Shown here: positions 1 to 64,000 of the stretch, piece by piece
Layout: each line of letters begins with the position of its first letter
Numbering within the stretch: position 1 is the stretch's first letter
Assembly (NCBI GenBank): GCA_028284665.1
Contig: JANQRG010000011.1
Coordinates: 62,001 to 126,000 of the forward strand
From: Croceivirga sp.
GTDB taxonomy: Bacteria > Bacteroidota > Bacteroidia > Flavobacteriales > Flavobacteriaceae
DNA length: 64,000 nucleotides
Direction of reading: 5' to 3'
Program-made: the position numbers and the translations under genes
The notes under the pieces: generated by a model
What the model was told of the DNA's origin: nothing
Database searches by the model: none
What the model saw: only the letters and a program-made list of their open reading frames with translations

Positions 1-315
1 CCAAAGTTTTCGTTCCTTGAGCCGGTCCAGATTGATAAGAAAGTCCTGAGAACGTTTTTCGCTGTAGTTCACTACATAGACGGAAACCTGGTACTTGTGT
101 TCCAGTAAATGCCGTGCCAGGGCAAGCCCATCTCCCCCATTGTTTCCAATACCGCAGAACAGTTGAAGAGTTACTGAATTTCCCTGTAGCCTTTTATGTA
201 ACCAATCAAAGATCCCTATTGCGGCCCGTTCCATTAGCGCATTACTGGAAATATTCTGCTTGGCTATTGTAAATTTGTCAGCTTCGTAGATTTGTTTTGC
301 CGATAGAATTTTCAT
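1..315 (-). CDS. nnr: NAD(P)H-hydrate epimerase / dehydratase, N-terminal part (cut by window edge)
   Basis: The first 105 codons of a leftward gene are visible, starting at an ATG on the minus strand at 315. The protein opens with MKILSAKQIYEAD and carries the GIGNNGGDG motif typical of the YjeF_N (NAD(P)HX epimerase) domain. The enzyme epimerises damaged, hydrated NAD(P)H. In most bacteria this domain is fused to an ADP/ATP-dependent dehydratase that completes the repair, but that part would lie outside the window. The start codon faces away from the thr operon, so the two share a divergent intergenic region. The family call is secure; whether the protein is bifunctional cannot be seen. Confidence 0.9.
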   Translation of the reverse strand, partial: MKILSAKQIYEADKFTIAKQNISSNALMERAAIGIFDWLHKRLQGNSVTLQLFCGIGNNGGDGLALARHLLEHKYQVSVYVVNYSEKRSQDFLINLDRLKERKLW

Positions 316-367
316 TTGACAACTTTAGTTAAGAAAATTTGACAATTTGATAAAAATTGAGGAACAA

Positions 368-398
368 TTTGAACTACTTGAACAAAATACTACTTTTG
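368..398 (+). promoter_or_regulatory. Bacteroidetal promoter of the thr operon
   Basis: A TTTG at 368-371 and TACTTTTG at 391-398 are separated by exactly 19 bases. This fits the Bacteroidota primary sigma consensus TTTG-N19-TAnnTTTG perfectly. Transcription should start around 402-406, giving a leader of about 155 nucleotides before thrA. A leader that long is consistent with the attenuator described separately. Confidence 0.7.
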
Positions 399-420
399 AC
401 CTGTTACCGTACTGATTCTT

Positions 421-544
421 ATGCAATTTACATATTCGGACAACATAGGTATTATTGTATTGGCCATGGGCAGCACAATCACTACTATTATTACCCCCTG
501 GGGGTAATAGTTCTTCTCATATTGTCCGCATTTTGCATTTTTTT
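421..544 (+). promoter_or_regulatory. Candidate thr attenuator: nested stems and U-tract around a leader ORF
   Basis: Two pairs of complementary arms flank the leader ORF: ATGCAA (421-426) with TTGCAT (533-538), and CGGACAA (437-443) with TTGTCCG (522-528). The 3' arm runs straight into seven T residues (538-544), as in an intrinsic terminator. Inside lies a third inverted repeat, ATTACC/GGTAAT around a C/G-rich centre (489-509), which overlaps the end of the leader ORF. My inference is that completed translation lets the inner hairpin fold and bring the outer arms together, ending transcription. A ribosome stalled on Thr/Ile codons would block this. The pairings are visible; the mechanism is not proven. 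Confidence 0.5.
466..507 (+). CDS. thrL: thr operon leader peptide, Thr/Ile-rich
   Basis: A 13-codon ORF, ATG 466 to TAA 505-507, encodes MGSTITTIITPWG. Seven consecutive codons (residues 4-10) are threonine or isoleucine: four Thr and three Ile. E. coli thrL has the same kind of Thr/Ile run, and those two amino acids are the end products of the pathway encoded downstream. It lies between the promoter (368-398) and thrA (562) and inside the inverted repeats of the candidate attenuator. No strong Shine-Dalgarno sequence is visible, which is normal for this phylum. The 64-residue reading frame at 357-551 overlaps it in another phase and looks spurious. Confidence 0.6.
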   Translation: MGSTITTIITPWG

Positions 545-561
545 ATCCTAATCAAATTCCT

Positions 562-3006
562 ATGAAAGTACTGAAATTTGGAGGCACTTCAGTAGCTAAT
601 GCTTCTAATATAAAACAAGTAAAAAAGATTGTAGCTGATACCGCTACCTCCCAACAGTTGGTTGTTGTCTCTGCATTAGGTGGAGTTACTGACCTAATAC
701 TAAATTGTTTGGAGTTGGCAGCAAAAAAAGATCCAGACTTTAAATCCGTTTTGGCAGAGATTGAGGAAAGGCATGTTACCACGGTCAAAGCATTATTCCC
801 GCTAACCCAACAGAGTTCGGTATTAGGTACCGTAAAAAGTAACCTTAATGAACTGGAAACCCTTGTGGAAGGCGCTTTCCTGATTGGGGAAAAGACCTCC
901 AGATTATCTGACAAAGTAGTGAGTTATGGAGAATTGCTTTCTTCATTTATTATAGCTACCTACTTTAAGACGGAAGGGTTATCAGCAGGGCTTAAAAACG
1001 GACGGGAATTGATATTTACGGACGACCAATTCGGGAAAGCCAATGTCGATTTCAAAACAACGAATACCGCTTGCGAAACCTACTTCAAAGGCTCCGATGA
1101 CCTTATCACTATTATACCGGGTTTCGTTTCCTCATCACTATCCGGTGACGCTACTACCCTTGGGCGTGGTGGTTCGGATTATACTGCTGCCATACTAGCG
1201 GCTGCGTTGAATGTTGAGGAACTGCAGATCTGGACAGATGTTAGCGGACTATATACGGCGAACCCCAGGTTAGTAAAACAGGCCAAAAGCGTACCACATA
1301 TTTCTTATGAGGAGGCCATGGAGCTTTCGCATTTTGGTGCAAAAGTAATCTATCCGCCCACCATTCAACCGGTATTGAGCAAAGGAATCCCTATTCGTAT
1401 AAAAAACACTTTCGATGCCGACCAGGAAGGCACTTATATCACAAAAAACAAGAATGGACAGGGCAAAACGGTTAGAGGGATCAGTCATGTTGGAGGGATT
1501 AGCTTGTTGTCATTGGAAGGCCCCGGAATGGTAGGTGTCCCTGGGATATCAAAACGATTTTTTGAAACTTTATCACTAGAGCAGATCAGCGTAGTTCTTA
1601 TAACGCAAGCTTCTTCAGAACATTCCATTTGCGTTGGTATTGCGGACAGCGATGTGGAAAGTGCTATTAAGGCAATCAATACCGTTTTTGAATTTGAAAT
1701 AACTTCCAAAAAAGTGCATCCTGTAGTAGTAGAAGGCGATTTGGCCATTATTGCTTTGGTAGGAGATAACATGAAAAGCCATCAAGGGCTAAGCGGAAAA
1801 ATGTTTAGTACTTTGGGAAGGAATAATGTGAATATCCGAGCTATCGCGCAGGGCGCCTCAGAAAGAAACATTTCGGCGGTAATCAAAAAAGAGGATGTAA
1901 AAAAGGCATTGAATGCGTTACATGAAACCTTCTTTGAAGAAAATACAAAACAGCTGAACCTTTTCGTAATGGGGGTGGGAAATGTAGGCGGGCGATTCCT
2001 GGCACAGATCAATCAACAAAGGAAATATTTAAAGAAAGAATTACAGCTAAACATCCGGGTAATTGGCATAGCAAACTCCAGAAAAATGCGCTTTGAAGAG
2101 GAGGGTATTGCCCTTGAAAATTGGCAATCTGCCCTCGAGGAAGGCACTCCTACGAATATGGAGGGCTTCCTCAAAAAGATTAAAACCTTCAATTATCGCA
2201 ACAGCATTTTTGTGGATAACACAGCAAGTGAAAGTGTAGCGGCTACCTATGCGGAATATTTGAAGAACAATATTGCGGTGGTTACCTGTAACAAGATTGC
2301 CTGTTCTTCCACATATGATAATTATTTGCATTTAAAAGCATTGTCCAGGCAATACAGCGCTCCATTTTTATTCGAGACGAATGTAGGCGCCGGTTTACCC
2401 ATAATTGATACCTTAAAGCACCTCATCGCCTCCGGGGATAAAGTCCATAAAATCCAGGCGGTGTTGTCCGGAAGCCTGAATTTTGTATTCAATACCTTTA
2501 ATGACCAAACCACCTTTCATGATGTTGTAAAGGCTGCACAGGAAGAAGGCTATACGGAGCCTGACCCCAGAATCGACCTGGGAGGCGTAGATGTTATGCG
2601 AAAAATACTCATCCTGGCGAGAGAAAGTGGATATGCTTTGGATAGTAAGGATATTGAAAACGATCATTTCTTACCGGCAGAAAGTTTAAACGCCTCAACG
2701 GTGGATCTGTTTTTTGAGACCTTAAAGGAGTATGAATCCGATTTTCAAGCTTTATATAAGAATACAGCAAGCAAAAATTGTAGGCTAAAATACGTAGCCC
2801 AATTTCAAGAGGGTAAAGCAAAAGTTGGACTACAGGAAATCCCCCAGGGGCATGACTTTTACAATCTGGAGGGGAGTGATAATATCGTACTTTTCTATAC
2901 CCAACGCTACCCTAAACAGCCGTTGATCGTTAAAGGTGCTGGCGCTGGTGCAGAAGTTACCGCATCGGGTATTTTTGCAGATATCATTAGAATCGGTAAT
3001 TTTTAG
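562..3006 (+). CDS. thrA: Bifunctional aspartokinase / homoserine dehydrogenase
   Basis: This 814-residue cytoplasmic enzyme catalyses the first step (aspartate to aspartyl phosphate) and third step (aspartate semialdehyde to homoserine) of threonine biosynthesis. The kinase domain starts with KFGGTS at residues 5-10 and has GRGGSD at about 201-206. Tandem ACT regulatory domains follow at about 310-460. The dehydrogenase starts at the NAD(P)-binding GVGNVGG at about 471-477 and contains the GSLNF substrate-loop motif. The length matches E. coli ThrA (820). It is the first gene of thrABC, preceded by a candidate Thr/Ile attenuator; the ACT domains also suggest feedback inhibition by threonine. 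Confidence 0.97.
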   Translation: MKVLKFGGTSVANASNIKQVKKIVADTATSQQLVVVSALGGVTDLILNCLELAAKKDPDFKSVLAEIEERHVTTVKALFPLTQQSSVLGTVKSNLNELETLVEGAFLIGEKTSRLSDKVVSYGELLSSFIIATYFKTEGLSAGLKNGRELIFTDDQFGKANVDFKTTNTACETYFKGSDDLITIIPGFVSSSLSGDATTLGRGGSDYTAAILAAALNVEELQIWTDVSGLYTANPRLVKQAKSVPHISYEEAMELSHFGAKVIYPPTIQPVLSKGIPIRIKNTFDADQEGTYITKNKNGQGKTVRGISHVGGISLLSLEGPGMVGVPGISKRFFETLSLEQISVVLITQASSEHSICVGIADSDVESAIKAINTVFEFEITSKKVHPVVVEGDLAIIALVGDNMKSHQGLSGKMFSTLGRNNVNIRAIAQGASERNISAVIKKEDVKKALNALHETFFEENTKQLNLFVMGVGNVGGRFLAQINQQRKYLKKELQLNIRVIGIANSRKMRFEEEGIALENWQSALEEGTPTNMEGFLKKIKTFNYRNSIFVDNTASESVAATYAEYLKNNIAVVTCNKIACSSTYDNYLHLKALSRQYSAPFLFETNVGAGLPIIDTLKHLIASGDKVHKIQAVLSGSLNFVFNTFNDQTTFHDVVKAAQEEGYTEPDPRIDLGGVDVMRKILILARESGYALDSKDIENDHFLPAESLNASTVDLFFETLKEYESDFQALYKNTASKNCRLKYVAQFQEGKAKVGLQEIPQGHDFYNLEGSDNIVLFYTQRYPKQPLIVKGAGAGAEVTASGIFADIIRIGNF

Positions 3007-3008
3007 GT

Positions 3009-3929
3009 ATGGAGGAATTAAAAGTGTTTTGTCCCGCTACTGTTGCTAACGTTTCATGTGGGTTCGATGTGCTGGGCATGGCTTTAGAGACGGTAGGTGA
3101 CGAAATGATCGTGAGGAAAACAGACTCCGAAGGAATAAAGATAACAGAGATTACAGGTCAGGAACTCCCGTTGGAAACTGAGAAAAACGTGGCCGGTGTA
3201 GCCGGATTGGCCCTTTTGGCGAAAAGTAAGGCTAGCTGCGGCTTCGAAATTACCATCCATAAGAAAATAAAACCGGGAAGTGGCATTGGAAGTAGTGCCG
3301 CGAGTAGTGCAGGAGCGGTTTGGGCTATAAATCATATGCTAGGACAACCGTTTACCCCGTTGGAGTTAGTCCACTTTGCAATGCAGGGAGAAAAATTAGC
3401 CAGTAATGTGGCTCACGCGGATAATGTAGCGCCAGCCCTTTTCGGGGGATTCACCTTAATACGAAGTTATACCCCACTTGATGTGGTGCAGCTACCTGTA
3501 CCCCAAAAGCTCTTTGCAACGGTAATACACCCTCAAATTGAAATAAAAACATCTGACTCGCGAAAAATCCTCAAAACTGGGATTACACTGGAAACCGGGA
3601 TAAAACAATGGGGGAACCTGGGAGGCCTTATTGCCGGACTTTTTAAGGAGGATTATGAATTGATAGGGCGTTCCCTGGAAGACCATGTTGTGGAACCCGT
3701 ACGTTCTCTGCTAATTCCAATGTTTGACACTATCAAGAAGGAGGCCATAGCGGCTGGTGCACTTGGCGTCGGAATTTCAGGATCCGGTCCTTCAATTTTT
3801 GCACTTTCTAAGGGGCAAGCCGCTGCTGACAATGTAGCAGAAGCCATGGCCGGTGTATATCACGATACAGATCTGGACTTTGAAGTGCACGTTTCCGGGA
3901 TTTGTTCAACAGGGGTCAAGCCCATTTAA
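3009..3929 (+). CDS. thrB: Homoserine kinase
   Basis: This 306-residue GHMP-family kinase phosphorylates homoserine to O-phosphohomoserine, the substrate of threonine synthase. The ATP-binding glycine-rich loop PGSGIGSSAASS sits at about residues 89-100, and a second glycine-rich motif (GVGISGSGPS) is near residue 255. The ATG lies two bases after the thrA stop, so translation is probably coupled. Length is normal for the family (about 300-310). Confidence 0.96.
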   Translation: MEELKVFCPATVANVSCGFDVLGMALETVGDEMIVRKTDSEGIKITEITGQELPLETEKNVAGVAGLALLAKSKASCGFEITIHKKIKPGSGIGSSAASSAGAVWAINHMLGQPFTPLELVHFAMQGEKLASNVAHADNVAPALFGGFTLIRSYTPLDVVQLPVPQKLFATVIHPQIEIKTSDSRKILKTGITLETGIKQWGNLGGLIAGLFKEDYELIGRSLEDHVVEPVRSLLIPMFDTIKKEAIAAGALGVGISGSGPSIFALSKGQAAADNVAEAMAGVYHDTDLDFEVHVSGICSTGVKPI

Positions 3930-3937
3930 ATGATCGC

Positions 3938-5233
3938 ATGAAGTTTTACAGCCTTAATAATCCTGAACATCACGTTAGCTTCAAAGAAGCTGTGATCAAT
4001 GGGATTGCTCCGGATAGGGGATTATATTTTCCGGAGCAGATACAATCTTTGCCTGCCGCTTTCTTTGAGGAAATTGAGTCCCTATCTGATCAGGAGATCG
4101 CCTACAGCGCCATGCTGCAATTTGTTGGTGATACCATCCCTCCAGAAAAACTCCGTGAAATAGTGCATCAAATGCTAGATTTTGATTTTCCCCTGGTTAC
4201 ACTGGAAGAAAACATTGCAGTTTTGGAACTATTCCACGGCCCCACAATGGCCTTTAAAGATGTTGGAGCACGATTTATGGCGTATTGTCTGGGTTATTTT
4301 TCCGAAGGAAATCGGGAAGAAGTGACTGTTCTTGTGGCCACTTCCGGTGATACCGGTGGTGCAGTAGCCAATGGATTTCTTGGTGTGAAAGGGGTTCAGG
4401 TAGTAATACTATATCCCAGCGGTAAGGTAAGTGAAATACAGGAAAAGCAGTTAACCACACTGGGGCAAAACATCACTGCACTGGAAGTGACCGGAACCTT
4501 TGACGATTGCCAACAAATGGTAAAAAAGGCTTTCTTGGATAAAGAAATCAGGAAACACCGCAAGCTAACTTCTGCCAACAGCATCAACGTAGCACGATGG
4601 CTGCCCCAGTTGTTTTATTTTCTATTTGCTTTTAAGAAGGCGAAGTCAATCGGTAAAGAAATCGTTTTTGCCGTACCCTCCGGTAACTTCGGGAATATTT
4701 GTGCGGGGATTGTCGCTCAAAAGCTGGGAATGCCGGCACGTCACTTTGTGGCAGCCACCAATAGCAATGATGTGGTTCCCCACTTTATGCGTACCAGGCA
4801 GTATCAACCAAAAGTAGCTAAATCCACGATTTCCAATGCGATGGATGTGGGCGATCCGAGTAATTTTGTCCGAATTCTAAACCTTTTCGATAACGACTTT
4901 ACTATGTTATCCCAAAATTTTTCTTCCTATTCCTTCTCGGATAAGGCCACCAAAGCAACTATGAAGTCGATTTATAATAGTTATGGATACCTTATGGATC
5001 CTCACGGCGCGGTGGGCTATTTAGGTTTAAAAAAGTACCTGGAAAACTGCCCGGATTGCTATGGTATCTTTTTGGAAACAGCGCACCCCGTGAAGTTTTT
5101 ACCGGTAGTAGAGGAGACTTTAGGGTTCGTACCTGATATCCCTCCCCAAATTCAAAAAGTGATGACAGGCAAAAAAAGCACGATCCAGATTGCCACCTAT
5201 GATGACCTTAAGGCATATTTGTCAAAAAATTGA
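3938..5233 (+). CDS. thrC: Threonine synthase
   Basis: A PLP-dependent enzyme of 431 residues that converts O-phosphohomoserine to threonine. The PLP lysine is K107 in the MAFKDVG motif, and the SGDTGGA phosphate-binding motif follows. The frame could be extended upstream to a TTG at 3902, but the ATG at 3938 gives MKFYSLNNPEH, the usual family N-terminus, and lies 8 bases after the thrB stop. It is the last gene of thrABC. No strong terminator is visible in the roughly 105 bases before gcvT. Confidence 0.96.
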   Translation: MKFYSLNNPEHHVSFKEAVINGIAPDRGLYFPEQIQSLPAAFFEEIESLSDQEIAYSAMLQFVGDTIPPEKLREIVHQMLDFDFPLVTLEENIAVLELFHGPTMAFKDVGARFMAYCLGYFSEGNREEVTVLVATSGDTGGAVANGFLGVKGVQVVILYPSGKVSEIQEKQLTTLGQNITALEVTGTFDDCQQMVKKAFLDKEIRKHRKLTSANSINVARWLPQLFYFLFAFKKAKSIGKEIVFAVPSGNFGNICAGIVAQKLGMPARHFVAATNSNDVVPHFMRTRQYQPKVAKSTISNAMDVGDPSNFVRILNLFDNDFTMLSQNFSSYSFSDKATKATMKSIYNSYGYLMDPHGAVGYLGLKKYLENCPDCYGIFLETAHPVKFLPVVEETLGFVPDIPPQIQKVMTGKKSTIQIATYDDLKAYLSKN

Positions 5234-5339
5234 GTTTTCCAAAAAAAGCAATCAACACCCCTTTGTTTAAAACATCGCTATGCATTTTTAGTAAGCAGTT
5301 TTTAATTCGATATTTTTATGTTGAATTAAAGCTTTTTTT

Positions 5340-6428
5340 ATGAAGACAACCGCACTCACTGATATCCATATAGCGCTTGGAGCGAAGATGGTGCCTTTTG
5401 CCGGTTATCAGATGCCGGTCTCCTATGAAGGGGTGAATATAGAACATGAGACGGTTAGAAATCATATGGGAGTATTTGATGTTTCCCATATGGGTGAATT
5501 TCTGATTGAAGGGCCCAATGCTTTGGATCTGGTACAAAAGGTTACCTCCAATGATGCCACAAAACTTACCGTTGGGAAAGCACAATACAGTTGTATGCCC
5601 AATGAAAGTGGAGGTATTGTGGATGATCTGATTGTGTATCGGGTTAAGGAGGAGACCTACTTATTGGTAGTAAATGCAGCTAATATTGAAAAAGACTGGG
5701 AACACATCGCCAGATACAATACTACCATTAAGGCGGGTATGCGTAATATTTCTGACGACTACTCCCTACTTGCCATCCAGGGACCAAAGGCGGTTGAAGC
5801 TATGCAATCCCTTTCCTCACATGACCTTGCAGCGATAAAGTTTTACCATTTTATTGTTGGGGACTTTGCAGGTATTGAACATGTCATAATTTCGGCCACA
5901 GGATATACCGGCTCCGGTGGGTTCGAGGTCTATTGTAAAAACTCCGAAGCAGCACAGATCTGGGAGAAGGTGTTCGAAGCAGGAAAAGCCTATGGGATCA
6001 AACCTATAGGTCTTGCAGCACGTGACACCCTACGCCTGGAAATGGGGTATTGCCTGTACGGTAATGATATTGACGATACTACCTCTCCTTTTGAAGCAGG
6101 ACTTGGGTGGATCACAAAATTCACCAAGGATTTTGTGAACTCCGAAGCACTGCAACTAGAAAAAGAGCATGGGCCAGAACGAAAGCTTGTAGGGTTTGCG
6201 TTAACCGAAAAAGGAATTCCACGACAGGGGTATCCCATACTAAGTAGCGAAGGAAAGGAGATCGGGAAAGTGACTTCCGGCACAATGTCCCCTTCCCTGG
6301 GGAAAGGGATTGGATTGGGGTATGTTCCCCCTGATTTTGCTGCTGCAGGCACTGCAATTCAAATCCAAATCAGGAAAAACCATGTTCCGGCCACCATAAC
6401 TAAGCCTCCTTTTTACAAACAGAGTTAA
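5340..6428 (+). CDS. gcvT: Aminomethyltransferase (glycine cleavage T protein)
   Basis: This 362-residue protein is the T subunit of the glycine cleavage system. It moves the aminomethyl group from lipoylated H protein to tetrahydrofolate, releasing ammonia. The N-terminus ([18 protein letters not shown]), the VSHMGE motif and the GFEVY segment are standard for the family. The other glycine cleavage genes (gcvH, gcvP) are not nearby, which is common in this phylum. The 105-base upstream gap is AT-rich with no exact TAnnTTTG box. The gene stops on the base before the glsA ATG, so the two probably share an mRNA. Confidence 0.96.
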
Positions 6429-7340
6429 ATGGATTACCAAAGTCTTCTTAACACCATCTTTGATGAAGTAAATAAAAAGAAGGAGCGTGGTAAAGTGGCC
6501 GATTATATCCCGGAACTCGCTAAGATAGCTCCCCATAAATTTGGTATAGCATTTGCGGATGAAGCAGGTAGACTCTATAGCTGTGGTGATGCTAAGGAGC
6601 AATTTTCCATTCAAAGTATTTCCAAGGTGCTTACACTTTCTTTAGCGTTTTCGGTTTTAGGGGATGATTTATGGCAACGTGTTGGGGTTGAACCTTCCGG
6701 TGATCCTTTTAATCACCTTTCCTTGTTGGAGCAGGAACAGGGAAAACCGAGAAACCCACTGATAAATGCCGGAGCTATAGTTATTGCCGATATTCTGGTA
6801 TCTCATTTCGAAAACCCGAAAGAGACGCTATTAGACTTTGTCCAAAAAATTGCAAATGATCCCTCCATTTCTTTTGATGAGAGTGTAGCCATTTCAGAAA
6901 AAGAAACCGGATTTAGGAACTATGCCGCAGCGTATCTCATTAAGTCTTTTGGAAATCTGGAAAACGATGTAGACACCGTCCTGGATTTTTACTTTCATCA
7001 ATGTGCATTGCGCATGTCTTGTGAGCAACTGGCAAAAGTGTTCTTTATTTATGCCAATCGAGGCAAGTGTTTGCAGAATAATCCTTATTTAAATGTGCCT
7101 CAGGTAAAGCGAATCAATGCGCTAATGCTAACCTGTGGATTTTACGATGAGGCCGGGGAATTTGCTTTTGAAGTGGGCTTACCCGGGAAAAGTGGTGTTG
7201 GTGGAGGTATCGTAGCACTACTCCCGGAGAAATTTTGTATTGCAACATGGTCCCCGGGATTGAATGAAAAAGGAAATTCCAGGCTTGGCATGGAAACCCT
7301 GGAAAAATTGACCACTAAAACTGGATTGTCCATATTTTGA
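6429..7340 (+). CDS. glsA: Glutaminase A
   Basis: A 303-residue serine-dependent glutaminase of the beta-lactamase fold, hydrolysing glutamine to glutamate and ammonia. The catalytic Ser-x-x-Lys pair is S63 and K66 in the QSISKV segment, and the glycine-rich GKSGVGGGI motif near residue 255 fits the family. Length matches E. coli YneH/YbaS (about 308). Its ATG follows the gcvT stop directly, and its stop overlaps the next start. Confidence 0.95.
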   Translation: MDYQSLLNTIFDEVNKKKERGKVADYIPELAKIAPHKFGIAFADEAGRLYSCGDAKEQFSIQSISKVLTLSLAFSVLGDDLWQRVGVEPSGDPFNHLSLLEQEQGKPRNPLINAGAIVIADILVSHFENPKETLLDFVQKIANDPSISFDESVAISEKETGFRNYAAAYLIKSFGNLENDVDTVLDFYFHQCALRMSCEQLAKVFFIYANRGKCLQNNPYLNVPQVKRINALMLTCGFYDEAGEFAFEVGLPGKSGVGGGIVALLPEKFCIATWSPGLNEKGNSRLGMETLEKLTTKTGLSIF

Positions 7341-8158
7341 AAAAGAATAAAATTCTCATCCTTGGAGCAAGCGGGTTTATCGGCAGAGCATTATATAAAG
7401 AATTCTGCAACTATTTCGATACCTATGGCACCTATTATTCCAGCCGATCTTTTGCTGCCAACGAACATTTTTTCCGTTACGATATCCGTGAAGATGATAT
7501 TTTCCGACTCCTGGAAAAAATACGGCCGGACTACATTGTATCTGCCTTAAGAGGTAACTTCCCGGCGCAAATTCAGGCGCATCTCCATCTCATGGAATAC
7601 TTGACCAAGAATAGCTGTAAACTGTATTTTATTTCGTCAGCCAACGTTTTTGATGCCTATAGTAAATTTCCTTCTTACGAGTTTGATAAGACGCTTTCTC
7701 AGAGTATTTATGGCAAATTAAAGATCCGAATAGAAAACATGATGTTGAGAATGCCGGAAGAAAAGATAGCCATCCTTCGGGTCCCTATGGTATTTGGCAA
7801 TGCTTCTCCGCGTCTCAAAGAAATAAAACGCCTTTTGGATGCACACGAACCTGTAGAAGTATTTCCCAATCTGATCATCAATGTTACTACGGATGACCGG
7901 TTAACACAGCAAATCCATTACCTAATCAATAGAAAGAAGACCGGTATTTACCATCTGGGTAGTAAAGATCTGGTTCATCATGAAGATTTTATTCGAGAAG
8001 TCATTAAGAGAATGGGCAATTACCATCCGTTGTTAAAAAAGGTTTACACTACAAATGATGATCGATACCTGGCCGCTTTACCCAAAGAAAACCGATTACC
8101 AAAAAATCTGCGTTTTTCGTATCAAGAAGTTATAGACCACCATCTGTCTGTAGAGTGA
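7337..8158 (+). CDS. NAD-dependent epimerase / dTDP-4-dehydrorhamnose reductase-like SDR protein
   Basis: A 273-residue extended short-chain dehydrogenase. The Rossmann motif GASGFIG is at about residues 9-15 and the catalytic YGKLK (YxxxK) is near residue 130, followed by an RVPMVFG segment as in RmlD-like sugar-nucleotide reductases. The substrate cannot be told from the sequence, and no nucleotide-sugar genes are nearby. The start is a TTG overlapping the glsA stop by four bases; no ATG gives a complete Rossmann strand. Confidence 0.75.
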   Translation: MKKNKILILGASGFIGRALYKEFCNYFDTYGTYYSSRSFAANEHFFRYDIREDDIFRLLEKIRPDYIVSALRGNFPAQIQAHLHLMEYLTKNSCKLYFISSANVFDAYSKFPSYEFDKTLSQSIYGKLKIRIENMMLRMPEEKIAILRVPMVFGNASPRLKEIKRLLDAHEPVEVFPNLIINVTTDDRLTQQIHYLINRKKTGIYHLGSKDLVHHEDFIREVIKRMGNYHPLLKKVYTTNDDRYLAALPKENRLPKNLRFSYQEVIDHHLSVE

Positions 8159-8176
8159 AATCCGTAACTTTAAGGT

Positions 8177-8461
8177 ATGGAAAAATTAAACGAAACCGAG
8201 TTAGTTGAACACCTTAAGGGCCTGCCCGGCTGGGAGTTCCATCAGGGATCTATTGTCAAATCCTTTCAATTTAAAGACTTTAAAGAGGCGTTTTCTGTTA
8301 TGACCAGAATAGCCTTCGAATGTGAAATACAAAACCATCATCCCAACTGGGAAAATGTGTATAATACCCTTACCATTGCGTTAAACACCCATGATGTTGG
8401 GGGTATTACACTGAACGACATCACTTTGGCCAAAACCATAGAGGCCATAATTAATGGGTGA
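8177..8461 (+). CDS. phhB: Pterin-4a-carbinolamine dehydratase (4a-hydroxytetrahydrobiopterin dehydratase)
   Basis: A 94-residue single-domain protein that dehydrates 4a-hydroxytetrahydropterin, regenerating cofactor for aromatic amino acid hydroxylases. The catalytic signature NHHPNW is at residues 53-58 (H54, H55), and a further histidine is H72 in the NTHDVGG segment. Length is typical (90-115). It starts 18 bases after the reductase stop, suggesting a shared transcript. No phenylalanine hydroxylase gene is in the window. Confidence 0.93.
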   Translation: MEKLNETELVEHLKGLPGWEFHQGSIVKSFQFKDFKEAFSVMTRIAFECEIQNHHPNWENVYNTLTIALNTHDVGGITLNDITLAKTIEAIING

Positions 8462-8497
8462 TCTCCTTTCTATTTTTTTACATGTAACCGCTTTTTT

Positions 8498-8505
8498 TAA
8501 ATTTG
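8498..8505 (+). promoter_or_regulatory. Candidate -7 promoter element for yebC
   Basis: TAAATTTG matches the Bacteroidota -7 consensus TAnnTTTG and lies 24 bases before the yebC ATG. The -33 position holds only a run of T residues (8472-8479) rather than a clean TTTG, so this is a moderate call. Confidence 0.4.
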
Positions 8506-8529
8506 AACTTTCCTAATAAATAACTTGGT

Positions 8530-9240
8530 ATGGGAAGAGCATTTGAATTTAGAAAAGCACGAAAAATGAAACGCTGGGCAGCCATGTCCAAAGCGTTTAC
8601 TAGGATTGGGAAAGATATCGTCATGGCAGTTAAGGAAGGAGGTCCCGACCCGGATGCTAATTCCCGCTTACGTGCTGTAATTCAGAATGCCAAGGCCGTT
8701 AATATGCCCAAAGACAATATTGAACGGGCCATAAAACGGGCAAGTGACAAGTCTCAGGGCGACTACAAAGAAGTACTCTTTGAGGGGTATGCCCCGCATG
8801 GCATTGCGATACTTATTGAAACCGCCACCGATAACAATACCCGCACGGTAGCCAACATCCGCAGCTACTTCAATAAATGCAATGGAAGCCTGGGAACTTC
8901 AGGTTCTGTTGAATTTATGTTTGACCATACTTGTAATTTCAGGATCGATGCTGAGGGAATAGACCCTGAGGAACTGGAATTAGAAATGATCGACTTTGGT
9001 GCGGAAGAAGTATTTGTGGATGAGGATGGTATTTTGATCTATGCGCCTTTTGAAAGTTTTGGGGATATTCAAAAAGAGCTTGAATCCCGAAATATTGAAA
9101 TCCTTTCCTCCGGATTTGAGCGTATTCCACAAGTAACTAAAGACCTCAATGAAGAACAGATAGCTGACGTAGAGAAGTTATTGGAAAAGATTGAAGAGGA
9201 CGATGACGTACAGAACGTGTACCATACCATGAAGGAATAG
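8530..9240 (+). CDS. yebC: YebC/PmpR family regulatory or ribosome-rescue protein
   Basis: A 236-residue cytoplasmic protein of the universally distributed YebC (TACO1-like) family. The N-terminus MGRAFEFRKARKMKRW, the DPDANSRLR segment and the GGPGSVxF-like region (GTSGSVEFMF) are diagnostic. Members have been described as DNA-binding regulators and, more recently, as helpers of translation through proline stretches; the sequence does not decide between these. It is in the position of a single-gene unit, with 186 non-coding bases following. Confidence 0.93.
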   Translation: MGRAFEFRKARKMKRWAAMSKAFTRIGKDIVMAVKEGGPDPDANSRLRAVIQNAKAVNMPKDNIERAIKRASDKSQGDYKEVLFEGYAPHGIAILIETATDNNTRTVANIRSYFNKCNGSLGTSGSVEFMFDHTCNFRIDAEGIDPEELELEMIDFGAEEVFVDEDGILIYAPFESFGDIQKELESRNIEILSSGFERIPQVTKDLNEEQIADVEKLLEKIEEDDDVQNVYHTMKE

Positions 9241-9426
9241 TGCCTTCCCCTCCCCTTATGCATTGGGTAAGCTGTTGGTTTTTATTGCTAATTAGATCGT
9301 TTATATTTCTTTATAATGGTTTACTTTGATGGTGACTTAAAACCCATTGAGAACGAATTACAAAACTGAGCTTTAATTGCGTTTTATCTTCATAAATAAA
9401 AACGAGTTTTGGACCGGGATAGCATC

Positions 9427-10230
9427 CTAAATTCCCAGGTAATGTTTTATGAAATGGGCCACCCCGTTTTCAGTGTTGCTTAAGGTTATCCTGTCCGCAA
9501 TGGCCTTAACCTGGCTTGCGGCATTGCCCACAGCCACCCCACAACCGACACCCTTAAGCATTTCAATATCATTATAATTATCTCCAAATGCGATGACTTC
9601 TTTTAGTGTTTCCCCTTTTTCCAGGAGCAACTCAATTCCCCGTAATTTTGAGGTTCCCTTGGGGGCAAGCTCAATTAGCCTATCATTTGAGCGATACCAT
9701 ACCAAACGGGTATCAAATTTCTCTTGAAGTGTTTGTGTAAAGGAATCCCGTACATTCTTTTTTGCCATGAGCATTATTTTGTGGGCGCCGATATTTCTTA
9801 TCTTCCAATCCTCAATGGTATTTTGGCTACTTCTAAAAACCGGGGTAGTTCTTGTACAGGTTATCTCATTTTTAATACTATTGGTATGCTCCGACGTGTA
9901 CCATTCGTTGGTATTGAACAGTCCAAGTTGTATGCTGTTTTCTTCTGCGAGTTGATGTATGGATTCCACGAGTTGTATAGGGATTTCCGCAGAATATATT
10001 TGGCAGTCCCCATGCATTACCAGGGCCCCGTTGTAACAAATTATGGGCATATGCGTAATTCCCAACCGTTCTTGTAGATAGGTAATTGCCTTTGGCATTC
10101 GGGCTGATACCAAAATCACCTTCAAGCTGTCCTTTATTTTCGAAATTTCAGAAACCGTAACGTTGGAAACATCACTTTTTGAGGAAAGCAAGGTACCGTC
10201 CAAATCGGCACAAAGCAATTTGTATTTCAT
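9427..10230 (-). CDS. Cof-type HAD hydrolase (sugar-phosphate or pyridoxal-phosphate phosphatase-like)
   Basis: A 267-residue HAD phosphatase of the Cof/IIB subclass. The catalytic motif I DLDGT gives D9 and D11, and the C-terminal GDNYNDIEML motif is the Mg-binding motif IV. The frame is open to a GTG at 10245, but the ATG at 10230 (MKYKLLCADLDG) puts motif I at the usual distance from the N-terminus. Cof proteins dephosphorylate assorted sugar phosphates and PLP, so the substrate is open. The 186 bases after yebC contain only a poorly supported 17-codon ORF. Confidence 0.88.
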   Translation of the reverse strand: MKYKLLCADLDGTLLSSKSDVSNVTVSEISKIKDSLKVILVSARMPKAITYLQERLGITHMPIICYNGALVMHGDCQIYSAEIPIQLVESIHQLAEENSIQLGLFNTNEWYTSEHTNSIKNEITCTRTTPVFRSSQNTIEDWKIRNIGAHKIMLMAKKNVRDSFTQTLQEKFDTRLVWYRSNDRLIELAPKGTSKLRGIELLLEKGETLKEVIAFGDNYNDIEMLKGVGCGVAVGNAASQVKAIADRITLSNTENGVAHFIKHYLGI

Positions 10231-10462
10231 GGTAGGTTTGACCACTGCTAAGGGTTATATTTTTGCCGAAGCGTGTACGGATAAAAATAGATTTCTCTCT
10301 TGGCCAAATAGGGAACTGCTAGGGTCTTTTCTACATACCGACAAATTAACCGCAACGCAAAACATAACTAGCAAAAAGGTTGGTAAGTATACCTAAAAGG
10401 AGGTATTTCAATTTTGAGCGCATCCCTTTTGGATCCCTTTATATCAGTTCAATACCTATAGT

Positions 10463-10492
10463 AAAAGCACGGGCAACCACTCCCGTGCTTTT
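10463..10492 (-). terminator. Intrinsic terminator of the fructan operon
   Basis: A perfect 11-bp inverted repeat, AAAAGCACGGG (10463-10473) and CCCGTGCTTTT (10482-10492), with an 8-base loop. It lies 67 bases beyond the susD stop on the strand that operon uses. The stem ends in T residues on both strands, so it may be bidirectional. Apart from this hairpin, the 329 bases between the HAD start (10230) and susD (10560) show no gene. Confidence 0.8.
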
Positions 10493-10559
10493 GAAATCAA
10501 CTCAAACTAACTCAACTTAAAAGTTTTATGCCCAGAGCTATTCTGAATTTGCATTGCTA

Positions 10560-12302
10560 TTAGTAGCCTGGATTTTGAACATAAAGCCCGCCGGTAAAAT
10601 CGATCTCCCTTTGTGGAATAGGATAGTATTCATCCCGCCCCATGGTAAACTGTGCATTGGCCAAAAAATCCCTTTTGGTCCTCTCCTCGGCCAAATAAGC
10701 GTTTAGTGTTTCTGCTGCAATTCCCCAGCGTACCAGATCAAACCAACGATGGCCTTCCATGGCAAATTCCAACCTCCTTTCAAACATGAGCGCATTCATG
10801 GCAAATTCTTTTGTCGGGAAGGCATCATAGGTTCCAATATTGTAAATATCAGTCGCACCTGCATCCAGCGGTCGTTGGGTACTTTGCGCTGCCCTTTCCC
10901 TGATTTGATTGATCAAAGGCAGGGCTTCAGTCCATCTGTCCAGTTGGATGAGAGCCTCGGCTTTGAATAGCAACACATCGGCATATCGGATAAAATCAAC
11001 ATTTTTAGAAGTCCCTACAAAAGGCCCCTCTTTAAGGTAGCAAGAACAATCCGGGGCCTGCTGTTCTTTCATATTGCCAAAATATCCATAAACCCCTGGA
11101 TCCCTTGCCCAACTAAAATTATAGATCATGTCACCATCCTGGCTTACCGTAGTCCTGTACTTATAGGGCCTTCCGGGAATTCCAATGGTATGGTCAATTC
11201 TTGGATCAACGGTCAGTCCGGCGTCGGGAGGTGTTTCCCCATTGGCATCCACAGCGGTAAAGATATCGGTGTCGTTAAAAGTGTCCAACAAGGGTAAACC
11301 TGAGGCATCTGTTTTAAAGGCGTTGACCATATTCTGACTGGCCAAATGAAATCCGCAGCAACCATATAAGGGAGAGCCATGGGGGGAGTTCAATCCAGTT
11401 ACAAAGCTCACACGCCCTACCACAGTTCCGTCATTTATAGAAAATTGTGCGGCCCAAATAGATTCGGGGCCATTGTCAAAACCATCCAGGAAGTTATTTG
11501 CAAAATCGGGTTCCAGACTACCCGTAACCTCATCGGCAAATGTAATGACCTCTTCCAGGCGGGCAGTGTTTATCCCTGTGACTTGATGGGTCTCGTTTTG
11601 CTCATAGGCCTGGTATAACCGCAGCTTGGCCAGGTAGGCAGCAGCAGCATTGCGGTCCGCCCGGCCAACTTGTGCTTGTTCTTGCGGAAGATTGTTGTAG
11701 GCAAACAAAAAGTCCTCAGCTATGGTATTCCACAATTCATCGTTGGACAAATCGTTTGAGGTAGCCTCGATATCTTCCTGGGTCAGATCTTCGGTAATAT
11801 AGGGTATGCTTTTGAACAAAAGCTTTAACATGAAATGGGAATGCGCCCTCAAAAATCGGAGTTCGGCCTGCCGCAACGTCTTTTCCGCAAATTCCGCCTC
11901 CGGAATATCATTAATCACCCGTAGGGCAAAATTCGCCCTGGATATGGCCTGATAATAACTCGTCCAGGTGCGTGGGGTCATCCAATCCGGTGCATAATCC
12001 GGTCGTGTTAGATTATACTGCTCATAGGCATCCACCACATCAACATCGCTACGTCCACCGCCTCCCTTATAAGCATCATCGGAGCGGACACTGCCATAGG
12101 CCCATTGATGCGTTAACGGGCCTACCATTTCCTCATTGGCGATGCCGGCGTAAGCTGCAACCACCAAGGCGTCTGCATTTTCGGCTGTCGCTACATTTTC
12201 GCTTGACAAAACTCCTTCGGGTTCATATTCCAAAAAATCTTCAGAACATGCCATAAAAAGCAATGCAGTCAAAATTCCTGTTATAATTGTCTTATGGTTC
12301 AT
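10560..12302 (-). CDS. SusD/RagB family outer-membrane nutrient-binding lipoprotein
   Basis: A 580-residue surface lipoprotein that captures oligosaccharide and acts as the lid of the SusC transporter. The signal peptide ends in a lipobox with C19 (LFMACS). A SusD-like N-terminal domain of tetratricopeptide type follows, and the C-terminal RagB/SusD domain contains the typical RRLEFAMEGHRWFDLVRWG region and a YPIPQREID end segment. It starts 11 bases after the SusC stop and is the last gene before the terminator at 10463-10492. The GH32 partner suggests fructan as ligand, by context only. Confidence 0.95.
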   Translation of the reverse strand: MNHKTIITGILTALLFMACSEDFLEYEPEGVLSSENVATAENADALVVAAYAGIANEEMVGPLTHQWAYGSVRSDDAYKGGGGRSDVDVVDAYEQYNLTRPDYAPDWMTPRTWTSYYQAISRANFALRVINDIPEAEFAEKTLRQAELRFLRAHSHFMLKLLFKSIPYITEDLTQEDIEATSNDLSNDELWNTIAEDFLFAYNNLPQEQAQVGRADRNAAAAYLAKLRLYQAYEQNETHQVTGINTARLEEVITFADEVTGSLEPDFANNFLDGFDNGPESIWAAQFSINDGTVVGRVSFVTGLNSPHGSPLYGCCGFHLASQNMVNAFKTDASGLPLLDTFNDTDIFTAVDANGETPPDAGLTVDPRIDHTIGIPGRPYKYRTTVSQDGDMIYNFSWARDPGVYGYFGNMKEQQAPDCSCYLKEGPFVGTSKNVDFIRYADVLLFKAEALIQLDRWTEALPLINQIRERAAQSTQRPLDAGATDIYNIGTYDAFPTKEFAMNALMFERRLEFAMEGHRWFDLVRWGIAAETLNAYLAEERTKRDFLANAQFTMGRDEYYPIPQREIDFTGGLYVQNPGY

Positions 12303-12313
12303 AGTTGTGAGTT

Positions 12314-15300
12314 TTAAAAGTTCAAGTTAAGGCCCAATGAAAGTATGGTTGGCAACGGAATAGTACCCAAATCCGTTCGCTCAGGGTCGGAACCGATATA
12401 GTCGCTAGGTGTAAACCAAAACAGGTTTTCACCCTGTACATAGATCCTGAAGGTTTCCATACCTCCCCATTTTTCGATCAATGCTTTTGGCAGGGAATAT
12501 CCCACTTGTAAGTTCCTGAGTTTGAAATAGGAATTGTTCCTGAACAAATAATCCGAAATTTGGGTGTTATCGTTGTTCACCAAGGAAAGTGAAGGTACGT
12601 CAGTATTCGTGTTCTCCGGGGTCCACGCATCTAACACCCCGGTCCCCGAATTCTCTCTTGCGGAAGCAAAATTATTGAATCCTATGGAGGGGTCTTGCCC
12701 TATTCTTCCTGCGACACCAGAACCAAAAATGGACATGTCCCAGTTTCGATAAGCCAAATCGATTCGAATCCCGTATTCCAGATCGGGAAGTGTATTTCCG
12801 ATGAAGTCCCTGTCGTCCGCATCGATGACACCGTCATTATTGATGTCCACAAACCGGATACCTCCGGGTCTTGCCCCGATTTGGTCGGGAGCACTATCCA
12901 CCTCGGCCTGACTTTGAAAAAGGCCGTCCGTCCTGAATCCGAAAATAGCAAATTGGGATTGCCCGATAATGGAATTCTGTGCAGTCCCGGGAAAAGCAGC
13001 ACGAACTTCCTCAGGTAATTCGGTTATTTCGTCTGCAAAGGCCCCAAAATTAGTAGTAACCCCCAGGGTGAGCCCGTTGTTAAATGTTTTGGTATAGTTT
13101 AATATGAGTTCCCAGCCCTTGGTTTCGGTCGTTGCACCATTTAAAAAGCGTTGCTGCCCTTCCCCAATGGCCGACGCGATAGGGGGATTGATCAAAATAT
13201 CACTGGTTTCCCTGGAGAAGTAATCAAAGGAACCCACAATAGCGTTATTGAATAGGCCAAAATCAATACCAAAGTTCCATTCCCGTGTGGTTTCCCACCT
13301 TAACTCCTCATTTGGGGCTTGAATTGAAACAAAACCCGAAGGCAATGTGCCGCCATTGGCCCCATCCAAATCGTAGGCGGTACCAATGTTGTAGAAGGTA
13401 TCAAAGAAAAAACTGTTGCCAACGATCGCTGTCCTGTTTGGGCCATACCTCGATTCGAACAACCCAAAACGGGCAACGTCACCAATGGTCTGGTTCCCTA
13501 CTTCGCCATATCCTGCTCTAAATTTAAGATTGCTCAACCATTCCTGACTTTTCATAAAGTCTTCATTGCTTATACGCCATCCCAGGGTAGCAGCTGGAAA
13601 GATACCATAACGGTTGTCCGGTCCAAATCTGGAAGAACCATCCCTTCTTAAAGTGAAGGATGCCAAATACTTATCGGAAAAAGCGTAATTTATTTTTCCA
13701 AATTGGGAAAGTAGTCTACTGCCGGTGGAAGTTCCATTGTTGGTACGTATTCCTGTAGCTGCGGAGAGCACAAAGAAATCTTCGGTCTCAACCGCAAAAT
13801 CGTCTGCCTGTGCAAATACGCTATCAAAATCATCCTTGATGGCCTCCGTACCCAGTAAAACGCCAAAACGATGTTGTCCTACTTCAAGATTGTAGTTAAG
13901 CGTGTTGGTGAAAACAACACTTGTGAATTTGTTCTGGTCAATAATCAATCGATTGTTCGCCCTGTTCACAAAACCGTTGTTTACCCTTGGTTCAATATCC
14001 TTTCTTTTGAAGTCACTATAGTCAAGGCCCAGGCTGGTACGAAACGTCAGATTCTCCAAAATGTCCCATTCTGCATAGATATTTCCAAAAATCGTAGTAC
14101 GTTCCGTATTGTCCCATCGGTTTAGGAACTGCATCAACACAGGATTGTTCCTATCCGAATATCCCGCTCCCAGGGGTCCTGCAAATTCGCCATTTGCATC
14201 AAATACCGGAAGCGTTGGTGCAAGGGAGATCGCCAGGAAGGGAGTAAGAGCACTTCCCACGTCGGGGGAGGCCAGTGTTTCGTCCGATGTTGAAAATTGG
14301 GTATTGATACCCACCCTCACCTTGTTGTCAAAAAAGTTGAAATTGGAATTCAATTTTGCATTATAGCGTTCAAAACCGGTATATTTTAGAATCCCGGTAT
14401 TTTTCAAATACCCGAAATTGAGCAAATGAAAGGACCGCTCCGTTCCTCCTGAAAGGGAAACTTCGTTATTGAAGACAAAACCGGTCTCATACGATTCGTC
14501 CTGCCAATCCGTATCCCCTACGGGAACGTTGGGATCGCCCCCGACAAAGGGCTGGGGAGTTACGCTATTTAAAACCGGATTGTCAAAATCCCCATTCCAA
14601 TCAAAGTTATAGATTTCCCCAAATCCGGAAGCAGGGTCTGCACCATCATTGACCGAGGCTCTCCATAAAACTTCGCCTCTTTGCTGAGCATTCAACATGT
14701 CATACCGCTGCTGCCCCTCAAAAAGGCTCGATACGTTGGAGTTAATGGAAATACTAAGTTTTTCACCCTCTTCGGTCCTTGCCCTGTTTTTTGTGGTTAC
14801 AATAACAACACCATTACCTGCTCGTGCACCGTACAACGAAGAGGCTGAGGCATCCTTTAATACCTGAACGGATTCGATGGTACTGGGGTTAATGTTGGAA
14901 AACACTTCAGATCGTACTGTGGGCACTCCATCAATAACAAATAAAGGGTTATTGTCCCCGAGAGTAGTGGCCCCTCGTATCAGTATACGGTTGCTACGGC
15001 CTGTGGGATCCCCTGATTTTTCAATGAACAATCCCGGCACCCTTCCCTGTAGGGCTTGCACCGTACTACCCGAACTAAGTGCCTGCCCTTCAACCGGGGC
15101 CATATCAACTACCGTTACCGCTCCCGTAAGATCTACTTTACGCTCAGCGGTATATCCGGTAATGACCACTTCATCCAGTTGTTGTGCGTCTGCCTGAAGC
15201 GCCATGTTGATCGTTGAGCGTCCATTGACCGCTACCTCCGACGTAAGAAACCCAATGTAGCTAAACACCAATGTTGCGTCGGAAGGAACATCGTTAAGAG

Positions 15301-15475
15301 TATAGTTTCCGTCAAAATCGGTGGTAGTGCCATTTGAAGTGCCCGCCACCAATACGGAGGCTCCCGGCAACGGCACCCCGTCATCCGCTGAGGTGACCGT
15401 GCCTGTGATCTGCCCTTGGGCCAATAGACCTAAAGGGACAAAACTTAAAATGAAAAACAAGAGCTTTAATTTCAT
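12314..15475 (-). CDS. SusC/RagA family TonB-dependent outer-membrane transporter
   Basis: A 1053-residue TonB-dependent transporter of the SusC family. A signal peptide (MKLKLLFFILSF, cleavage after about residue 19) is followed by a carboxypeptidase-regulatory-like domain at about 22-105 (GTVTSADDGVPLPGASV), the plug domain at about 115-235, and the beta-barrel ending in a family-typical GLNLNF. There is no N-terminal STN domain, so the protein should act only as an importer and not as a trans-envelope signalling receptor; that fits a locus regulated by a hybrid two-component protein. It lies between GH32 and SusD with 11-base gaps on both sides. Confidence 0.96.
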   Translation of the reverse strand: MKLKLLFFILSFVPLGLLAQGQITGTVTSADDGVPLPGASVLVAGTSNGTTTDFDGNYTLNDVPSDATLVFSYIGFLTSEVAVNGRSTINMALQADAQQLDEVVITGYTAERKVDLTGAVTVVDMAPVEGQALSSGSTVQALQGRVPGLFIEKSGDPTGRSNRILIRGATTLGDNNPLFVIDGVPTVRSEVFSNINPSTIESVQVLKDASASSLYGARAGNGVVIVTTKNRARTEEGEKLSISINSNVSSLFEGQQRYDMLNAQQRGEVLWRASVNDGADPASGFGEIYNFDWNGDFDNPVLNSVTPQPFVGGDPNVPVGDTDWQDESYETGFVFNNEVSLSGGTERSFHLLNFGYLKNTGILKYTGFERYNAKLNSNFNFFDNKVRVGINTQFSTSDETLASPDVGSALTPFLAISLAPTLPVFDANGEFAGPLGAGYSDRNNPVLMQFLNRWDNTERTTIFGNIYAEWDILENLTFRTSLGLDYSDFKRKDIEPRVNNGFVNRANNRLIIDQNKFTSVVFTNTLNYNLEVGQHRFGVLLGTEAIKDDFDSVFAQADDFAVETEDFFVLSAATGIRTNNGTSTGSRLLSQFGKINYAFSDKYLASFTLRRDGSSRFGPDNRYGIFPAATLGWRISNEDFMKSQEWLSNLKFRAGYGEVGNQTIGDVARFGLFESRYGPNRTAIVGNSFFFDTFYNIGTAYDLDGANGGTLPSGFVSIQAPNEELRWETTREWNFGIDFGLFNNAIVGSFDYFSRETSDILINPPIASAIGEGQQRFLNGATTETKGWELILNYTKTFNNGLTLGVTTNFGAFADEITELPEEVRAAFPGTAQNSIIGQSQFAIFGFRTDGLFQSQAEVDSAPDQIGARPGGIRFVDINNDGVIDADDRDFIGNTLPDLEYGIRIDLAYRNWDMSIFGSGVAGRIGQDPSIGFNNFASARENSGTGVLDAWTPENTNTDVPSLSLVNNDNTQISDYLFRNNSYFKLRNLQVGYSLPKALIEKWGGMETFRIYVQGENLFWFTPSDYIGSDPERTDLGTIPLPTILSLGLNLNF

Positions 15476-15486
15476 AATTGAGCAAT

Positions 15487-17109
15487 TTAGTTAACTGTTA
15501 ATTCATGTATTTCTAGATTTTCGAGTGTACATTCCACAGTCCCGGATTCCAGGGAAAAGGTTTCAAAAGGTGCATTAGGAAAGAATATTTCGGTCATCAC
15601 CATTTGGCCGTTATCATAGAACAACTCCAAGGATGTCTTGTCCAAAAGAATTGTACCGGTCAACGTGTTGGCGTTGGAAATTCTGGGTGCTTTTGAAATA
15701 CGATCGGTAAACTTTTCAGAGAACCTGGTCTTCCCCGAATTGTTCCGATCCACAAAAAAGGTATTTTCCGAAGCGTCCAGCCCGAATTTTAATTGGTCTC
15801 CCTGGGAATTGGATAGTGTAAAGGTGTAGGTGCCCTTGTCAATGTCCGCCAGGGTAAAGTTGATCTCAGTCTTTGACAGACTTATTGTCTCGGAAGTGGT
15901 CAGAACCATCTCTCCTTCAATGGTGATATTTTTATCGGCTACTTTTTTTGCACGATATCCATTGAGTTGCTTTACAGGATTAGAAATGAGTCGGTACGTA
16001 TCAGGTCCCTTGACCAAGCTCAATTCCCGGGCTATAGTACTGGCACTGCGCCATTTTTCTGTTGGAACCTGATTGGCATATAACCAATTTGACATCCATC
16101 CTATGAACAACTTCCCGCCTTCGGCTGTTCTTGTATTGGACCAGGTGACCCCGGCGTAATTATCACGCCCGTGATCTACCCAAAAACTGTGTTCTTCGGT
16201 GAGTTCCTTTCTAAAACCTTCGTCTACTTTGAAGGCTTTGCCGTCAAAATCGCCAACAAAATATTGTGTTGCCGAACCACCATTTGGTCCGCCGGGGTTT
16301 ATGCTCACCAACAATACCCACTTGGTTTCCTCAGTTCCCTTTACCAGGAGTGGAAAAAAGTCCGGACATTCCCAAACCCCGTTATGGTTCCCGATCCCTT
16401 TTCCAAATTTGGAAAGCAATTCCCAGTTTTTTAAGTCTTTTGAGGTATAGAACATGATTTCCTGTCCAGCTGCCAAAACCATGGTCCATCGCTCTCGCTC
16501 CTGGTCCCAATCTACCTTGGGATCCCGGAAGTCCGGAATATTCGGATTGTTAATCACAGGATTGCCCCCATATTTTGTAAAGGTTTGTCCTTCATCCAGG
16601 GAATAGGCAATAGCCTGAGTTTCATCATCGATCTTACCGGCCTTATCTGCTTCCATGTCATGGTAGGTAAACATGGCAATTACAGGTATTTCACCATCCT
16701 TGGAAAAGTCTGAGGTGTTCTTTGTATCTACCACCGCGCTACCGGAAAATATATATCCCATTTCGTCGGGATACAACGCAATGGGCTGCTCTTTCCAGGT
16801 AATTAAATCGGTACTGATGGCATGGCCCCAATGCATTGGCCCCCATGTATTACCATCCGGATAGTGTTGAAAATAGAGATGGTAATACCCGTTATGGTAG
16901 AACAACCCATTGGGATCGTTCATCCATCCTTTCTTTGGCGTAAAATGAAAATTGGGTCGATACATTTCCTCTTCCAATGAAGCCACCGTATCCATTTCTT
17001 CAGGATCTGACATATCCTTTTTCTCGCGCGAGGTTTTGCATCCCATTACAACTCCTATTACCAGTAATACCGTAATTGATCTTACAATTGATCGTTTCAT
17101 CTGTTTCAT
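15487..17109 (-). CDS. Glycoside hydrolase family 32 lipoprotein (fructan beta-fructosidase / levanase-type)
   Basis: A 540-residue GH32 enzyme that hydrolyses beta-linked fructose polymers or sucrose. All three catalytic motifs are present: WMNDPNG with nucleophile D65, RDP with transition-state stabiliser D196, and WECPD with acid/base E247. A five-bladed propeller (about 50-370) is followed by a C-terminal beta-sandwich. A lipobox around C24 (VMGCK) and the next residues SREKKD suggest a lipid-anchored protein. Whether it acts as exo- or endo-enzyme on inulin or levan cannot be read from sequence. It lies in the same operon as SusCD and the sugar porter. Confidence 0.94.
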   Translation of the reverse strand: MKQMKRSIVRSITVLLVIGVVMGCKTSREKKDMSDPEEMDTVASLEEEMYRPNFHFTPKKGWMNDPNGLFYHNGYYHLYFQHYPDGNTWGPMHWGHAISTDLITWKEQPIALYPDEMGYIFSGSAVVDTKNTSDFSKDGEIPVIAMFTYHDMEADKAGKIDDETQAIAYSLDEGQTFTKYGGNPVINNPNIPDFRDPKVDWDQERERWTMVLAAGQEIMFYTSKDLKNWELLSKFGKGIGNHNGVWECPDFFPLLVKGTEETKWVLLVSINPGGPNGGSATQYFVGDFDGKAFKVDEGFRKELTEEHSFWVDHGRDNYAGVTWSNTRTAEGGKLFIGWMSNWLYANQVPTEKWRSASTIARELSLVKGPDTYRLISNPVKQLNGYRAKKVADKNITIEGEMVLTTSETISLSKTEINFTLADIDKGTYTFTLSNSQGDQLKFGLDASENTFFVDRNNSGKTRFSEKFTDRISKAPRISNANTLTGTILLDKTSLELFYDNGQMVMTEIFFPNAPFETFSLESGTVECTLENLEIHELTVN

Positions 17110-17131
17110 TTTTTATTGTTCCATGGTAATC

Positions 17132-17161
17132 CTTTGACGGGCATTGCCGTTGTGCCCAAAG
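17132..17161 (-). other. Intercistronic hairpin between sugar porter and GH32 genes
   Basis: On the minus strand CTTTG-GGCA (from 17161 inward) pairs with TGCC and, after a three-base bulge, CAAAG ending at 17132. No U-tract follows, so it is not an intrinsic terminator. It sits in the 103-base gap between the porter stop (17213) and the GH32 start (17109). It could stabilise one segment of the mRNA or tune relative expression; this is inference. Confidence 0.35.
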
Positions 17162-17212
17162 ATTCTATTACCCCTGTACGTTCCATTTCTTCTTGTTCCG
17201 GTTGCTTTCTTT

Positions 17213-18562
17213 TTATTTAACACGTCTTGAGTTTTGTTTAAAACGATTGGGTTTGGACAACGCCTTACTCAATTCTTCCAGGCTTATTCCTTTGGTTTCG
17301 GGCATTACAAAAGCCACAAACAGCAACTGCAACACCATCATAAAGGCGAAGAATGCGAAGACTGTTCCCGGCCCAACCTTGGTAAACAGTATGGGTACCA
17401 AAGAAGGTACTATGGCCGCAAGGATCCAATGGATGGAAGATCCAAAGGATTGTCCGGATCCTCTAAGGTGATTCGGGAATATTTCGGAGATAAAGACCCA
17501 TATTACCGTTCCCTGACCTATTGCGTGGGCTCCAATAAACAGGAACAGCAGGATGGGTACGATCAGTCCGCCCCAATTAAAAAAAAAGGCACTGGAAACC
17601 AATGTTAAGGAAACAACGTAACCCACTGAGCATATATACATGAGTTGTCTTCTCCCCAGGCGATCTATCAGGTACAATCCAAGAAGTGTGAATATTAAAT
17701 TGGCCACGCCAATTCCTATACTCCCGACCAATGCCGAGCTTTCTTCCATTCCGGATTCGACCAATATTCTTGGGGCGTAGTAAAGAAATGCATTGATGCC
17801 CGATAGCTGATTGAAAAAAGCGATCAAAAAAGCCAGGACCAAAGGAAATCTATATTTTTTTAAAAATATATTTTCGTTTTTGCCCGAGGTATTTCCCTGT
17901 TGATTTATCTCCATGATCCGCTCTTCAAGGTCCTTACCAGGATGCATCAACTTTAGCACGTTTTTAGCCTCGTCAAGGCGTGACTTAATGATAAGCCATC
18001 TTGGGCTTTTGGGGAGGCCAAGTGCGAAGAGGGTATAGATAAAGGCCGGGACAGCTTCAACACCTACCATCCAACGCCAGGCATTCGCCCCGACACCGCT
18101 AATCAAATAATTGGAGAGAAAAGCGGCCAATATGCCCAATACGATATTAAATTGGTACATCGCCACCAGCTTTCCCCTATCCTTGGGTGGAGCAATTTCC
18201 GAGATAAAGGCAGGGGCGGCTATGGTAGAGGCACCTACGCCCAAACCCCCAATGAATCTGAAAAAAGCAAAAGTATATGGCTCATTGGCAAAAGCCGAAC
18301 CCAGGGCCGAAACGGTATATAAAATCCCGATGAAGACCAATGTTTTTTTACGGCCAAACCTATTTGTGGGAAAGCCACCAAAAATAGCGCCGACCATGGT
18401 TCCCCATAAGGCCATGCCAATTACAACCGTACCGTGAAAAACATCTGAGGATTTCCATAAGGATTGCAGTGTTTTTTCGGCACCGGAAATGACTACGGTA
18501 TCAAATCCAAAAAGAAATCCTGCGAAGGCAGCCGTAATAGACCAAACCCATATTTTTTTCAT
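17213..18562 (-). CDS. MFS sugar:H+ symporter, sugar porter family
   Basis: A 449-residue inner-membrane transporter with about 12 membrane segments. Sugar-porter signatures are visible: GFDTVVISG in helix 1, FGRKK after helix 2, RFIGGLGVGAS in helix 4, PKSPRWL in the central loop, the helix-7 motif QLSGINAFLYYAPRI, and PETKG at the C-terminus. These place it in the XylE/GalP/GLUT family. Given its operon, fructose is the likely substrate. It is the first gene of the operon transcribed toward SusD. The 246-base gap to the regulator gene should hold its promoter, but I see no exact TAnnTTTG element there, as may be expected of an activator-dependent promoter. Confidence 0.93.
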   Translation of the reverse strand: MKKIWVWSITAAFAGFLFGFDTVVISGAEKTLQSLWKSSDVFHGTVVIGMALWGTMVGAIFGGFPTNRFGRKKTLVFIGILYTVSALGSAFANEPYTFAFFRFIGGLGVGASTIAAPAFISEIAPPKDRGKLVAMYQFNIVLGILAAFLSNYLISGVGANAWRWMVGVEAVPAFIYTLFALGLPKSPRWLIIKSRLDEAKNVLKLMHPGKDLEERIMEINQQGNTSGKNENIFLKKYRFPLVLAFLIAFFNQLSGINAFLYYAPRILVESGMEESSALVGSIGIGVANLIFTLLGLYLIDRLGRRQLMYICSVGYVVSLTLVSSAFFFNWGGLIVPILLFLFIGAHAIGQGTVIWVFISEIFPNHLRGSGQSFGSSIHWILAAIVPSLVPILFTKVGPGTVFAFFAFMMVLQLLFVAFVMPETKGISLEELSKALSKPNRFKQNSRRVK

Positions 18563-18808
18563 AATCGAAACTAGCGTACTGTTCTGCTAATGTATATGTA
18601 AAAAAACATGGCCTATTTTGATAATGTTTCAATTTCTTATGGTTTTGTTAAGAGACTAACCGACATGTTTTAACAGATTACGTATCAGCCATTTATAACA
18701 ATTATTTAACATATCATCCTTTCGAAGAAGTATATTGAGGTTACATTACCTTTGAAATTGATACAACTACAACGGTTGAATACTAGTGATTTGTAATGAA
18801 AAACGGTA

Positions 18809-21556
18809 TTATGCTGTCTTTCTGAAAGAAGCCGGGGATTTCCCATACTTGCCTTTAAAGGCCGTAGAAAAGTAATTTGGAGAAGAGAACCCGCTACTAT
18901 AGGCAATTTCAGAAACGGACATAGTCGTCTTTTCTAACATTGATTTGGCCTTTTCCAGACGGAGATTGCTGATATAATCGCTGATGCTGATACCCATCAT
19001 TGCTTTCACCTTCCGGTATAATTGAACCCTGGAAATATTAAGGTTTTCGGCCAGGTTTTCAACCGAAAAATCGGAATCACCCAGATTTTCAGTGATCAAT
19101 GCGTTTAGTTTACCAACAAACTGCTGTTCCATGTTGCCAAAGGAGTCCGTATGTTCTATATTATGGATATTACTGGTATAGTAATACCGTAGCTTCTCGC
19201 GGTTGTATAAGAGGGATTTAATGGATTGAACCAAAATCGAATAACTGAACGGTTTTGTCAGGTATAGATCCGCACCTGATTGTAATCCTTTAAGATACGA
19301 TTCCTTGTTTCCGAGCGCCGTAAGTATTATGGTTGGAATGTGCGATGTCCTCAGGTCCTTTTTTAAGGTCTCGCAGATCTCAAATCCGTTTTTTTCGGGA
19401 AGATTGATATCGCATAAAATAATGTCGGGGATGGTTTCAAAAGCTTTTTCCAATGCTTCCGTGCCATTTGACAAATGAATGTCATACTCCAATTTGAGTT
19501 TGTTTCTTAGGAACAACGAAAGATCCTGATTATCCTCAATGATCAAAACCGAATACTTCTCATTTCCACTATCGGGCGCTTGTACCATATAATTCTCATC
19601 TACCAAATGTTCTGAAGTAAAATCGATAATGTTGGTGTCCACTAAATCCTGATCCGGAACAATCTCATTTTCATCAAAATGCGCCCGCCCTTTATACAAA
19701 TGAATAATGAATTCCGTGCCATGTACAGATTTTGCTTCAATGGTTCCTTTGTGCATTTCGATAAATTCCTTGCTCAGATGCAACCCAATACCAGAACCGT
19801 TCTTTCTATTATTAGAGCCCTTGAAAAATGCTTCAAACACCTGTCCCATATCTTTTTCAGGAATACCTATGCCTGAATCCTTAAAGTGTATGGATACCTT
19901 GTTTTTGTCAAAATGATCAATGATTTGTATTTCTATTTTTCCATTTTCCGGAGTAAACTTGAGCGCATTGGACAGAAGATTGAAGTATACCTTGTCCATT
20001 AGGTTTCTGTCCATAAACAGTTCTATTCCTTCATTGTTGCTAGTCAATTTGAAAGTAATGTTCTTTTTATTGGCTTCGCGCTGAAAATCCTTAAAAATGC
20101 TTTTAGAGAAAAGGAACAGGTTTGTTTTTGAGGCACGTAACGTAAATTTTCGGTCTTCCACCTTTCTGAAGTCCAATAACTGATTGATAAGACGCAGCAG
20201 TCGATTCGAATTATTGTAAATCAATTCCAGCTCGTTAGCCAGTTTTGAACGCCTACCCTTGATTCCTTCTCCAAGAGATTCTATTGAGCTAATTATCAGT
20301 GTTATGGGAGTCTTGAACTCATGTGATAATCCTGTAAAGAAATTCAACCTTGCTTCATTGCTAAGCTTTACTTCTTCCGCTATTTTCTTAATTTGATTTC
20401 GTTGAACCGTAATTTTCTCGTTCGTCAACTCTAATTGCCTGTTCTTCTTTCGGATAGCAAAAATGGAATAAATACTATAGAGGGCAAGAGCCAATATGAT
20501 CGTTGTCAGTGTCAACGTAATCTTTAGCATGTTATTCTGGAAATAATAGCGGTCCTCAAGTTTGGCAATGGCGGCTATTTGATTCTCTATATCGCTTTTT
20601 TGATCGTTGATCCTATCGAACTGGTCTTTCATGATATCGGCATTCACCTCGTTGATGATGGTCGTGGGTAGGATATTATTTTTGGGGACATATTCTTCAT
20701 TCAACATCCGTAATGCCAGTTTAATCGCCTCGTCACCCCCTGTTGGATAAAGTACAGTAGCCTTTAGTTTTCCATCTTTTACGGCTTGTATGCCACCATC
20801 GGGACTGGCCAGGCCGTCAACGCCAATAAAATCAATAGTATTTTCCAATCCAAGATCATTTGCCACCTTCCAAGCACCAACGGCCATTCTATCGTTATGA
20901 GAAAAAACGTAGTCCACCTTTATGTTTTGCTGCAATAGGGTTTTCAGTTTTTCCTGGATCGACTCTTTTTCCCAATCTCCCTCAATACTTTCCACAATTT
21001 TTGCCCTATCGTGTCGGTCTATTATCTGATTGAACCCTATGCTTCTCTCTTCTGCCGGGGAAGATCCTTTTAAACCCTTGATCTCAATAATCCGTATGGA
21101 GTCTTTTGTGTTGGAGGCTATTATTTCCTTTGCTGCGTTTCTGCCCACCTCAATATTGTCGGCTCCCAGGTAGGCTGTATAGTTGTGATTTTCCGTTTTA
21201 CGATCCACCAGTAATACCGAGATGCCCTCCTCAAAGGCCTTTTGTACTACAGCCGTAATGGGTTTGGATTGAATTGGAGATACTATGAGAACATCAACAC
21301 TATCAGCAATCAAACCCTCTATTTGTTGAATTTGTTTTTCTACCTTATAATCCGCATCCCTGATAATAAGTTCAATATCCGGGTTTAACGAAGCCTGCAG
21401 CCGCATTGAGTTATTCATGGAACGGCGCCAGTCATCATTGGTCATAGCCTGTGAAAAACCAATGCGAACTTTGTCATCTGAATGACCTTCCCCGCACGAG
21501 TAAAAAAACAGAACCAAGGTCAAGACGAAGAAAAAGACGACCTTTTCGAAATTCAT
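18809..21556 (-). CDS. Hybrid two-component system regulator with periplasmic sugar-binding sensor domain
   Basis: A 915-residue one-protein signalling system. The N-terminal signal/anchor (1-20) is followed by a periplasmic type-I sugar-binding domain (about 31-305), a membrane helix (about 344-368), a histidine kinase (phospho-acceptor H412 in SHEFKTP; N-box near 526; DSGIGIP near 560; GSGIGL near 587), a receiver domain (phospho-acceptor D716, conserved K768) and an AraC-type DNA-binding domain (about 818-912). The same layout is known for the Bacteroides thetaiotaomicron fructan regulator BT1754, which binds fructose. It probably activates the divergently spaced but co-oriented porter-GH32-SusCD operon. 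C21 sits in a lipobox-like FYSCG, which is unusual for a membrane-spanning kinase and may be chance. Confidence 0.93.
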   Translation of the reverse strand: MNFEKVVFFFVLTLVLFFYSCGEGHSDDKVRIGFSQAMTNDDWRRSMNNSMRLQASLNPDIELIIRDADYKVEKQIQQIEGLIADSVDVLIVSPIQSKPITAVVQKAFEEGISVLLVDRKTENHNYTAYLGADNIEVGRNAAKEIIASNTKDSIRIIEIKGLKGSSPAEERSIGFNQIIDRHDRAKIVESIEGDWEKESIQEKLKTLLQQNIKVDYVFSHNDRMAVGAWKVANDLGLENTIDFIGVDGLASPDGGIQAVKDGKLKATVLYPTGGDEAIKLALRMLNEEYVPKNNILPTTIINEVNADIMKDQFDRINDQKSDIENQIAAIAKLEDRYYFQNNMLKITLTLTTIILALALYSIYSIFAIRKKNRQLELTNEKITVQRNQIKKIAEEVKLSNEARLNFFTGLSHEFKTPITLIISSIESLGEGIKGRRSKLANELELIYNNSNRLLRLINQLLDFRKVEDRKFTLRASKTNLFLFSKSIFKDFQREANKKNITFKLTSNNEGIELFMDRNLMDKVYFNLLSNALKFTPENGKIEIQIIDHFDKNKVSIHFKDSGIGIPEKDMGQVFEAFFKGSNNRKNGSGIGLHLSKEFIEMHKGTIEAKSVHGTEFIIHLYKGRAHFDENEIVPDQDLVDTNIIDFTSEHLVDENYMVQAPDSGNEKYSVLIIEDNQDLSLFLRNKLKLEYDIHLSNGTEALEKAFETIPDIILCDINLPEKNGFEICETLKKDLRTSHIPTIILTALGNKESYLKGLQSGADLYLTKPFSYSILVQSIKSLLYNREKLRYYYTSNIHNIEHTDSFGNMEQQFVGKLNALITENLGDSDFSVENLAENLNISRVQLYRKVKAMMGISISDYISNLRLEKAKSMLEKTTMSVSEIAYSSGFSSPNYFSTAFKGKYGKSPASFRKTA

Positions 21557-22178
21557 ACTTGGACATGTACTTTAGCATAAACTTAATGAAAAATGGCCAA
21601 ACCAATTGGAAACCCTTCCTAAACCGCAACCTGTTACATTCCAAGGACTTTAAAGGATAAAAGGAATTGAAGTCGATTATAAAACGGTATCATTTAGGGT
21701 ATTTAAGTCTGTTCAATTTTTTAACATCTACAGCATAAAACAGGGAGAGTAATCGGCCGGTTAACCAAATAATGCTTTGTTCGCATATGCTCTTGTCTAG
21801 GCTTATCGGATTTGTTCCTAACAATGTTCCGGAAGTTTTCTTTTGAGGTGTATTTGATGAAAAACAATCATTATATGTACAACATGAGCCACTACCCTTA
21901 AAAAGATCTCATTATAAAAGTGTCTTCTGTAACTAAGGTCTTAGGAGTTTTTAAACATCTCGATTTATATGCACGGCTTCAAAAAGATGTATAAGCAGTA
22001 GGAAAAAATGGATAACTGGTCCACCTTTGGAAGGTCCACTTTGTTCTATAAATATTCCAATTCCCGGACTTAATAATTTGGTAATATTTTAAGGGTTTAC
22101 GATATCCACAATCAATTGGATAAAACGTACCTTGTAAAGGTATTCGCCATTTTTCGACTTAATGCGTAAAGTGTATTC
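21557..22178. other. 622-bp intergenic region, no gene seen
   Basis: The region is AT-rich and holds no convincing ORF or RNA gene on either strand. It must contain the promoter of the leftward regulator gene and that of the rightward secreted-protein gene, but neither shows a clean TTTG-N19-TAnnTTTG. Small features are an imperfect direct repeat GGTCCACCTTTGG / GGTCCACTTTG (22019-22043) and an 8-bp palindrome GGTTAACC near 21759. Its length is unusual for this otherwise compact window. Confidence 0.5.
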
Positions 22179-22676
22179 ATGTACAAGGCCTCTCTTTTTT
22201 TTATAACCAGTTTATTTTCACTCTTGCTTTCCGCACAGGAAATGACAGCTGAAAGACTAATGGACATTATTCAGCAGGAAGCAGATACTATTAGTATCCA
22301 AGGTAATTCTGCCCGGTTCTTATTCAATGAAACCATACTGATCTGCATTTACGATGAAAGTGCCAATCGAATGCGGATAATTTCTCCAATTGTTGAACGG
22401 GAAAAACTGGGCGAGGAAGAACTGCTCAATGCGCTAGTGGCCAATTTTCACTCGGCTCTCGATGTGAAATATGCCCTGAGTGACGAAATCATCTGGTCGG
22501 TCTATGCCCATCCTCTAAAAGAGCTTAGCGAGGCCCAGGTAGTGGATGCCATTCAACAAGTATATGCAGCAGCGATTACCTTCGGGGAAAGCTACTCCAG
22601 TACTAACCTTGTGTTCCCCGGGAATACCCAAAGAAAGGAAAAACCTAAGTCAACAAAGCCATTAAAGAAGACGTAG
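22179..22676 (+). CDS. Secreted protein of unknown function
   Basis: A 165-residue protein with a signal peptide (MYKASLFFITSLFSLLLSAQ) and a mature alpha/beta domain. Its alternating pattern (a short helix, then strands around RFLFNETILICIYD and RMRIISPIV, then a long helix and a C-terminal helix) resembles YbjN/type III chaperone-like folds, but I do not recognise the family with certainty. A basic tail (KEKPKSTKPLKKT) ends the protein. It is a single gene on this strand, separated by a long gap upstream and by a tandem repeat that begins at the base after its stop codon. Confidence 0.7.
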   Translation: MYKASLFFITSLFSLLLSAQEMTAERLMDIIQQEADTISIQGNSARFLFNETILICIYDESANRMRIISPIVEREKLGEEELLNALVANFHSALDVKYALSDEIIWSVYAHPLKELSEAQVVDAIQQVYAAAITFGESYSSTNLVFPGNTQRKEKPKSTKPLKKT

Positions 22677-22746
22677 GATGTTGGGTGTTAGATGCTGGGT
22701 GTTAGATGCTGGGTGTTAGATGCTGGGTGTTAGATGCTGGGTGTTA
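22677..22746. repeat. Five tandem copies of a 14-bp repeat
   Basis: The unit GATGCTGGGTGTTA is repeated five times without a gap (22677-22690, 22691-22704, 22705-22718, 22719-22732, 22733-22746). Only the first copy differs, with T for C at position 5. It starts on the base after the TAG of the upstream gene and lies in the convergent gap before the acyltransferase stop. Four identical copies suggest recent expansion by slippage. The unit is too short, and has no spacers, for a CRISPR. Confidence 0.95.
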
Positions 22747-22771
22747 GGTGAAGGATAAAAAATTCTTTTAA

Positions 22772-23317
22772 CTACTCAAAACTAAATTCGGGAATATGGC
22801 CCTTTACTCCTTTAAAGAACTGCCGCACTTTTCTGAAATCGAGGTTAATATTATCTGTGGCCCATAAGGGCGCTGATAGTTTCACCTGCTTTTTACCAAA
22901 ATCAAATGCCACCATGATTACGGGTACGTTTGCCTTTTTGGCAATATAATAAAACCCGGTCCGCAAGGCCTTCACCTTCTTTCGGGTGCCCTCAGGAGCA
23001 AGTGCAAATCGGAAAACCTCTTTACTATCAAAAATTTCAACGATCGCATCCACCATATTCTGGTTTTTGGAACGATCCACCGGAGTACCACCGGTCCATC
23101 TAAAAAACCATCCAAAAGGCTGACGAAACAAGCTCTTTTTACCGATATAGTGGATGTCTTTGTTGACCACCTTTCGCACAACTATTCCCAAAGGAAAGTC
23201 CAACCAGTGCGTATGGGGTACTACAATTACAACGCATTTTTTAATATCAGGGAATTCCCCGATAAGCTGCCACCTCAAAATCTTAAAAAAAATGAACTTA
23301 GCCAGTGCGTGAAGCAT
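22772..23317 (-). CDS. 1-acyl-sn-glycerol-3-phosphate acyltransferase-like (PlsC family) protein
   Basis: A 181-residue membrane-associated acyltransferase. The catalytic HX4D box is H35 to D40 in HTHWLDF, and the substrate-phosphate motif appears as APEGTR near residue 108. It is shorter than standard PlsC (about 240), as is typical of the small PlsC-like paralogues of Bacteroidota. The stop of the KdnB-like gene lies on the base before its ATG, so it probably belongs to the KDO-related operon. Acceptor and acyl chain are unknown. Confidence 0.85.
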   Translation of the reverse strand: MLHALAKFIFFKILRWQLIGEFPDIKKCVVIVVPHTHWLDFPLGIVVRKVVNKDIHYIGKKSLFRQPFGWFFRWTGGTPVDRSKNQNMVDAIVEIFDSKEVFRFALAPEGTRKKVKALRTGFYYIAKKANVPVIMVAFDFGKKQVKLSAPLWATDNINLDFRKVRQFFKGVKGHIPEFSFE

Positions 23318-24445
23318 CTAAATTTTTTGGTAGATCTGTTGTAACTGATCTTGTGTGATCCTATCCTTCCAGTTTTTCCCCAAGGCGTTTTCCCATAAAG
23401 GCTCCATGGAAAGGGCTATTTGTACCATTTGTTGCAACTCAGCATCGCACAAATCTTTACAAAGGCCGGTAGGAAATTCAATACCCTGTTTTTCTTTCAT
23501 TTTTAGGAATAGTGCGACACCTTTAGGATAAAAATCCTGTAAATGTTGAAATACCAAGCAATTACCCAGTCCGTGTTTTGTACCCAACACATAGGAAAGA
23601 CCATAACTCATAGCATGTGCCACCCCTACCTGAGAATAGGCAATACTCATCCCGCCGTGCCAGGAGGCCATCATCAATTTTTCTTCTGCTTGCTCCCTGG
23701 ATAAATCTCCCAAAAAGACTTCTTTACATAGCTCGTGGGCCTTTTCACCATGGCTTTGACTAAAAGCATTCAAGTAGGTCCCTTCCAAAGATTCCACACA
23801 ATGGATAAAGCAATCCATTCCAGTGTAGAACCATTGATTCGTTGGAACCGTGGTTAACAGATCCGGATCCAAAACTACCTGATCATAGGTGGTATAGTCA
23901 GAATTGATCCCCAATTTTTTGTCTGGCCCCAGCAATACAGCAGTTCGGGAAACTTCTGCTCCCGTGCCACTTATCGTGGGTACTCCTACATGATATAATG
24001 CAGGGCGATTCACCAGATCCCAGCCCTGATATTCCACCGAACTCCCTTTGTTGTTTACCATAATGGCAACAGCTTTGGCCAGGTCCAATAAGGTTCCTCC
24101 CCCTATTCCCACTATTCCTGAGGGAAGTTCATCAAAGTCGGTTATTATCTTTTCTACCAGAGCATCTACCTGTGCTGTTTTTGGTTCTTCATCAGCGGAG
24201 ATAAATATGATCTGGTCATTGAACAACCAGGGAATGCTTTGTTCCAGAGGTTTACCCTCAAAAAAATCATCCACTAAAAAAATGAACGGAGCCTCTGAGT
24301 TTTTCCGTTTGGGCAGCAAAATATCGGCTAACTGACCGAAACTCCCCCTACCAAATACTACACGAGGTACCATAGGGAAGTTTTTGAACATTGACTTCCG
24401 TTTTGGTATTGACCTTTTTGTTGCTATGTCATTCTCTTGCTTCAT
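23318..24445 (-). CDS. kdnB: Iron-containing alcohol dehydrogenase, KdnB-like (3-deoxy-D-manno-octulosonate 8-oxidase)
   Basis: A 375-residue group III alcohol dehydrogenase. The NAD-binding GIGGGTLLDLAKA, the PTISGTGAEVSRTAV motif, and metal-site histidines in MDCFIHCVESLEG, HAMSYG and KHGLGN are all present. From memory the sequence resembles Shewanella KdnB (VVFGRGSF, YQGWDLV and NAFSQS segments), which oxidises KDO at C8 before transamination to 8-amino-KDO. The kdsB gene two genes upstream supports a KDO role. The partner aminotransferase KdnA is not in this window. The first ATG (24445) is used; a later ATG at 24391 (MFKNFPMVPRVVFG) is a credible alternative start. Confidence 0.75.
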   Translation of the reverse strand: MKQENDIATKRSIPKRKSMFKNFPMVPRVVFGRGSFGQLADILLPKRKNSEAPFIFLVDDFFEGKPLEQSIPWLFNDQIIFISADEEPKTAQVDALVEKIITDFDELPSGIVGIGGGTLLDLAKAVAIMVNNKGSSVEYQGWDLVNRPALYHVGVPTISGTGAEVSRTAVLLGPDKKLGINSDYTTYDQVVLDPDLLTTVPTNQWFYTGMDCFIHCVESLEGTYLNAFSQSHGEKAHELCKEVFLGDLSREQAEEKLMMASWHGGMSIAYSQVGVAHAMSYGLSYVLGTKHGLGNCLVFQHLQDFYPKGVALFLKMKEKQGIEFPTGLCKDLCDAELQQMVQIALSMEPLWENALGKNWKDRITQDQLQQIYQKI

Positions 24446-24446
24446 G

Positions 24447-25151
24447 CTAATTCAAATACTTCATTATATCTCGAATGGAGTTCAATTTTAAATGATTATT
24501 GGTTTGCTCTTCTTCCTCACTCACTAATTCATGTACCCAGGTGGTATGAAAAGGCACATGCACCGCTTTGCCTCCCAAATTCAAAATAGGAATTACATCG
24601 GACTTCAAAGAATTCCCAATCATCAAGAACTCCTCTATTGAGATTTCCAAATGGTCCAAAAGGTTGCGGTAATTTTCTTCTTTTTTTTCACTCAACACTT
24701 CAACATGATGGAAATAACGCGATAAACCTGATCTTTCCAATTTTCGCTCCTGATCCAGTAAATCGCCTTTGGTCAAGACAATCAAACGATACCTTTTTTC
24801 CAAAAACTGCAACACTTCTTCCACACCATCCAGCAACTCCACGGGGTGCGCAATCATTTTTTTTCCAAGTTTTATAATCTCCACAATGGTTTGCTGGGGA
24901 ATAGCATTATTGGACAAATCCAAAGCAGATTCTATCATGGAAAGGACAAAACCTTTTATGCCATAACCATAAAGTTCCAGGTTTTGCATTTCCATCTTAA
25001 ACAATTCCTGATCCACTTTGTTTTTAGTTTCATAACTCTCCAGAAGGTCCGCAAACCGTTCTTCGGTTTCCCGAAAATAGGTTTCGTTAACCCATAAGGT
25101 ATCGTCTGCATCGAAACCAATCACCTTAATAGTACTAAAATCTACTTCCAT
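24447..25151 (-). CDS. HAD family hydrolase
   Basis: A 234-residue HAD subclass I phosphatase. Motif I is FDADDT (D14, D16), motif II is LTKGD near residue 155, and the C-terminal GNSLKSDV is the metal-binding motif. A helical cap lies between. It overlaps kdsB by a short out-of-frame stretch at its start and is followed at once by the KdnB-like gene. A role as KDO-8-phosphate phosphatase or another KDO-pathway phosphatase is possible from context, but KdsC proteins are shorter and capless, so this is not KdsC itself. Confidence 0.82.
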
Positions 25152-25870
25152 GCCTTGCGTGCTCGTTCCAGATCTTCGGGAGTATCAATCTCTATCCCTG
25201 TCACTGAAGTTTCTACCATTTTTATTCTTTTGCCATATTCCAAAAATCGAATAGCCTCTATCTTTTCCGCCGCCTCTAAAGCCAAAATAGGCAGCTGCCT
25301 GAAATCCAATAACGCCTTTTTTCTAAAAGCGTACACCCCTTTGTGTTTGTAATAAGGGATATTAACCTCCTTGTTTCTTGGAAAGGGAATTGGAGAACGG
25401 GAAAAATAGAGGGCGAAATTACGATCATCCACAACAACTTTCACCGTGTTTGGGTTAGAAATATCTTCCCAATCGGTTATTGGCGTCATGAGAGAAGCTA
25501 AATCAATTTCCATAGCCGAATCCTGGCGAAATACCAGAATTAATTTTTCCAAACTCTCCTTGTCTATAAATGGCTCGTCTCCCTGAACATTTACTACTAC
25601 ATCCACATCCAGAGTAGCAACAGCTTCCGCAATTCGGTCACTACCACTCTCATGTTCTTCCCTACTCATTATTGCTTTTCCTCCGTTTTCTTCAATTAGG
25701 GTATAAATAGTTGTGCTATCGGTGACCACATAAACTTCATCAAAGAGACGGGTTTGTACTGCAGCCTTATACGTCCTAAGGATTACGGGCTCCCCGCTTA
25801 AGTCCTTAAGTAACTTAGCAGGAAACCGTGATGCCTGATAACGCGCCGGAATCATTGAAATAATTTTCAT
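25142..25870 (-). CDS. kdsB: 3-deoxy-manno-octulosonate cytidylyltransferase (CMP-KDO synthetase)
   Basis: A 242-residue nucleotidyltransferase that activates KDO with CTP for lipopolysaccharide inner-core synthesis. The [13 protein letters not shown] motif near the N-terminus binds CTP, and the SGSDRIAEA and [10 protein letters not shown] motifs are diagnostic. The open frame reaches a TTG at 25876, but the ATG at 25870 ([11 protein letters not shown]) matches the family N-terminus. It overlaps the HAD gene by 10 bases, so the two are translationally coupled. Confidence 0.95.
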
Positions 25871-25878
25871 CCCCAAAG

Positions 25879-26448
25879 CTAATTGTTGATTCTTGGACGT
25901 AGTTTTCGATATATCCGAAAAATAATCGCCAAGATAATGATTACTAGAACAGCGGCAAGCAACGGCGCAAAGATCGAAGCTGTAGATACCACCACTGCAG
26001 TCCCTGTCTCCACTGTGGAGACTATCGGATTAGCTACACCTCCGGTAGTAGCTGTTGAAGTCAATCTACCTGCAGCATTGGCCCCTTTGATCGCAGAAGC
26101 AGTACCTCCTCCGGCAATGATAGCTAAAGACCAGGTCACTACAGGATCCAAATCAACAATCGTAGACACCATAACAGCCGTACCCGCCACAGCAGCCAGG
26201 GGAATCGCAATACTGTCCAGGGCATTATCTACCCATGGAATAAAATACGCAAACACCTCTACCAAAGTTGCTATACCCAAAGTAAGCACAGCAGCAAGGC
26301 TTCCGATCCATTGCCAACTTTCATTTAACTCCCAAACCCCAAAATATCCGGCTAAACTTAATGCAAATAGCGGAAGAAACACCCGAAAGCCTGTGGAAGC
26401 TGCGAGTCCTACCCCTAAAAAGATACTGATAACCGTCTCCGATGTCAT
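25879..26448 (-). CDS. DUF4126 domain-containing membrane protein
   Basis: A 189-residue hydrophobic protein with about five membrane segments and glycine/alanine-rich helices. The N-terminal [20 protein letters not shown] segment and the internal [11 protein letters not shown] segment match DUF4126. The function of the family is unknown. It is the first gene of the leftward group that includes kdsB, with an 8-base gap, so a role in the envelope is possible but unproven. A long reading frame on the other strand is a mirror of this gene. Confidence 0.85.
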
Positions 26449-26473
26449 ATGCGGTGGTTTTGTCTAAATTAAG

Positions 26474-27913
26474 TTATTCGGGTGCAACAAAAAAATCCTC
26501 CTTAAAGCCTATTAAATACAATCGTTCCTGTGCTCTGGTGATAGCTGTATATAACCACCGGAGGAAGTCCCGATCCATACCACCCGCAAGATAAGGCTGT
26601 TCTACAAAGACGGTATTCCATTGCCCTCCCTGAGATTTATGACAAGTAATGGCATAGGAGAACTTAACCTGAAGTGCATTGAAGAAACGATTGTTTTTTA
26701 CCCCCAGAAATCGTTTGTATTTTGATTTTTCATGAGCGTAGTCCTTTGCTACTTCTTCGTACAACTGATTACCCGCCTCATAAGAAAGTGAAGCCGAGGC
26801 AGAATGCAATGTGTCCAGTAGTAGCACGGTTTCAAAAGGTTTTTGTTCCGGATAGTCCACCATCTGTATGCGTACTTCGGCAAATTTGAAACCGTACAGC
26901 TCCTGAATCGAAAAAAGCTCCAGTATCTCTATAATATCTCCATTGGCAATAAAGCCGGCACGGGAGGAAGGGGATAGCCAAAAGTAGTTGTTCTTGACTA
27001 CCATCAAAAAGTCTCCCACCGCAATCTCGTTTTCCAGGTGTAAGATGCGCTGTCGAATGTTCTGATTATACAGGTTGGCCCTTTTGTTAGAACGAACAAT
27101 GATAGCAGTCTCCTGTTTACCCACCTGTGCATAAGCGCTATCAATAGCCTCCTGTATCTCAAAGCCATCTGTTAAACGAACCACATCCTTAAATCTCAAA
27201 TGGTCAAATTGGAAGGCCTCAAAAAAATTACTTTGTAATTGCTCTCGAAGCTGGGTTGCATTAAACAGAATACCGGAGAATTCGTTTTGTCGCATAACCT
27301 CCTGCAGTTCCATTTGAATAACCTGAAGCTGGTAGCGCAATTCCAGCTCATCCGTTGCCAGGGCCGGACTAAGGTCTAGTTTAACGGGAGGTAATTGTGC
27401 TGTATCCCCTATCAAAATTAGCTTACACCGATGTCCGGCATCTACATACTGTATTAAATCGTCCAGCAAAGCGCCATTTTCAAATAGCTTGGAATCTGAA
27501 GGAACATCCGGGATCATCGAAGCCTCGTCCACTATGAAAAGAGTGTTTCTACTTTTGTTTGGTGCCAAAACAAATTGCACTCCCCCGCCGGATTGTTTTT
27601 TCGGAAAATAGATCTTTTTATGAATGGTATATGCCTGTGTTCCCGAGTATCCTGACATCACCTTGGCCGCTCTACCGGTAGGAGCCAGCAATATCGTTTT
27701 CATTTTAAGATGCCACAGCTGTTTTACTACAGCACCAATAATAGTGGTCTTTCCCGTACCGGCAAATCCCTTTAAAACAAAAAGATGTCCCTTATCTTCA
27801 GAAGTAATGTAATGGGATAGTTTTTGTAGCGCTAATGCTTGTTCGGAAGTGGGGGTAAAAGGGAAGCCTTGTTCCAGTTTATTGTAGAAAAATTGTGGAG
27901 AATGCGTGGTCAT
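26474..27913 (-). CDS. RecD-like ATP-dependent helicase (AAA, UvrD_C_2 domain)
   Basis: A 479-residue superfamily 1 DNA helicase. Walker A is GFAGTGKTT, Walker B is VDEASM, a Q-containing motif III (LIGDTAQLPP) follows, and the C-terminal UvrD_C_2 domain has SYAITCHKSQGGQW and the YTAITRAQERL motif VI. It is much shorter than RecD2 and lacks its N-terminal extension, and recB/recC are not adjacent. The open frame extends to a TTG at 27964, but the ATG at 27913 (MTTHSPQFFYNKL) is preferred. It probably acts in DNA repair; the details are unknown. Confidence 0.88.
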   Translation of the reverse strand: MTTHSPQFFYNKLEQGFPFTPTSEQALALQKLSHYITSEDKGHLFVLKGFAGTGKTTIIGAVVKQLWHLKMKTILLAPTGRAAKVMSGYSGTQAYTIHKKIYFPKKQSGGGVQFVLAPNKSRNTLFIVDEASMIPDVPSDSKLFENGALLDDLIQYVDAGHRCKLILIGDTAQLPPVKLDLSPALATDELELRYQLQVIQMELQEVMRQNEFSGILFNATQLREQLQSNFFEAFQFDHLRFKDVVRLTDGFEIQEAIDSAYAQVGKQETAIIVRSNKRANLYNQNIRQRILHLENEIAVGDFLMVVKNNYFWLSPSSRAGFIANGDIIEILELFSIQELYGFKFAEVRIQMVDYPEQKPFETVLLLDTLHSASASLSYEAGNQLYEEVAKDYAHEKSKYKRFLGVKNNRFFNALQVKFSYAITCHKSQGGQWNTVFVEQPYLAGGMDRDFLRWLYTAITRAQERLYLIGFKEDFFVAPE

Positions 27914-27973
27914 ATCGTGCCAAATATAGCTATCATTTTTAGGGGGAAAACTTTCGTGATTCAAAAAAAATTG

Positions 27974-27981
27974 TAGATTTG
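27974..27981 (+). promoter_or_regulatory. Candidate -7 promoter element for the pilin-like/DUF3822/rsmD operon
   Basis: TAGATTTG fits TAnnTTTG and lies 34 bases before the ATG at 28016. The -33 position has TTTC at 27952-27955 with an 18-base spacer, one base short of the usual and with one mismatch. No other promoter is evident before rsmD, whose gene is packed against the two upstream genes. Confidence 0.5.
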
Positions 27982-28015
27982 TTGATAACCACTAAATCTA
28001 ATTAACTCGTAAAAA

Positions 28016-28666
28016 ATGAAGACCATTTTACAAATAGTTCTGTGGATCGTCTGCGTAATCTTTGCCTATATGATTTATCAATCGGTAAACGGGCCTATTG
28101 AATTCAAAAAAGTTCGCCAAGAACGATTCCAGGCTGTTATTGACAAGTTAAAGGATATTCGAGACGCTCAAGAAGCCTACAAATCCGTAAACGGAAAGTA
28201 TGCTGCTAATTTTGAAAGCCTTATTAAATTTGTGGATACCGGCAGCTACACCATTACTCAGCAGCGCGATTCCTCTTTTATGCGCTATGACAAGGTCTAC
28301 CAAATTGAGCTCCAGGTAGACACCATAGTAATCGATACCCTTGGCTTTGTGAACGTAAAGGATTCCCTATTTAAGAATAACCCTGCGTACAAGAATATGA
28401 TGGATGTCCCCTATGGACAAAACAACGAAAAATTTGAGTTAAAGGCCGATATTATTGATAAAAGCGGATACCGGGCGCCTGTTTTTGAAGCCAAGGTAAA
28501 AAAAGATGTTATCTTGTATGATCAACCGGGTGATCTGATGGCTCAAGAAAACGCTCGGAATAGTGTGGAAGAAGTTAATGGGGAATTTATCACAGTAGGG
28601 TCTCTGGTAGATGTTAGTACTAATGGAAACTGGCCCCCCATCTATGACAGAAGAAATAACGAATAA
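28016..28666 (+). CDS. Membrane-anchored pilin-like protein of unknown function
   Basis: A 216-residue protein with one N-terminal membrane helix (residues 4-22) continuing into a long amphipathic helix. The segment DIRDAQEAYKSVNGKYAANF looks like the spine helix and following loop of type IV pilins and pseudopilins, in which a long helix is followed by a NGxYxxxxxxL motif. There is no prepilin peptidase site with Gly-Phe-Thr-Leu-Glu, so it is not a classical pilin. The C-terminal part is beta-rich. It overlaps the DUF3822 gene by 23 bases, which argues that the two proteins work together. Confidence 0.7.
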   Translation: MKTILQIVLWIVCVIFAYMIYQSVNGPIEFKKVRQERFQAVIDKLKDIRDAQEAYKSVNGKYAANFESLIKFVDTGSYTITQQRDSSFMRYDKVYQIELQVDTIVIDTLGFVNVKDSLFKNNPAYKNMMDVPYGQNNEKFELKADIIDKSGYRAPVFEAKVKKDVILYDQPGDLMAQENARNSVEEVNGEFITVGSLVDVSTNGNWPPIYDRRNNE

Positions 28667-29474
28667 TAACAATACTAAGGAACACATTCATCCGTATAAG
28701 AAATTGTCCATTCAGGTTGGCTTGAATGGACTTTCTTTTTGTGTTTTAGATACTATTGGGCATAAGGTCTTACTATCTGATAAGGAAGACTTTAACTCAG
28801 AAACCACCCCTTATTTGGCGCTCAAAGCGTTGAAAGGGCTAATTGATCGACACGATCTAAAAAAACATCGCTTTGCCGAGGTTACCGTTATTCATAAAAA
28901 CCATCTGTATTGTCTGGTACCTAAAACACTTTTTGACAAAAACGAGTTAGCTAATTATCTAAAATTCAACACTAAAATTTTGGGAAGTGATCAGATTGTA
29001 TATGATATTCTTCCACAGCACGAACTGGTTTGTGTTTATGTGCCCTTTACCAATATAAACAACTATATTTTCGATGGTTTCGGTGAGTTTGAATTCAAAC
29101 ACAATAGCGCTGTGCTCCTTCAAACCCTGTTGCCGCAGAAGAACAACAAACTAACGTGTTATGTTCACGTTGGTCAAAACACTATGGAGATCATAGTTTT
29201 GGAGAAAAAGGTCTTAAAGCTTTACAACCAATTTGATTACAAAACAAAAGAAGACTTCTTATATTATGTCCTTTTTACCTATGAACAGTTAGGATTACAT
29301 GTGGAAGAAGTCAAATTAAAACTATTTGGCAGGATTGAAGAAGGCGATCCGATATTTGAGATTTGCTATCAGTATATTAAGAAAGTAGCTGTCTTTATTC
29401 CCAAAAACTCGGACTATACCCTGGAAGAATCTGAAGACAGCTCTATAGATTTAACATTGCTAAGTTCAATCTAG
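28644..29474 (+). CDS. DUF3822 family protein (actin-like ATPase fold)
   Basis: A 276-residue cytoplasmic protein of DUF3822, a family found mostly in Bacteroidota. A structure of a Bacteroides member was reported, as I recall, to have an actin-like ATPase fold, which is also the fold of the pilus protein PilM. The start ATG at 28644 (MTEEITNNN) lies inside the end of the upstream gene; an earlier TTG at 28611 is less likely. The rsmD ATG follows the stop after three bases. With the pilin-like upstream protein it may form a reduced pilus- or secretion-like pair, which is inference. Confidence 0.82.
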   Translation: MTEEITNNNNTKEHIHPYKKLSIQVGLNGLSFCVLDTIGHKVLLSDKEDFNSETTPYLALKALKGLIDRHDLKKHRFAEVTVIHKNHLYCLVPKTLFDKNELANYLKFNTKILGSDQIVYDILPQHELVCVYVPFTNINNYIFDGFGEFEFKHNSAVLLQTLLPQKNNKLTCYVHVGQNTMEIIVLEKKVLKLYNQFDYKTKEDFLYYVLFTYEQLGLHVEEVKLKLFGRIEEGDPIFEICYQYIKKVAVFIPKNSDYTLEESEDSSIDLTLLSSI

Positions 29475-29477
29475 GCA

Positions 29478-30023
29478 ATGCGTATTATCTCCGGAAAATA
29501 TAAGGGAAGACGTATTATTGCGCCAAAAAAACTGCCGGTACGCCCCACCACAGACATGGCAAAAGAAGGACTGTTCAATATTCTCAACAACCAGTATTCG
29601 TTTGATGAGGTAATCGTTTTAGACCTTTTTTCTGGTACTGGCAATATTAGTTTTGAATTTGCTTCCAGAGGAACAGAAAATATCACTGCCGTGGATGCCT
29701 ATGCAGGTTGTATCCAATTCATTCATAAAGTATCCAGGGAATTGGATTTCCCGATTGGGACTTTGAAAATGGATGCCTTTACTTTTTTGGAACGCACCAA
29801 AATACAATACGATATTATTTTTGCCGACCCTCCTTATAGTTTAGATGAAAACCATTTCTCAAAGCTTCCAGATTTGGTCTTTGAAAATAAATTATTGAGA
29901 GAAGGTGGGGTATTGATTGTGGAACATTCACCTCAAACTAAACTTGAAGACCATCCCAACTTTCAGAAAAGTAGAAAATACGGAAGTAGTGTTTTCAGTT
30001 TTTTTAAAAAAACTGACCCGTAA
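29478..30023 (+). CDS. rsmD: 16S rRNA (guanine(966)-N2)-methyltransferase
   Basis: A 181-residue SAM-dependent methyltransferase that modifies G966 of 16S rRNA (E. coli numbering). The N-terminus MRIISGKYKGRRI, the RPTTDMAKEGLFNIL segment, the SAM motif DLFSGTGNISFE and the catalytic DPPY motif are all present. Length is normal. It is the third gene of a compact operon with the pilin-like and DUF3822 genes, a neighbourhood I know to be common for rsmD in this phylum. Confidence 0.95.
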   Translation: MRIISGKYKGRRIIAPKKLPVRPTTDMAKEGLFNILNNQYSFDEVIVLDLFSGTGNISFEFASRGTENITAVDAYAGCIQFIHKVSRELDFPIGTLKMDAFTFLERTKIQYDIIFADPPYSLDENHFSKLPDLVFENKLLREGGVLIVEHSPQTKLEDHPNFQKSRKYGSSVFSFFKKTDP

Positions 30024-30070
30024 CAGTAAGCAATACCAAAGTTTGACGTTATGGTAAAAAACAGAAAGCG

Positions 30071-30634
30071 ATGAAAACATTCAAGCTCCTATTCCTTTCT
30101 TTATCACTGAGTCTATTTATCTCATGTGATAATGACGATGATACTACTACACCCGTTGATCAGGACACCTTGATTGGTTCTTGGAAAATGATTTCCTTGA
30201 ACGTAGCTACTGATTTTAGTGGAACGCTCCTGGACGTACCTATTACAAGTAGTACCAACAGCATTGGTGAAAATTTCGACTATGTCCTAACTTTCACCGA
30301 AACCACCTATAACGCCTCTGGTTCATACGATGTGGTAACCACTGGAACAGTAAATGGCGTTCCCCTTGATGAAGAAAGGGAGACCGTTACGGATGCAGAT
30401 GAATCGGGAACCTATGAATTTATTGATGGAGAATTGGTGATCGATGGTGCATTAATAGATTTGGATGAGGTTAATTCCGAATTGGAAGGCGTCGAAATTG
30501 ATCCTAACTTTGAAGCAACACTGAATTCTAATGGAGAGTTGGTCATTGAACAAAGCGGCGAAATAACTATTGATGCCGAAGGTACCCCCTTAGATATTGA
30601 ATACGACTCAAGACTGGTATTTAGGAAGCAATAA
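30071..30634 (+). CDS. Lipocalin-like domain lipoprotein
   Basis: A 187-residue lipoprotein with a signal peptide ending in a lipobox (LFISCDNDDD, Cys19) and a very acidic linker that can act as an export tag in Bacteroidota. The LIGSWKMIS start of the mature domain is typical of lipocalin-like and META-like domains, which begin with a G-x-W strand. Beta-strand pattern follows to the C-terminus (EYDSRLVFRKQ). Ligand unknown. It is monocistronic, 47 bases after rsmD and followed by a terminator at 30661-30689. Confidence 0.8.
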   Translation: MKTFKLLFLSLSLSLFISCDNDDDTTTPVDQDTLIGSWKMISLNVATDFSGTLLDVPITSSTNSIGENFDYVLTFTETTYNASGSYDVVTTGTVNGVPLDEERETVTDADESGTYEFIDGELVIDGALIDLDEVNSELEGVEIDPNFEATLNSNGELVIEQSGEITIDAEGTPLDIEYDSRLVFRKQ

Positions 30635-30660
30635 CCCCTTTAAAAAATTCAAAAACAAGT

Positions 30661-30689
30661 AAAGGGCGAAATCGAAAATTCCGCCCTTT
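30661..30689. terminator. Bidirectional terminator between the lipocalin gene and rnpB
   Basis: AAAGGGCG (30661-30668) pairs with CGCCCTTT (30682-30689) around a 13-base loop. It lies 27 bases after the lipocalin stop on the plus strand and just past the 3' end of rnpB on the minus strand. It is therefore placed to end both convergent transcripts. Confidence 0.75.
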
Positions 30690-30696
30690 GTCTTAT

Positions 30697-30992
30697 AAAA
30701 CAGGCCGTAAGCCGGATTCTGTCGAGCCCTATCATTTATCTAGGATTTTGGTTGCCCAAAACCTCTATCCGCCTACCCTCCAGCACGGGCGTGCCACCCT
30801 TAAATACCGGTTTACATGGCGTTTCACCACATAGAGTTTACCTGATTTCACTACAGCCGTACTGTACATCCTTTCTGTTGCACTTGTCCTCACCTTTCGG
30901 TGGACGGGCGTTACCCGCTATGCCGCACTATGGTGTCCGGACTTTCCTCCTTGCAAACATTGTCTCCAAGGCGATAAGGTGGCCTGCTCCCT
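30697..30992 (-). ncRNA. rnpB: RNase P RNA, bacterial type A
   Basis: Read on the minus strand, the RNA has the conserved core GAGGAAAGTCCGGAC (P4 5' half; minus strand of about 30939-30953), the ACAGAAA segment, and the conserved GACAGAATCCGGCTTACGGCC 3' region in shortened form near 30703-30723. The ends pair as GCAGGCC with GGCCTG, forming helix P1. The total of roughly 295 nucleotides is a little short of E. coli (377), consistent with missing peripheral helices. The RNA forms the catalytic subunit that matures tRNA 5' ends. End positions are estimated to within about 5 bases. Confidence 0.93.
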
Positions 30993-30993
30993 G

Positions 30994-31001
30994 CAAAATT
31001 A
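30994..31001 (-). promoter_or_regulatory. Candidate -7 promoter element of rnpB
   Basis: On the minus strand the bases read TAATTTTG, matching TAnnTTTG, directly upstream of the estimated RNase P RNA 5' end at about 30990. The expected -33 TTTG is not present at the right distance. Confidence 0.5.
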
Positions 31002-31095
31002 CAGCAATTGTTAATAAAAAGCCGAACATCATATTCTTAACCAAATACAATGCCAAAGGCTATTTTTATATTTGTGATTGGGCGGAATTGAAACC

Positions 31096-32808
31096 ATGGA
31101 ACCATTTATTGTATCGGCGAGAAAATACAGACCCCAGACCTTTAGGGATGTGGTGGGGCAAAAGGCCATTACGGATACCCTGGAAAACGCCATCGCACAA
31201 AATCATTTGGCGCAGGCTTTACTTTTTTGCGGTCCCCGGGGAGTGGGCAAGACCACTTGCGCCCGAATCCTGGCTAAAAAAATCAATCAAGACGGTACAG
31301 AACGAGAAGATGAGGATTTCGCTTTTAACATCTTTGAACTGGACGCGGCTTCCAACAACTCGGTAGACGACATCCGAAGCCTGATAGATCAGGTGCGTAT
31401 CCCTCCTCAGGTAGGTCGATTTAAGGTTTATATCATAGATGAGGTTCACATGCTTTCCCAATCCGCGTTTAACGCTTTCCTCAAAACGTTGGAGGAACCT
31501 CCCAAACATGCCATATTTATACTGGCCACCACAGAAAAGCACAAGATCATTCCGACCATTCTTTCAAGATGTCAAATTTTTGATTTTAAACGAATTACGG
31601 TTAATGATGCAGCGGCCTATTTAAAGTACATTGCCCAGGAACAGGGCATAACGGCAGAGGATGATGCGTTGCATATTATTGCGCAGAAAGCGGATGGCGC
31701 AATGCGCGATGCACTTTCTATTTTTGATCGTGTAGTAAGTTTCTCCGGGAAAAATCTAACAAGAAAGGCGGTGACCCAAAATCTAAATGTTTTGGATTAC
31801 GATACCTTTTTTGAAGTTACGGACCTGATTTTGGAAAACGATATTCCAAAATTATTATTGCGCTTCAATGATGTACTCGCTCAGGGCTTTGAAGGACATC
31901 ATTTTATTTCCGGACTGGCTTCTCATTTCCGCGATTTACTGGTATGCCAGGAACCGGAAACCCATGTTTTGTTAGAAGTGGGAGAAGGGGCAAAAGAAAA
32001 ATACGCCATCCAAGCTAAAAAAACATCCAAAGGATTTCTATTGAATGCTTTGGAAATTGCAAACACTTGCGATCTCAACTACAAAGCCAGTAAAAATCAA
32101 AGATTGCTCGTAGAGCTTTCTTTGATGAAATTGGCATCGATCACCTTTACTGAAGAAAAAAAAAAGCGTGATCTCATAATTCCCGCCACCTACTTTAAAA
32201 GTAAGGCATTTGAAAAGGTTCCCGAATACTCTATTCAAGAGGAGGTCGCCTTAGAAGAAAACCTTCTGAAGGAACCTTCTCAGCCTTCAAAAGAAAGTGA
32301 GCCAATAGCGCATCAGGATATACCCCCTCCCGAATTAAAAAACCTATCCCGCAGGGTTTCAGGTCTTTCGCTCTCCAGTCTTAAAGCCAAAAAGGAACAT
32401 CAGGCCGTTAAGCAGTCAAAAACTGCCCAAAAGGATCTTCCCCGGGATGCTTTTACGGAAGAAGAAATGCAATTCCATTGGGAGGAATTGATAAAAAAAA
32501 TAGATGCAAAGGGGAAGAAAATATTGGCCAGTAATCTACATAGTGATGTTCCCAGGTTAAAGAATCCCGAGACGATTTGGATCGAGCTGCCCAACAGCAC
32601 GATGAAAAAAGAAGTGGAGCGGGAACAAGCGGTGGTACTGGAGTATCTCAGGGAAAAACTCAATAATCACTACATTATTCTTCAGATTTCGGTAAACGAG
32701 GAAAACATGAAGAAGTATGCCTTCACCCCGGAAGAAAAGTACCAAAAATTGAAAGAGAAGAATCCGGCAATAGATTTGCTAAGGCAAACATTCGATCTCG
32801 ACTTTTAG
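31096..32808 (+). CDS. dnaX: DNA polymerase III subunit gamma/tau
   Basis: A 570-residue clamp-loader ATPase. It opens with the family N-terminus SARKYRPQTFRDVVGQ, has Walker A GPRGVGKTT, Walker B DEVHML and the sensor-1 LATTEKHKI motif, then the collar domain to about residue 355 and a tau-specific tail of about 210 residues. The frame is open to a TTG at 31078, but the ATG at 31096 (MEPFIVSARKYRP) is standard. At codons 355-357 an A10 run (32156-32165) carries an in-frame A_AAA_AAG heptamer. A shift to -1 ends at a TGA at 32069+100 (32169-32171), giving a 358-residue gamma-like protein; see findings. Confidence 0.95.
   Translation: MEPFIVSARKYRPQTFRDVVGQKAITDTLENAIAQNHLAQALLFCGPRGVGKTTCARILAKKINQDGTEREDEDFAFNIFELDAASNNSVDDIRSLIDQVRIPPQVGRFKVYIIDEVHMLSQSAFNAFLKTLEEPPKHAIFILATTEKHKIIPTILSRCQIFDFKRITVNDAAAYLKYIAQEQGITAEDDALHIIAQKADGAMRDALSIFDRVVSFSGKNLTRKAVTQNLNVLDYDTFFEVTDLILENDIPKLLLRFNDVLAQGFEGHHFISGLASHFRDLLVCQEPETHVLLEVGEGAKEKYAIQAKKTSKGFLLNALEIANTCDLNYKASKNQRLLVELSLMKLASITFTEEKKKRDLIIPATYFKSKAFEKVPEYSIQEEVALEENLLKEPSQPSKESEPIAHQDIPPPELKNLSRRVSGLSLSSLKAKKEHQAVKQSKTAQKDLPRDAFTEEEMQFHWEELIKKIDAKGKKILASNLHSDVPRLKNPETIWIELPNSTMKKEVEREQAVVLEYLREKLNNHYIILQISVNEENMKKYAFTPEEKYQKLKEKNPAIDLLRQTFDLDF
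32156..32171 (+). promoter_or_regulatory. Candidate dnaX slippage / programmed frameshift site
   Basis: Ten A residues (32156-32165) followed by GCGTGA. In the dnaX frame this reads A AAA AAG at 32160-32166, the same heptamer that directs -1 frameshifting in E. coli dnaX. The -1 frame then reads GCG TGA, a stop at once (32169-32171). The +1 frame reads AGC GTG ATC TCA TAA and stops at 32177-32179. Either ribosomal shifting or RNA polymerase slippage on A10 would produce a short gamma subunit ending right after the clamp-loader core. Confidence 0.6.
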
Positions 32809-32809
32809 C

Positions 32810-33163
32810 TTACCACTTCGGCCGTCGTTTAATCACCAGGGCATAAAAAAGCATGATCACTGCTGAGAAGATCATCCCCAGGGCTTCCCGACCTTTTTCG
32901 ATATTTACGATGTCACCTTCGCCTATGGTGACACCCTCGAATTCTTGCGGCCAATTGTAGATACCAAATCCCAAATAAAAACCGAACAGCAAAAGCGCCC
33001 AGGTAAATTTAAGTCTTCCCAGAGCGAATAAAATGGAAGCCAGGGCTGCCACACCATATAGGACATACCATCTCAGGGCATCAGGGTCATTGTACTGCAC
33101 GGCAGCAGCCCAAACAAACAAGGCTGCCAACCCGAAACCTACTATTTTTAAAAAATTATTCAT
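32810..33163 (-). CDS. Transmembrane family 220 (TMEM220-like) protein
   Basis: A 117-residue inner-membrane protein with about four membrane helices and the QYNDPD motif (residues about 23-28) characteristic of TMEM220. The function of the family is unknown. Its ATG overlaps the stop of eboF by four bases, so it is the last, translationally coupled gene of the ebo operon. Its stop lies one base from the dnaX stop on the opposite strand. Confidence 0.85.
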   Translation of the reverse strand: MNNFLKIVGFGLAALFVWAAAVQYNDPDALRWYVLYGVAALASILFALGRLKFTWALLLFGFYLGFGIYNWPQEFEGVTIGEGDIVNIEKGREALGMIFSAVIMLFYALVIKRRPKW

Positions 33164-34545
33164 TGGTTGGAAGGTTTTATTTTCTCTTCCAAAATACGAA
33201 ATACTTCTGTTGCGGGAATAGTATCCTCCAATTTATCGGAATTCATAGTGCCATGTATTATGACGGGCCAATCTTCCTTATCTGTGGGTACAGCACCATG
33301 TGATCCTTTAACCAATTCGGCTTTTAGGGGAATTACATCCATTACGGTTCTAAAACCCATTTTCTTTTTAACCAGTTTCCATAGCACTTTGGGTACCACA
33401 AAGGGATCTGAAGGGTCCGTAAACATCTCCACCGGATCATAACCCGGTTTTTTATGGATATCCACCATTCTCGCATAATCGGGGGCTTTTGACTCTTCCT
33501 CCCAAAAGTAGTAGGTAAACCAGGACGAAGGGGCTGCAATGAGTACAAAATCCCCGCTACGGTCATTTGCCAGACCGGCGGATTCAAGCACCGTACCATG
33601 CAATACATTTTCTACCCCTTGTATGCCCTTCAACAGATCGCCAACAGCATCCTTTACCGATGGGTCATTTACATAAACATGCGCAATTTGATGGTCTGCC
33701 ACCGCAAAAGCCTTGCTTGCACCGGCATCCAACAACTCCAGACCGCGTTCCACTCTTATCCCTAAATATCCTGCCTTTCTCAGAATACGGTTCAGGTGTA
33801 TCGGATGATCTACATTGGTAATACCATATTCCGAAAGCAGCACAACATTTGCATGTTGCTTCTGATAGTGTTTCACAAGTTTTTCCACAACAGCATCAAT
33901 CTCTTCCAAATCTTTTTTTATCACCGAGAAATTCAGCCCGTGCCGCTGCAAATTATAATCCAAATGGGGCAAGTACACCAGGGAAAGCGTAGGATCATGC
34001 CATTGATCCGTTAGTATAGCTGCATTTGCAATCCACTCGCTGGATCTTATAGAGGTCTTGGGACCCCAAAAATGGAATAAGGGAAAAGTTCCCAATTCTT
34101 TCTGAAGTCTATCCCGTAATCCGGTAGGATGCGAATAGACATCCGGAATTTTTCTACCGTCCGCCAGGTAATTAGGCCTTGGCGTTACGCTGAAGTCTAC
34201 CGTAGAGTACATATTGTACCACCAAAAGAGATTGGCACAGGTAAAATCAGGGACTTCTTTTCGGAGTTTTTCCCAGATCTTAGGGGCCTGGACCAATTTA
34301 TTGCTTTGCCTCCAAAACTTTACTTCACATTCCGTTTTAAAATACCATCCGTTTCCTACAATACCGTGTGTTGAAGGTCTTTCCCCTGTGAGGTAGGTGG
34401 CCTGTGCAGTACAGGTCACCGCCGGCACCACCGGTTCTATAGTCTGTAGTACATGCCCTTCTGTAAATCTCTTTAGAAAAGGAGTGTGCTCTCCGATCAG
34501 TCGTTTGGAAAGCCCGACGACATTGATCACTACTGTCTTTGTCAT
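33160..34545 (-). CDS. eboF: EboF: alkaline-phosphatase-superfamily phosphodiesterase / pyrophosphatase
   Basis: A 461-residue protein of the type I phosphodiesterase/nucleotide pyrophosphatase family. The nucleophile region PAVTCTAQATYLTGERPSTHG (shown only in part here) contains the catalytic Thr that normally attacks phosphate. Metal-ligand candidates are in the LPHLDYNLQRHG segment, LLSEYGIT and DHQIAHV, with a C-terminal GSHGAV histidine. No signal peptide is seen. In the ebo cluster this is the sixth gene; the substrate is unknown. Its ATG overlaps the eboE stop by four bases and its stop overlaps the TMEM220 gene. Confidence 0.88.
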   Translation of the reverse strand: MTKTVVINVVGLSKRLIGEHTPFLKRFTEGHVLQTIEPVVPAVTCTAQATYLTGERPSTHGIVGNGWYFKTECEVKFWRQSNKLVQAPKIWEKLRKEVPDFTCANLFWWYNMYSTVDFSVTPRPNYLADGRKIPDVYSHPTGLRDRLQKELGTFPLFHFWGPKTSIRSSEWIANAAILTDQWHDPTLSLVYLPHLDYNLQRHGLNFSVIKKDLEEIDAVVEKLVKHYQKQHANVVLLSEYGITNVDHPIHLNRILRKAGYLGIRVERGLELLDAGASKAFAVADHQIAHVYVNDPSVKDAVGDLLKGIQGVENVLHGTVLESAGLANDRSGDFVLIAAPSSWFTYYFWEEESKAPDYARMVDIHKKPGYDPVEMFTDPSDPFVVPKVLWKLVKKKMGFRTVMDVIPLKAELVKGSHGAVPTDKEDWPVIIHGTMNSDKLEDTIPATEVFRILEEKIKPSNQ

Positions 34546-35735
34546 GCTAATTTTTCTTTTAGCCAGTGCAGTTCCCGGATTATGGATTCCGTTATATCCA
34601 ACTTTAGTTGAGCAGGTAAAACCTCCCAGGTATAGGTCTCTACCTCAACATGTTCTGTAACAGCATGTTTTCTTACATAAGCAACCACCTTAAGGATATC
34701 GTCTTGAGTAGAATACAAGTGTCCGTATTCTTTTAAGAAAATAGGGACATGAAAATGTGCCCGTAGTTCTTTGAATTCTTTTTGTTCGCGTAGTACGACG
34801 GGCAAATCGGGATAGGTAGTTACATCATTGTCGCTTAGCTCAGTCACTTGGTGAAGATAAACGGGTTCGTCAAACTCCGAAAGCATTTCCCAAATTTCAG
34901 CTATCGATCTTTCATTCCACAGTATTTTAAGCGCAGCGCTCACCTGTATTTTTCCAACTTTGATCCCGTTTTCCGCTAACAAGGGAAACGTGTTTTGAGG
35001 GTCTTCATAGGCCAGGGAATAATGACAGATATCGTAGCAAAGGGTGATGTATTTTTTCAATAGCACTCCAGCGGTATTCGCATTAATCCCTTTCGGAGCA
35101 AAGGTTTTTTTAACTGCTTCCAGCAGATATTCATTAAAAAAGGACAGGACGTCCTGTGTGTTTTCCAAAAGTCCATCCGGCTCCGGCTCAATATCGAGGT
35201 GCAGGTACTTTCCGGTCTCGGCTTCCAGTTCATATAAAAACACCGCAATCTGAGCCATATGGCTTGCTCCCTGCGCTAAAGCCTCTTTTTTCTCGTTGGC
35301 TGAAGCATGCCAATGCTTATAACTAATTGGTGAGGTTGAAATACCTCCCGAAATTCCAGGTGGCATTAAAAAAGCTAGTTGTTTAAAAAGTCGCCTGGTA
35401 TAGTCAATTCGCTTTGTTGTAGTCCAGTCAGGAGCATGCACAGCATCTTTTACCCGTTCATGGTGAAAATTCCCATAGGGAAATCCGTTCATGGTGTAGA
35501 CGTATAATCCGTTACTATCCAACCACGACTTAAAATCCTTTAGGTTGTCAGAAAACCCCAATTCCTCACTGGCAATATTGGAAAGCCTTAGCCCCAGGCC
35601 AAAATCCGAATTCGGAGAAACTTGTTGTTTAATGGCCGGGACATTTTTTTGAAGGTTTTCAAACGTGATCTTCCAATTTTCCCCGGGGTGAATATTGGTA
35701 CAATAAGAAAGGTGAAGGTGTTTTCGAATTAACAA
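34542..35735 (-). CDS. eboE: EboE: TIM-barrel metabolite traffic protein
   Basis: A 397-residue protein resembling the xylose-isomerase-like TIM-barrel superfamily. It begins with a strand containing histidine and asparagine near the barrel opening (HLHLSYCTNIHPG), has the LHLDIEPEPDG segment and a TLCYDICHYSL metal-site-like strand. It belongs to EboE, whose reaction is unknown. The only available start is a TTG at 35735, which overlaps the eboD stop by seven bases; no ATG lies close by in frame. Confidence 0.88.
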   Translation of the reverse strand: MLIRKHLHLSYCTNIHPGENWKITFENLQKNVPAIKQQVSPNSDFGLGLRLSNIASEELGFSDNLKDFKSWLDSNGLYVYTMNGFPYGNFHHERVKDAVHAPDWTTTKRIDYTRRLFKQLAFLMPPGISGGISTSPISYKHWHASANEKKEALAQGASHMAQIAVFLYELEAETGKYLHLDIEPEPDGLLENTQDVLSFFNEYLLEAVKKTFAPKGINANTAGVLLKKYITLCYDICHYSLAYEDPQNTFPLLAENGIKVGKIQVSAALKILWNERSIAEIWEMLSEFDEPVYLHQVTELSDNDVTTYPDLPVVLREQKEFKELRAHFHVPIFLKEYGHLYSTQDDILKVVAYVRKHAVTEHVEVETYTWEVLPAQLKLDITESIIRELHWLKEKLA

Positions 35736-36898
35736 AACAACTCTTCTTTTAAGGCGCTTCTTATAATGATAGCCCTGGACATCTTTTCATGATCAATCTC
35801 ATGGACATCGTATTTTTCACCAATTCCTGAAATCAACGTAATCGTCAGTTTTCCTCCCAGGTGTTCCCTAAACTCTTGCAAGCCTTTTATCAGTTCCTGT
35901 TTTTGTTTCATTGTACTAACTGGCAGACTTAAATCGAAACCGATATCAGACAATACTTCGAGCACGCTATGTAAGGTTTCCTGATCAATAAGACCTATAA
36001 AATGGGCATAAGTGACATCCAGGGTAATTCCCATAGCCACCGCCTCGCCATGTCGTAATTGATAGGAAGTCATTTGCTCCAGCTTATGTGCCGCCCAATG
36101 TCCGAAATCCAACGGTCGGGAGGAACCATTTTCAAACGGATCACCCCCCTGCGCTATATGCTCCATGTGTAATTGCGCACATCGGTAGATTACATGGGAC
36201 ATCACCTCTATATTTCGTTCCACAAGTGGTTTAGTATTGCTTTTTATGTAGTCAAAAAAGGCACCGTCTTTAATGAGTGCTACTTTTATCGCTTCTGCAA
36301 TTCCGGAGATCCAGTCGCGTTGTTCAAGGGTTGCCAAAAAGTCAAGATCATTTATAATGGCAAATGGAGCGGCAAAAGCTCCAATAAAGTTTTTCTTCCC
36401 AAATTTATTTATACCGTTCTTTACCCCTACCGCAGCATCATTTTGTGCAAGAACTGTTGTAGGAATGCGAATAATTTTTACTCCGCGATGCGCGGTAGCC
36501 GCCGCATAACCCGCCATATCAATTACTGCTCCTCCTCCAACTGCGATTACAAAAGAATGCCGGCAAATGGATAGGTCATTAATTTCTTCAAGGACAACTT
36601 CCAATTGATTGTGATCATTTTTACTTGCTTCTCCAGCACTAACAAGGAGAACTTTAGTAAGATCAAGGCTATTTTTATGTTTGGAACAGTATTTTTTGAT
36701 GTCCGAAATTAAATCGGGATAATGACTTACCAGCCCTTTGTCCACTACAAATAGCAATTTCACTGGACCAGCTTCCCCAAAAGCTTCAATGAGTTCTGCC
36801 AATAGCGTATTGGCTGTACTGAAAACCCCCTCCGTAAAATGGAGTTGGTAGTTGTGTTGCACTGTAAACGACTGGTAAATAGGCTTCAATGGAGTCAT
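35729..36898 (-). CDS. eboD: EboD: 3-dehydroquinate synthase-like sugar-phosphate cyclase
   Basis: A 389-residue AroB-like protein. The NAD-binding AVGGGAVIDMAGYAAA, the RIPTTVLAQNDAAVGVKNGIN motif, the ISGIAEAIKVALI segment and the metal histidines in RHGEAVAMGIT are present. The VGVKNGINKFGKKN variant differs from canonical AroB, as in the EboD and 2-epi-5-epi-valiolone synthase branches. It is therefore probably a sugar-phosphate cyclase acting on another substrate rather than the housekeeping AroB. The frame extends upstream to 36982, inside eboC; the ATG at 36898 (MTPLKPIYQ) leaves an 8-base gap and is preferred. Confidence 0.9.
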   Translation of the reverse strand: MTPLKPIYQSFTVQHNYQLHFTEGVFSTANTLLAELIEAFGEAGPVKLLFVVDKGLVSHYPDLISDIKKYCSKHKNSLDLTKVLLVSAGEASKNDHNQLEVVLEEINDLSICRHSFVIAVGGGAVIDMAGYAAATAHRGVKIIRIPTTVLAQNDAAVGVKNGINKFGKKNFIGAFAAPFAIINDLDFLATLEQRDWISGIAEAIKVALIKDGAFFDYIKSNTKPLVERNIEVMSHVIYRCAQLHMEHIAQGGDPFENGSSRPLDFGHWAAHKLEQMTSYQLRHGEAVAMGITLDVTYAHFIGLIDQETLHSVLEVLSDIGFDLSLPVSTMKQKQELIKGLQEFREHLGGKLTITLISGIGEKYDVHEIDHEKMSRAIIIRSALKEELFC

Positions 36899-36906
36899 AC
36901 GCAAAG

Positions 36907-37806
36907 TTAAGTAACCGCAAATATCTTGGAAAGTAAAATGGACAGTGGTAAGAATAAAACGATTAACACTCCTAACATCCAATTGGAATGCGCCACTGCA
37001 ATGGTGGCATCCAACAGGATCAAAGAAAGTACGCCAGCTTTTACAGCATTTCTTATCTGCTCGGGACCATTTTCACGATAGGCCTTACGCAGCGGAACAA
37101 AGACCGCACCGCTAAAGATCAAAAGAAAATAGACGTAGCTATTATTCACCGCTCCAAATTTATTGTTCAATAGGATAACGAAAAGGATCACAAAAACATA
37201 TAATACCCCTGCAAGTACGATACTTTTTTTGTTTTTTCCATGGACTTCTCCCTGACTTACACGGGTTATTGCAAAAATGTAAAGGATCGGGACAAGACAA
37301 TACCATGCTTGTGTAAAGCTGCCAAAATATACCATCCCTAATAAGAGATTTAGACCTCTGCAAACTCCCATATTTAAAGGCCCCCAAAAGTGATGATGTT
37401 TGGAAAACTTATCGTACAACAGGATTGCCAGGGACAACACTACTGCTACCACCCCATGTAATTTCCCTACAAAAAAGGAGGCCCCAACTCCTGTTGATAA
37501 TAGTAGTACTCCAAAAAACAAAGCATGATTGAGGGGAACAATTCCTTTTGGAATGGGTCTTTCCGGTCGTTCTATCGTATCCAGTTCAACATCAAAAACG
37601 TCATTGAGGACTACGCCACCTGCATATAACAGTACAGAAGCCAACACCAGGGAGACCGCCTTATAGTCCAAAAACGGTTGAAAATACCCGATTGACTCTT
37701 GCGCGAAAAATCCAGCAAGCGCCAACCCGGCGATAATATCAGCTGCAGCAGTAGGTAGATTTGGAGGGCGGCATAGTTGCAAATAGCCTTTTAAGACCTT
37801 GCCCAT
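36907..37806 (-). CDS. eboC: EboC: UbiA-like membrane prenyltransferase
   Basis: A 299-residue integral membrane protein with about eight or nine helices. The first prenyl-diphosphate motif is NDVFDVELD (NDxxDxxxD, near residue 70) followed by RPERPIP. A weaker second motif is YDKFSKHH near residue 140. The protein should transfer a prenyl group to a hydrophilic acceptor, possibly the product of EboD. The ATG at 37806 shares its A with the eboB stop (TGATG), so translation is coupled. Confidence 0.9.
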   Translation of the reverse strand: MGKVLKGYLQLCRPPNLPTAAADIIAGLALAGFFAQESIGYFQPFLDYKAVSLVLASVLLYAGGVVLNDVFDVELDTIERPERPIPKGIVPLNHALFFGVLLLSTGVGASFFVGKLHGVVAVVLSLAILLYDKFSKHHHFWGPLNMGVCRGLNLLLGMVYFGSFTQAWYCLVPILYIFAITRVSQGEVHGKNKKSIVLAGVLYVFVILFVILLNNKFGAVNNSYVYFLLIFSGAVFVPLRKAYRENGPEQIRNAVKAGVLSLILLDATIAVAHSNWMLGVLIVLFLPLSILLSKIFAVT

Positions 37807-38714
37807 CAAACGATCTTCTCATTTTCAACCTTTGGCTGCTGTCCTCGCAGTACACTGTTATCGTTAAACAGAAGCCGTTGGTCTATTCCGGCAGCATCTT
37901 CCCAATGCGAAGCCTTCATTTTACCAGACTTCCCGAAAGTATCCAGGGCATTTTGATAGCAGGTTTTGATCACATCTTCCCTTGAGATCCCTTTCTTCAA
38001 CATCAACCCGGCTGTTTTGGGCACTGCTAGTGGATCACTAACCCCCCAATCTGCTGAACTATCTACAATGATGTTCGTGCTCCCAAAACGTTCTACTACC
38101 GCCACCATTCGTTCATTTCCCATTTTAGTTTTCGGGTAAATCGTGAAGGCAGCGATAAAGCCGCGATCCAACACCTCTTGTACCGTTTCTTCGTTATTGT
38201 GGTCTATGATTACCATGGCAGGATCCAGGCCATGTTCCAAACACACTTCCATACTTCGTATAGTACCCGCCTTTTTATCACGATGTGGCGTATGCACCTG
38301 TACTAACATATTAAACTCCTTGGCCAACTCCAGCTGTTGTCTAAAGTATTTATCCTCCTCCGGAGTTTGATCGTCATAGCCGATCTCCCCAATCGCAACT
38401 ACGTTGTCTTTATGGAGATACAGCGGTAATAACTCCATTACCTGTTCGGCCAAAGGTTCATTATTGGCTTCCTTTGAATTTAGGCCAATGGTACAATAAT
38501 GCTTTATGCCAAACTGGCTGGCCCTAAAAGGCTCCCAACCGACCAAGCTACTGAAGTAATCCTGAAAAGAACCTACTTGCGTCCTAGGCTGGCCTAACCA
38601 GAAGGAAGGTTCAATTACGGCAACCACACCTGCCTTGGCCATTGCCTCATAATCGTCCGTAGTACGTGAGGTCATATGAATATGCGGATCAATAAATTGT
38701 AATTTCTCTTCCAT
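37806..38714 (-). CDS. eboB: EboB: TatD-family metal-dependent hydrolase
   Basis: A 302-residue amidohydrolase-superfamily protein. It starts with the HxH metal motif in DPHIHMTSRT, has EIGYDD (carboxylate ligand), QVHTPHRD and IDHNNEE further on, and a late SADWG aspartate. All are consistent with a TatD TIM barrel. In the ebo cluster it is the second gene. The substrate is unknown. It starts two bases after the eboA stop. Confidence 0.9.
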   Translation of the reverse strand: MEEKLQFIDPHIHMTSRTTDDYEAMAKAGVVAVIEPSFWLGQPRTQVGSFQDYFSSLVGWEPFRASQFGIKHYCTIGLNSKEANNEPLAEQVMELLPLYLHKDNVVAIGEIGYDDQTPEEDKYFRQQLELAKEFNMLVQVHTPHRDKKAGTIRSMEVCLEHGLDPAMVIIDHNNEETVQEVLDRGFIAAFTIYPKTKMGNERMVAVVERFGSTNIIVDSSADWGVSDPLAVPKTAGLMLKKGISREDVIKTCYQNALDTFGKSGKMKASHWEDAAGIDQRLLFNDNSVLRGQQPKVENEKIV

Positions 38715-38716
38715 AT

Positions 38717-39574
38717 CTAATTTTTAATCGTTTTCCATGTTATTTGTTGCTGTTCTACTTCCAATCTGTGCTGAGGATATTCTTCAAGCAACGCCGCTCC
38801 GGTAGTTGAAGTAGCATGAAAACACACCAGTGTTGCTGCTCTGTTTTCAGCGGTATTTTCGCTATTAAAAAGCCGTTTAATATCGTTTACCAGGGGGCCT
38901 TCGAGAAAACTGGCAACGGGTCGCCATATTTCCGGATCTATCTCCCGTGATGCCGCCCAACGCTCATGTGCATAATCTGATATTATCCTCGCTAACGCTT
39001 TGTTCGCACGTTCTTCGACTCCCATAATACGGCCAAGATCCCGTTGCATGAAAGCTGCCTTTAAATACATTTGGTTCCATTGTTGCTCGTTAAAATATCG
39101 GGAAGGATAAGGATTCCCCAGGGCAATGGCATCAAATACATCTGCAACATTGGTCCGCAGTGCCTCCACTGCTGCACTTTTAAATTTTTCTGACTGCGGT
39201 ACTATGATCAGGTATTTGAGGATAGTCACCAGCTCTTTGTTGTCCGCAATTTGTAGTAGCTGTTGCACTTTTGGCACAAAAAAAACCGGATCTGATGCAA
39301 TAGCAGCGGTAAGCAAAGCAATCCGACCGACTTCCATCTCCTTAGCTTCTCTTTCCGAAAAAAAAAGGGTTATCGAACTGTTTTTCCTATTGTTCCATTG
39401 TATTTTCTGGTCACCCAACTTTGTTCCACAAAGACTAAAGGAAATAAACAATTCCCTTGCAGACTTAGAAGTGGTGATTCGCTTAATTTTTTCGAATAAC
39501 CATTCTTTTTTAGTAGTCTCAAAATAGTACCTGACGATTTCCAGAAGTTCTTCTCCGGAAGTATTGCTGTGCAT
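38717..39574 (-). CDS. eboA: EboA family protein
   Basis: A 285-residue protein with no recognisable catalytic motif and a predicted mainly helical, repeat-like structure (helix pairs around LLTAAIASDP and LKYLIIVPQ). Its place at the head of the cluster, followed by EboB-F in the canonical order, identifies it as EboA. Members are of unknown biochemical role; annotations call them metabolite traffic proteins because ebo mutants of Nostoc fail to move a scytonemin precursor to the periplasm. The divergent gene is miaE, 110 bases away. Confidence 0.85.
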   Translation of the reverse strand: MHSNTSGEELLEIVRYYFETTKKEWLFEKIKRITTSKSARELFISFSLCGTKLGDQKIQWNNRKNSSITLFFSEREAKEMEVGRIALLTAAIASDPVFFVPKVQQLLQIADNKELVTILKYLIIVPQSEKFKSAAVEALRTNVADVFDAIALGNPYPSRYFNEQQWNQMYLKAAFMQRDLGRIMGVEERANKALARIISDYAHERWAASREIDPEIWRPVASFLEGPLVNDIKRLFNSENTAENRAATLVCFHATSTTGAALLEEYPQHRLEVEQQQITWKTIKN

Positions 39575-39601
39575 ACTGATGGAACTAAAATGTGTTTTTC
39601 A

Positions 39602-39609
39602 CAAAGATA
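39602..39609 (-). promoter_or_regulatory. Candidate -7 promoter element of the ebo operon
   Basis: On the minus strand the bases read TATCTTTG, an exact TAnnTTTG, 27 bases upstream of the eboA ATG. The -33 box is not a match. It is the only such element in the 110-base gap shared with the divergent miaE gene. Confidence 0.45.
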
Positions 39610-39684
39610 ACTATCAATCTGTCCATTATAGTATAATCCGTTTGGAATACTTGTATCTTTATGCGCTGGTAACCCGTACTTAAG

Positions 39685-40266
39685 ATGTTAGGATTAAAGC
39701 TACCCACGGATCCCAGATGGGTCAATATCGTTGAGAAAAATATTGAAGAAATTCTTACTGACCATGCTTATTGCGAGCAAAAAGCGGCCAGTACAGCAAT
39801 TTCGCTTATTATCGGTTTTCCCGAAAAATCAGAATTAGTTAAAGAAATGACGGCCCTGGCACGTGAAGAAATGGGGCACTTTAACATGGTTCATGAAAAA
39901 ATACTGGCTCGTGGTTGGGTATTGGGCCGGGAACGAAAAGATGAATATGTTCTACAATTAATGCAGTTTTTCCCCAAAGGAGGAAGCCGGGAAACACATT
40001 TAGTACATAAGCTGCTTTACGCCGCGTTGATTGAGGCCCGAAGTTGCGAGCGGTTCCGATTACTCTCAGAACATATTGCGGACAGGGAACTGGCAGAATT
40101 CTACCGAAAGTTGATGGTCAGTGAAGCCAACCACTATACCATGTTTCTCAAATTTGCCCGAAAATATGGTAGTACATCGGAAGTAAATGAAAAATGGCAA
40201 GCTTTGTTAACTTACGAAGCAGAAATCATGAAAAATCTGGGTAAAAAAGAAACTATGCACGGATAG
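39685..40266 (+). CDS. miaE: tRNA-(ms2io6A37)-hydroxylase
   Basis: A 193-residue non-haem di-iron monooxygenase that hydroxylates the isopentenyl group of ms2i6A37 in tRNA. The four-helix ligand pattern is visible: EEILTDHAYCE, REEMGHFNMVHE, EARSCERF and SEANHYTMF. The length matches other Bacteroidota MiaE proteins, which are shorter than the enterobacterial form (about 250). It is divergent from eboA and its stop is one base from the ppk1 stop on the other strand. Confidence 0.93.
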   Translation: MLGLKLPTDPRWVNIVEKNIEEILTDHAYCEQKAASTAISLIIGFPEKSELVKEMTALAREEMGHFNMVHEKILARGWVLGRERKDEYVLQLMQFFPKGGSRETHLVHKLLYAALIEARSCERFRLLSEHIADRELAEFYRKLMVSEANHYTMFLKFARKYGSTSEVNEKWQALLTYEAEIMKNLGKKETMHG

Positions 40267-40267
40267 G

Positions 40268-42349
40268 TTATTGGTGCACTTTATCCAGATAATAGTCATA
40301 CATGGCAAATTGTGATCGCACTTTGGCGCTCTTCGTTTTCCGATACGTATTGTCTTGTTCCTTTGAAAACACCCTTGCCTTTACATTATCCTTCCAGGAA
40401 ATCTCAAATGTATCAATAAGTTCCTGTTTCACATCCTCATCGTAAATAGGGCATCCTACTTCAACACGGTAGTCCAGGTTACGAGTCATCCAATCTGCAG
40501 AAGAAATATACACTTTGGGTTCCCCTTGGTTCCCAAAGATGAATAACCTGGGATGCTCTAAAAACTTGTCAACAACACTAATGGCCTCAATGTTTTCACT
40601 CATTCCGGGCACTCCGGGAATAAGGCAACAAATCCCGCGTATAATCAACTGCACCTTCACTCCAGCCCTACTGGCTTCATACAGCTTATCTACCATCTTA
40701 TAGGAGGTAAAGCTGTTCATTTTGATCTTCACAAACGCCTCTTTACCCACAATGGCATTCGCTATCTCATTGTCTATAAGTTTGCTGAATTTGTTTTTGG
40801 TATAGTGCGGTGAAACTATTAAGTGTTTGTATTTATTGATCTTGTAGGTGGTTTCAAAAAAGCCAAAAACCTTCTCCAATTCCTTCAAAATGCCTTCGTG
40901 AGCAGTAAACACCGTATAATCGGTGTAGATTTTTGCCGTGGATTCGTTAAAATTTCCTGTGCTTATAAATCCATACCGCTTTATTGTGTTCCCTTCTTCG
41001 CGTTCGACAGTACAGATCTTACTGTGTACTTTGAGGCCCGGCACTCCAAAAATGAGTCGGATACCCTCTTCCTGTAGTTTGTTGGCGTACTTGATATTGG
41101 CTTGTTCATCAAATCTGGCCTGCAATTCAATTTGCACGGTAACTTCCTTACCATTTTTTGCGGCATTGATTAAAGCCGCTGCTACCTGAGAATTCTTTGC
41201 TAAACGATATACTGTTATTTTAATAGACTTGACATAGGGATCTAAGGCCGCTTCCTTCAGGAATTTAGTAATGTATGCAAAGGTATGATAGGGAGCATAT
41301 TGCAAGTAGTCCTTCTTTGCAATGCTCTCAAAAATACTGCCTTCCAAACTCAGCTCTTTTATCGGTAAGGGTCTAATTTTATCATAAAGCAAATCCGTTC
41401 TTCCCAGACTGGGAAAACCCATATAATCCCTTCGATTATGGTAACGTCCTCCTGGGATTACACTATCCGTTTCCTCAATATCCATTTTATCTTTCAGAAA
41501 GCGAAGGGTATCGATCTTAATACGTTTGTCATACACAAAACGTACCGGATTACTCACTTTTCTACCTTCTACACTGGAAGATATTTTCTGAATAAAACTC
41601 TTGCTCAGGTCATTATCAATATCTAATTCAGCATCGCGCGTAATCTTGATCATGTGTGCTGAGATGTCTTTATAGTCGAACATGGTGAAGATGCTATCCA
41701 GGCAAAATCGAATAACATCATCCAGGATAATAATATAATTCTTTCCTTCTTCCTCAGGCAGTACTACAAAGCGGTCAATGCCTTTTGGAATCTCTATCAG
41801 CGCATACTGCACTTCGTTGCGCTTTCGCAGGAAAGTACCGGTCTCTTTATTGAGTACCATACGCACGGCCAGATAGGCTGCAGTATCCTTTAACAACGGA
41901 AATTCGCGCAAGTTATTAAGGATAATGGTGGTTAGTTCGGGATTAACCTGTCGTAAGAAATACTCCTTAACAAAAACCGCCTGGGTCTCACTTACCTGGG
42001 TTTCGTTGATGATAAATATATTCTCCCCTGCCAGTTCTTTCTGGATCCCCTTTAAAATATCCTGGCTCTTTGCCTGTTGCTGGATCACAATTCTGGTAAT
42101 CTCTTCCAACAAGTCCTTAGCTACCTCACCTCCAAGTACACTTTTTCCACTTTTACCGGCATCTACAATACGTTTTACCGTGGCGTAACGCACCTTAAAA
42201 AACTCATCCAAGTTATTACTAAAAATCCCCAAAAAACGAAGTCGTTCAATAAGTGGCACCTTCTTATCTGCACTCTCCTGAAGCACGCGATCGTTAAAAT
42301 GCAACCAGCTAATCTCTCTATTGACGTATTCGTTTTTTGCTTTTGCCAT
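40268..42349 (-). CDS. ppk1: Polyphosphate kinase 1
   Basis: A 693-residue cytoplasmic or membrane-associated enzyme that makes polyphosphate from ATP. The N-terminal YVNREISWLHFNDRVL motif, the phospho-acceptor region GLKVHSKICTV and a second DYRVEVGCPIYD region are family hallmarks. Length matches E. coli Ppk (688). The downstream gene, sixA-like, starts with the order ppk1 after it in the same transcript: sixA-like, then ppk1, 5 bases apart. Its partner exopolyphosphatase is not visible here. Confidence 0.96.
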   Translation of the reverse strand: MAKAKNEYVNREISWLHFNDRVLQESADKKVPLIERLRFLGIFSNNLDEFFKVRYATVKRIVDAGKSGKSVLGGEVAKDLLEEITRIVIQQQAKSQDILKGIQKELAGENIFIINETQVSETQAVFVKEYFLRQVNPELTTIILNNLREFPLLKDTAAYLAVRMVLNKETGTFLRKRNEVQYALIEIPKGIDRFVVLPEEEGKNYIIILDDVIRFCLDSIFTMFDYKDISAHMIKITRDAELDIDNDLSKSFIQKISSSVEGRKVSNPVRFVYDKRIKIDTLRFLKDKMDIEETDSVIPGGRYHNRRDYMGFPSLGRTDLLYDKIRPLPIKELSLEGSIFESIAKKDYLQYAPYHTFAYITKFLKEAALDPYVKSIKITVYRLAKNSQVAAALINAAKNGKEVTVQIELQARFDEQANIKYANKLQEEGIRLIFGVPGLKVHSKICTVEREEGNTIKRYGFISTGNFNESTAKIYTDYTVFTAHEGILKELEKVFGFFETTYKINKYKHLIVSPHYTKNKFSKLIDNEIANAIVGKEAFVKIKMNSFTSYKMVDKLYEASRAGVKVQLIIRGICCLIPGVPGMSENIEAISVVDKFLEHPRLFIFGNQGEPKVYISSADWMTRNLDYRVEVGCPIYDEDVKQELIDTFEISWKDNVKARVFSKEQDNTYRKTKSAKVRSQFAMYDYYLDKVHQ

Positions 42350-42354
42350 AGTTC

Positions 42355-42840
42355 TTATCTCAATTCTTTTGGGAACACGAGTTCCTTAGTTTTACCTTGT
42401 TGTATCCCCGTCCATTGTTCGCTATCAAATTTTAAGATAGCCATCCCTGACGTAGGTAGATTTTCCAAATAAACATTTCCAAGTGTATTTACAAGGTTGG
42501 TAAATGCATAATTGTGCCCAAACAGCAGCACGGTGGAAAGCTCTTCAGGTAACCCTTTTAAAAACTGATGTATTGTTTCTCCGGAAAAGTCATACAATTG
42601 ATCCGAAATTCTAAATTGTTCAAAAGGGTAATGTAAAGTTCTTAAAAAAATCAGAGCGGTATGTAGTGCCCTATTCGCCGGACTTGAAAAAGCAAAATCA
42701 ATTTGCAGTCCCATAGATTTGAGGTTTTGCGCCACTAAGAAAGCGTCGTTAATACCTCGTTCCTTTAGAGGCCTGTCCTTGTCATCTACCGAATAGTCCC
42801 AGGACGACTTACCATGTCGCACGAAGATAAGAGTTTTCAT
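42355..42840 (-). CDS. SixA-like phosphohistidine phosphatase (histidine phosphatase family)
   Basis: A 161-residue member of the histidine phosphatase superfamily. The catalytic RHGKSSWD motif holds the phospho-acceptor histidine (H9), and the second histidine is in LLFGHNYAF near residue 105. SixA removes phosphate from protein histidines; the Bacteroidota homologues are often next to ppk1, which suggests a phosphate- or polyphosphate-related role. It is 3 bases downstream of pdxH and 5 bases before ppk1. Confidence 0.88.
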   Translation of the reverse strand: MKTLIFVRHGKSSWDYSVDDKDRPLKERGINDAFLVAQNLKSMGLQIDFAFSSPANRALHTALIFLRTLHYPFEQFRISDQLYDFSGETIHQFLKGLPEELSTVLLFGHNYAFTNLVNTLGNVYLENLPTSGMAILKFDSEQWTGIQQGKTKELVFPKELR

Positions 42841-42843
42841 AGG

Positions 42844-43491
42844 CTAGGGTTGTAATCGTTCCATTTTCCAATCATAATCATCCTGAAGAACATATCGAAT
42901 TCGGTCGTGAAGTCTGTTAGGACGCCCCTGCCAAAACTCTATTGAAACGGGTTTTACGATATACCCTCCCCAATATTCCGGACGTTCCAAAGGTTTTCCT
43001 TCCATCTTTTCTTCAAGTTGCTTTAGGCGTTCCTCAAGAACTTCTCTTGATACAATCACCTCACTCTGGTCCGACACTATTGCACCCAATTGACTACCTC
43101 TCGGTCTCATTTCAAAGTAACCGTCCGATAAATTCTCTGCAATTTTTTCGGCATTTCCTTTAACAATTATCTGACGCTCCAAATTTGGCCAATAAAACGA
43201 AAGACAAACCAACGGATTCTTGGCGATAGCTTTCCCTTTTTCACTTTTGTAATTGGTATAAAAAATGAATCCTTCGTAGGTATACCTTTTTAAAAGGACC
43301 ACACGACTCTTGGGGTATCCATCCAAGCCGATCGTAGACACCGTCATAGCGTTGGGTTCATCCAGTCCTTCCGAGGCCTGTACTTCATAGAACCATTTTT
43401 GAAACAACTCCATTGGATTGTCCGAAATAGCTCCCTCAAGCAATGCACTTTTTTGGTAGGACTTGCGATAGTCACTTAAGTCTTGTTGCAT
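42844..43491 (-). CDS. pdxH: Pyridoxamine 5'-phosphate oxidase
   Basis: A 215-residue FMN-dependent oxidase that converts PNP or PMP to pyridoxal 5'-phosphate. The FMN-binding RVVLLKRY and FYTNYKSEKG segments, the SFYWPNLERQIIVKG segment and the C-terminal RPNRLHDRIRY are all diagnostic. It is the first gene of pdxH, sixA-like, ppk1. Only 52 bases separate it from the end of rnz upstream. Confidence 0.96.
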   Translation of the reverse strand: MQQDLSDYRKSYQKSALLEGAISDNPMELFQKWFYEVQASEGLDEPNAMTVSTIGLDGYPKSRVVLLKRYTYEGFIFYTNYKSEKGKAIAKNPLVCLSFYWPNLERQIIVKGNAEKIAENLSDGYFEMRPRGSQLGAIVSDQSEVIVSREVLEERLKQLEEKMEGKPLERPEYWGGYIVKPVSIEFWQGRPNRLHDRIRYVLQDDYDWKMERLQP

Positions 43492-43543
43492 ACTACAAGT
43501 TTAGCGCACAAATTTCACCAAAAGAAGGGAAAACAGAAAATTC

Positions 43544-44449
43544 TTAAAGTTCAAAACACTTTCCGTCGTCTGCCAACGCTACATTTTTAAAGATGTCTTC
43601 CGCTTCCTGCTTGAAATATTCGATCGATTTATAGCGCGTTGAATAGTGCCCTAGGATCAATTGGCCTGCTTTGGCTTTTTTTGCAATTTGGGCAGCTTGC
43701 TGGGCGGTGGAATGCTTTGTCTTTTTGCATAGATGGGCTTCCGATTCTAAAAAAGTGGCCTCATGATACAGTACATCCACTCCGGAGATCTGAGGAACCA
43801 GCTTTTCATTATAGGCGGTATCACTGCAAAATGCATAGCTTTTAGGGGGTGTAGGATCGAACGTAAGCCTTTCATTGGGAATTTTCTTCCCACTCTCCAG
43901 AATGATATCCTTTCCCTTTTTGATATTGTTAAACTGACTTTTATCTATTCCGTATTTTGTTGTGGCAGCTATATTAAGCGTTCGTTCATTGGGCTTTTCC
44001 CGAAACAAGAACCCATTCGTATATATCCTATGATCTAAAGGAATAGTGGTGACACTTACTTTGTCATTTTCCAAAATCACCTCTGCGGTATTCGAAGATA
44101 ACTCGTGGAATACCAAGGGATAATTGGTCCAGGAATCTCCCAACTTTAAAAGCAACGTAATACTTTCTTTTATTCCTTTAGGTCCGTACACATGTAATTC
44201 CTTTTCCCGCCCTAAAAGCCGAAAAGTGGAGATGAGTCCAGGTAACCCAAAAAAATGATCCCCATGCAGATGGGAAATAAATATATGGTTAATCCTGGAA
44301 AATTTCAGCTTGTGTTTTCTGAGTTGCACTTGCGTTCCTTCACCACAATCAATAAGAAAAAAGTGATTTTTTATCTCAAGTAACTGGGAAGTAGGATGGG
44401 TAAACGCCCTGGGGGTCGCCGAATAACAACCTAGTATAAATAGTTTCAC
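43544..44449 (-). CDS. rnz: Ribonuclease Z
   Basis: A 301-residue metallo-beta-lactamase-fold endonuclease that matures tRNA 3' ends. The HLHGDHFFGLPG motif (HxHxDH, near residues 60-65) binds the two zinc ions, and the later SDTAYNE and GHYSTRY motifs add further ligands. The open frame begins at a TTG at 44458, but the GTG at 44449 gives VKLFILGCYSATPR, the usual family N-terminus. It is the last gene after pyrR, pyrB and a STAS-like gene, with the four-helix-bundle gene between. Confidence 0.95.
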   Translation of the reverse strand: MKLFILGCYSATPRAFTHPTSQLLEIKNHFFLIDCGEGTQVQLRKHKLKFSRINHIFISHLHGDHFFGLPGLISTFRLLGREKELHVYGPKGIKESITLLLKLGDSWTNYPLVFHELSSNTAEVILENDKVSVTTIPLDHRIYTNGFLFREKPNERTLNIAATTKYGIDKSQFNNIKKGKDIILESGKKIPNERLTFDPTPPKSYAFCSDTAYNEKLVPQISGVDVLYHEATFLESEAHLCKKTKHSTAQQAAQIAKKAKAGQLILGHYSTRYKSIEYFKQEAEDIFKNVALADDGKCFEL

Positions 44450-44477
44450 CTTGTTCAAGAATTAGTAATTAATAATT

Positions 44478-44884
44478 GAAAATTAAAAGTGAAGGATGAA
44501 GGGTTGTTCATATGTTGCTTTTGCTGGATTTTACAATTGCGGCCAGTATTTTAATTATCTCTGTGTTTTCCGTTTGGAGCTGAATCAGCTGATCTGAAGA
44601 TATGAGTTTCGATTCTTTCAAAAGATCCAGCCAATACCGTGTTTCATTGGCTTCCTTTAAGGAGATTGACATTTTGTGAATAAAATCCCTTTTGCTTTCT
44701 GCATGCTCAGCTTCCCGAACTAAAGCACCAATGGCGGTACCTGAGCGCATTAATTGTTTAGAGAGAACGTATTCTTTTTGCTCTTTCTCAAGAGACTTTA
44801 CGAGTCGAATAACTTTTAAGGCAAGGTTGAAGGTTTTTTGTTGAATGATGTTTTCAGATTTAACCAAACCAATTTTTAATTTTC
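44478..44884. repeat. 11-bp inverted repeats flanking a four-helix-bundle gene
   Basis: GAAAATTAAAA at 44478-44488 and its complement TTTTAATTTTC at 44874-44884 bracket the gene at 44508-44867. The surrounding bases on both sides are also A/T tracts. The gene lies inside an otherwise compact operon. This could be the footprint of an inserted module, though A/T-rich 11-mers can arise by chance. Confidence 0.45.
44508..44867 (-). CDS. Four-helix bundle protein (23S rRNA intervening-sequence / S23 family)
   Basis: A 119-residue all-helical protein. The segment LSKQLMRSGTAIGALVREAEHAESKRDFIHKM (given here only by its first and last residues: L39 to M67) has the AxSI-like and AEHA...FIHK pattern of the S23/four-helix-bundle family. 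These proteins were first found in ribosomal RNA intervening sequences and are abundant as solitary, patchily distributed genes in Bacteroidota; their function is unknown. The start is a TTG at 44867, as no ATG is available. It is bracketed by 11-bp inverted A/T repeats, and sits between rnz and a STAS-like gene. Confidence 0.85.
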   Translation of the reverse strand: MVKSENIIQQKTFNLALKVIRLVKSLEKEQKEYVLSKQLMRSGTAIGALVREAEHAESKRDFIHKMSISLKEANETRYWLDLLKESKLISSDQLIQLQTENTEIIKILAAIVKSSKSNI

Positions 44885-44900
44885 CTCTTACAATTTTTAA

Positions 44901-45233
44901 TTATAAATCCAGGTCCCGCTCTATTTCTTCCATTTCAATGATATCCTTGGCTTCCTGAATTGTTGGAACCACGCTAATTTCATCCGGGACTTCGTCGTAG
45001 GTCACCTTATCGGTAACCAAAACAAAGGATTTATTGTGGGTTCGATGTAAATTGGAAAGCCGCAAGAATTCTAAGACATCATTCGCCGACAGTGTATTGA
45101 AGGAAAAAAGATTAACAATAATGTTATCGTGTTTTATTTTTGGATAGGCCGCATCCAGATTAGCGATGAAGGTCTCTAAGGCCGTGTGCTCCTGAAATAC
45201 TATCGTAGTTGTACCTTCTTTATCGAAAATCAT
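44901..45233 (-). CDS. STAS-like small protein next to rnz and pyrB
   Basis: A 110-residue cytoplasmic protein with an alpha/beta pattern (strands at IVFQEH, NIIVNLF, KSFVLVTD and helices between) suggestive of a STAS/anti-sigma-antagonist-like fold. The conserved serine that is phosphorylated in SpoIIAA proteins is not obvious (LSANDVLEFLRLS gives candidates). The gene lies 2 bases after the pyrB stop and is expected in the same operon. I know a small protein in this position from other flavobacteria; the function is unknown. Confidence 0.7.
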   Translation of the reverse strand: MIFDKEGTTTIVFQEHTALETFIANLDAAYPKIKHDNIIVNLFSFNTLSANDVLEFLRLSNLHRTHNKSFVLVTDKVTYDEVPDEISVVPTIQEAKDIIEMEEIERDLDL

Positions 45234-45235
45234 TT

Positions 45236-46162
45236 CTATTTAATTTTGGATGCCAAAAGATAAATGACCGCCATTCTTATGGCTACCCCATTTTCTACTT
45301 GTCCTAAGATAATGGATTGTCCCGAATCTGCCACATCACTGGTAATTTCTACGCCACGGTTAATCGGTCCGGGGTGCATCACTACTATTTCCTTGTCCAG
45401 CTCTTGTAACAATGCTTTATTTAATCCAAACTGTTGGGTGTATTCGCGGGTAGTTGGGAAATAGCTAACATCCATTCTTTCACTTTGAACGCGGAGCATA
45501 TTAGCTACATCACACCATTTCAGTGCTTTTCTCAGATCGGTTTCCACAGCAACACCTAGAGATTCGATATGCTTGGGAAGTAAAGTTCTGGGGCCGCAGA
45601 CCTTGATATTTGCGCCTTGCAACTTCAAGGCAAAAATATTGGATAGCGCCACCCTGGAATGAAGAATGTCTCCAACAATTACTACATTTTTCCCAGCTAC
45701 CGTGCCAAGCTTTTCCCGTATTGAATACGAATCCAGCAACGCCTGCGTTGGGTGTTCATGAGCACCATCCCCGGCATTTACAATAGCAGCTTTGACATGT
45801 TTGGCCAAAAAAATACCGGCCCCTGGATTAGGGTGCCGTAATACCACCATATCCACTTTCATGGAGAGGATATTATTGACGGTATCGATGAGCGTTTCTC
45901 CTTTTTTCACGGAAGACTGAGAGGCAGAGAAGTTGATGATGTCTGCCGAGAGTCGTTTTTCAGCTAACTCAAAGGATAGTTTTGTGCGCGTACTGTTTTC
46001 AAAAAATATATTGGCAATTGTAATATCGCGAAGCGTAGGGACCTTTTTAATTGATCTGTTGATTACTTCCTTAAAGTGATCGGCTGTTTCAAAAATGAGT
46101 TGGATATCCTTTTTCGTAAGGTATTTTATTCCCAACAAGTGGTCTACGCTTAATTCACTCAT
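45236..46162 (-). CDS. pyrB: Aspartate carbamoyltransferase catalytic subunit
   Basis: A 308-residue enzyme making carbamoyl-aspartate in pyrimidine synthesis. The carbamoyl-phosphate motif STRT (ENSTRTKLSFE) is near residue 55, the HP-containing HEHPTQALLDSYSI motif is near 140, and the MHPGPINRGVEI motif is near 270. No regulatory pyrI gene is adjacent; together with pyrR upstream this is the unregulated trimer type expected. The ATG overlaps the pyrR stop by four bases. Confidence 0.96.
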   Translation of the reverse strand: MSELSVDHLLGIKYLTKKDIQLIFETADHFKEVINRSIKKVPTLRDITIANIFFENSTRTKLSFELAEKRLSADIINFSASQSSVKKGETLIDTVNNILSMKVDMVVLRHPNPGAGIFLAKHVKAAIVNAGDGAHEHPTQALLDSYSIREKLGTVAGKNVVIVGDILHSRVALSNIFALKLQGANIKVCGPRTLLPKHIESLGVAVETDLRKALKWCDVANMLRVQSERMDVSYFPTTREYTQQFGLNKALLQELDKEIVVMHPGPINRGVEITSDVADSGQSIILGQVENGVAIRMAVIYLLASKIK

Positions 46163-46701
46163 ATTTTATCCACTAAATAAACTGCATCCTTGCCGTCGTT
46201 CTCCTCCCACATTACCGTAACCCGCTCATTATTGATTGCATCTACCTGTCTCCCCCTATAGTTAGGCTGTATAGGAAGATGCCTGCTAAACCGTCGGTCA
46301 ATAAGGGTAAGTAATTCTATTGTTGAAGGTCTTCCGAACGACTGTATTGCCGTGAGTGCGGCACGTATACTGCGGCCTGTATACAATACATCATCAATAA
46401 AGACTACCTTTTTATCCTCTACTAAAAAATCGATTTTGGTGGTATTGGCCTGCAAGGTTTTCTCGCCCCTTCTGAAATCGTCACGATAAAACGTTATATC
46501 CAGAAACCCTAGCTTAATCTCTTTTACCCGATATTCTTCCCGTAAAATTTTAGCAAGACGTTCTGCAAGAAAGATTCCCCTTGGTTGCATCCCGATGAGA
46601 ACGGTATTCTTAAAATCCAGATGATTTTCCAGTAGCTGACAGGCAAGACGATGAAGGATGATGTTGATCTCTTTGGCCGAAAGCAGGATTTTCTGACTCA
46701 T
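46159..46701 (-). CDS. pyrR: Bifunctional pyr operon regulator / uracil phosphoribosyltransferase
   Basis: A 180-residue PRT-fold protein. The PRPP motif VVFIDDVLYTGRSIRAAL (first residues near 100) is canonical, and the GRQVDA C-terminal segment fits PyrR. PyrR in Gram-positive bacteria binds pyr mRNA to promote termination and also has uracil phosphoribosyltransferase activity. In Bacteroidota the RNA-binding role is less certain. It is the first gene of pyrR-pyrB, with a short inverted repeat immediately upstream of its ATG. Confidence 0.94.
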   Translation of the reverse strand: MSQKILLSAKEINIILHRLACQLLENHLDFKNTVLIGMQPRGIFLAERLAKILREEYRVKEIKLGFLDITFYRDDFRRGEKTLQANTTKIDFLVEDKKVVFIDDVLYTGRSIRAALTAIQSFGRPSTIELLTLIDRRFSRHLPIQPNYRGRQVDAINNERVTVMWEENDGKDAVYLVDKI

Positions 46702-46707
46702 GTATTC

Positions 46708-46727
46708 ACTTCCATCTTACTGGAAGT
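46708..46727 (-). promoter_or_regulatory. Inverted repeat over the pyrR ribosome-binding region
   Basis: ACTTCCA and TGGAAGT (46708-46714, 46721-46727) form a 7-bp stem with a 6-base loop, ending 6 bases before the pyrR ATG. In the mRNA the GGAAG of the stem is the only Shine-Dalgarno-like stretch, so pairing would hide it. It does not match the known Gram-positive PyrR-binding loop sequence. It may be translational control of pyrR, or chance. Confidence 0.4.
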
Positions 46728-46764
46728 ATAAAAGTAAGCATTTCCAACGTACTTTTTTTAATAA

Positions 46765-46794
46765 AAAAACCCCGGGGTATTCCCCAGGGTTTTT
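46765..46794 (-). terminator. Intrinsic terminator of rpsA
   Basis: On the minus strand a stem of AAAAACCC/GGGTTTTT with inner GGGG/CCCC, a one-base mismatch, and a TATT loop lies 20 bases beyond the rpsA stop. It ends in T residues on the minus strand. It separates rpsA from the co-oriented pyrR operon. Confidence 0.85.
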
Positions 46795-46813
46795 AGAATA
46801 TGAAGTTAATCTT

Positions 46814-48697
46814 CTATTTCTTTTTGGAATCAGCTTCCATTTTATCTTTCAATGCCTGTAATTGTGCGTTTGCATCACCCAAAGTAGGGGCTGCTTCCTC
46901 AGCCGCTGCTGCTGCTTTTTTCCGGGCAGTTCGAACGTTACGTTCTTCCTGTTCCCTAAAAATAGCAGTATGACTGGCCACAACACGCTTGAAGTCTTTA
47001 TTGAATTCAATGATCTTAAATTCTACCTCTTCGCCTTTTTTCAGCTTATTGCCATCTTCCTTTTCCATATGACGAGAAGGAACAAAAGCAGTAATATCCT
47101 CGTTTAATACCACCGTAGCTCCTTTGTCTACGATGTCACTAACGCTTGCTTTATGCACTGTTCCTTCAGCAAACTCTGTTGCATATTTGTCCCAAGGATT
47201 TTCAGTAGTTTGTTTATGTCCAAGGCTTAATTTTCTGCCTTCTACATCCAACTCCAACACTTCAACTTCAAGCTTATCTCCAACGTTTACAAACTCCGAA
47301 GGGTGCTTGACCTTTTTGGTCCAGGAAAGATCCGAGATATAGATAAGTCCGTCTATACCTTCTTCCATTTCTACAAAAACCCCAAAATTGGTGAAATTCC
47401 GTACAATTCCTTTGTGGCGAGAGCCCACCGGATATTTGGAGGTAATATCAGTCCATGGATCTGGACTCAATTGCTTAATTCCTAAAGACATTTTGCGTTC
47501 TTCTCGATCCAAGGTAAGTACCACAGCCTCAATTTCATCTCCAACACTAACAAAGTCTTGTGCCGATCTTAGGTGCGTTGACCAGGACATTTCTGAAACA
47601 TGAATCAATCCTTCAACACCTTCGGCAACTTCAATAAAGGCACCGTAGTCTGCAATAACAACCACTTTTCCTTTTACTTTATCTCCTACCTGAATATTAT
47701 CTCCCAAGGCATCCCAAGGATGTTTTTCCAATTGTTTAAGTCCAAGTTGAATTCTAGACTTATTGTCATCAAAGTCCAGGATAACGACATTGAGTTTCTG
47801 ATCCAATTCCACCACCTCATTAGGATGATTGATACGACTCCAGGAAAGATCGGTAATATGGATCAAACCATCTACTCCACCAAGATCGATAAAGACACCA
47901 TAAGAAGTGATGTTTTTCACAACACCTTCTAGGACTTGTCCTTTTTCCAGTTGTCCAATGATCTCCTTTTTCTGCTCTTCAATATCTGCTTCGATCAGGG
48001 CTTTGTGCGATACGACAACATTCTTAAACTCATGGTTAATCTTAACCACCTTGAATTCCATAGTCTTCCCTACGTATTGATCGTAATCGCGAATAGGTTT
48101 TACATCTATCTGAGAGCCAGGCAAGAAAGCTTCTATACCGAAGACATCTACGATCATACCTCCTTTGGTCCTGCATTTTACAAAACCTTGTACCACCTCT
48201 TCTTTGTCATGGGCATCATTCACGTTATCCCATGCTTTGATGGTTCTGGCTTTTCGATGTGACAATACTAATTGACCTGTTTTATCCTCACGGATATCAA
48301 TCAATACTTCCACTTTGTCTCCTACTCTCAAGTCAGGGTTATACCGGAACTCGTTCAAGGAAATGACTCCCTCAGATTTCGCATTGATATCAATAATCGC
48401 TTCCCGGTCGGTCATATGTACTACAGTACCTTCTACTACCTCTTCGTCTGCAGTATCTACAAAATTTTCAGCGACTAACTTCTCAAATTCGGTTAGCTTG
48501 CTGTCCTCTACCTTTTCAATACCGTCCTCATATTTGTCCCAATCAAAATTTTTCAAAAATTCCTTAGGATCTTGTTTTGGGGTTTCTTCCTGAATGGTTT
48601 CGGTGTTTTCGTTAACTTCCGGAGTTGTGGTGTTAACTTCTTGATTTGCCGCTGTAGTTTCGTTAACTACCTCAGCTGCTTTTTTTTCTTCAGCCAT
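46814..48697 (-). CDS. rpsA: 30S ribosomal protein S1
   Basis: A 627-residue RNA-binding protein with an acidic N-terminal extension (about 1-65) and six S1 motifs. The repeated VEGLIHVSEMSW/VDGLIHITDLSW/IDGLIYISDLSW strands mark domains 3-5. A C-terminal AAAAAEEAAPT and basic tail end the protein. It helps mRNA bind the 30S subunit; this matters in Bacteroidota, which rarely use Shine-Dalgarno pairing. The long N-terminal glutamate/asparagine-rich extension is typical of the phylum. A perfect promoter lies at 48809-48839. Confidence 0.96.
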   Translation of the reverse strand: MAEEKKAAEVVNETTAANQEVNTTTPEVNENTETIQEETPKQDPKEFLKNFDWDKYEDGIEKVEDSKLTEFEKLVAENFVDTADEEVVEGTVVHMTDREAIIDINAKSEGVISLNEFRYNPDLRVGDKVEVLIDIREDKTGQLVLSHRKARTIKAWDNVNDAHDKEEVVQGFVKCRTKGGMIVDVFGIEAFLPGSQIDVKPIRDYDQYVGKTMEFKVVKINHEFKNVVVSHKALIEADIEEQKKEIIGQLEKGQVLEGVVKNITSYGVFIDLGGVDGLIHITDLSWSRINHPNEVVELDQKLNVVILDFDDNKSRIQLGLKQLEKHPWDALGDNIQVGDKVKGKVVVIADYGAFIEVAEGVEGLIHVSEMSWSTHLRSAQDFVSVGDEIEAVVLTLDREERKMSLGIKQLSPDPWTDITSKYPVGSRHKGIVRNFTNFGVFVEMEEGIDGLIYISDLSWTKKVKHPSEFVNVGDKLEVEVLELDVEGRKLSLGHKQTTENPWDKYATEFAEGTVHKASVSDIVDKGATVVLNEDITAFVPSRHMEKEDGNKLKKGEEVEFKIIEFNKDFKRVVASHTAIFREQEERNVRTARKKAAAAAEEAAPTLGDANAQLQALKDKMEADSKKK

Positions 48698-48808
48698 CTG
48701 CTGATTAAGATTTGTATTCTACACTCTTACAAGAATAAAGCGCTGGTGCAGAAGTGATTTTACGTATTTATATATCCTCTTTTATCTTGTGTGCGCTAAA
48801 AAGGAGTG

Positions 48809-48839
48809 CAAAAATACGATTAATTCAATGTTAAACAAA
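48809..48839 (-). promoter_or_regulatory. Bacteroidetal promoter of rpsA
   Basis: On the minus strand TTTG (48839-48836) and TATTTTTG (48816-48809) are separated by exactly 19 bases, a perfect TTTG-N19-TAnnTTTG. The transcript should start near 48804, leaving a leader of roughly 105 nucleotides before the ATG at 48697. Confidence 0.75.
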
Positions 48840-48951
48840 CCTTTACACGTATTCTCTTATTTTCTTTCTCCTGTTAATGATAATTTATCTTACAATGTGA
48901 CTTTTATAGTTATCTTGTTTCTTAATTATTAACCATTAAAAACAAGAGAAC

Positions 48952-49332
48952 ATGAGCGTAAAAGCAAAATATCAAGCAGTACTGGATTTAGGCCAGGAGT
49001 TAGGGATACAAGGTGGAGATGTTTCCGAAGAGGGAGGCGTACTTAAGATCAAAGGCGAAGCTTCAACCCCCTATGAAAAAAATGTGCTATGGGATAAAAT
49101 TAAAGCCATTGGCGGTGAAAGCCCTTCTGACCTTAAGGCCAATATAACTGTTTCCGATGAATCCGTGTATCATAGGCACACCGTAAAAAGCGGCGAATCA
49201 TTAAGTAAGATCGCTAAACACTACTATGGCGATGCCATGAAATACAATAAAATCTTTGAGGCCAACACCGATCAATTAAAGAATCCCGATGTAATTCACC
49301 CGGATCAGGTATTGGTCATTCCAAACCTATAA
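48952..49332 (+). CDS. BON-LysM potassium-binding/peptidoglycan-binding-like protein
   Basis: A 126-residue protein with an N-terminal BON-like domain (about 15-65) and a C-terminal LysM domain (about 75-125, HTVKSGESLSKIAKHYYG). This is the layout of E. coli Kbp (YgaU), a cytoplasmic K+-binding protein. No signal peptide is seen, so a cytoplasmic place is possible despite LysM. A terminator follows at once. The 254-base gap upstream carries the divergent rpsA promoter; no exact promoter for this gene is visible. Confidence 0.88.
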   Translation: MSVKAKYQAVLDLGQELGIQGGDVSEEGGVLKIKGEASTPYEKNVLWDKIKAIGGESPSDLKANITVSDESVYHRHTVKSGESLSKIAKHYYGDAMKYNKIFEANTDQLKNPDVIHPDQVLVIPNL

Positions 49333-49340
49333 GAAAAAGA

Positions 49341-49364
49341 AAGGCGCCTCCCCGGCGCTTTTTT
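49341..49364. terminator. Bidirectional terminator between the LysM gene and cmk
   Basis: GCGCC (49344-49348) pairs with GGCGC (49354-49358), extended by G-U and A-T pairs and followed by six T residues on the plus strand. The loop is TCCCC. It overlaps the cmk stop codon (49363), so it may serve both convergent genes. Confidence 0.75.
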
Positions 49365-50052
49365 AATCATTAATTACTTCCAGTGACTTCTGATGTATTA
49401 TGCGGAACTGTTCTTCATGGCCCATGCTGGTATTATCAAATGGAATAGCATCTTCTGCTTTAACTAATGGGGATACCGTCCTTGAGGAGTCCAACATATC
49501 TCTTTCCTGAACATTTTTCAAAACCTCTTCATAGGTGACCTGCTCTCCTCGTTCCAATAATTCTTTAAAACGCCTATCTGCCCTTTTTTTCGCGCTTGCG
49601 GTCATAAAGAACTTCAATTCGGCATTGGGAAAAACTACGGTGCCAATATCCCTTCCATCCATAACCACTCCTTTTTCTTTTCCCATCTCTTGTTGTTGCT
49701 CTACCAATTTCTTACGCACTTCGGGGATAGCCGCTATTTTGCTGACATATCTTGAAACTTCCAGCGTACGTATTTTATGTTCTACATTTTCACCATTCAA
49801 ATGAATTTCAGATTGTAGGGTTTCCGGATTGTACTCGAAACGAAGTCGAATGTCATCGAGGGATTTTATCAAGGTCTCTAAATCATCACTGCTATCACTA
49901 ATACAACCATGTTCCAGGGCATAAAGTGTTACCGCTCTATACATCGCACCAGTATCTACATAAACGTATTCCAGGGCTTTTGCCAAACGCTTTGCGACCG
50001 TACTTTTACCGGTAGAAGAATGCCCGTCAATAGCAATTACGATTTTCCGCAT
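49363..50052 (-). CDS. cmk: Cytidylate kinase
   Basis: A 229-residue kinase that converts (d)CMP to (d)CDP. The Walker A motif is GHSSTGKST near the N-terminus, the VDTGAMYRAVTL motif binds CMP, and the DGRDIGTVVFP motif is near residue 145. It is 35 bases after lon stop and convergent with the LysM gene, sharing a terminator. Confidence 0.95.
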   Translation of the reverse strand: MRKIVIAIDGHSSTGKSTVAKRLAKALEYVYVDTGAMYRAVTLYALEHGCISDSSDDLETLIKSLDDIRLRFEYNPETLQSEIHLNGENVEHKIRTLEVSRYVSKIAAIPEVRKKLVEQQQEMGKEKGVVMDGRDIGTVVFPNAELKFFMTASAKKRADRRFKELLERGEQVTYEEVLKNVQERDMLDSSRTVSPLVKAEDAIPFDNTSMGHEEQFRIIHQKSLEVIND

Positions 50053-50087
50053 GCTCCAAAAATACCGAGAAAATACCGATAAGGGGA

Positions 50088-52538
50088 TTACAACTTTTTC
50101 GCGTTTTTCACTTTTTGCCCGGTGATCGCGATGGTAATCACTTCGTGCATATCTGTAACATAGTGGAATTTTAAGCCTCTGAGATATTCCTCCTTAATTT
50201 CTTCAATATCCCTTCTGTTCTCCTCGCTTAGAATGATCTCTTTGATCCGCGCTCGCTTCGCTGCAAGAATCTTTTCCTTAATTCCTCCAACGGGAAGCAC
50301 TTTTCCACGCAAGGTGATCTCTCCTGTCATCGCAAGGCTTTTTTTCACTTTTCTCTGGGTAAACAAGGAAACAAGGGAGGTTAACATTGTGATCCCGGCA
50401 CTGGGGCCGTCCTTGGGAGTAGCCCCTTCAGGAACATGAATGTGGACGTTGTACTTTTCAAATACTTCCGGATCGATATCAAAAGCATCCGCATTTGATT
50501 TTATAAACTCCATGGCGATGGTAGCAGACTCTTTCATCACTTTACCCAGGTTTCCAGTGATATTTAGAGTTCCTTTTCCCCTGGATAGAATGGACTCTAT
50601 AAATAAAATATCTCCTCCAACACTTGTCCACGCCAGTCCGGTGACTACTCCTGCGACCTCATTGCTTTCATACTTGTCCCTTTCCAACCTAGGTGGACCT
50701 AATACCTTTTCGATCTTTTCATTGGTCACCTTAACTTCATATGCTTCATCGGTAGCAATATTTTTAGCAGCATAGCGTACCATTTTTGCCAGCTGTTTTT
50801 CCAGCATTCGCACCCCGGATTCACGGGTATAGCCCTCCACAATTTTTTCAAGTTGCCGTTTGCCAATCTTCAAATCTTTGGCAGTAAGGCCATGCTCTTT
50901 CAATTGTTTGGGAAGTAGGTGCCGTTTTGCAATTTCTACTTTTTCCTCTATGGTGTAACCTGTTACGTTGATGATCTCCATACGGTCGCGAAGCGCGGGC
51001 TGAATGGTACTCAACGTATTTGCAGTAGCAATAAACATGACCTTGGAAAGGTCATAGCCCATTTCTAAAAAGTTGTCGTAGAACTCGCTGTTTTGCTCCG
51101 GATCTAATACTTCCAACATTGCGGAGGAGGGATCCCCCTGATGGCTGCTGCCCAATTTATCGATTTCATCAAGGATAAACACCGGATTAGAAGTACCTGC
51201 CTTCTTTACGCTTTGAATAATTCTACCCGGCATAGCGCCAATATACGTCTTTCGGTGCCCTCTGATTTCTGCTTCATCTCGAAGTCCACCTAACGACATC
51301 CTAACATACTCTCTCCCAAGTGCTTCAGCCACTGATTTTCCCAAAGATGTTTTTCCAACTCCAGGAGGTCCATAAAGGCAAAGAATAGGAGATTTCATAT
51401 CATTTCGCAATTTCAGCACTGCTAGATATTCGAGAATACGACGTTTTACATCCTCCAGACCGTAATGATCCCGATCGAGGATCCGTTCTGCCCGCTTTAA
51501 ATCAAAAATATCCTTGGAGTATTCGTTCCAGGGGAGCTCCAAAAAGAGATCCAGATAATTCCGTTGTATAGAATACTCCGCTACCTGGGGATTCATCCGT
51601 TGCATTTTCGCCATTTCTTTTTCAAAATGCTCCTTTACCTTTTTTCCCCATTTCTTTTTCTTCGCCTTCTCCTGCATCTCATCCACTTCCTCCTCATAGG
51701 AAATACCTCCTAGCTCTTCCTGAATGGTCTTCATCTGCTGGTGCAGGAAATACTCCCGTTGCTGCTGATCCATATCATGACGTACCTTAGATTGGATATC
51801 CTTTTTCAATTCCAGCTTTTGCAGCTCCAGATTCATATACTTAAGCGTGGCCAGTGCACGTTCCTGAAGACTATTGATTTCCAGAAGCTTTTGTTTTTCT
51901 GCAACATCAAGATTTAAATTGGAAGACACAAAATTGATAAGGAAAGAGTTGCTCTGAATATTCCGAATGGCAAAAGTAGCCTCACTGGGAATATTGGGGT
52001 TGTCCTTGATTATCTTGTAGGCCAGTTCTTTGATGGAATCGATGATCGCTAAAAACTCTTTATCATCTTGCTCAGGACGTATTTCATTCGTTTCCTGAAT
52101 AGTAGCCGTCATATAAGGATCTTCCGTGATAATCTCAGCAATCCCAAAACGCTTTTTCCCCTGAATGATCACTGTAGTGTTACCATCTGGCATTTGCAGT
52201 ACTCTCAGTATCCTTGCAACGGTTCCTAACGTATTGATATCCTTAACACCGGGATTTTCTACGGCTTCATCTTTTTGCGAAACTACCCCAATGACTTTAG
52301 ATCCATTATTAGCGTCTTTGATAAGACTAATGGATTTATCCCTTCCTGCTGTTATTGGGATTACTACCCCTGGAAACAATACCGTATTCCGCAGGGGAAG
52401 TATTGGCAAGGTTTCCGGAAGATTTTCCCTATTCATTTCTTCCTCATCCTCAGGGGTTAACAAAGGAATCAACTCGGCATCTTCATCTAATCCCTGGAAC
52501 GACATATTGTCCATATTTTTGAATTTAACTCTGCTCAT
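50088..52538 (-). CDS. lon: ATP-dependent protease La
   Basis: An 816-residue AAA+ serine protease for misfolded and regulatory proteins. The N-terminal substrate-binding domain ([13 protein letters not shown]) is followed by Walker [10 protein letters not shown], Walker B FILDEID, and the protease domain with catalytic Ser in PKDGPSAG and Lys in [10 protein letters not shown]. Length is normal (about 780-820). No heat-shock operator is visible in the 217-base gap shared with the ECF sigma gene. Confidence 0.97.
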
Positions 52539-52755
52539 ATGTGATATTCGGTCATTCTGTCATTAGAACCATTGTTAAACTGAGTGCTCCTCAGGATAAC
52601 CCGGTCCAAACCACTTGATTTACAGTTATTTGATTTTCTCAAGTTTCTCAGAACCCTAACGTAAGAACAATTCTCATGCCACGCCCTTCAAAAAAGTGAA
52701 TCAAAAGTGTAACAATTGTTAAATTTCATTATCTATACAACAAACCATTCACCTT

Positions 52756-53313
52756 TTGAGCCACGAGAATGAAAATACTGACGCACTAGTGCAGCTGTGC
52801 TTAACAGGGAAGCAAAGTGCACAGTTAGAAATTTATAATCGCTATTACAAGGCCATGTACAATACTGCATTACGAATAGTTAAACATACCGCCGAAGCAG
52901 AAGATGTTATGCAAGAATCGTTTTTGAGCGCGTTCACTAAACTGCATACGTTTAAGGGGGATGTCACTTTCGGGGCCTGGTTAAAGCGAATTGTCATCAA
53001 CAACAGTATTTATCATTACCGCAAACAACAGAAAAACAATGCTGTTGATCTGGATGAGGTACTATACAAGGTCGAAGATAATGATGGCGTTGCTTCAGAC
53101 CCCGATGGTTATACAGAACTAAAGGCTCAAAAAGTGATGGAAACCATGAAAAGTTTGAAAGACAATTACAGAGTTTCTTTGACCTTACACCTTGTAGAAG
53201 GATACGACTATGAGGAGATCAGTGAAATAATGAATATTAGCTATGCCAATTGCAGAACTACTATTTCCCGAGCCAAGGAAAGTTTGCGAAAGAAATTAGC
53301 AGTAACGATTTAA
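52756..53313 (+). CDS. ECF-type RNA polymerase sigma factor
   Basis: A 185-residue sigma-70 family protein of the ECF group. Region 2 (about 20-90) includes YNTALRIVKHTAEAEDVMQESFL, the core-binding and -10 recognition part; region 4 (about 120-180) has the helix-turn-helix YDYEEISEIMNISYANCRTTISRAKE. It is the first gene of a five-gene unit with a membrane protein after it. The start is a TTG at 52756 (LSHENENTD), since no ATG is available upstream of region 2. Confidence 0.92.
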   Translation: MSHENENTDALVQLCLTGKQSAQLEIYNRYYKAMYNTALRIVKHTAEAEDVMQESFLSAFTKLHTFKGDVTFGAWLKRIVINNSIYHYRKQQKNNAVDLDEVLYKVEDNDGVASDPDGYTELKAQKVMETMKSLKDNYRVSLTLHLVEGYDYEEISEIMNISYANCRTTISRAKESLRKKLAVTI

Positions 53314-53316
53314 GCT

Positions 53317-53874
53317 ATGAAAAAGGACGGATTAGAAGAATTATTTAGAAAACTAGAAAATGACTTCGACTTTGAGGAGCCCAGAGATGGTCATCAGGAG
53401 CGTTTTCTCGATAAATTGAACCAAAGCAAAGGGGTAGTTACCTTATCGCACAAACGAAGCTGGTGGAAACCGCTGTCCATAGCGGCTTCTATTGCACTGG
53501 TATGCGTTTTAGGATGGCAACTGGTTGACTCCTCACCCACAATAAAGGAACAGGTGGTAAAAATAGCCCCAGAGGTTTCAGAAACTGAATTTTATTTTGC
53601 CAGTCTAATTGAGGAACAAGTGCAACTCCTTAAAAAGGAGGATGCTCCTGAAACGGCCAAATTAGTTGCTGATACCTTGTCACAACTTGAAAAATTAGAA
53701 GGCGATTATCGGGCTTTGGAACAAGAACTGGTCAACGGTGGAAACAGCAAATTGCTGTTAAATGCTATGATCACCAATTTTCAAACCAGAATTGATTTGC
53801 TGCAGGAAGTGCTGGATAACATTGAAACTATTAAAAATTTAAAACAACCGGATGATGCGAACTTTACTATTTAG
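53317..53874 (+). CDS. Anti-sigma-factor-like single-span membrane protein
   Basis: A 185-residue protein with a cytoplasmic N-terminus (about 1-48), one membrane segment (about 50-67, PLSIAASIALVCVLGW) and a helical, coiled-coil-prone periplasmic part (about 95-180). It begins 3 bases after the sigma stop and its end overlaps the next gene by 23 bases. Topology and position indicate an anti-sigma factor, though there is no zinc-binding ZAS motif (HxxxCxxC), so the type is undefined. Confidence 0.75.
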   Translation: MKKDGLEELFRKLENDFDFEEPRDGHQERFLDKLNQSKGVVTLSHKRSWWKPLSIAASIALVCVLGWQLVDSSPTIKEQVVKIAPEVSETEFYFASLIEEQVQLLKKEDAPETAKLVADTLSQLEKLEGDYRALEQELVNGGNSKLLLNAMITNFQTRIDLLQEVLDNIETIKNLKQPDDANFTI

Positions 53875-54952
53875 ATACCTATGTTTAACCCTATTGATGC
53901 TGCCATTTTATGGGGTTGCGAAAAGCGACGGCGGTGGAATGAAGGGCAAGTATACCAAGGAAAAAACCATAAAAAAAGAGTTTACTGTAAATGCTGACGC
54001 GTTGTTAAAAGTGAAGAATAGCTACGGTAACCTCAACATCACCTCCTGGAATCAAAATACCGTGATGATAGAGGTTAGGATCAAAACCAACGGAAACAAT
54101 GAGGAACGTGTTGAGGACCGTTTAGAAGAAATTGATGTGGATTTTGATAACAGTCCAAGCATGGTATCTGCAATTACTCGATTTGGAGATCGCAGTAACA
54201 ATTGGGGATGGAAATGGGGTAGACGCAAAAATGTAAGCGTCCAGGTAAATTACACCATTAAACTACCTGTAAAAAACAGTGTTAACCTTTCCAATGATTA
54301 CGGTAACATTTATTTGGATCGCGTAGACGGACATGCGAAAATTAGTTGCGATTACGGGAAAATGGAGATCGGTGAGCTACGAGGCAGAAATAACGAATTG
54401 CGCTTCGATTATACTTCGCGTTCCACCTTTGGATATATTAACAGTGCACAAATTATTGCAGATTATTCTGGATTTACCATTGAAAAAGCGGGAGATCTAA
54501 CTGTAAAAGCGGATTACACCAACGCTTCCATATATGAAATGGGAAATTTGGAGTACTCCTCAGATTATGGTGCTATGGAAGTAGGGAAGGTGAAAAATGT
54601 TGAAGGCGTTGGAGATTACATCGGTATCAAGCTTGGAGACGTACATGGCAATGTGAACGTAACTTCGGATTATGGCTCACTTAAAATTGCTAAAATGGCG
54701 CCAGACGCCGGTGACGTCAATATTCAGTCGGATTATACAGGGATCAAAATAGGGTATCACCCGGAGTATTATTTCGATTTTGATATTTCTACGGAATATG
54801 CTGGTGTTAACGGAATAGATGACTTCGAAATTCAGGTACGAAAAGAAAAATCTGGGGAAAAATACTATAATGGCTATTACGGAGATGATAACTCGGGGAA
54901 TGTAATTCAGATCAGAAGTGATTACGGCGGAGTATCGTTCTACAAGAATTAA
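53852..54952 (+). CDS. DUF4097-type secreted beta-solenoid-like protein
   Basis: A 366-residue protein with a signal peptide (about 1-23) and a long run of short beta-strand repeats. The NDYGN, CDYGK, ADYTN, SDYGA and SDYGS turns recur every 17-25 residues, typical of the DUF4097/adhesin-like beta-helix families. A basic WGWKWGRRKN loop interrupts the N-terminal part. It overlaps the anti-sigma gene by 23 bases, indicating coupling. Its role is unknown; the envelope is the likely location. Confidence 0.8.
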   Translation: MMRTLLFRYLCLTLLMLPFYGVAKSDGGGMKGKYTKEKTIKKEFTVNADALLKVKNSYGNLNITSWNQNTVMIEVRIKTNGNNEERVEDRLEEIDVDFDNSPSMVSAITRFGDRSNNWGWKWGRRKNVSVQVNYTIKLPVKNSVNLSNDYGNIYLDRVDGHAKISCDYGKMEIGELRGRNNELRFDYTSRSTFGYINSAQIIADYSGFTIEKAGDLTVKADYTNASIYEMGNLEYSSDYGAMEVGKVKNVEGVGDYIGIKLGDVHGNVNVTSDYGSLKIAKMAPDAGDVNIQSDYTGIKIGYHPEYYFDFDISTEYAGVNGIDDFEIQVRKEKSGEKYYNGYYGDDNSGNVIQIRSDYGGVSFYKN

Positions 54953-54975
54953 TAATCAAAAAACCAAAAACAATC

Positions 54976-55698
54976 ATGAGAAACGTATGTATTATTGCCC
55001 TGCTATCACTTTCCATTACGGTAAGTGCCCAGTGGGGTAAGAAAGTCCGGGGAAATGGTAATGTCGTGACCATTGAACGTTCGGTAGGTGAGTACGATCA
55101 AATTGCCTCAGCGGGATGGTTTGATGTAGTCCTAGTTGATGGAAAAGAGGGTACAATTACCTTAAAAGGTGAAGAAAATCTTTTGGAGTATATCAAAACC
55201 GAAGTGAAAGACGGGAAGTTGGTCATCAAAAAGGAAAAAGGGGTGAATCTGCAATCTTCAGGATGGAGAAACGGAATAGAAATTACAATCCCGGTAGAAG
55301 AGATCAACGCTGTAAAACTTTCCGGTTCCGGAGATGTCGTCTCCAAAACCACACTAAAAGCCGATACCTTTAAGGCTTCATTGGCCGGTTCAGGCGATGT
55401 AGATCTTAAAGTGGCAGCCGACGAATTCAAAGCTTCCCTATCCGGTTCCGGGGATATGGTATTGTCTGGTTCTGCACGCTATTTCAGCGTTTCAGTGGCG
55501 GGTTCCGGAGATATTAAGGCCTTTGACCTGGAAGCAGATGTTGTTGAAGCCAACGTTTCCGGTAGCGCCGATCTTAAGGTAACGGCCAAACAGGAAATTA
55601 AAGCAAGAATTGCCGGTTCCGGGGATATCACCTACAAAGGAAACCCCGGTAAAATAGATACCAAAGCTTCCGGTTCTGGGGATATTTCCAGTTACTAA
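54976..55698 (+). CDS. GIN-domain (DUF2807) secreted protein, copy 1
   Basis: A 240-residue protein with a signal peptide (about 1-18) and a right-handed beta-helix formed by repeated SGSGD(I/V) turns, here at roughly every 18-20 residues. The N-terminal SVGEYDQIASAGWFDVVLVDGKEG segment is the head GIN-domain start. It is closely similar to the next protein in length and order of segments, so the two are a tandem duplication. Function unknown. Confidence 0.85.
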   Translation: MRNVCIIALLSLSITVSAQWGKKVRGNGNVVTIERSVGEYDQIASAGWFDVVLVDGKEGTITLKGEENLLEYIKTEVKDGKLVIKKEKGVNLQSSGWRNGIEITIPVEEINAVKLSGSGDVVSKTTLKADTFKASLAGSGDVDLKVAADEFKASLSGSGDMVLSGSARYFSVSVAGSGDIKAFDLEADVVEANVSGSADLKVTAKQEIKARIAGSGDITYKGNPGKIDTKASGSGDISSY

Positions 55699-55729
55699 AA
55701 CGACAACATTAACCGCAAAAAAGTATATC

Positions 55730-56452
55730 ATGAAAAAAGGACTCACTTTTATTATTGCCATAGCAATGGTGACATTGTCCCACGCCCAATGGAAAAGAGT
55801 TAAAGGAAACGGAAAAATGGTAACCCAGGAGCGTTCCGTTGGGGAATACGACTATGTTGCTTTAGCCGGATGGTTCGATGTAGAGCTGGTAGATGGGAAA
55901 GAAGGAGAGCTTACGCTAAAAGGAGAAGAGAATTTACTGGAGTATCTTAAAACCGAAGTGAAGGATGGTAAGCTTACGATTAAGCAAAAGAAAGGAGTTA
56001 GCCTTAAGCCTTCCAGTTGGAATGAAGGAATTACCATAATTGTACCTGTAGAAAGTGTGGATGGGGTATCTCTATCCGGATCCGGAGATATTGTTGGTAA
56101 AACTGTGTTGCAATCCGATAATTTTAAAACCGCTATTTCAGGATCAGGAGACATTACCCTGGAGGTTGAAGCCAAAAGTGTTGATGCTTCTATGTCAGGA
56201 TCGGGAGACATGAATCTTTCCGGAAAGGCAACTGATTTTGAAGTTTCGGTTTCCGGCTCAGGGGATATCAAAGCATATGACCTGTCAGCCGAATTTGTAG
56301 ATGCCCAGGTTTCTGGTTCTGCGGATATTAAAGTTACCGCCAATCAAACACTTAGGGCGCGGGTTTCCGGAAGCGGTGATATTACCTATAAAGGAAATCC
56401 AAAAAAGATCGATACCAAAAGTTCGGGCTCAGGGGATATTGAGAGCTACTAA
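55730..56452 (+). CDS. GIN-domain (DUF2807) secreted protein, copy 2
   Basis: A 240-residue paralogue of the preceding gene with the same length. The signal peptide is MKKGLTFIIAIAMVTLSHA, and the head domain and SGSGD repeats align with copy 1 from end to end. It is the last gene of the ECF operon and is followed by a terminator at 56505-56529. Having two copies suggests dosage or functional division; both have clear start codons and intact frames. Confidence 0.85.
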   Translation: MKKGLTFIIAIAMVTLSHAQWKRVKGNGKMVTQERSVGEYDYVALAGWFDVELVDGKEGELTLKGEENLLEYLKTEVKDGKLTIKQKKGVSLKPSSWNEGITIIVPVESVDGVSLSGSGDIVGKTVLQSDNFKTAISGSGDITLEVEAKSVDASMSGSGDMNLSGKATDFEVSVSGSGDIKAYDLSAEFVDAQVSGSADIKVTANQTLRARVSGSGDITYKGNPKKIDTKSSGSGDIESY

Positions 56453-56504
56453 AACCCTTTTGGTTCTGCTAAAAATAATCATCAACTCATCAATCAAAAA
56501 CAAC

Positions 56505-56529
56505 GCCCTGGCATTCGTCAGGGCTTTTT
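56505..56529. terminator. Bidirectional terminator between the ECF operon and UMF1 gene
   Basis: GCCCTG (56505-56510) pairs with CAGGGC (56519-56524) around an 8-base loop and is followed by five T residues on the plus strand. On the minus strand it overlaps the stop of the UMF1 gene (56518) and is followed by a T-rich run as well. It is well placed for both convergent transcripts. Confidence 0.8.
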
Positions 56530-57840
56530 CTTTACCCGTAAAAGCAGAAAAGCACCCATTAAGAAGAAGACACCCAAAAAAATTGCGGCATTGCGCATAC
56601 TTCCCGTTACCTGGGCAACAAAACCATATAGAAAGGTTCCGATGATAATTCCAATTTTCTCTGCAACATCGTAAAAGCTAAAGAAAGAGGCGGTATCCGT
56701 GGTCTCCGGTAGAAACTTGGAATACGTGGAACGGGATAATGCCTGGATACCTCCCATTACTATCCCAACAAGACCAGCAGCAATAAAAAAGTCGATTGGG
56801 GTTTTCAAAAAGTAGGCGTAGATACATAGTAAAAGCCAGAATAGATTTACCCAGATAAGGGTAGGGATATTGCCTATCTTTTTAGATAAGAATGCGGTTA
56901 AATAGGCCCCGCCGATGGCAATCAACTGAATAATAAGTATACTGGCAATAAGTCCGATTTGTCTGAAATCATCGGAGCCCCAGTCAATTTCTTCTTCGCC
57001 AAAATAGGTAGCGATTAACATGATGGTTTGCACCGCCATACTGTAAGTGAAAAAAGCACCTAAATAACGTTTCAACCTGGTTTCGGTCTCTAACTGTTTC
57101 CACACACTTTTCAACTCTCTAAAACCATTCAGGACCACATTTTTTCGTTCCCCTTCCCTTTTGTAGCCCTTTGGAAGATGCTTGAAGGTATATTGGCTAA
57201 AAAGGGCCCACCAAACCCCTACCGTTACAAAAGAGTATTTCATGGCTTTTACGGCAGCTGGCTCCGCGGGAGTATCTTCTATGCTAAACAGGTCAGGATA
57301 CATCACCATTCCCAGATTGACTATCAACAGAATTACACTCCCTATATACCCTAGCGCAAATCCTTTAGCGCTAATTCCATCTTGTTGTTCGGGAAACGCG
57401 ATATCCGGCAAATAGGAATTGTTGATGGCAAAGCTGACCCAAAATCCTACTAAACCAAAAAAGTAACAGGCAAGTCCCAAATAAATGTATTCAAGAGAAA
57501 ACCAAAATAATCCTATACAGGAAGCCGCTCCCAGGTAACAAAAGAATTTCAGAAAGATCCTTTTGTTCCCCAAATAGTCGGCAATACCGGAAACCAGGGG
57601 GGTAATAAGGGCTATGAATACAAAGGCCGCCGAGGTTACGTAACTGATCAAAGGAGCCCGGGCGATCTCCCCGCCAAAAACCGTTACTTTTTCGATACCG
57701 GCGGTCCTGAATAGTGCCCCATAGAAAATAGGGAAAATTGCCGAAGAGATGACCAAACTGTATACCGAATTGGCCCAATCGTAGAAGGCCCATGCGTTAA
57801 GTAACCTTTTGTTGCCCTTTAAAGCAAATACTTTTGTCAT
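56518..57840 (-). CDS. UMF1/Atg22-like MFS transporter
   Basis: A 440-residue membrane protein with about 11-12 helices. The N-terminus WAFYDWANSVYSLVISS is the hallmark of the UMF1 (Atg22-like) family of MFS transporters, and the IQALSRSTYSKFLP segment is the internal MFS-like loop motif. In yeast Atg22 exports amino acids from the vacuole; the bacterial substrate is not known. The gene is monocistronic and an intrinsic-terminator-like hairpin lies in its leader (57854-57884). Confidence 0.88.
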   Translation of the reverse strand: MTKVFALKGNKRLLNAWAFYDWANSVYSLVISSAIFPIFYGALFRTAGIEKVTVFGGEIARAPLISYVTSAAFVFIALITPLVSGIADYLGNKRIFLKFFCYLGAASCIGLFWFSLEYIYLGLACYFFGLVGFWVSFAINNSYLPDIAFPEQQDGISAKGFALGYIGSVILLIVNLGMVMYPDLFSIEDTPAEPAAVKAMKYSFVTVGVWWALFSQYTFKHLPKGYKREGERKNVVLNGFRELKSVWKQLETETRLKRYLGAFFTYSMAVQTIMLIATYFGEEEIDWGSDDFRQIGLIASILIIQLIAIGGAYLTAFLSKKIGNIPTLIWVNLFWLLLCIYAYFLKTPIDFFIAAGLVGIVMGGIQALSRSTYSKFLPETTDTASFFSFYDVAEKIGIIIGTFLYGFVAQVTGSMRNAAIFLGVFFLMGAFLLLRVKKKP

Positions 57841-57853
57841 CGCCTAAAAATAA

Positions 57854-57884
57854 AAAAAGCTGTTCGACATTAGAACAGCTTTTT
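57854..57884 (-). promoter_or_regulatory. Terminator-like hairpin in the UMF1 gene leader
   Basis: AAAAAGCTGTTC and GAACAGCTTTTT form a perfect 12-bp inverted repeat with a 7-base loop (57854-57865, 57873-57884). On the minus strand it is followed by seven T residues and ends 13 bases before the UMF1 ATG. No gene lies upstream on that strand, so it either attenuates UMF1 transcription or is the relic of a lost upstream gene. Confidence 0.6.
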
Positions 57885-58305
57885 GATTATTTAATTTTTA
57901 CTTGTTGAAAAGAAGTAATCCCAAATTTTGCCGCTTCCTTTCAAAAATCATCAGTTGGATAGAAAATTTTGCTTTGTTTTATGCCCAACTCAACTTCATT
58001 AGCGTGAACTCACGTTAATTAGTAATCAGCACATGGAAGAAAGCATATTACATCCTACAAAACATTTATGCTAAAGACTCATGAATTGCCTTTTGAAATT
58101 TGAGAAATTCAGTTGGATAATCAATCGGTTGCATTGGATACGTTAAAGACGAACACAACTCATAAGTTCACTGTTGACAAAACTTCTCAAACTCTCTTCA
58201 TGTGAAAATAAGTATTTGCTAAGAAAAAGTGACGAAATTTAAAATTTGGGGTCAATATGAATGAACGGAATTTTATAACTTATTCGTCAAATAAAATTAT
58301 GAGCT
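57885..58305. other. AT-rich 421-bp intergenic region with a palindrome
   Basis: No gene is visible on either strand. The region is richer in A/T than most of the window. It holds the divergent upstream regions of the UMF1 and M48 genes. The palindrome TTAGCGTGA-AC-TCACGTTAA (57999-58018) is a 9-bp imperfect dyad with one T-G pair; it could be an operator. No TTTG-N19-TAnnTTTG is exact on either strand. Confidence 0.5.
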
Positions 58306-59142
58306 ATGTGCTATAAAAAAGCAATAAGCCTTTTGGCTGTATGCCTTATGATAATGGGCTGTGCCACGAACCCATTTACCGGACAACAAACAATAGCATT
58401 AGTATCTAACAACCAGTTATTCCCATCATCATTTGCACAGTACAATCAGATACTTAGTGAAAACAAGGTTGTCACTGGGACTAAGGAATCCGAAATGCTT
58501 GAACGAGTGGGACAACGTATAGCAGTTGCTGCTGAACGTTTTTTAAGTGCGAATGGATATCAAGGTTACACGAAAGATTATAAATGGGAGTATGCACTCA
58601 TTCAATCAGAGCAGGTAAACGCATGGGCTATGCCAGGTGGAAAAATTGCTTTTTATACTGGAATATTCCCTGTAGCTGCCAGTGAAACTGGGATAGCTGT
58701 TATCATGGCACACGAAGTAGCTCACATCTTAGCAAATCATGGTCAACAACGCATGAGCAAAGGTCTATTACAGCAATTAGGTGGTATTGGTGTTGCTTTG
58801 GCCACCAGTAATGAAGACCCTCGGACACAGCAAATCTGGATGCAAGCCTATGGTGTTGGTTCTACAGTTGGTGTTATGTTACCATATAGCAGAGCTCATG
58901 AAAATGAAGCTGATGAAATTGGACAACTTCTTATGGCTATCGCTGGCTATGATCCTTATGAAGCTGTTGAACTTTGGAAACGTATGAATGCGCTTAGTAA
59001 TGGTCAAAGTCCACCAGCGTTTTTGAGTACTCACCCTCATAGCTTAGACCGAATGGAAAACTTAAGAAAAAAGGCGGATTTTGCGATTAACGAAGCTAAA
59101 AAGTTCGGAGTAACTTCGTTTAAAACAGTTACACCATTTTAA
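58306..59142 (+). CDS. M48-family lipoprotein metallopeptidase
   Basis: A 278-residue periplasmic or outer-membrane lipoprotein peptidase. The lipobox is MGCA with C19. The zinc motif HEVAH (H136, E137, H140) and the downstream ligand in ENEADEIG near residue 203 mark peptidase family M48, as in LoiP or BepA, which cut misfolded outer-membrane proteins. The C-terminal tetratricopeptide domain of BepA is absent. The gene and its upstream region look more AT-rich than the neighbouring genes, which may reflect acquisition. Confidence 0.88.
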   Translation: MCYKKAISLLAVCLMIMGCATNPFTGQQTIALVSNNQLFPSSFAQYNQILSENKVVTGTKESEMLERVGQRIAVAAERFLSANGYQGYTKDYKWEYALIQSEQVNAWAMPGGKIAFYTGIFPVAASETGIAVIMAHEVAHILANHGQQRMSKGLLQQLGGIGVALATSNEDPRTQQIWMQAYGVGSTVGVMLPYSRAHENEADEIGQLLMAIAGYDPYEAVELWKRMNALSNGQSPPAFLSTHPHSLDRMENLRKKADFAINEAKKFGVTSFKTVTPF

Positions 59143-59252
59143 AAAGGAGACTTAGTAATGCTAGTTTGCCTTACCAGCTGTTCTTAAGGGCGTAGCTTTT
59201 GTATTGCTACAATTGGTTGCATTCCATTATTTATTAGCCCAATACCAAAAAA

Positions 59253-61652
59253 TTACGCTCCAAAGACGTGAAGTTCAGTCATATCCTTGTTCACCTCAAT
59301 ACTTGCATTTCCGTCGTATTTTAGCGTTTTCAGATCCACTTCTTCATTATCCACCTCTATCTTGCCAATCTTAAACGGAAGGCCGTGAAACTGTATTTTG
59401 AAGGTATCATACGTAGTGGTAAAGCTACCGTCTTTGAACTGCTGAATGATCAATTCATTATCCTTACCCTTTAATCTGAAATTTCGAAGGCTATATCTCC
59501 CTTTCTTATGATCAAATCCTTCCAATTGATCTTCATAAATAGTGGATTTTTCTGTTCCTGCTTTGTAATACACATCGATTTTTAATTCCGTAATATCCTT
59601 TTCCCCTACATACTGTTGAACGGGGTACTTAGGAATCATGGCCCCCTCTTTTATGAACAATGGAATCTTCTCTAAAGGGGCAGAAACCCATTTTTCTACT
59701 TTCCCATCTATCTTTTCTTCGGTCCAATAGTTGTACCATTTCCCTTTTGGGATATACATCCTTCTCCCATGAGAATTGGGTTCCTGAACAGGACATACCA
59801 AAATGTGCTCTCCAAATAAAAACTCATCGGTTCTAAAATGAGTTTGTGGGTCTTCCTGATCGTAATACACCAAAGATTGCAACATGGGTATACCGTTGGT
59901 TACATACTTATAGAAGGTGGTATACAGATAGGGAAGTAACTGATACCGCAATTCAATATACTTCCTAACGATATTGGTAATTTCATCTCCAAAAGACCAG
60001 GGTTCCTGATCTCCATGATCCCCACTGGAATGTACCCTACAGAAAGGATGGAAGACACCCAATTGTATCCATCTTGCAAATAATTCTCCGTTGGGTTGCT
60101 CTGCAAATCCACCGATATCGGAACCAACAAAGGAGTAGCCACTCATGCACATCCGTTGCATTTGTACATTGGCTATCCAAAGATGCTCCCAGGTGGCAAC
60201 ATTATCTCCGGTCCAGGTGGCACAATACCGTTGTGTTCCCGCGTAAGCCGCTCGCGTCAAAACAAAAGGCCGTTTCGGAAAAGTATATTTTTTTAATCCG
60301 CTGTAGGTAGCCCGGACCATTTGCATTCCATATACGTTGTGTGCCTTTCTGTGGCTACAGGGATGCCCATCGTAATTGTGTCTGACATCCAGGTTGGCGG
60401 TTTTGGTGGGGACTTCCATCACTGCCGGCTCATTCATATCATTCCAAACCCCATGTACTCCTACCTCGGCAATCATTTCCTTGTATAACCCTGCCCACCA
60501 TTCCCGAACTTCAGGGTCAGTGAAATCCGGAAATTTACAGTCCCCGGGCCATACCTTGCCTTTGAAGTGGGGACCATCCGCTCTTTTACAGAAATAATCG
60601 TTATCCATCGCCTGCTTGTACACCCAATAATCCCGATCTATTTTAAGTCCTGGATCGATCATGGTTACCGTTTTAAAACCATCGGTTTCCAGTTCAGCGA
60701 TCATTTTTTTCGGATTTGGAAATCTCCTGTGGTTCCAGGTAAAACAGCGAAAGCCTTCCATATAATCGATATCCAGGTAAATCGCATCACACGGAATTTG
60801 GAGTTTTCGAAAGTTTGCCGCTAGTTGCTTCACCCTTTTTTCCGGATAATAGCTCCACTTGGACTGATGAAAACCTAAAGCCCACATTGGAGGCAATTCG
60901 GGAACCCCGGTCAAATCAGTATAAGCCTCAACTACCTGGGAAATCTTAGGGCCATAGAAGAAGTAATAATTCATCTCCCCTCCGTCTGCCCAAAAACTCG
61001 TTAGATTTCTACGCTCATGCGCAAAATCAAAATAGGAACCGAAAGAGTTATCAAAGAAAATCCCGTAGGCAATGTCACTGTGTAATCCCACATAGAACGG
61101 AATTGCTTTATATAACGGTTCCTGATCCTTGCCGTAAGCATAGGAATCGGTGACCCAATTCGATATGCGCTTCCCTTTTAAGTTCGTATGAGAAGCCTTG
61201 TCACCCATTCCGTAAAAACTCTCTCCGGACTGGGTAACTTTGGTCATTTTTACAATGTTCCCCCCGTAATCATAGTTTTCTTCCCAATGAAAACCCGCAT
61301 CATCTTCACTAATCATGTTATCCTCCAAATCCATTATCTGGATCTTCAGATCACTTTTGTTGATATATATCTTGATCTTTGAGGTTTCAATGACGTATGT
61401 CGGAATATCGTCTTGTACCTCAAGTTTGTTATATCCGGTAATAACCTCTTTGCTAATGGCATACGAAAAATCGGGTTCAAAAACATGCTCTGTTGCATAT
61501 CGAAAACGCACCATGCTATCCCGCATTACCGTCAGCTCCAGAATTACCCCGTTTTGCGTGGTAAAATAAAATCTATCATTATCCTGCTTAAAATCAACAA
61601 CACGATTGGGAAAAAGATTCCCTCTTCGATCCAGTTCAGTATTGGTAATCAT
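59253..61652 (-). CDS. Glycoside hydrolase family 31 alpha-glucosidase
   Basis: A 799-residue GH31 enzyme. The catalytic nucleophile is D405 in the WNDMNEP motif, the acid/base region is near GSDIGGF, and the FSYAISKEVI and galactose-mutarotase-like N-terminal domain are visible. It lacks an obvious signal peptide and so is probably cytoplasmic, acting on alpha-glucan oligosaccharides or related glycosides. It is separated from glgB by 103 bases containing two perfect palindromes and may be on the same transcript. Confidence 0.92.
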   Translation of the reverse strand: MITNTELDRRGNLFPNRVVDFKQDNDRFYFTTQNGVILELTVMRDSMVRFRYATEHVFEPDFSYAISKEVITGYNKLEVQDDIPTYVIETSKIKIYINKSDLKIQIMDLEDNMISEDDAGFHWEENYDYGGNIVKMTKVTQSGESFYGMGDKASHTNLKGKRISNWVTDSYAYGKDQEPLYKAIPFYVGLHSDIAYGIFFDNSFGSYFDFAHERRNLTSFWADGGEMNYYFFYGPKISQVVEAYTDLTGVPELPPMWALGFHQSKWSYYPEKRVKQLAANFRKLQIPCDAIYLDIDYMEGFRCFTWNHRRFPNPKKMIAELETDGFKTVTMIDPGLKIDRDYWVYKQAMDNDYFCKRADGPHFKGKVWPGDCKFPDFTDPEVREWWAGLYKEMIAEVGVHGVWNDMNEPAVMEVPTKTANLDVRHNYDGHPCSHRKAHNVYGMQMVRATYSGLKKYTFPKRPFVLTRAAYAGTQRYCATWTGDNVATWEHLWIANVQMQRMCMSGYSFVGSDIGGFAEQPNGELFARWIQLGVFHPFCRVHSSGDHGDQEPWSFGDEITNIVRKYIELRYQLLPYLYTTFYKYVTNGIPMLQSLVYYDQEDPQTHFRTDEFLFGEHILVCPVQEPNSHGRRMYIPKGKWYNYWTEEKIDGKVEKWVSAPLEKIPLFIKEGAMIPKYPVQQYVGEKDITELKIDVYYKAGTEKSTIYEDQLEGFDHKKGRYSLRNFRLKGKDNELIIQQFKDGSFTTTYDTFKIQFHGLPFKIGKIEVDNEEVDLKTLKYDGNASIEVNKDMTELHVFGA

Positions 61653-61711
61653 ATGATGGAACTATTTAGTATCCGCAAAAAAAGCATTTTCACAGGAAAT
61701 AAGGAAAACTT

Positions 61712-61744
61712 CTTGTTAACAAGTACTTTACTATAACGTTATAG
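61712..61744. promoter_or_regulatory. Two perfect palindromes upstream of the GH31 gene
   Basis: CTTGTTAACAAG (61712-61723, 12 bp) and CTATAACGTTATAG (61731-61744, 14 bp) are perfect inverted repeats, 19-20 bases apart centre to centre. The second has the central CG typical of LacI-family operators. They lie in the 103 bases before the GH31 start, so they probably govern GH31 or a GH31-proximal promoter. Confidence 0.5.
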
Positions 61745-61755
61745 CTGTGTATATG

Positions 61756-63651
61756 CTACTTATAAATAAGGATACTTAAAGGTGGAAGGGGTATTTCAAT
61801 TGAATATTCGCGACCGTTCCATTCTTTTTGAGAGGGTTTGACGGTCTTTTTTCCTATCCCGGAGCCACCAAATTGGGAATCATCGCTGTTAAATAAGAGC
61901 TTCAGTTGTTTGTTTTTCGGAACACCTACGCGATACTTTTCCCGTGCTACCGGGGTAAAGTTCGCAACAATTACAAGATCGTTCGCAGGATCGTGTCCCT
62001 TGCGGATGTAGGTAAGTACTGAATTTTCAGCATCGTTCCATTCTATCCATTCAAAACCTTCCGGACTAAACTGTTTTTCAAAAAGCGCCGGCTCCTTTTT
62101 GTAAATAGCGTTTAGACCCTGAACGAGCTTTTGGATTCCCTGATGCAAATCGTAGGTAAGCAGATGCCAATCCAAACTATGTAAAAAATTCCACTCAGAA
62201 GTCTGCCCGAATTCCCCTCCCATAAACAACAGTTTCGCTCCGGGATGGGTATACATATACCCATACAACAACCTGAGATTCGCAAATCGCTGCCATTCAT
62301 CACCCGGCATACGGTAGATAAGGGAGTTTTTTCCATATACCACCTCATCATGTGAAAAGGGAAGCATAAAATTCTCGGTGAACGCATAGGTCATACTAAA
62401 GGTGATATCACCTTGATGGTGTTTACGATGTACAGGTTCTTTTTTGAAGTATTCCAGGGTATCATGCATCCATCCCATCATCCACTTCATACCAAAACCC
62501 AGCCCTCCAAAATGTACTGGTTTGGTTACCCCGGAAAAAGCGGTGGATTCTTCGGCTATGGTCTGTATCCCTTTAAAGCTCGCATATACCTCCTGGTTCA
62601 TCTCCCGAATAAAGGACATGGCTTCCAAATTCTCGTTGTTGCCATACATATTGGGCTCCCATTCCCCATCTTCCCGGGAATAATCCAGGTATAGCATAGA
62701 GGCGACCGCATCTACGCGTAATCCGTCAGCGTGATACTGATCCAACCAAAACACGGCATTGCTTATCAAAAAAGCCCGGACCTCATTTCTTCCATAATTA
62801 AAGATCAGACTTTTCCAATCCGGGTGGTATCCCTTTCTTCTGTCGGGATGCTCATAGAGATGGGATCCGTCAAAAAAACCAAGACCGTGTGCATCTTCCG
62901 GGAAATGGGAAGGTACCCAATCCAGGATTACGCCTATCCCAGCCTGATGGAATTTATCCACCAAAAGCTTAAAATCCTCCGGTTTTCCAAAACGGGAGGT
63001 GGGCGCAAAATACCCTGTTAATTGATAGCCCCATGAAGGATCAAATGGATATTCCATAATGGGCATAAACTCCACATGTGTAAAACCCATCTTTTTGACG
63101 TAGTCCACAAATTCTTCCGAGGCATCCACATACGAAAGGGATTCCCAGCCATTCTTTTTCTTCCAGGAGCCTAAATGCACTTCATAGACTGCATAGGGTT
63201 TATCCAGGCCGTTATGCCCTTCCCGAGTATCCATCCACTTTTGGTCATTCCATTGGTATTGGGCATCCCAAACGATGGAAGCTGTTTTTGGCGGTTGTTC
63301 ACAATAACGGGCAAAGGGGTCTGCCTTCTCTGTTTTTATATCGTTGTTATGGGAATGTATTTTATACTTGTATTTAGTGCCTTGCTCAATACCTGGTATA
63401 AAGCCCTCCCAAATTCCACTGGCATCCCATCTTACCAATAGCTTGTGATCGCCTTCAACCCAATAATTAAAATCCCCAACTACCGAGACCGCTTTAGCAG
63501 AAGGTGCCCAAACCGCAAAATACGTGCCTTTTACGCCATCAACTTCCGTTAAATGCGACCCTAATTTCTCATAAAGCCTGTAATGTTTACCGGCTTTGAA
63601 CAAATTGATATCAAATTCTGTGAATAAACTATGTGGTATTACGTTTGCCAT
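61756..63651 (-). CDS. glgB: 1,4-alpha-glucan branching enzyme
   Basis: A 631-residue GH13 enzyme that makes alpha-1,6 branches in glycogen. It has an N-terminal CBM48 domain (about 45-140), DWVPSHFP, the nucleophile Asp in GLRVDAVASML, the acid Glu in TIAEESTAF and the final Asp in LPFSHDEVVYG. The frame is open to 63714, but the ATG at 63651 (MANVIPHSLFTEFD) gives the expected N-terminus and leaves a 17-base gap to the upstream gene. It should pair with a maltokinase in the GlgE-type pathway. Confidence 0.95.
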   Translation of the reverse strand: MANVIPHSLFTEFDINLFKAGKHYRLYEKLGSHLTEVDGVKGTYFAVWAPSAKAVSVVGDFNYWVEGDHKLLVRWDASGIWEGFIPGIEQGTKYKYKIHSHNNDIKTEKADPFARYCEQPPKTASIVWDAQYQWNDQKWMDTREGHNGLDKPYAVYEVHLGSWKKKNGWESLSYVDASEEFVDYVKKMGFTHVEFMPIMEYPFDPSWGYQLTGYFAPTSRFGKPEDFKLLVDKFHQAGIGVILDWVPSHFPEDAHGLGFFDGSHLYEHPDRRKGYHPDWKSLIFNYGRNEVRAFLISNAVFWLDQYHADGLRVDAVASMLYLDYSREDGEWEPNMYGNNENLEAMSFIREMNQEVYASFKGIQTIAEESTAFSGVTKPVHFGGLGFGMKWMMGWMHDTLEYFKKEPVHRKHHQGDITFSMTYAFTENFMLPFSHDEVVYGKNSLIYRMPGDEWQRFANLRLLYGYMYTHPGAKLLFMGGEFGQTSEWNFLHSLDWHLLTYDLHQGIQKLVQGLNAIYKKEPALFEKQFSPEGFEWIEWNDAENSVLTYIRKGHDPANDLVIVANFTPVAREKYRVGVPKNKQLKLLFNSDDSQFGGSGIGKKTVKPSQKEWNGREYSIEIPLPPLSILIYK

Positions 63652-63668
63652 TTTTGTTTTTTGTTTCG

Positions 63669-64000
63669 TTAGTTCATTATACTCATGATACCTCGTAAGG
63701 GTATTACTGCCCAAAGCGGTCTTGAGTTCATCTCATATCCCAGTTCATATACCGCTTTTTCCAACATGCAGTATTTCAGTAAAAAGATACGTTCTTTTAC
63801 ATAACCAATATTGATGTTGTTGTCTTGGATAAGGGTTACGTATTCTTCGTAAAACACCCCTATAAAATAATGGTACAGCAGTTCCCCGGCATGGAACAAT
63901 TCTTCCTGGGAGTAGGGGTATTCTTCTCCATGGTTAAAAATAACGGCATATACCGCATAGTGAAAAGAACGGAAAATACCCGCAACATCCTTAAGGGGTG
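63669..64000 (-). CDS. Maltokinase-like protein, C-terminal part (cut by window edge)
   Basis: The last 110 codons of a leftward gene that enters from the right edge. The translated end contains KDVAGIFRSFHYAV, AVYELGYEMNSRPLWAVIPLRGI and a short tail. This pattern is the C-terminal lobe of maltokinase (Pep2), either alone or fused to trehalose synthase. Maltokinase forms maltose 1-phosphate, the substrate of GlgE. glgB follows after 17 bases, so the two are in one operon, consistent with the TreS-Pep2-GlgE-GlgB route for making alpha-glucan. Confidence 0.8.
   Translation of the reverse strand, partial: PLKDVAGIFRSFHYAVYAVIFNHGEEYPYSQEELFHAGELLYHYFIGVFYEEYVTLIQDNNINIGYVKERIFLLKYCMLEKAVYELGYEMNSRPLWAVIPLRGIMSIMN

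What the first reader, a model, noticed from the sequence alone, without database searches (positions are those of the whole stretch)
32810..39574. Complete eboA-F cluster with a seventh coupled gene (TMEM220)
Six genes in the canonical order eboA, eboB (TatD), eboC (UbiA), eboD (AroB-like), eboE (TIM barrel) and eboF (phosphatase-superfamily) form one tightly packed operon, with overlaps of 1-7 bases at most joints. The last gene, TMEM220, overlaps eboF by four bases. The ebo cluster is known in cyanobacteria (scytonemin precursor export), a Pseudomonas (grazer deterrence) and eustigmatophyte plastids, where it was probably acquired from bacteria. No product is known. From the family functions I infer a cyclised sugar derivative (EboD) prenylated at the membrane (EboC). 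TMEM220 may be an overlooked member that handles the product at the membrane.
Basis: partly seen in the sequence, partly recalled or inferred. Interest (0 to 1): 0.75.

Follow-up and report, generated by a model that had tools for sequence, protein, structure and literature searches.

The report
Ebo operon with TMEM220 partner gene
A flavobacterium carries the known six-gene ebo cluster, which makes or exports an unidentified small molecule, and a seventh gene for a small membrane protein of the TMEM220 family turns out to sit beside ebo in several different arrangements across the Bacteroidota, so it is probably an overlooked, though not obligatory, partner.

Summary
In detail: eboA-F in canonical order on the minus strand (39574 to 33160), with TMEM220 (33163-32810) overlapping eboF by four bases. 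The cluster is a new member of a known kind. In 299 Flavobacteriaceae genomes TMEM220 occurs in 54 of 59 with EboE and 23 of 240 without; in 47 of the 59 it lies beside ebo. In 392 Bacteroidota genomes it occurs in 27 of 35 with EboC and 27 of 357 without. It sits at different places in different lineages (after eboF; before eboA, same or opposite direction; convergent after eboF; before eboE of a permuted operon), so inheritance of one locus does not explain it. It is not obligatory: of 146 genomes of a cyanobacterium's phylum 5 have EboE and none TMEM220, and some flavobacteria keep TMEM220 at the old site without ebo. The model is a four-helix membrane protein whose conserved residues probably face the periplasm. 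EboF lacks several expected metal ligands, so calling it a phosphatase is doubtful. What TMEM220 does is not shown.

The parts
38717..39574 (-). eboA, 285 aa; all-helical protein without a significant structural match
   Evidence: NF035938 EboA domain 154.6 bits over cut-off 50; NF035937 173.5 bits, under its cut-off 320; AlphaFold2 model pLDDT 95.6, 17 helices; no PDB match at E<=0.001
37806..38714 (-). eboB, TatD-like metal-dependent hydrolase, 302 aa
   Evidence: PF01026 65.5 bits, cut-off 27
36907..37806 (-). eboC, UbiA-type prenyltransferase, 299 aa from the ATG that overlaps the eboB stop by one base
   Evidence: NF035940 361.6 bits, cut-off 250 (ORF taken there from TTG 37809); nearest solved relative digeranylgeranylglyceryl phosphate synthase 6m31
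35729..36898 (-). eboD, sugar phosphate cyclase (AroB-like), 389 aa from ATG
   Evidence: NF004852 555 bits (cut-off 333), PF01761; below the AroB cut-off of TIGR01357, while the genome has a separate AroB above it
34542..35735 (-). eboE, TIM-barrel protein, 397 aa, TTG start
   Evidence: NF035939 472.5 bits, cut-off 250
33160..34545 (-). eboF, alkaline-phosphatase-fold (PF01663) relative with altered metal site, 461 aa
   Evidence: PF01663 204 bits, cut-off 23; ligand positions changed
32810..33163 (-). TMEM220-family four-helix membrane protein, 117 aa, ATGA overlap with eboF
   Evidence: PF15071 76.9 bits, cut-off 27; AlphaFold2 model pLDDT 94.3, helices 3-25, 29-47, 53-69, 85-112
39575..39684 (.). 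intergenic region between divergent miaE and eboA, where the operon promoter should lie; a TATCTTTG (flavobacterial -7-like, motif recalled) stands at 39609-39602 on the - strand
   Evidence: the motif is at chance frequency in the window (72 found, 65.65 expected), so no more than a candidate

Best explanation
This is a complete ebo operon in a Flavobacteriaceae genome (most likely genus Croceivirga), and TMEM220 is a seventh, accessory member of the ebo system in part of the Bacteroidota. Proposed mechanism: EboD (cyclitol or related ring) and the soluble EboB, EboE and EboF prepare a small molecule in the cytoplasm, EboA probably organises or assists at the membrane, EboC attaches a prenyl chain in the inner membrane, and TMEM220, the only other membrane protein of the operon, acts after EboC on the periplasmic face, through a polar site made by the NDxD loop and the ExxRE segment, to take over, release or finish the lipid-linked or exported product. 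Shown here: gene content, order, overlaps, repeated linkage, predicted four-helix fold, conserved residues and their probable side. Inferred: the order of steps, the periplasmic site as functional, and the product-handling role.
For: Co-occurrence: 54 of 59 EboE+ against 23 of 240 EboE- Flavobacteriaceae; 27 of 35 EboC+ against 27 of 357 EboC- Bacteroidota; stratified by family p = 4e-11. Also without linkage: among EboC+ genomes where TMEM220 is not adjacent, 17 of 25 still have it, or 13 of 21 if the four EboC-only genomes of family f52 are dropped. Linkage in different architectures: after eboF on the same strand (41 of 59 by distance in Flavobacteriaceae, one more at 4.6 kb), before eboA on the same strand (6 of 59; also Sphingobacteriaceae and a Sporocytophaga MAG), divergent before eboA (3 of 7 named Chitinophaga loci), convergent after eboF (Hymenobacter, a Cyclobacteriaceae MAG, and Adhaeribacter at 2.2 kb), before eboE in the order T220-E-F-A-B-ThuA-C-D (G323). 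It is the most recurrent non-ebo neighbour, 53 of 112 loci. TMEM220 tree: at least 15 changes of adjacency. Only EboC and TMEM220 show clear membrane helices. N25 D26 D28 W32 E89 R92 E93 are the same in all 41 aligned sequences; NDxD and ExxRExxG each stand in 102 of 104 sequences of the wider set; they lie in loops opposite to the positively charged side. [quoted passage not shown]
Against: TMEM220 is dispensable for ebo elsewhere: of 146 genomes of a cyanobacterium's phylum 5 have EboE and none TMEM220. 8 of 35 EboC+ Bacteroidota lack it; of 80 named ebo loci 40 show no TMEM220 in the stretch held, some of them cut by contig ends. ebo is dispensable for TMEM220: 23 of 77 TMEM220+ Flavobacteriaceae have no EboE, and it stays between miaE and dnaX without ebo (L066; L141, L142, L145, L146, L147, and L159, L160 where ebo lies on another contig). 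Away from ebo it has no dominant partner and sometimes neighbours sugar-oxidation genes. No structural relative gives a biochemical clue. The TMEM220 tree is short and poorly resolved (52 of 101 inner branches open).
Confidence: 0.42

Rival explanations
1. Guild neighbour: TMEM220 is an independent envelope protein connected with periplasmic sugar oxidation (ThuA/GSDH/cytochrome c proteins, glycoside 3-dehydrogenases). It is repeatedly placed beside ebo because both serve the same physiological programme, not because it touches the ebo product.
For: A ThuA-GSDH-PKD protein or a relative of BT_2158 glycoside 3-dehydrogenase lies in 10 of 31 stretches with ebo and TMEM220 outside the dnaX/miaE site, 3 of 53 ebo stretches without TMEM220, and 8 of 40 TMEM220 stretches counted as without ebo, one of which (Adhaeribacter L225) does hold eboE and eboF (Fisher 0.003 for the first two, not corrected for kinship). 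TMEM220 persists without ebo.
Against: At the commonest site (miaE-ebo-TMEM220-dnaX) no such gene is found in 22 of 23 stretches. The ATGA overlap with eboF and co-occurrence without linkage (17 of 25) point to a closer tie.
Confidence: 0.3
2. Self-protection or uptake: TMEM220 protects the cell from, or recovers, the ebo product, like an immunity gene of a biosynthetic cluster; this would explain why it is kept after ebo is lost.
For: TMEM220 without ebo at the miaE-dnaX site in six Flavobacteriaceae genomes, with NDPD and ExxRE visible in all eight sequences printed from that site (two of them from genomes with ebo elsewhere); ebo genes in a Pseudomonas are needed to deter a nematode (PMC6282210, passage).
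Against: TMEM220 is also found in genomes of other families without EboC (27 of 357) and a family member is studied in human cells, so it is not tied to this product; I know of no toxicity of the product.
Confidence: 0.12
3. Passenger: TMEM220 stayed next to ebo in Flavobacteriaceae only because the block miaE-ebo-TMEM220-dnaX was inherited as one locus.
For: The same locus recurs through Flavobacteriaceae, so the downstream cases are few independent events.
Against: At least four other arrangements, in other families and within Flavobacteriaceae with other TMEM220 lineages; 3 of 9 families that have both genes show adjacency, p about 1e-7 for random placement under my assumption of 4 slots in 3500 genes.
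Confidence: 0.06

Closest known systems
ebo cluster (eustigmatophyte and bacterial operon), ABCDEF type of Bacteroidetes and Cyanobacteria (PMC5133447)
   Same: All six genes, same order, same families, tight packing; the same type was described for many Bacteroidetes.
   Different: TMEM220 as a coupled seventh gene: 'tmem' has 0 occurrences in the main text of PMC5133447, PMC6282210 and PMC9235831 (supplements not seen). The first says that in some cases extra genes inserted in ebo operons code for uncharacterised or hypothetical proteins, whose analysis was beyond its scope.
Ubi-297 / EboC of Maribacter, Zobellia and Algoriphagus (PMC9235831, abstract and passages)
   Same: A UbiA-type enzyme of the ebo cluster; EboC of this window matches the EboC equivalog NF035940 and keeps the NDxxDxxxD motif.
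   Different: Substrate of this window's enzyme not tested; the native acceptor was not established in the passages seen.
Nostoc punctiforme ebo cluster, export of scytonemin monomer (PMC6282210, abstract and passages)
   Same: Homologous EboA, B, C, E, F; EboD nearby.
   Different: No scytonemin genes were looked for here; the cyanobacterial genomes sampled show no TMEM220 (0 of 146).
Human TMEM220 (Golgi; knock-down disturbs Golgi shape and glycoprotein secretion, PMC6979480, passages)
   Same: Pfam PF15071 is the TMEM220 family.
   Different: No human sequence was compared here; no ebo relation; biochemical function not known from what I saw.

Membership tests
ebo cluster, ABCDEF type | six genes eboA to eboF in this order and on one strand | tested here: met
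ebo cluster, ABCDEF type | EboC and EboE match the curated equivalog models above cut-off | tested here: met
   NF035940 361.6 of 250; NF035939 472.5 of 250
ebo cluster, ABCDEF type | EboA model above cut-off | tested here: inconclusive
   domain model NF035938 154.6 over 50; subfamily model NF035937 173.5 under 320
ebo cluster, ABCDEF type | EboD is a sugar phosphate cyclase distinct from housekeeping AroB | tested here: met
   TIGR01357 240 bits, under cut-off 305, while a separate AroB in the genome scores 331; against that AroB the family has K to H in the LKSEVV/LHMEHI stretch, N to D before FGH, and no DKK motif (compared by eye; roles of these residues recalled)
ebo cluster, ABCDEF type | role in making or exporting a small molecule | not testable with these tools
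   needs mutants
TMEM220 (PF15071) | profile match above gathering score | tested here: met
   76.9 bits, cut-off 27; 0 of 14 control genomes ring
TMEM220 (PF15071) | four membrane helices with conserved NDxD and ExxRE (features observed here, not a published definition) | tested here: met
ebo cluster with TMEM220 as an obligatory seventh member | TMEM220 in every ebo+ genome | tested here: not met
   54 of 59 Flavobacteriaceae, 27 of 35 Bacteroidota, 0 of 146 genomes of a cyanobacterium's phylum, 5 of them EboE+
catalytic type I phosphodiesterase (PF01663) | two-metal site, D/T/D/H and D/H/H as listed for phosphonoacetate hydrolase (PMC7916636, passage) | tested here: not met
   aligned with a canonical paralogue in L037, 108 of 108 EboF rows have Q, E and Y at three ligand positions (H, D, H) and keep T and one D; the first D aligns to a gap (EboF reads VVG), the last H could not be aligned (24 of 132 rows left out)
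3-dehydroquinate synthase (AroB) | TIGR01357 above cut-off | tested here: not met
   note that NF004852, also named 3-dehydroquinate synthase, is above its cut-off (555 of 333)

The most novel reading that the evidence does not exclude
TMEM220 proteins are membrane carriers or enzymes with an outward-facing NDxD + ExxRE site acting on a prenyl- or sugar-linked small molecule. Bacteroidota joined this part to ebo several times independently to bring the ebo product to or across the outer leaflet, and the animal Golgi protein keeps a related activity, which would explain its effect on glycoprotein secretion.
Probability: 0.2. Interest if true: 0.82.

Novelty: new variant of a known kind. Interest (0 to 1): 0.6.

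Why it matters
ebo is widespread, needed for scytonemin export in Nostoc and for grazer deterrence in a Pseudomonas, and still has no agreed chemistry. A membrane partner that recurs in several arrangements gives a concrete gene to delete and a second protein to test with EboC. It also gives the TMEM220 family, which includes a human Golgi protein of unknown biochemistry, a bacterial genetic context. The altered metal site of EboF warns against assuming an ordinary phosphatase.

Tried and rejected
Rejected: passenger-only inheritance of TMEM220. Rejected: TMEM220 as obligatory ebo member. Rejected: EboD as the housekeeping AroB.

Led nowhere: fold searches of TMEM220 (113 PDB matches at E<=10, best 1.8) and EboA (439 matches at E<=10, best 0.46, many of the listed ones HEAT/ARM-type solenoids); sequence searches of PDB with TMEM220 and EboA profiles (0 at E<=1) and EboE profile (0 at E<=0.1). 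Pfam census of neighbours of TMEM220 away from ebo: 16 loci were skipped as dnaX/miaE sites or repeats, 134 neighbours of 100 aa or more remained, 106 of them were scanned (most over about 750 aa and a few others dropped by hand); no dominant partner: xylose-isomerase-like TIM barrel 6, Gfo/Idh/MocA 5, DUF7133 4 of 106. Promoter motif TANNTTTG is at chance frequency. Paper searches: TMEM220 in 100 papers, of which the 30 listed titles concern human or animal work; with bacteria 3 papers, none by title on a bacterial TMEM220; PF15071 0 papers; TMEM220 with operon 0 papers.

Corrected on checking: I had first read four EboF metal ligands as replaced; the alignment bears out three (H to Q, D to E, H to Y), with no Asp at a fourth position and the last His unaligned.

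Limits: the genomes of the co-occurrence samples are unnamed. The stratified test uses the genomes printed (29 of 392 without an EboC match were not printed; one of them, G353, was added to family f24). The 80 named loci are the best 80 of 572 by similarity to EboE, so they lean to Flavobacteriaceae. The 112 loci are no unbiased sample (5 duplicate loci left out; extra Flavobacteriaceae loci had been picked for unusual arrangements). One of the 54 TMEM220 matches (G085, EboC-) is under the family cut-off. In one search nothing rang, controls included, so that absence rests on the same model ringing in Bacteroidota; completeness of those 146 genomes was not told. Downstream position in Flavobacteriaceae was judged by distance in all 42 cases, by gene order only in those fetched.
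Full report
What is there. The window (contig 40 of a 4.59 Mb genome in 51 contigs) holds seven genes on the minus strand between 39574 and 32810: eboA, eboB, eboC, eboD, eboE, eboF and a TMEM220-family gene. Four of the six joints overlap by 1, 7, 4 and 4 bases, two have gaps of 2 and 8 bases. TMEM220 starts in the ATGA that also ends eboF. The divergent miaE lies upstream and the convergent dnaX ends one base beyond TMEM220. The genome is grouped in one genus with G391, whose contig of 245357 bases has the length of a Croceivirga radicis record; I infer genus Croceivirga, Flavobacteriaceae.

Is the TMEM220 link more than chance? In 392 genomes of the phylum, EboC is over its cut-off in 35 and TMEM220 is found in 54; both in 27 of 35, TMEM220 in 27 of 357 without EboC (Fisher 7e-20). 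Four of the 35 (family f52) have EboC with no other ebo gene within about 9 kb; without them it is 23 of 31 against 31 of 361. Stratified over the eight families that contain both EboC+ and EboC- genomes the association remains (p = 4e-11). Leaving out the ten genomes where the two are adjacent, TMEM220 is still in 17 of 25 EboC+ genomes, or 13 of 21 without f52. In 299 Flavobacteriaceae genomes, EboE is in 59 and TMEM220 in 77; both in 54 of 59, TMEM220 in 23 of 240 without EboE. Of those 59, 42 have TMEM220 downstream on the same strand (41 at 1.4-1.8 kb from EboE, the place after eboF, and one at 4.6 kb with two other genes between), 6 have it upstream on the same strand directly before eboA, 6 have it on another contig and 5 lack it. 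Three of the five lacking it (G409, G590, G595) keep eboE alone between miaE and dnaX.

Independent arrangements. Gene orders were read with profiles built from the window. Seen: A-B-C-D-E-F-T220 between miaE and dnaX in many Flavobacteriaceae; T220-A-B-C-D-E-F in other Flavobacteriaceae (six unnamed; Salegentibacter, Flagellimonas algicola, Seonamhaeicola and Allomuricauda MAGs), in Mucilaginibacter, Daejeonella and Pedobacter, in three genomes of family f3 (G080, G138, G378) and in a Sporocytophaga MAG; TMEM220 divergent before eboA in three of seven named Chitinophaga loci; convergent after eboF in Hymenobacter sp. BT730, a Cyclobacteriaceae MAG and, 2.2 kb away from an eboE-eboF pair, Adhaeribacter; T220-E-F-A-B-ThuA-C-D in G323. 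Of the 80 named loci, 40 show TMEM220 in the stretch held. A tree of 104 TMEM220 sequences needs at least 15 changes between adjacent and not adjacent, and 18 between arrangements; it is short and poorly resolved, and cannot tell gain from loss. Of the nine families of the phylum sample that have both genes (f52 left out), three show adjacency; random placement would give that with p about 1e-7 under my assumption of 4 suitable slots among 3500 genes. Among genes within two positions of, or inside, 112 ebo loci, TMEM220 is the most recurrent (53 loci). miaE (27), dnaX (24) and a third gene of that site (11) occur only in Flavobacteriaceae loci and one locus without a family name. The next that crosses families is a ThuA protein (9) and a Gfo/Idh/MocA oxidoreductase (7).

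What speaks against a strict partnership. In 146 genomes of the phylum of the cyanobacterium G670, EboE is in 5 and TMEM220 in 0. Many Bacteroidota ebo loci (for example Runella, Dyadobacter, Algoriphagus, four of seven Chitinophaga) have no TMEM220 nearby, although three of three f8 and three of three f10 genomes with EboC carry it elsewhere. Conversely, in L066 and L141, L142, L145, L146, L147 TMEM220 sits between miaE and dnaX without ebo, and in L159 and L160 likewise while ebo lies on another contig. These eight proteins keep the NDPD and ExxRE motifs (sequences printed). Most likely ebo was lost there and TMEM220 kept, so TMEM220 has some use without ebo; the direction of change is my inference.

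What TMEM220 looks like. The AlphaFold2 model of the window protein is confident (pLDDT 94.3, pTM 0.85) and shows four helices. Across the 41 aligned sequences F16, N25, D26, D28, W32, E89, R92, E93 and G96 never vary; in the wider set of 104, NDxD and ExxRExxG are each present in 102. K+R exceed D+E in the N-terminus (28 of 41), the second loop (32 of 41) and the C-terminus (32 of 41), but in the first and third loops only in 0 and 4 of 41. By the positive-inside rule both ends are cytoplasmic and the conserved loops periplasmic (inference). No solved relative was found by fold or sequence. In human cells TMEM220 is reported in the Golgi, and its knock-down disturbs Golgi shape and secretion (PMC6979480, passages). 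In the held papers I found no work on bacterial TMEM220 (searches; of the 100 papers only 30 were listed).

What the other proteins look like. Only EboC and TMEM220 have clear membrane helices (single stretches just over the threshold in EboA and EboD are taken as buried helices). EboC keeps the first NDxxDxxxD motif but has TRxSxxEVxG where its nearest solved relative, digeranylgeranylglyceryl phosphate synthase, has a second acidic motif. EboD is not the housekeeping AroB: the genome has another gene above the AroB cut-off (331 bits; EboD 240, cut-off 305), and EboD differs from it at conserved positions. EboF is the surprise: aligned with a canonical PF01663 paralogue in L037, 108 of 108 EboF rows have Q for the His of DxxxH and EY for the DH of SDHGM; the Thr and one Asp remain, no Asp stands at the place of ADGF, and the last His could not be aligned. 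LSEYGI is at least 90% identical in 132 EboF rows. The ligand list for phosphonoacetate hydrolase is from PMC7916636 (passage). The 2016 paper thought hydrolysis of a phosphate-containing substrate conceivable; this should be held open. EboA is all-helical, as the 2018 paper suspected (TPR-like), without a significant structural match.

A wider context. In stretches with ebo and TMEM220 outside the dnaX/miaE site, a ThuA-GSDH-PKD protein (some with cytochrome c) or a relative of BT_2158 glycoside 3-dehydrogenase (about 500 bits, under that model's cut-off of 750) is present in 10 of 31, against 3 of 53 ebo stretches without TMEM220; it is also near TMEM220 in 8 of 40 stretches counted as without ebo, one of which (L225) holds eboE and eboF. 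This hints that TMEM220, and perhaps the ebo product, belong with periplasmic sugar oxidation. It is a lead, not a result; kinship was not corrected for.

Known and new. The six-gene order, the Bacteroidetes occurrence, and the cyclitol-isoprenoid product hypothesis are published (PMC5133447: section 3.2 first part, sections 3.4 and 3.7 read, other passages). Export of scytonemin monomer and the grazing phenotype are in PMC6282210 (abstract and passages). Farnesylation of 8-hydroxyquinoline-2-carboxylic acid by EboC homologues is in PMC9235831 (abstract and passages). New here, as far as the searches named above reach: TMEM220 as a recurrent partner in several architectures, its independence from ebo in part of the Flavobacteriaceae, the probable outward-facing conserved site, and the altered metal site of EboF (for this last I compared only with the passages of the papers named and made no separate search).

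Verdict. Observation confirmed; interpretation partly supported; the cluster is known, the TMEM220 coupling is a new variant worth an experiment. Mechanism committed to with moderate-to-low confidence: TMEM220 acts at the periplasmic side of the inner membrane after EboC.

Noticed in passing
window 33160-34545: EboF, here and in the 108 family members aligned, has Q, E and Y at three canonical metal-ligand positions of its phosphodiesterase superfamily and no Asp at a fourth.
   Followed up: partly
L128:9555-10775, L129 and L132 (unnamed Flavobacteriaceae G409, G590, G595): eboE alone is left between miaE and dnaX; the other ebo genes and TMEM220 were not found in the 20-kb stretch. Why eboE should be kept alone is unexplained.
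   Followed up: no
L051, L053, L054, L064 (family f52): EboC-type prenyltransferase above the equivalog cut-off with no other ebo gene within about 9 kb, in a shared neighbourhood; TMEM220 lies 44-57 kb away in three of the four genomes and on another contig in the fourth.
   Followed up: no
L133:11797-12372, L137:7312-7896, L180:12581-13165 (L180 is Confluentibacter lentus): Where TMEM220 is missing between eboF and dnaX, a gene for a lipoprotein-like protein of about 190 aa fills the gap.
   Followed up: no
L040:6376-9528: A ThuA + glucose/sorbosone dehydrogenase + PKD + CBM6 protein is encoded inside the permuted ebo operon of G323, between eboB and eboC; similar proteins follow eboF in L192 and L207.
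   Followed up: partly
L187:436-801 and 5517-5921 (Salegentibacter sp. 24); also L126: Two TMEM220 genes upstream of one ebo operon; in L126 the second match is partial.
   Followed up: no
L062 (G178): An ebo operon in which no eboD was found (A, B, C, E, F), like the Leeuwenhoekiella case in PMC5133447.
   Followed up: no
window 39602-39609 (-): TATCTTTG 28 bases before the eboA start resembles the flavobacterial -7 promoter element (motif recalled), but the motif is at chance frequency in the window.
   Followed up: partly
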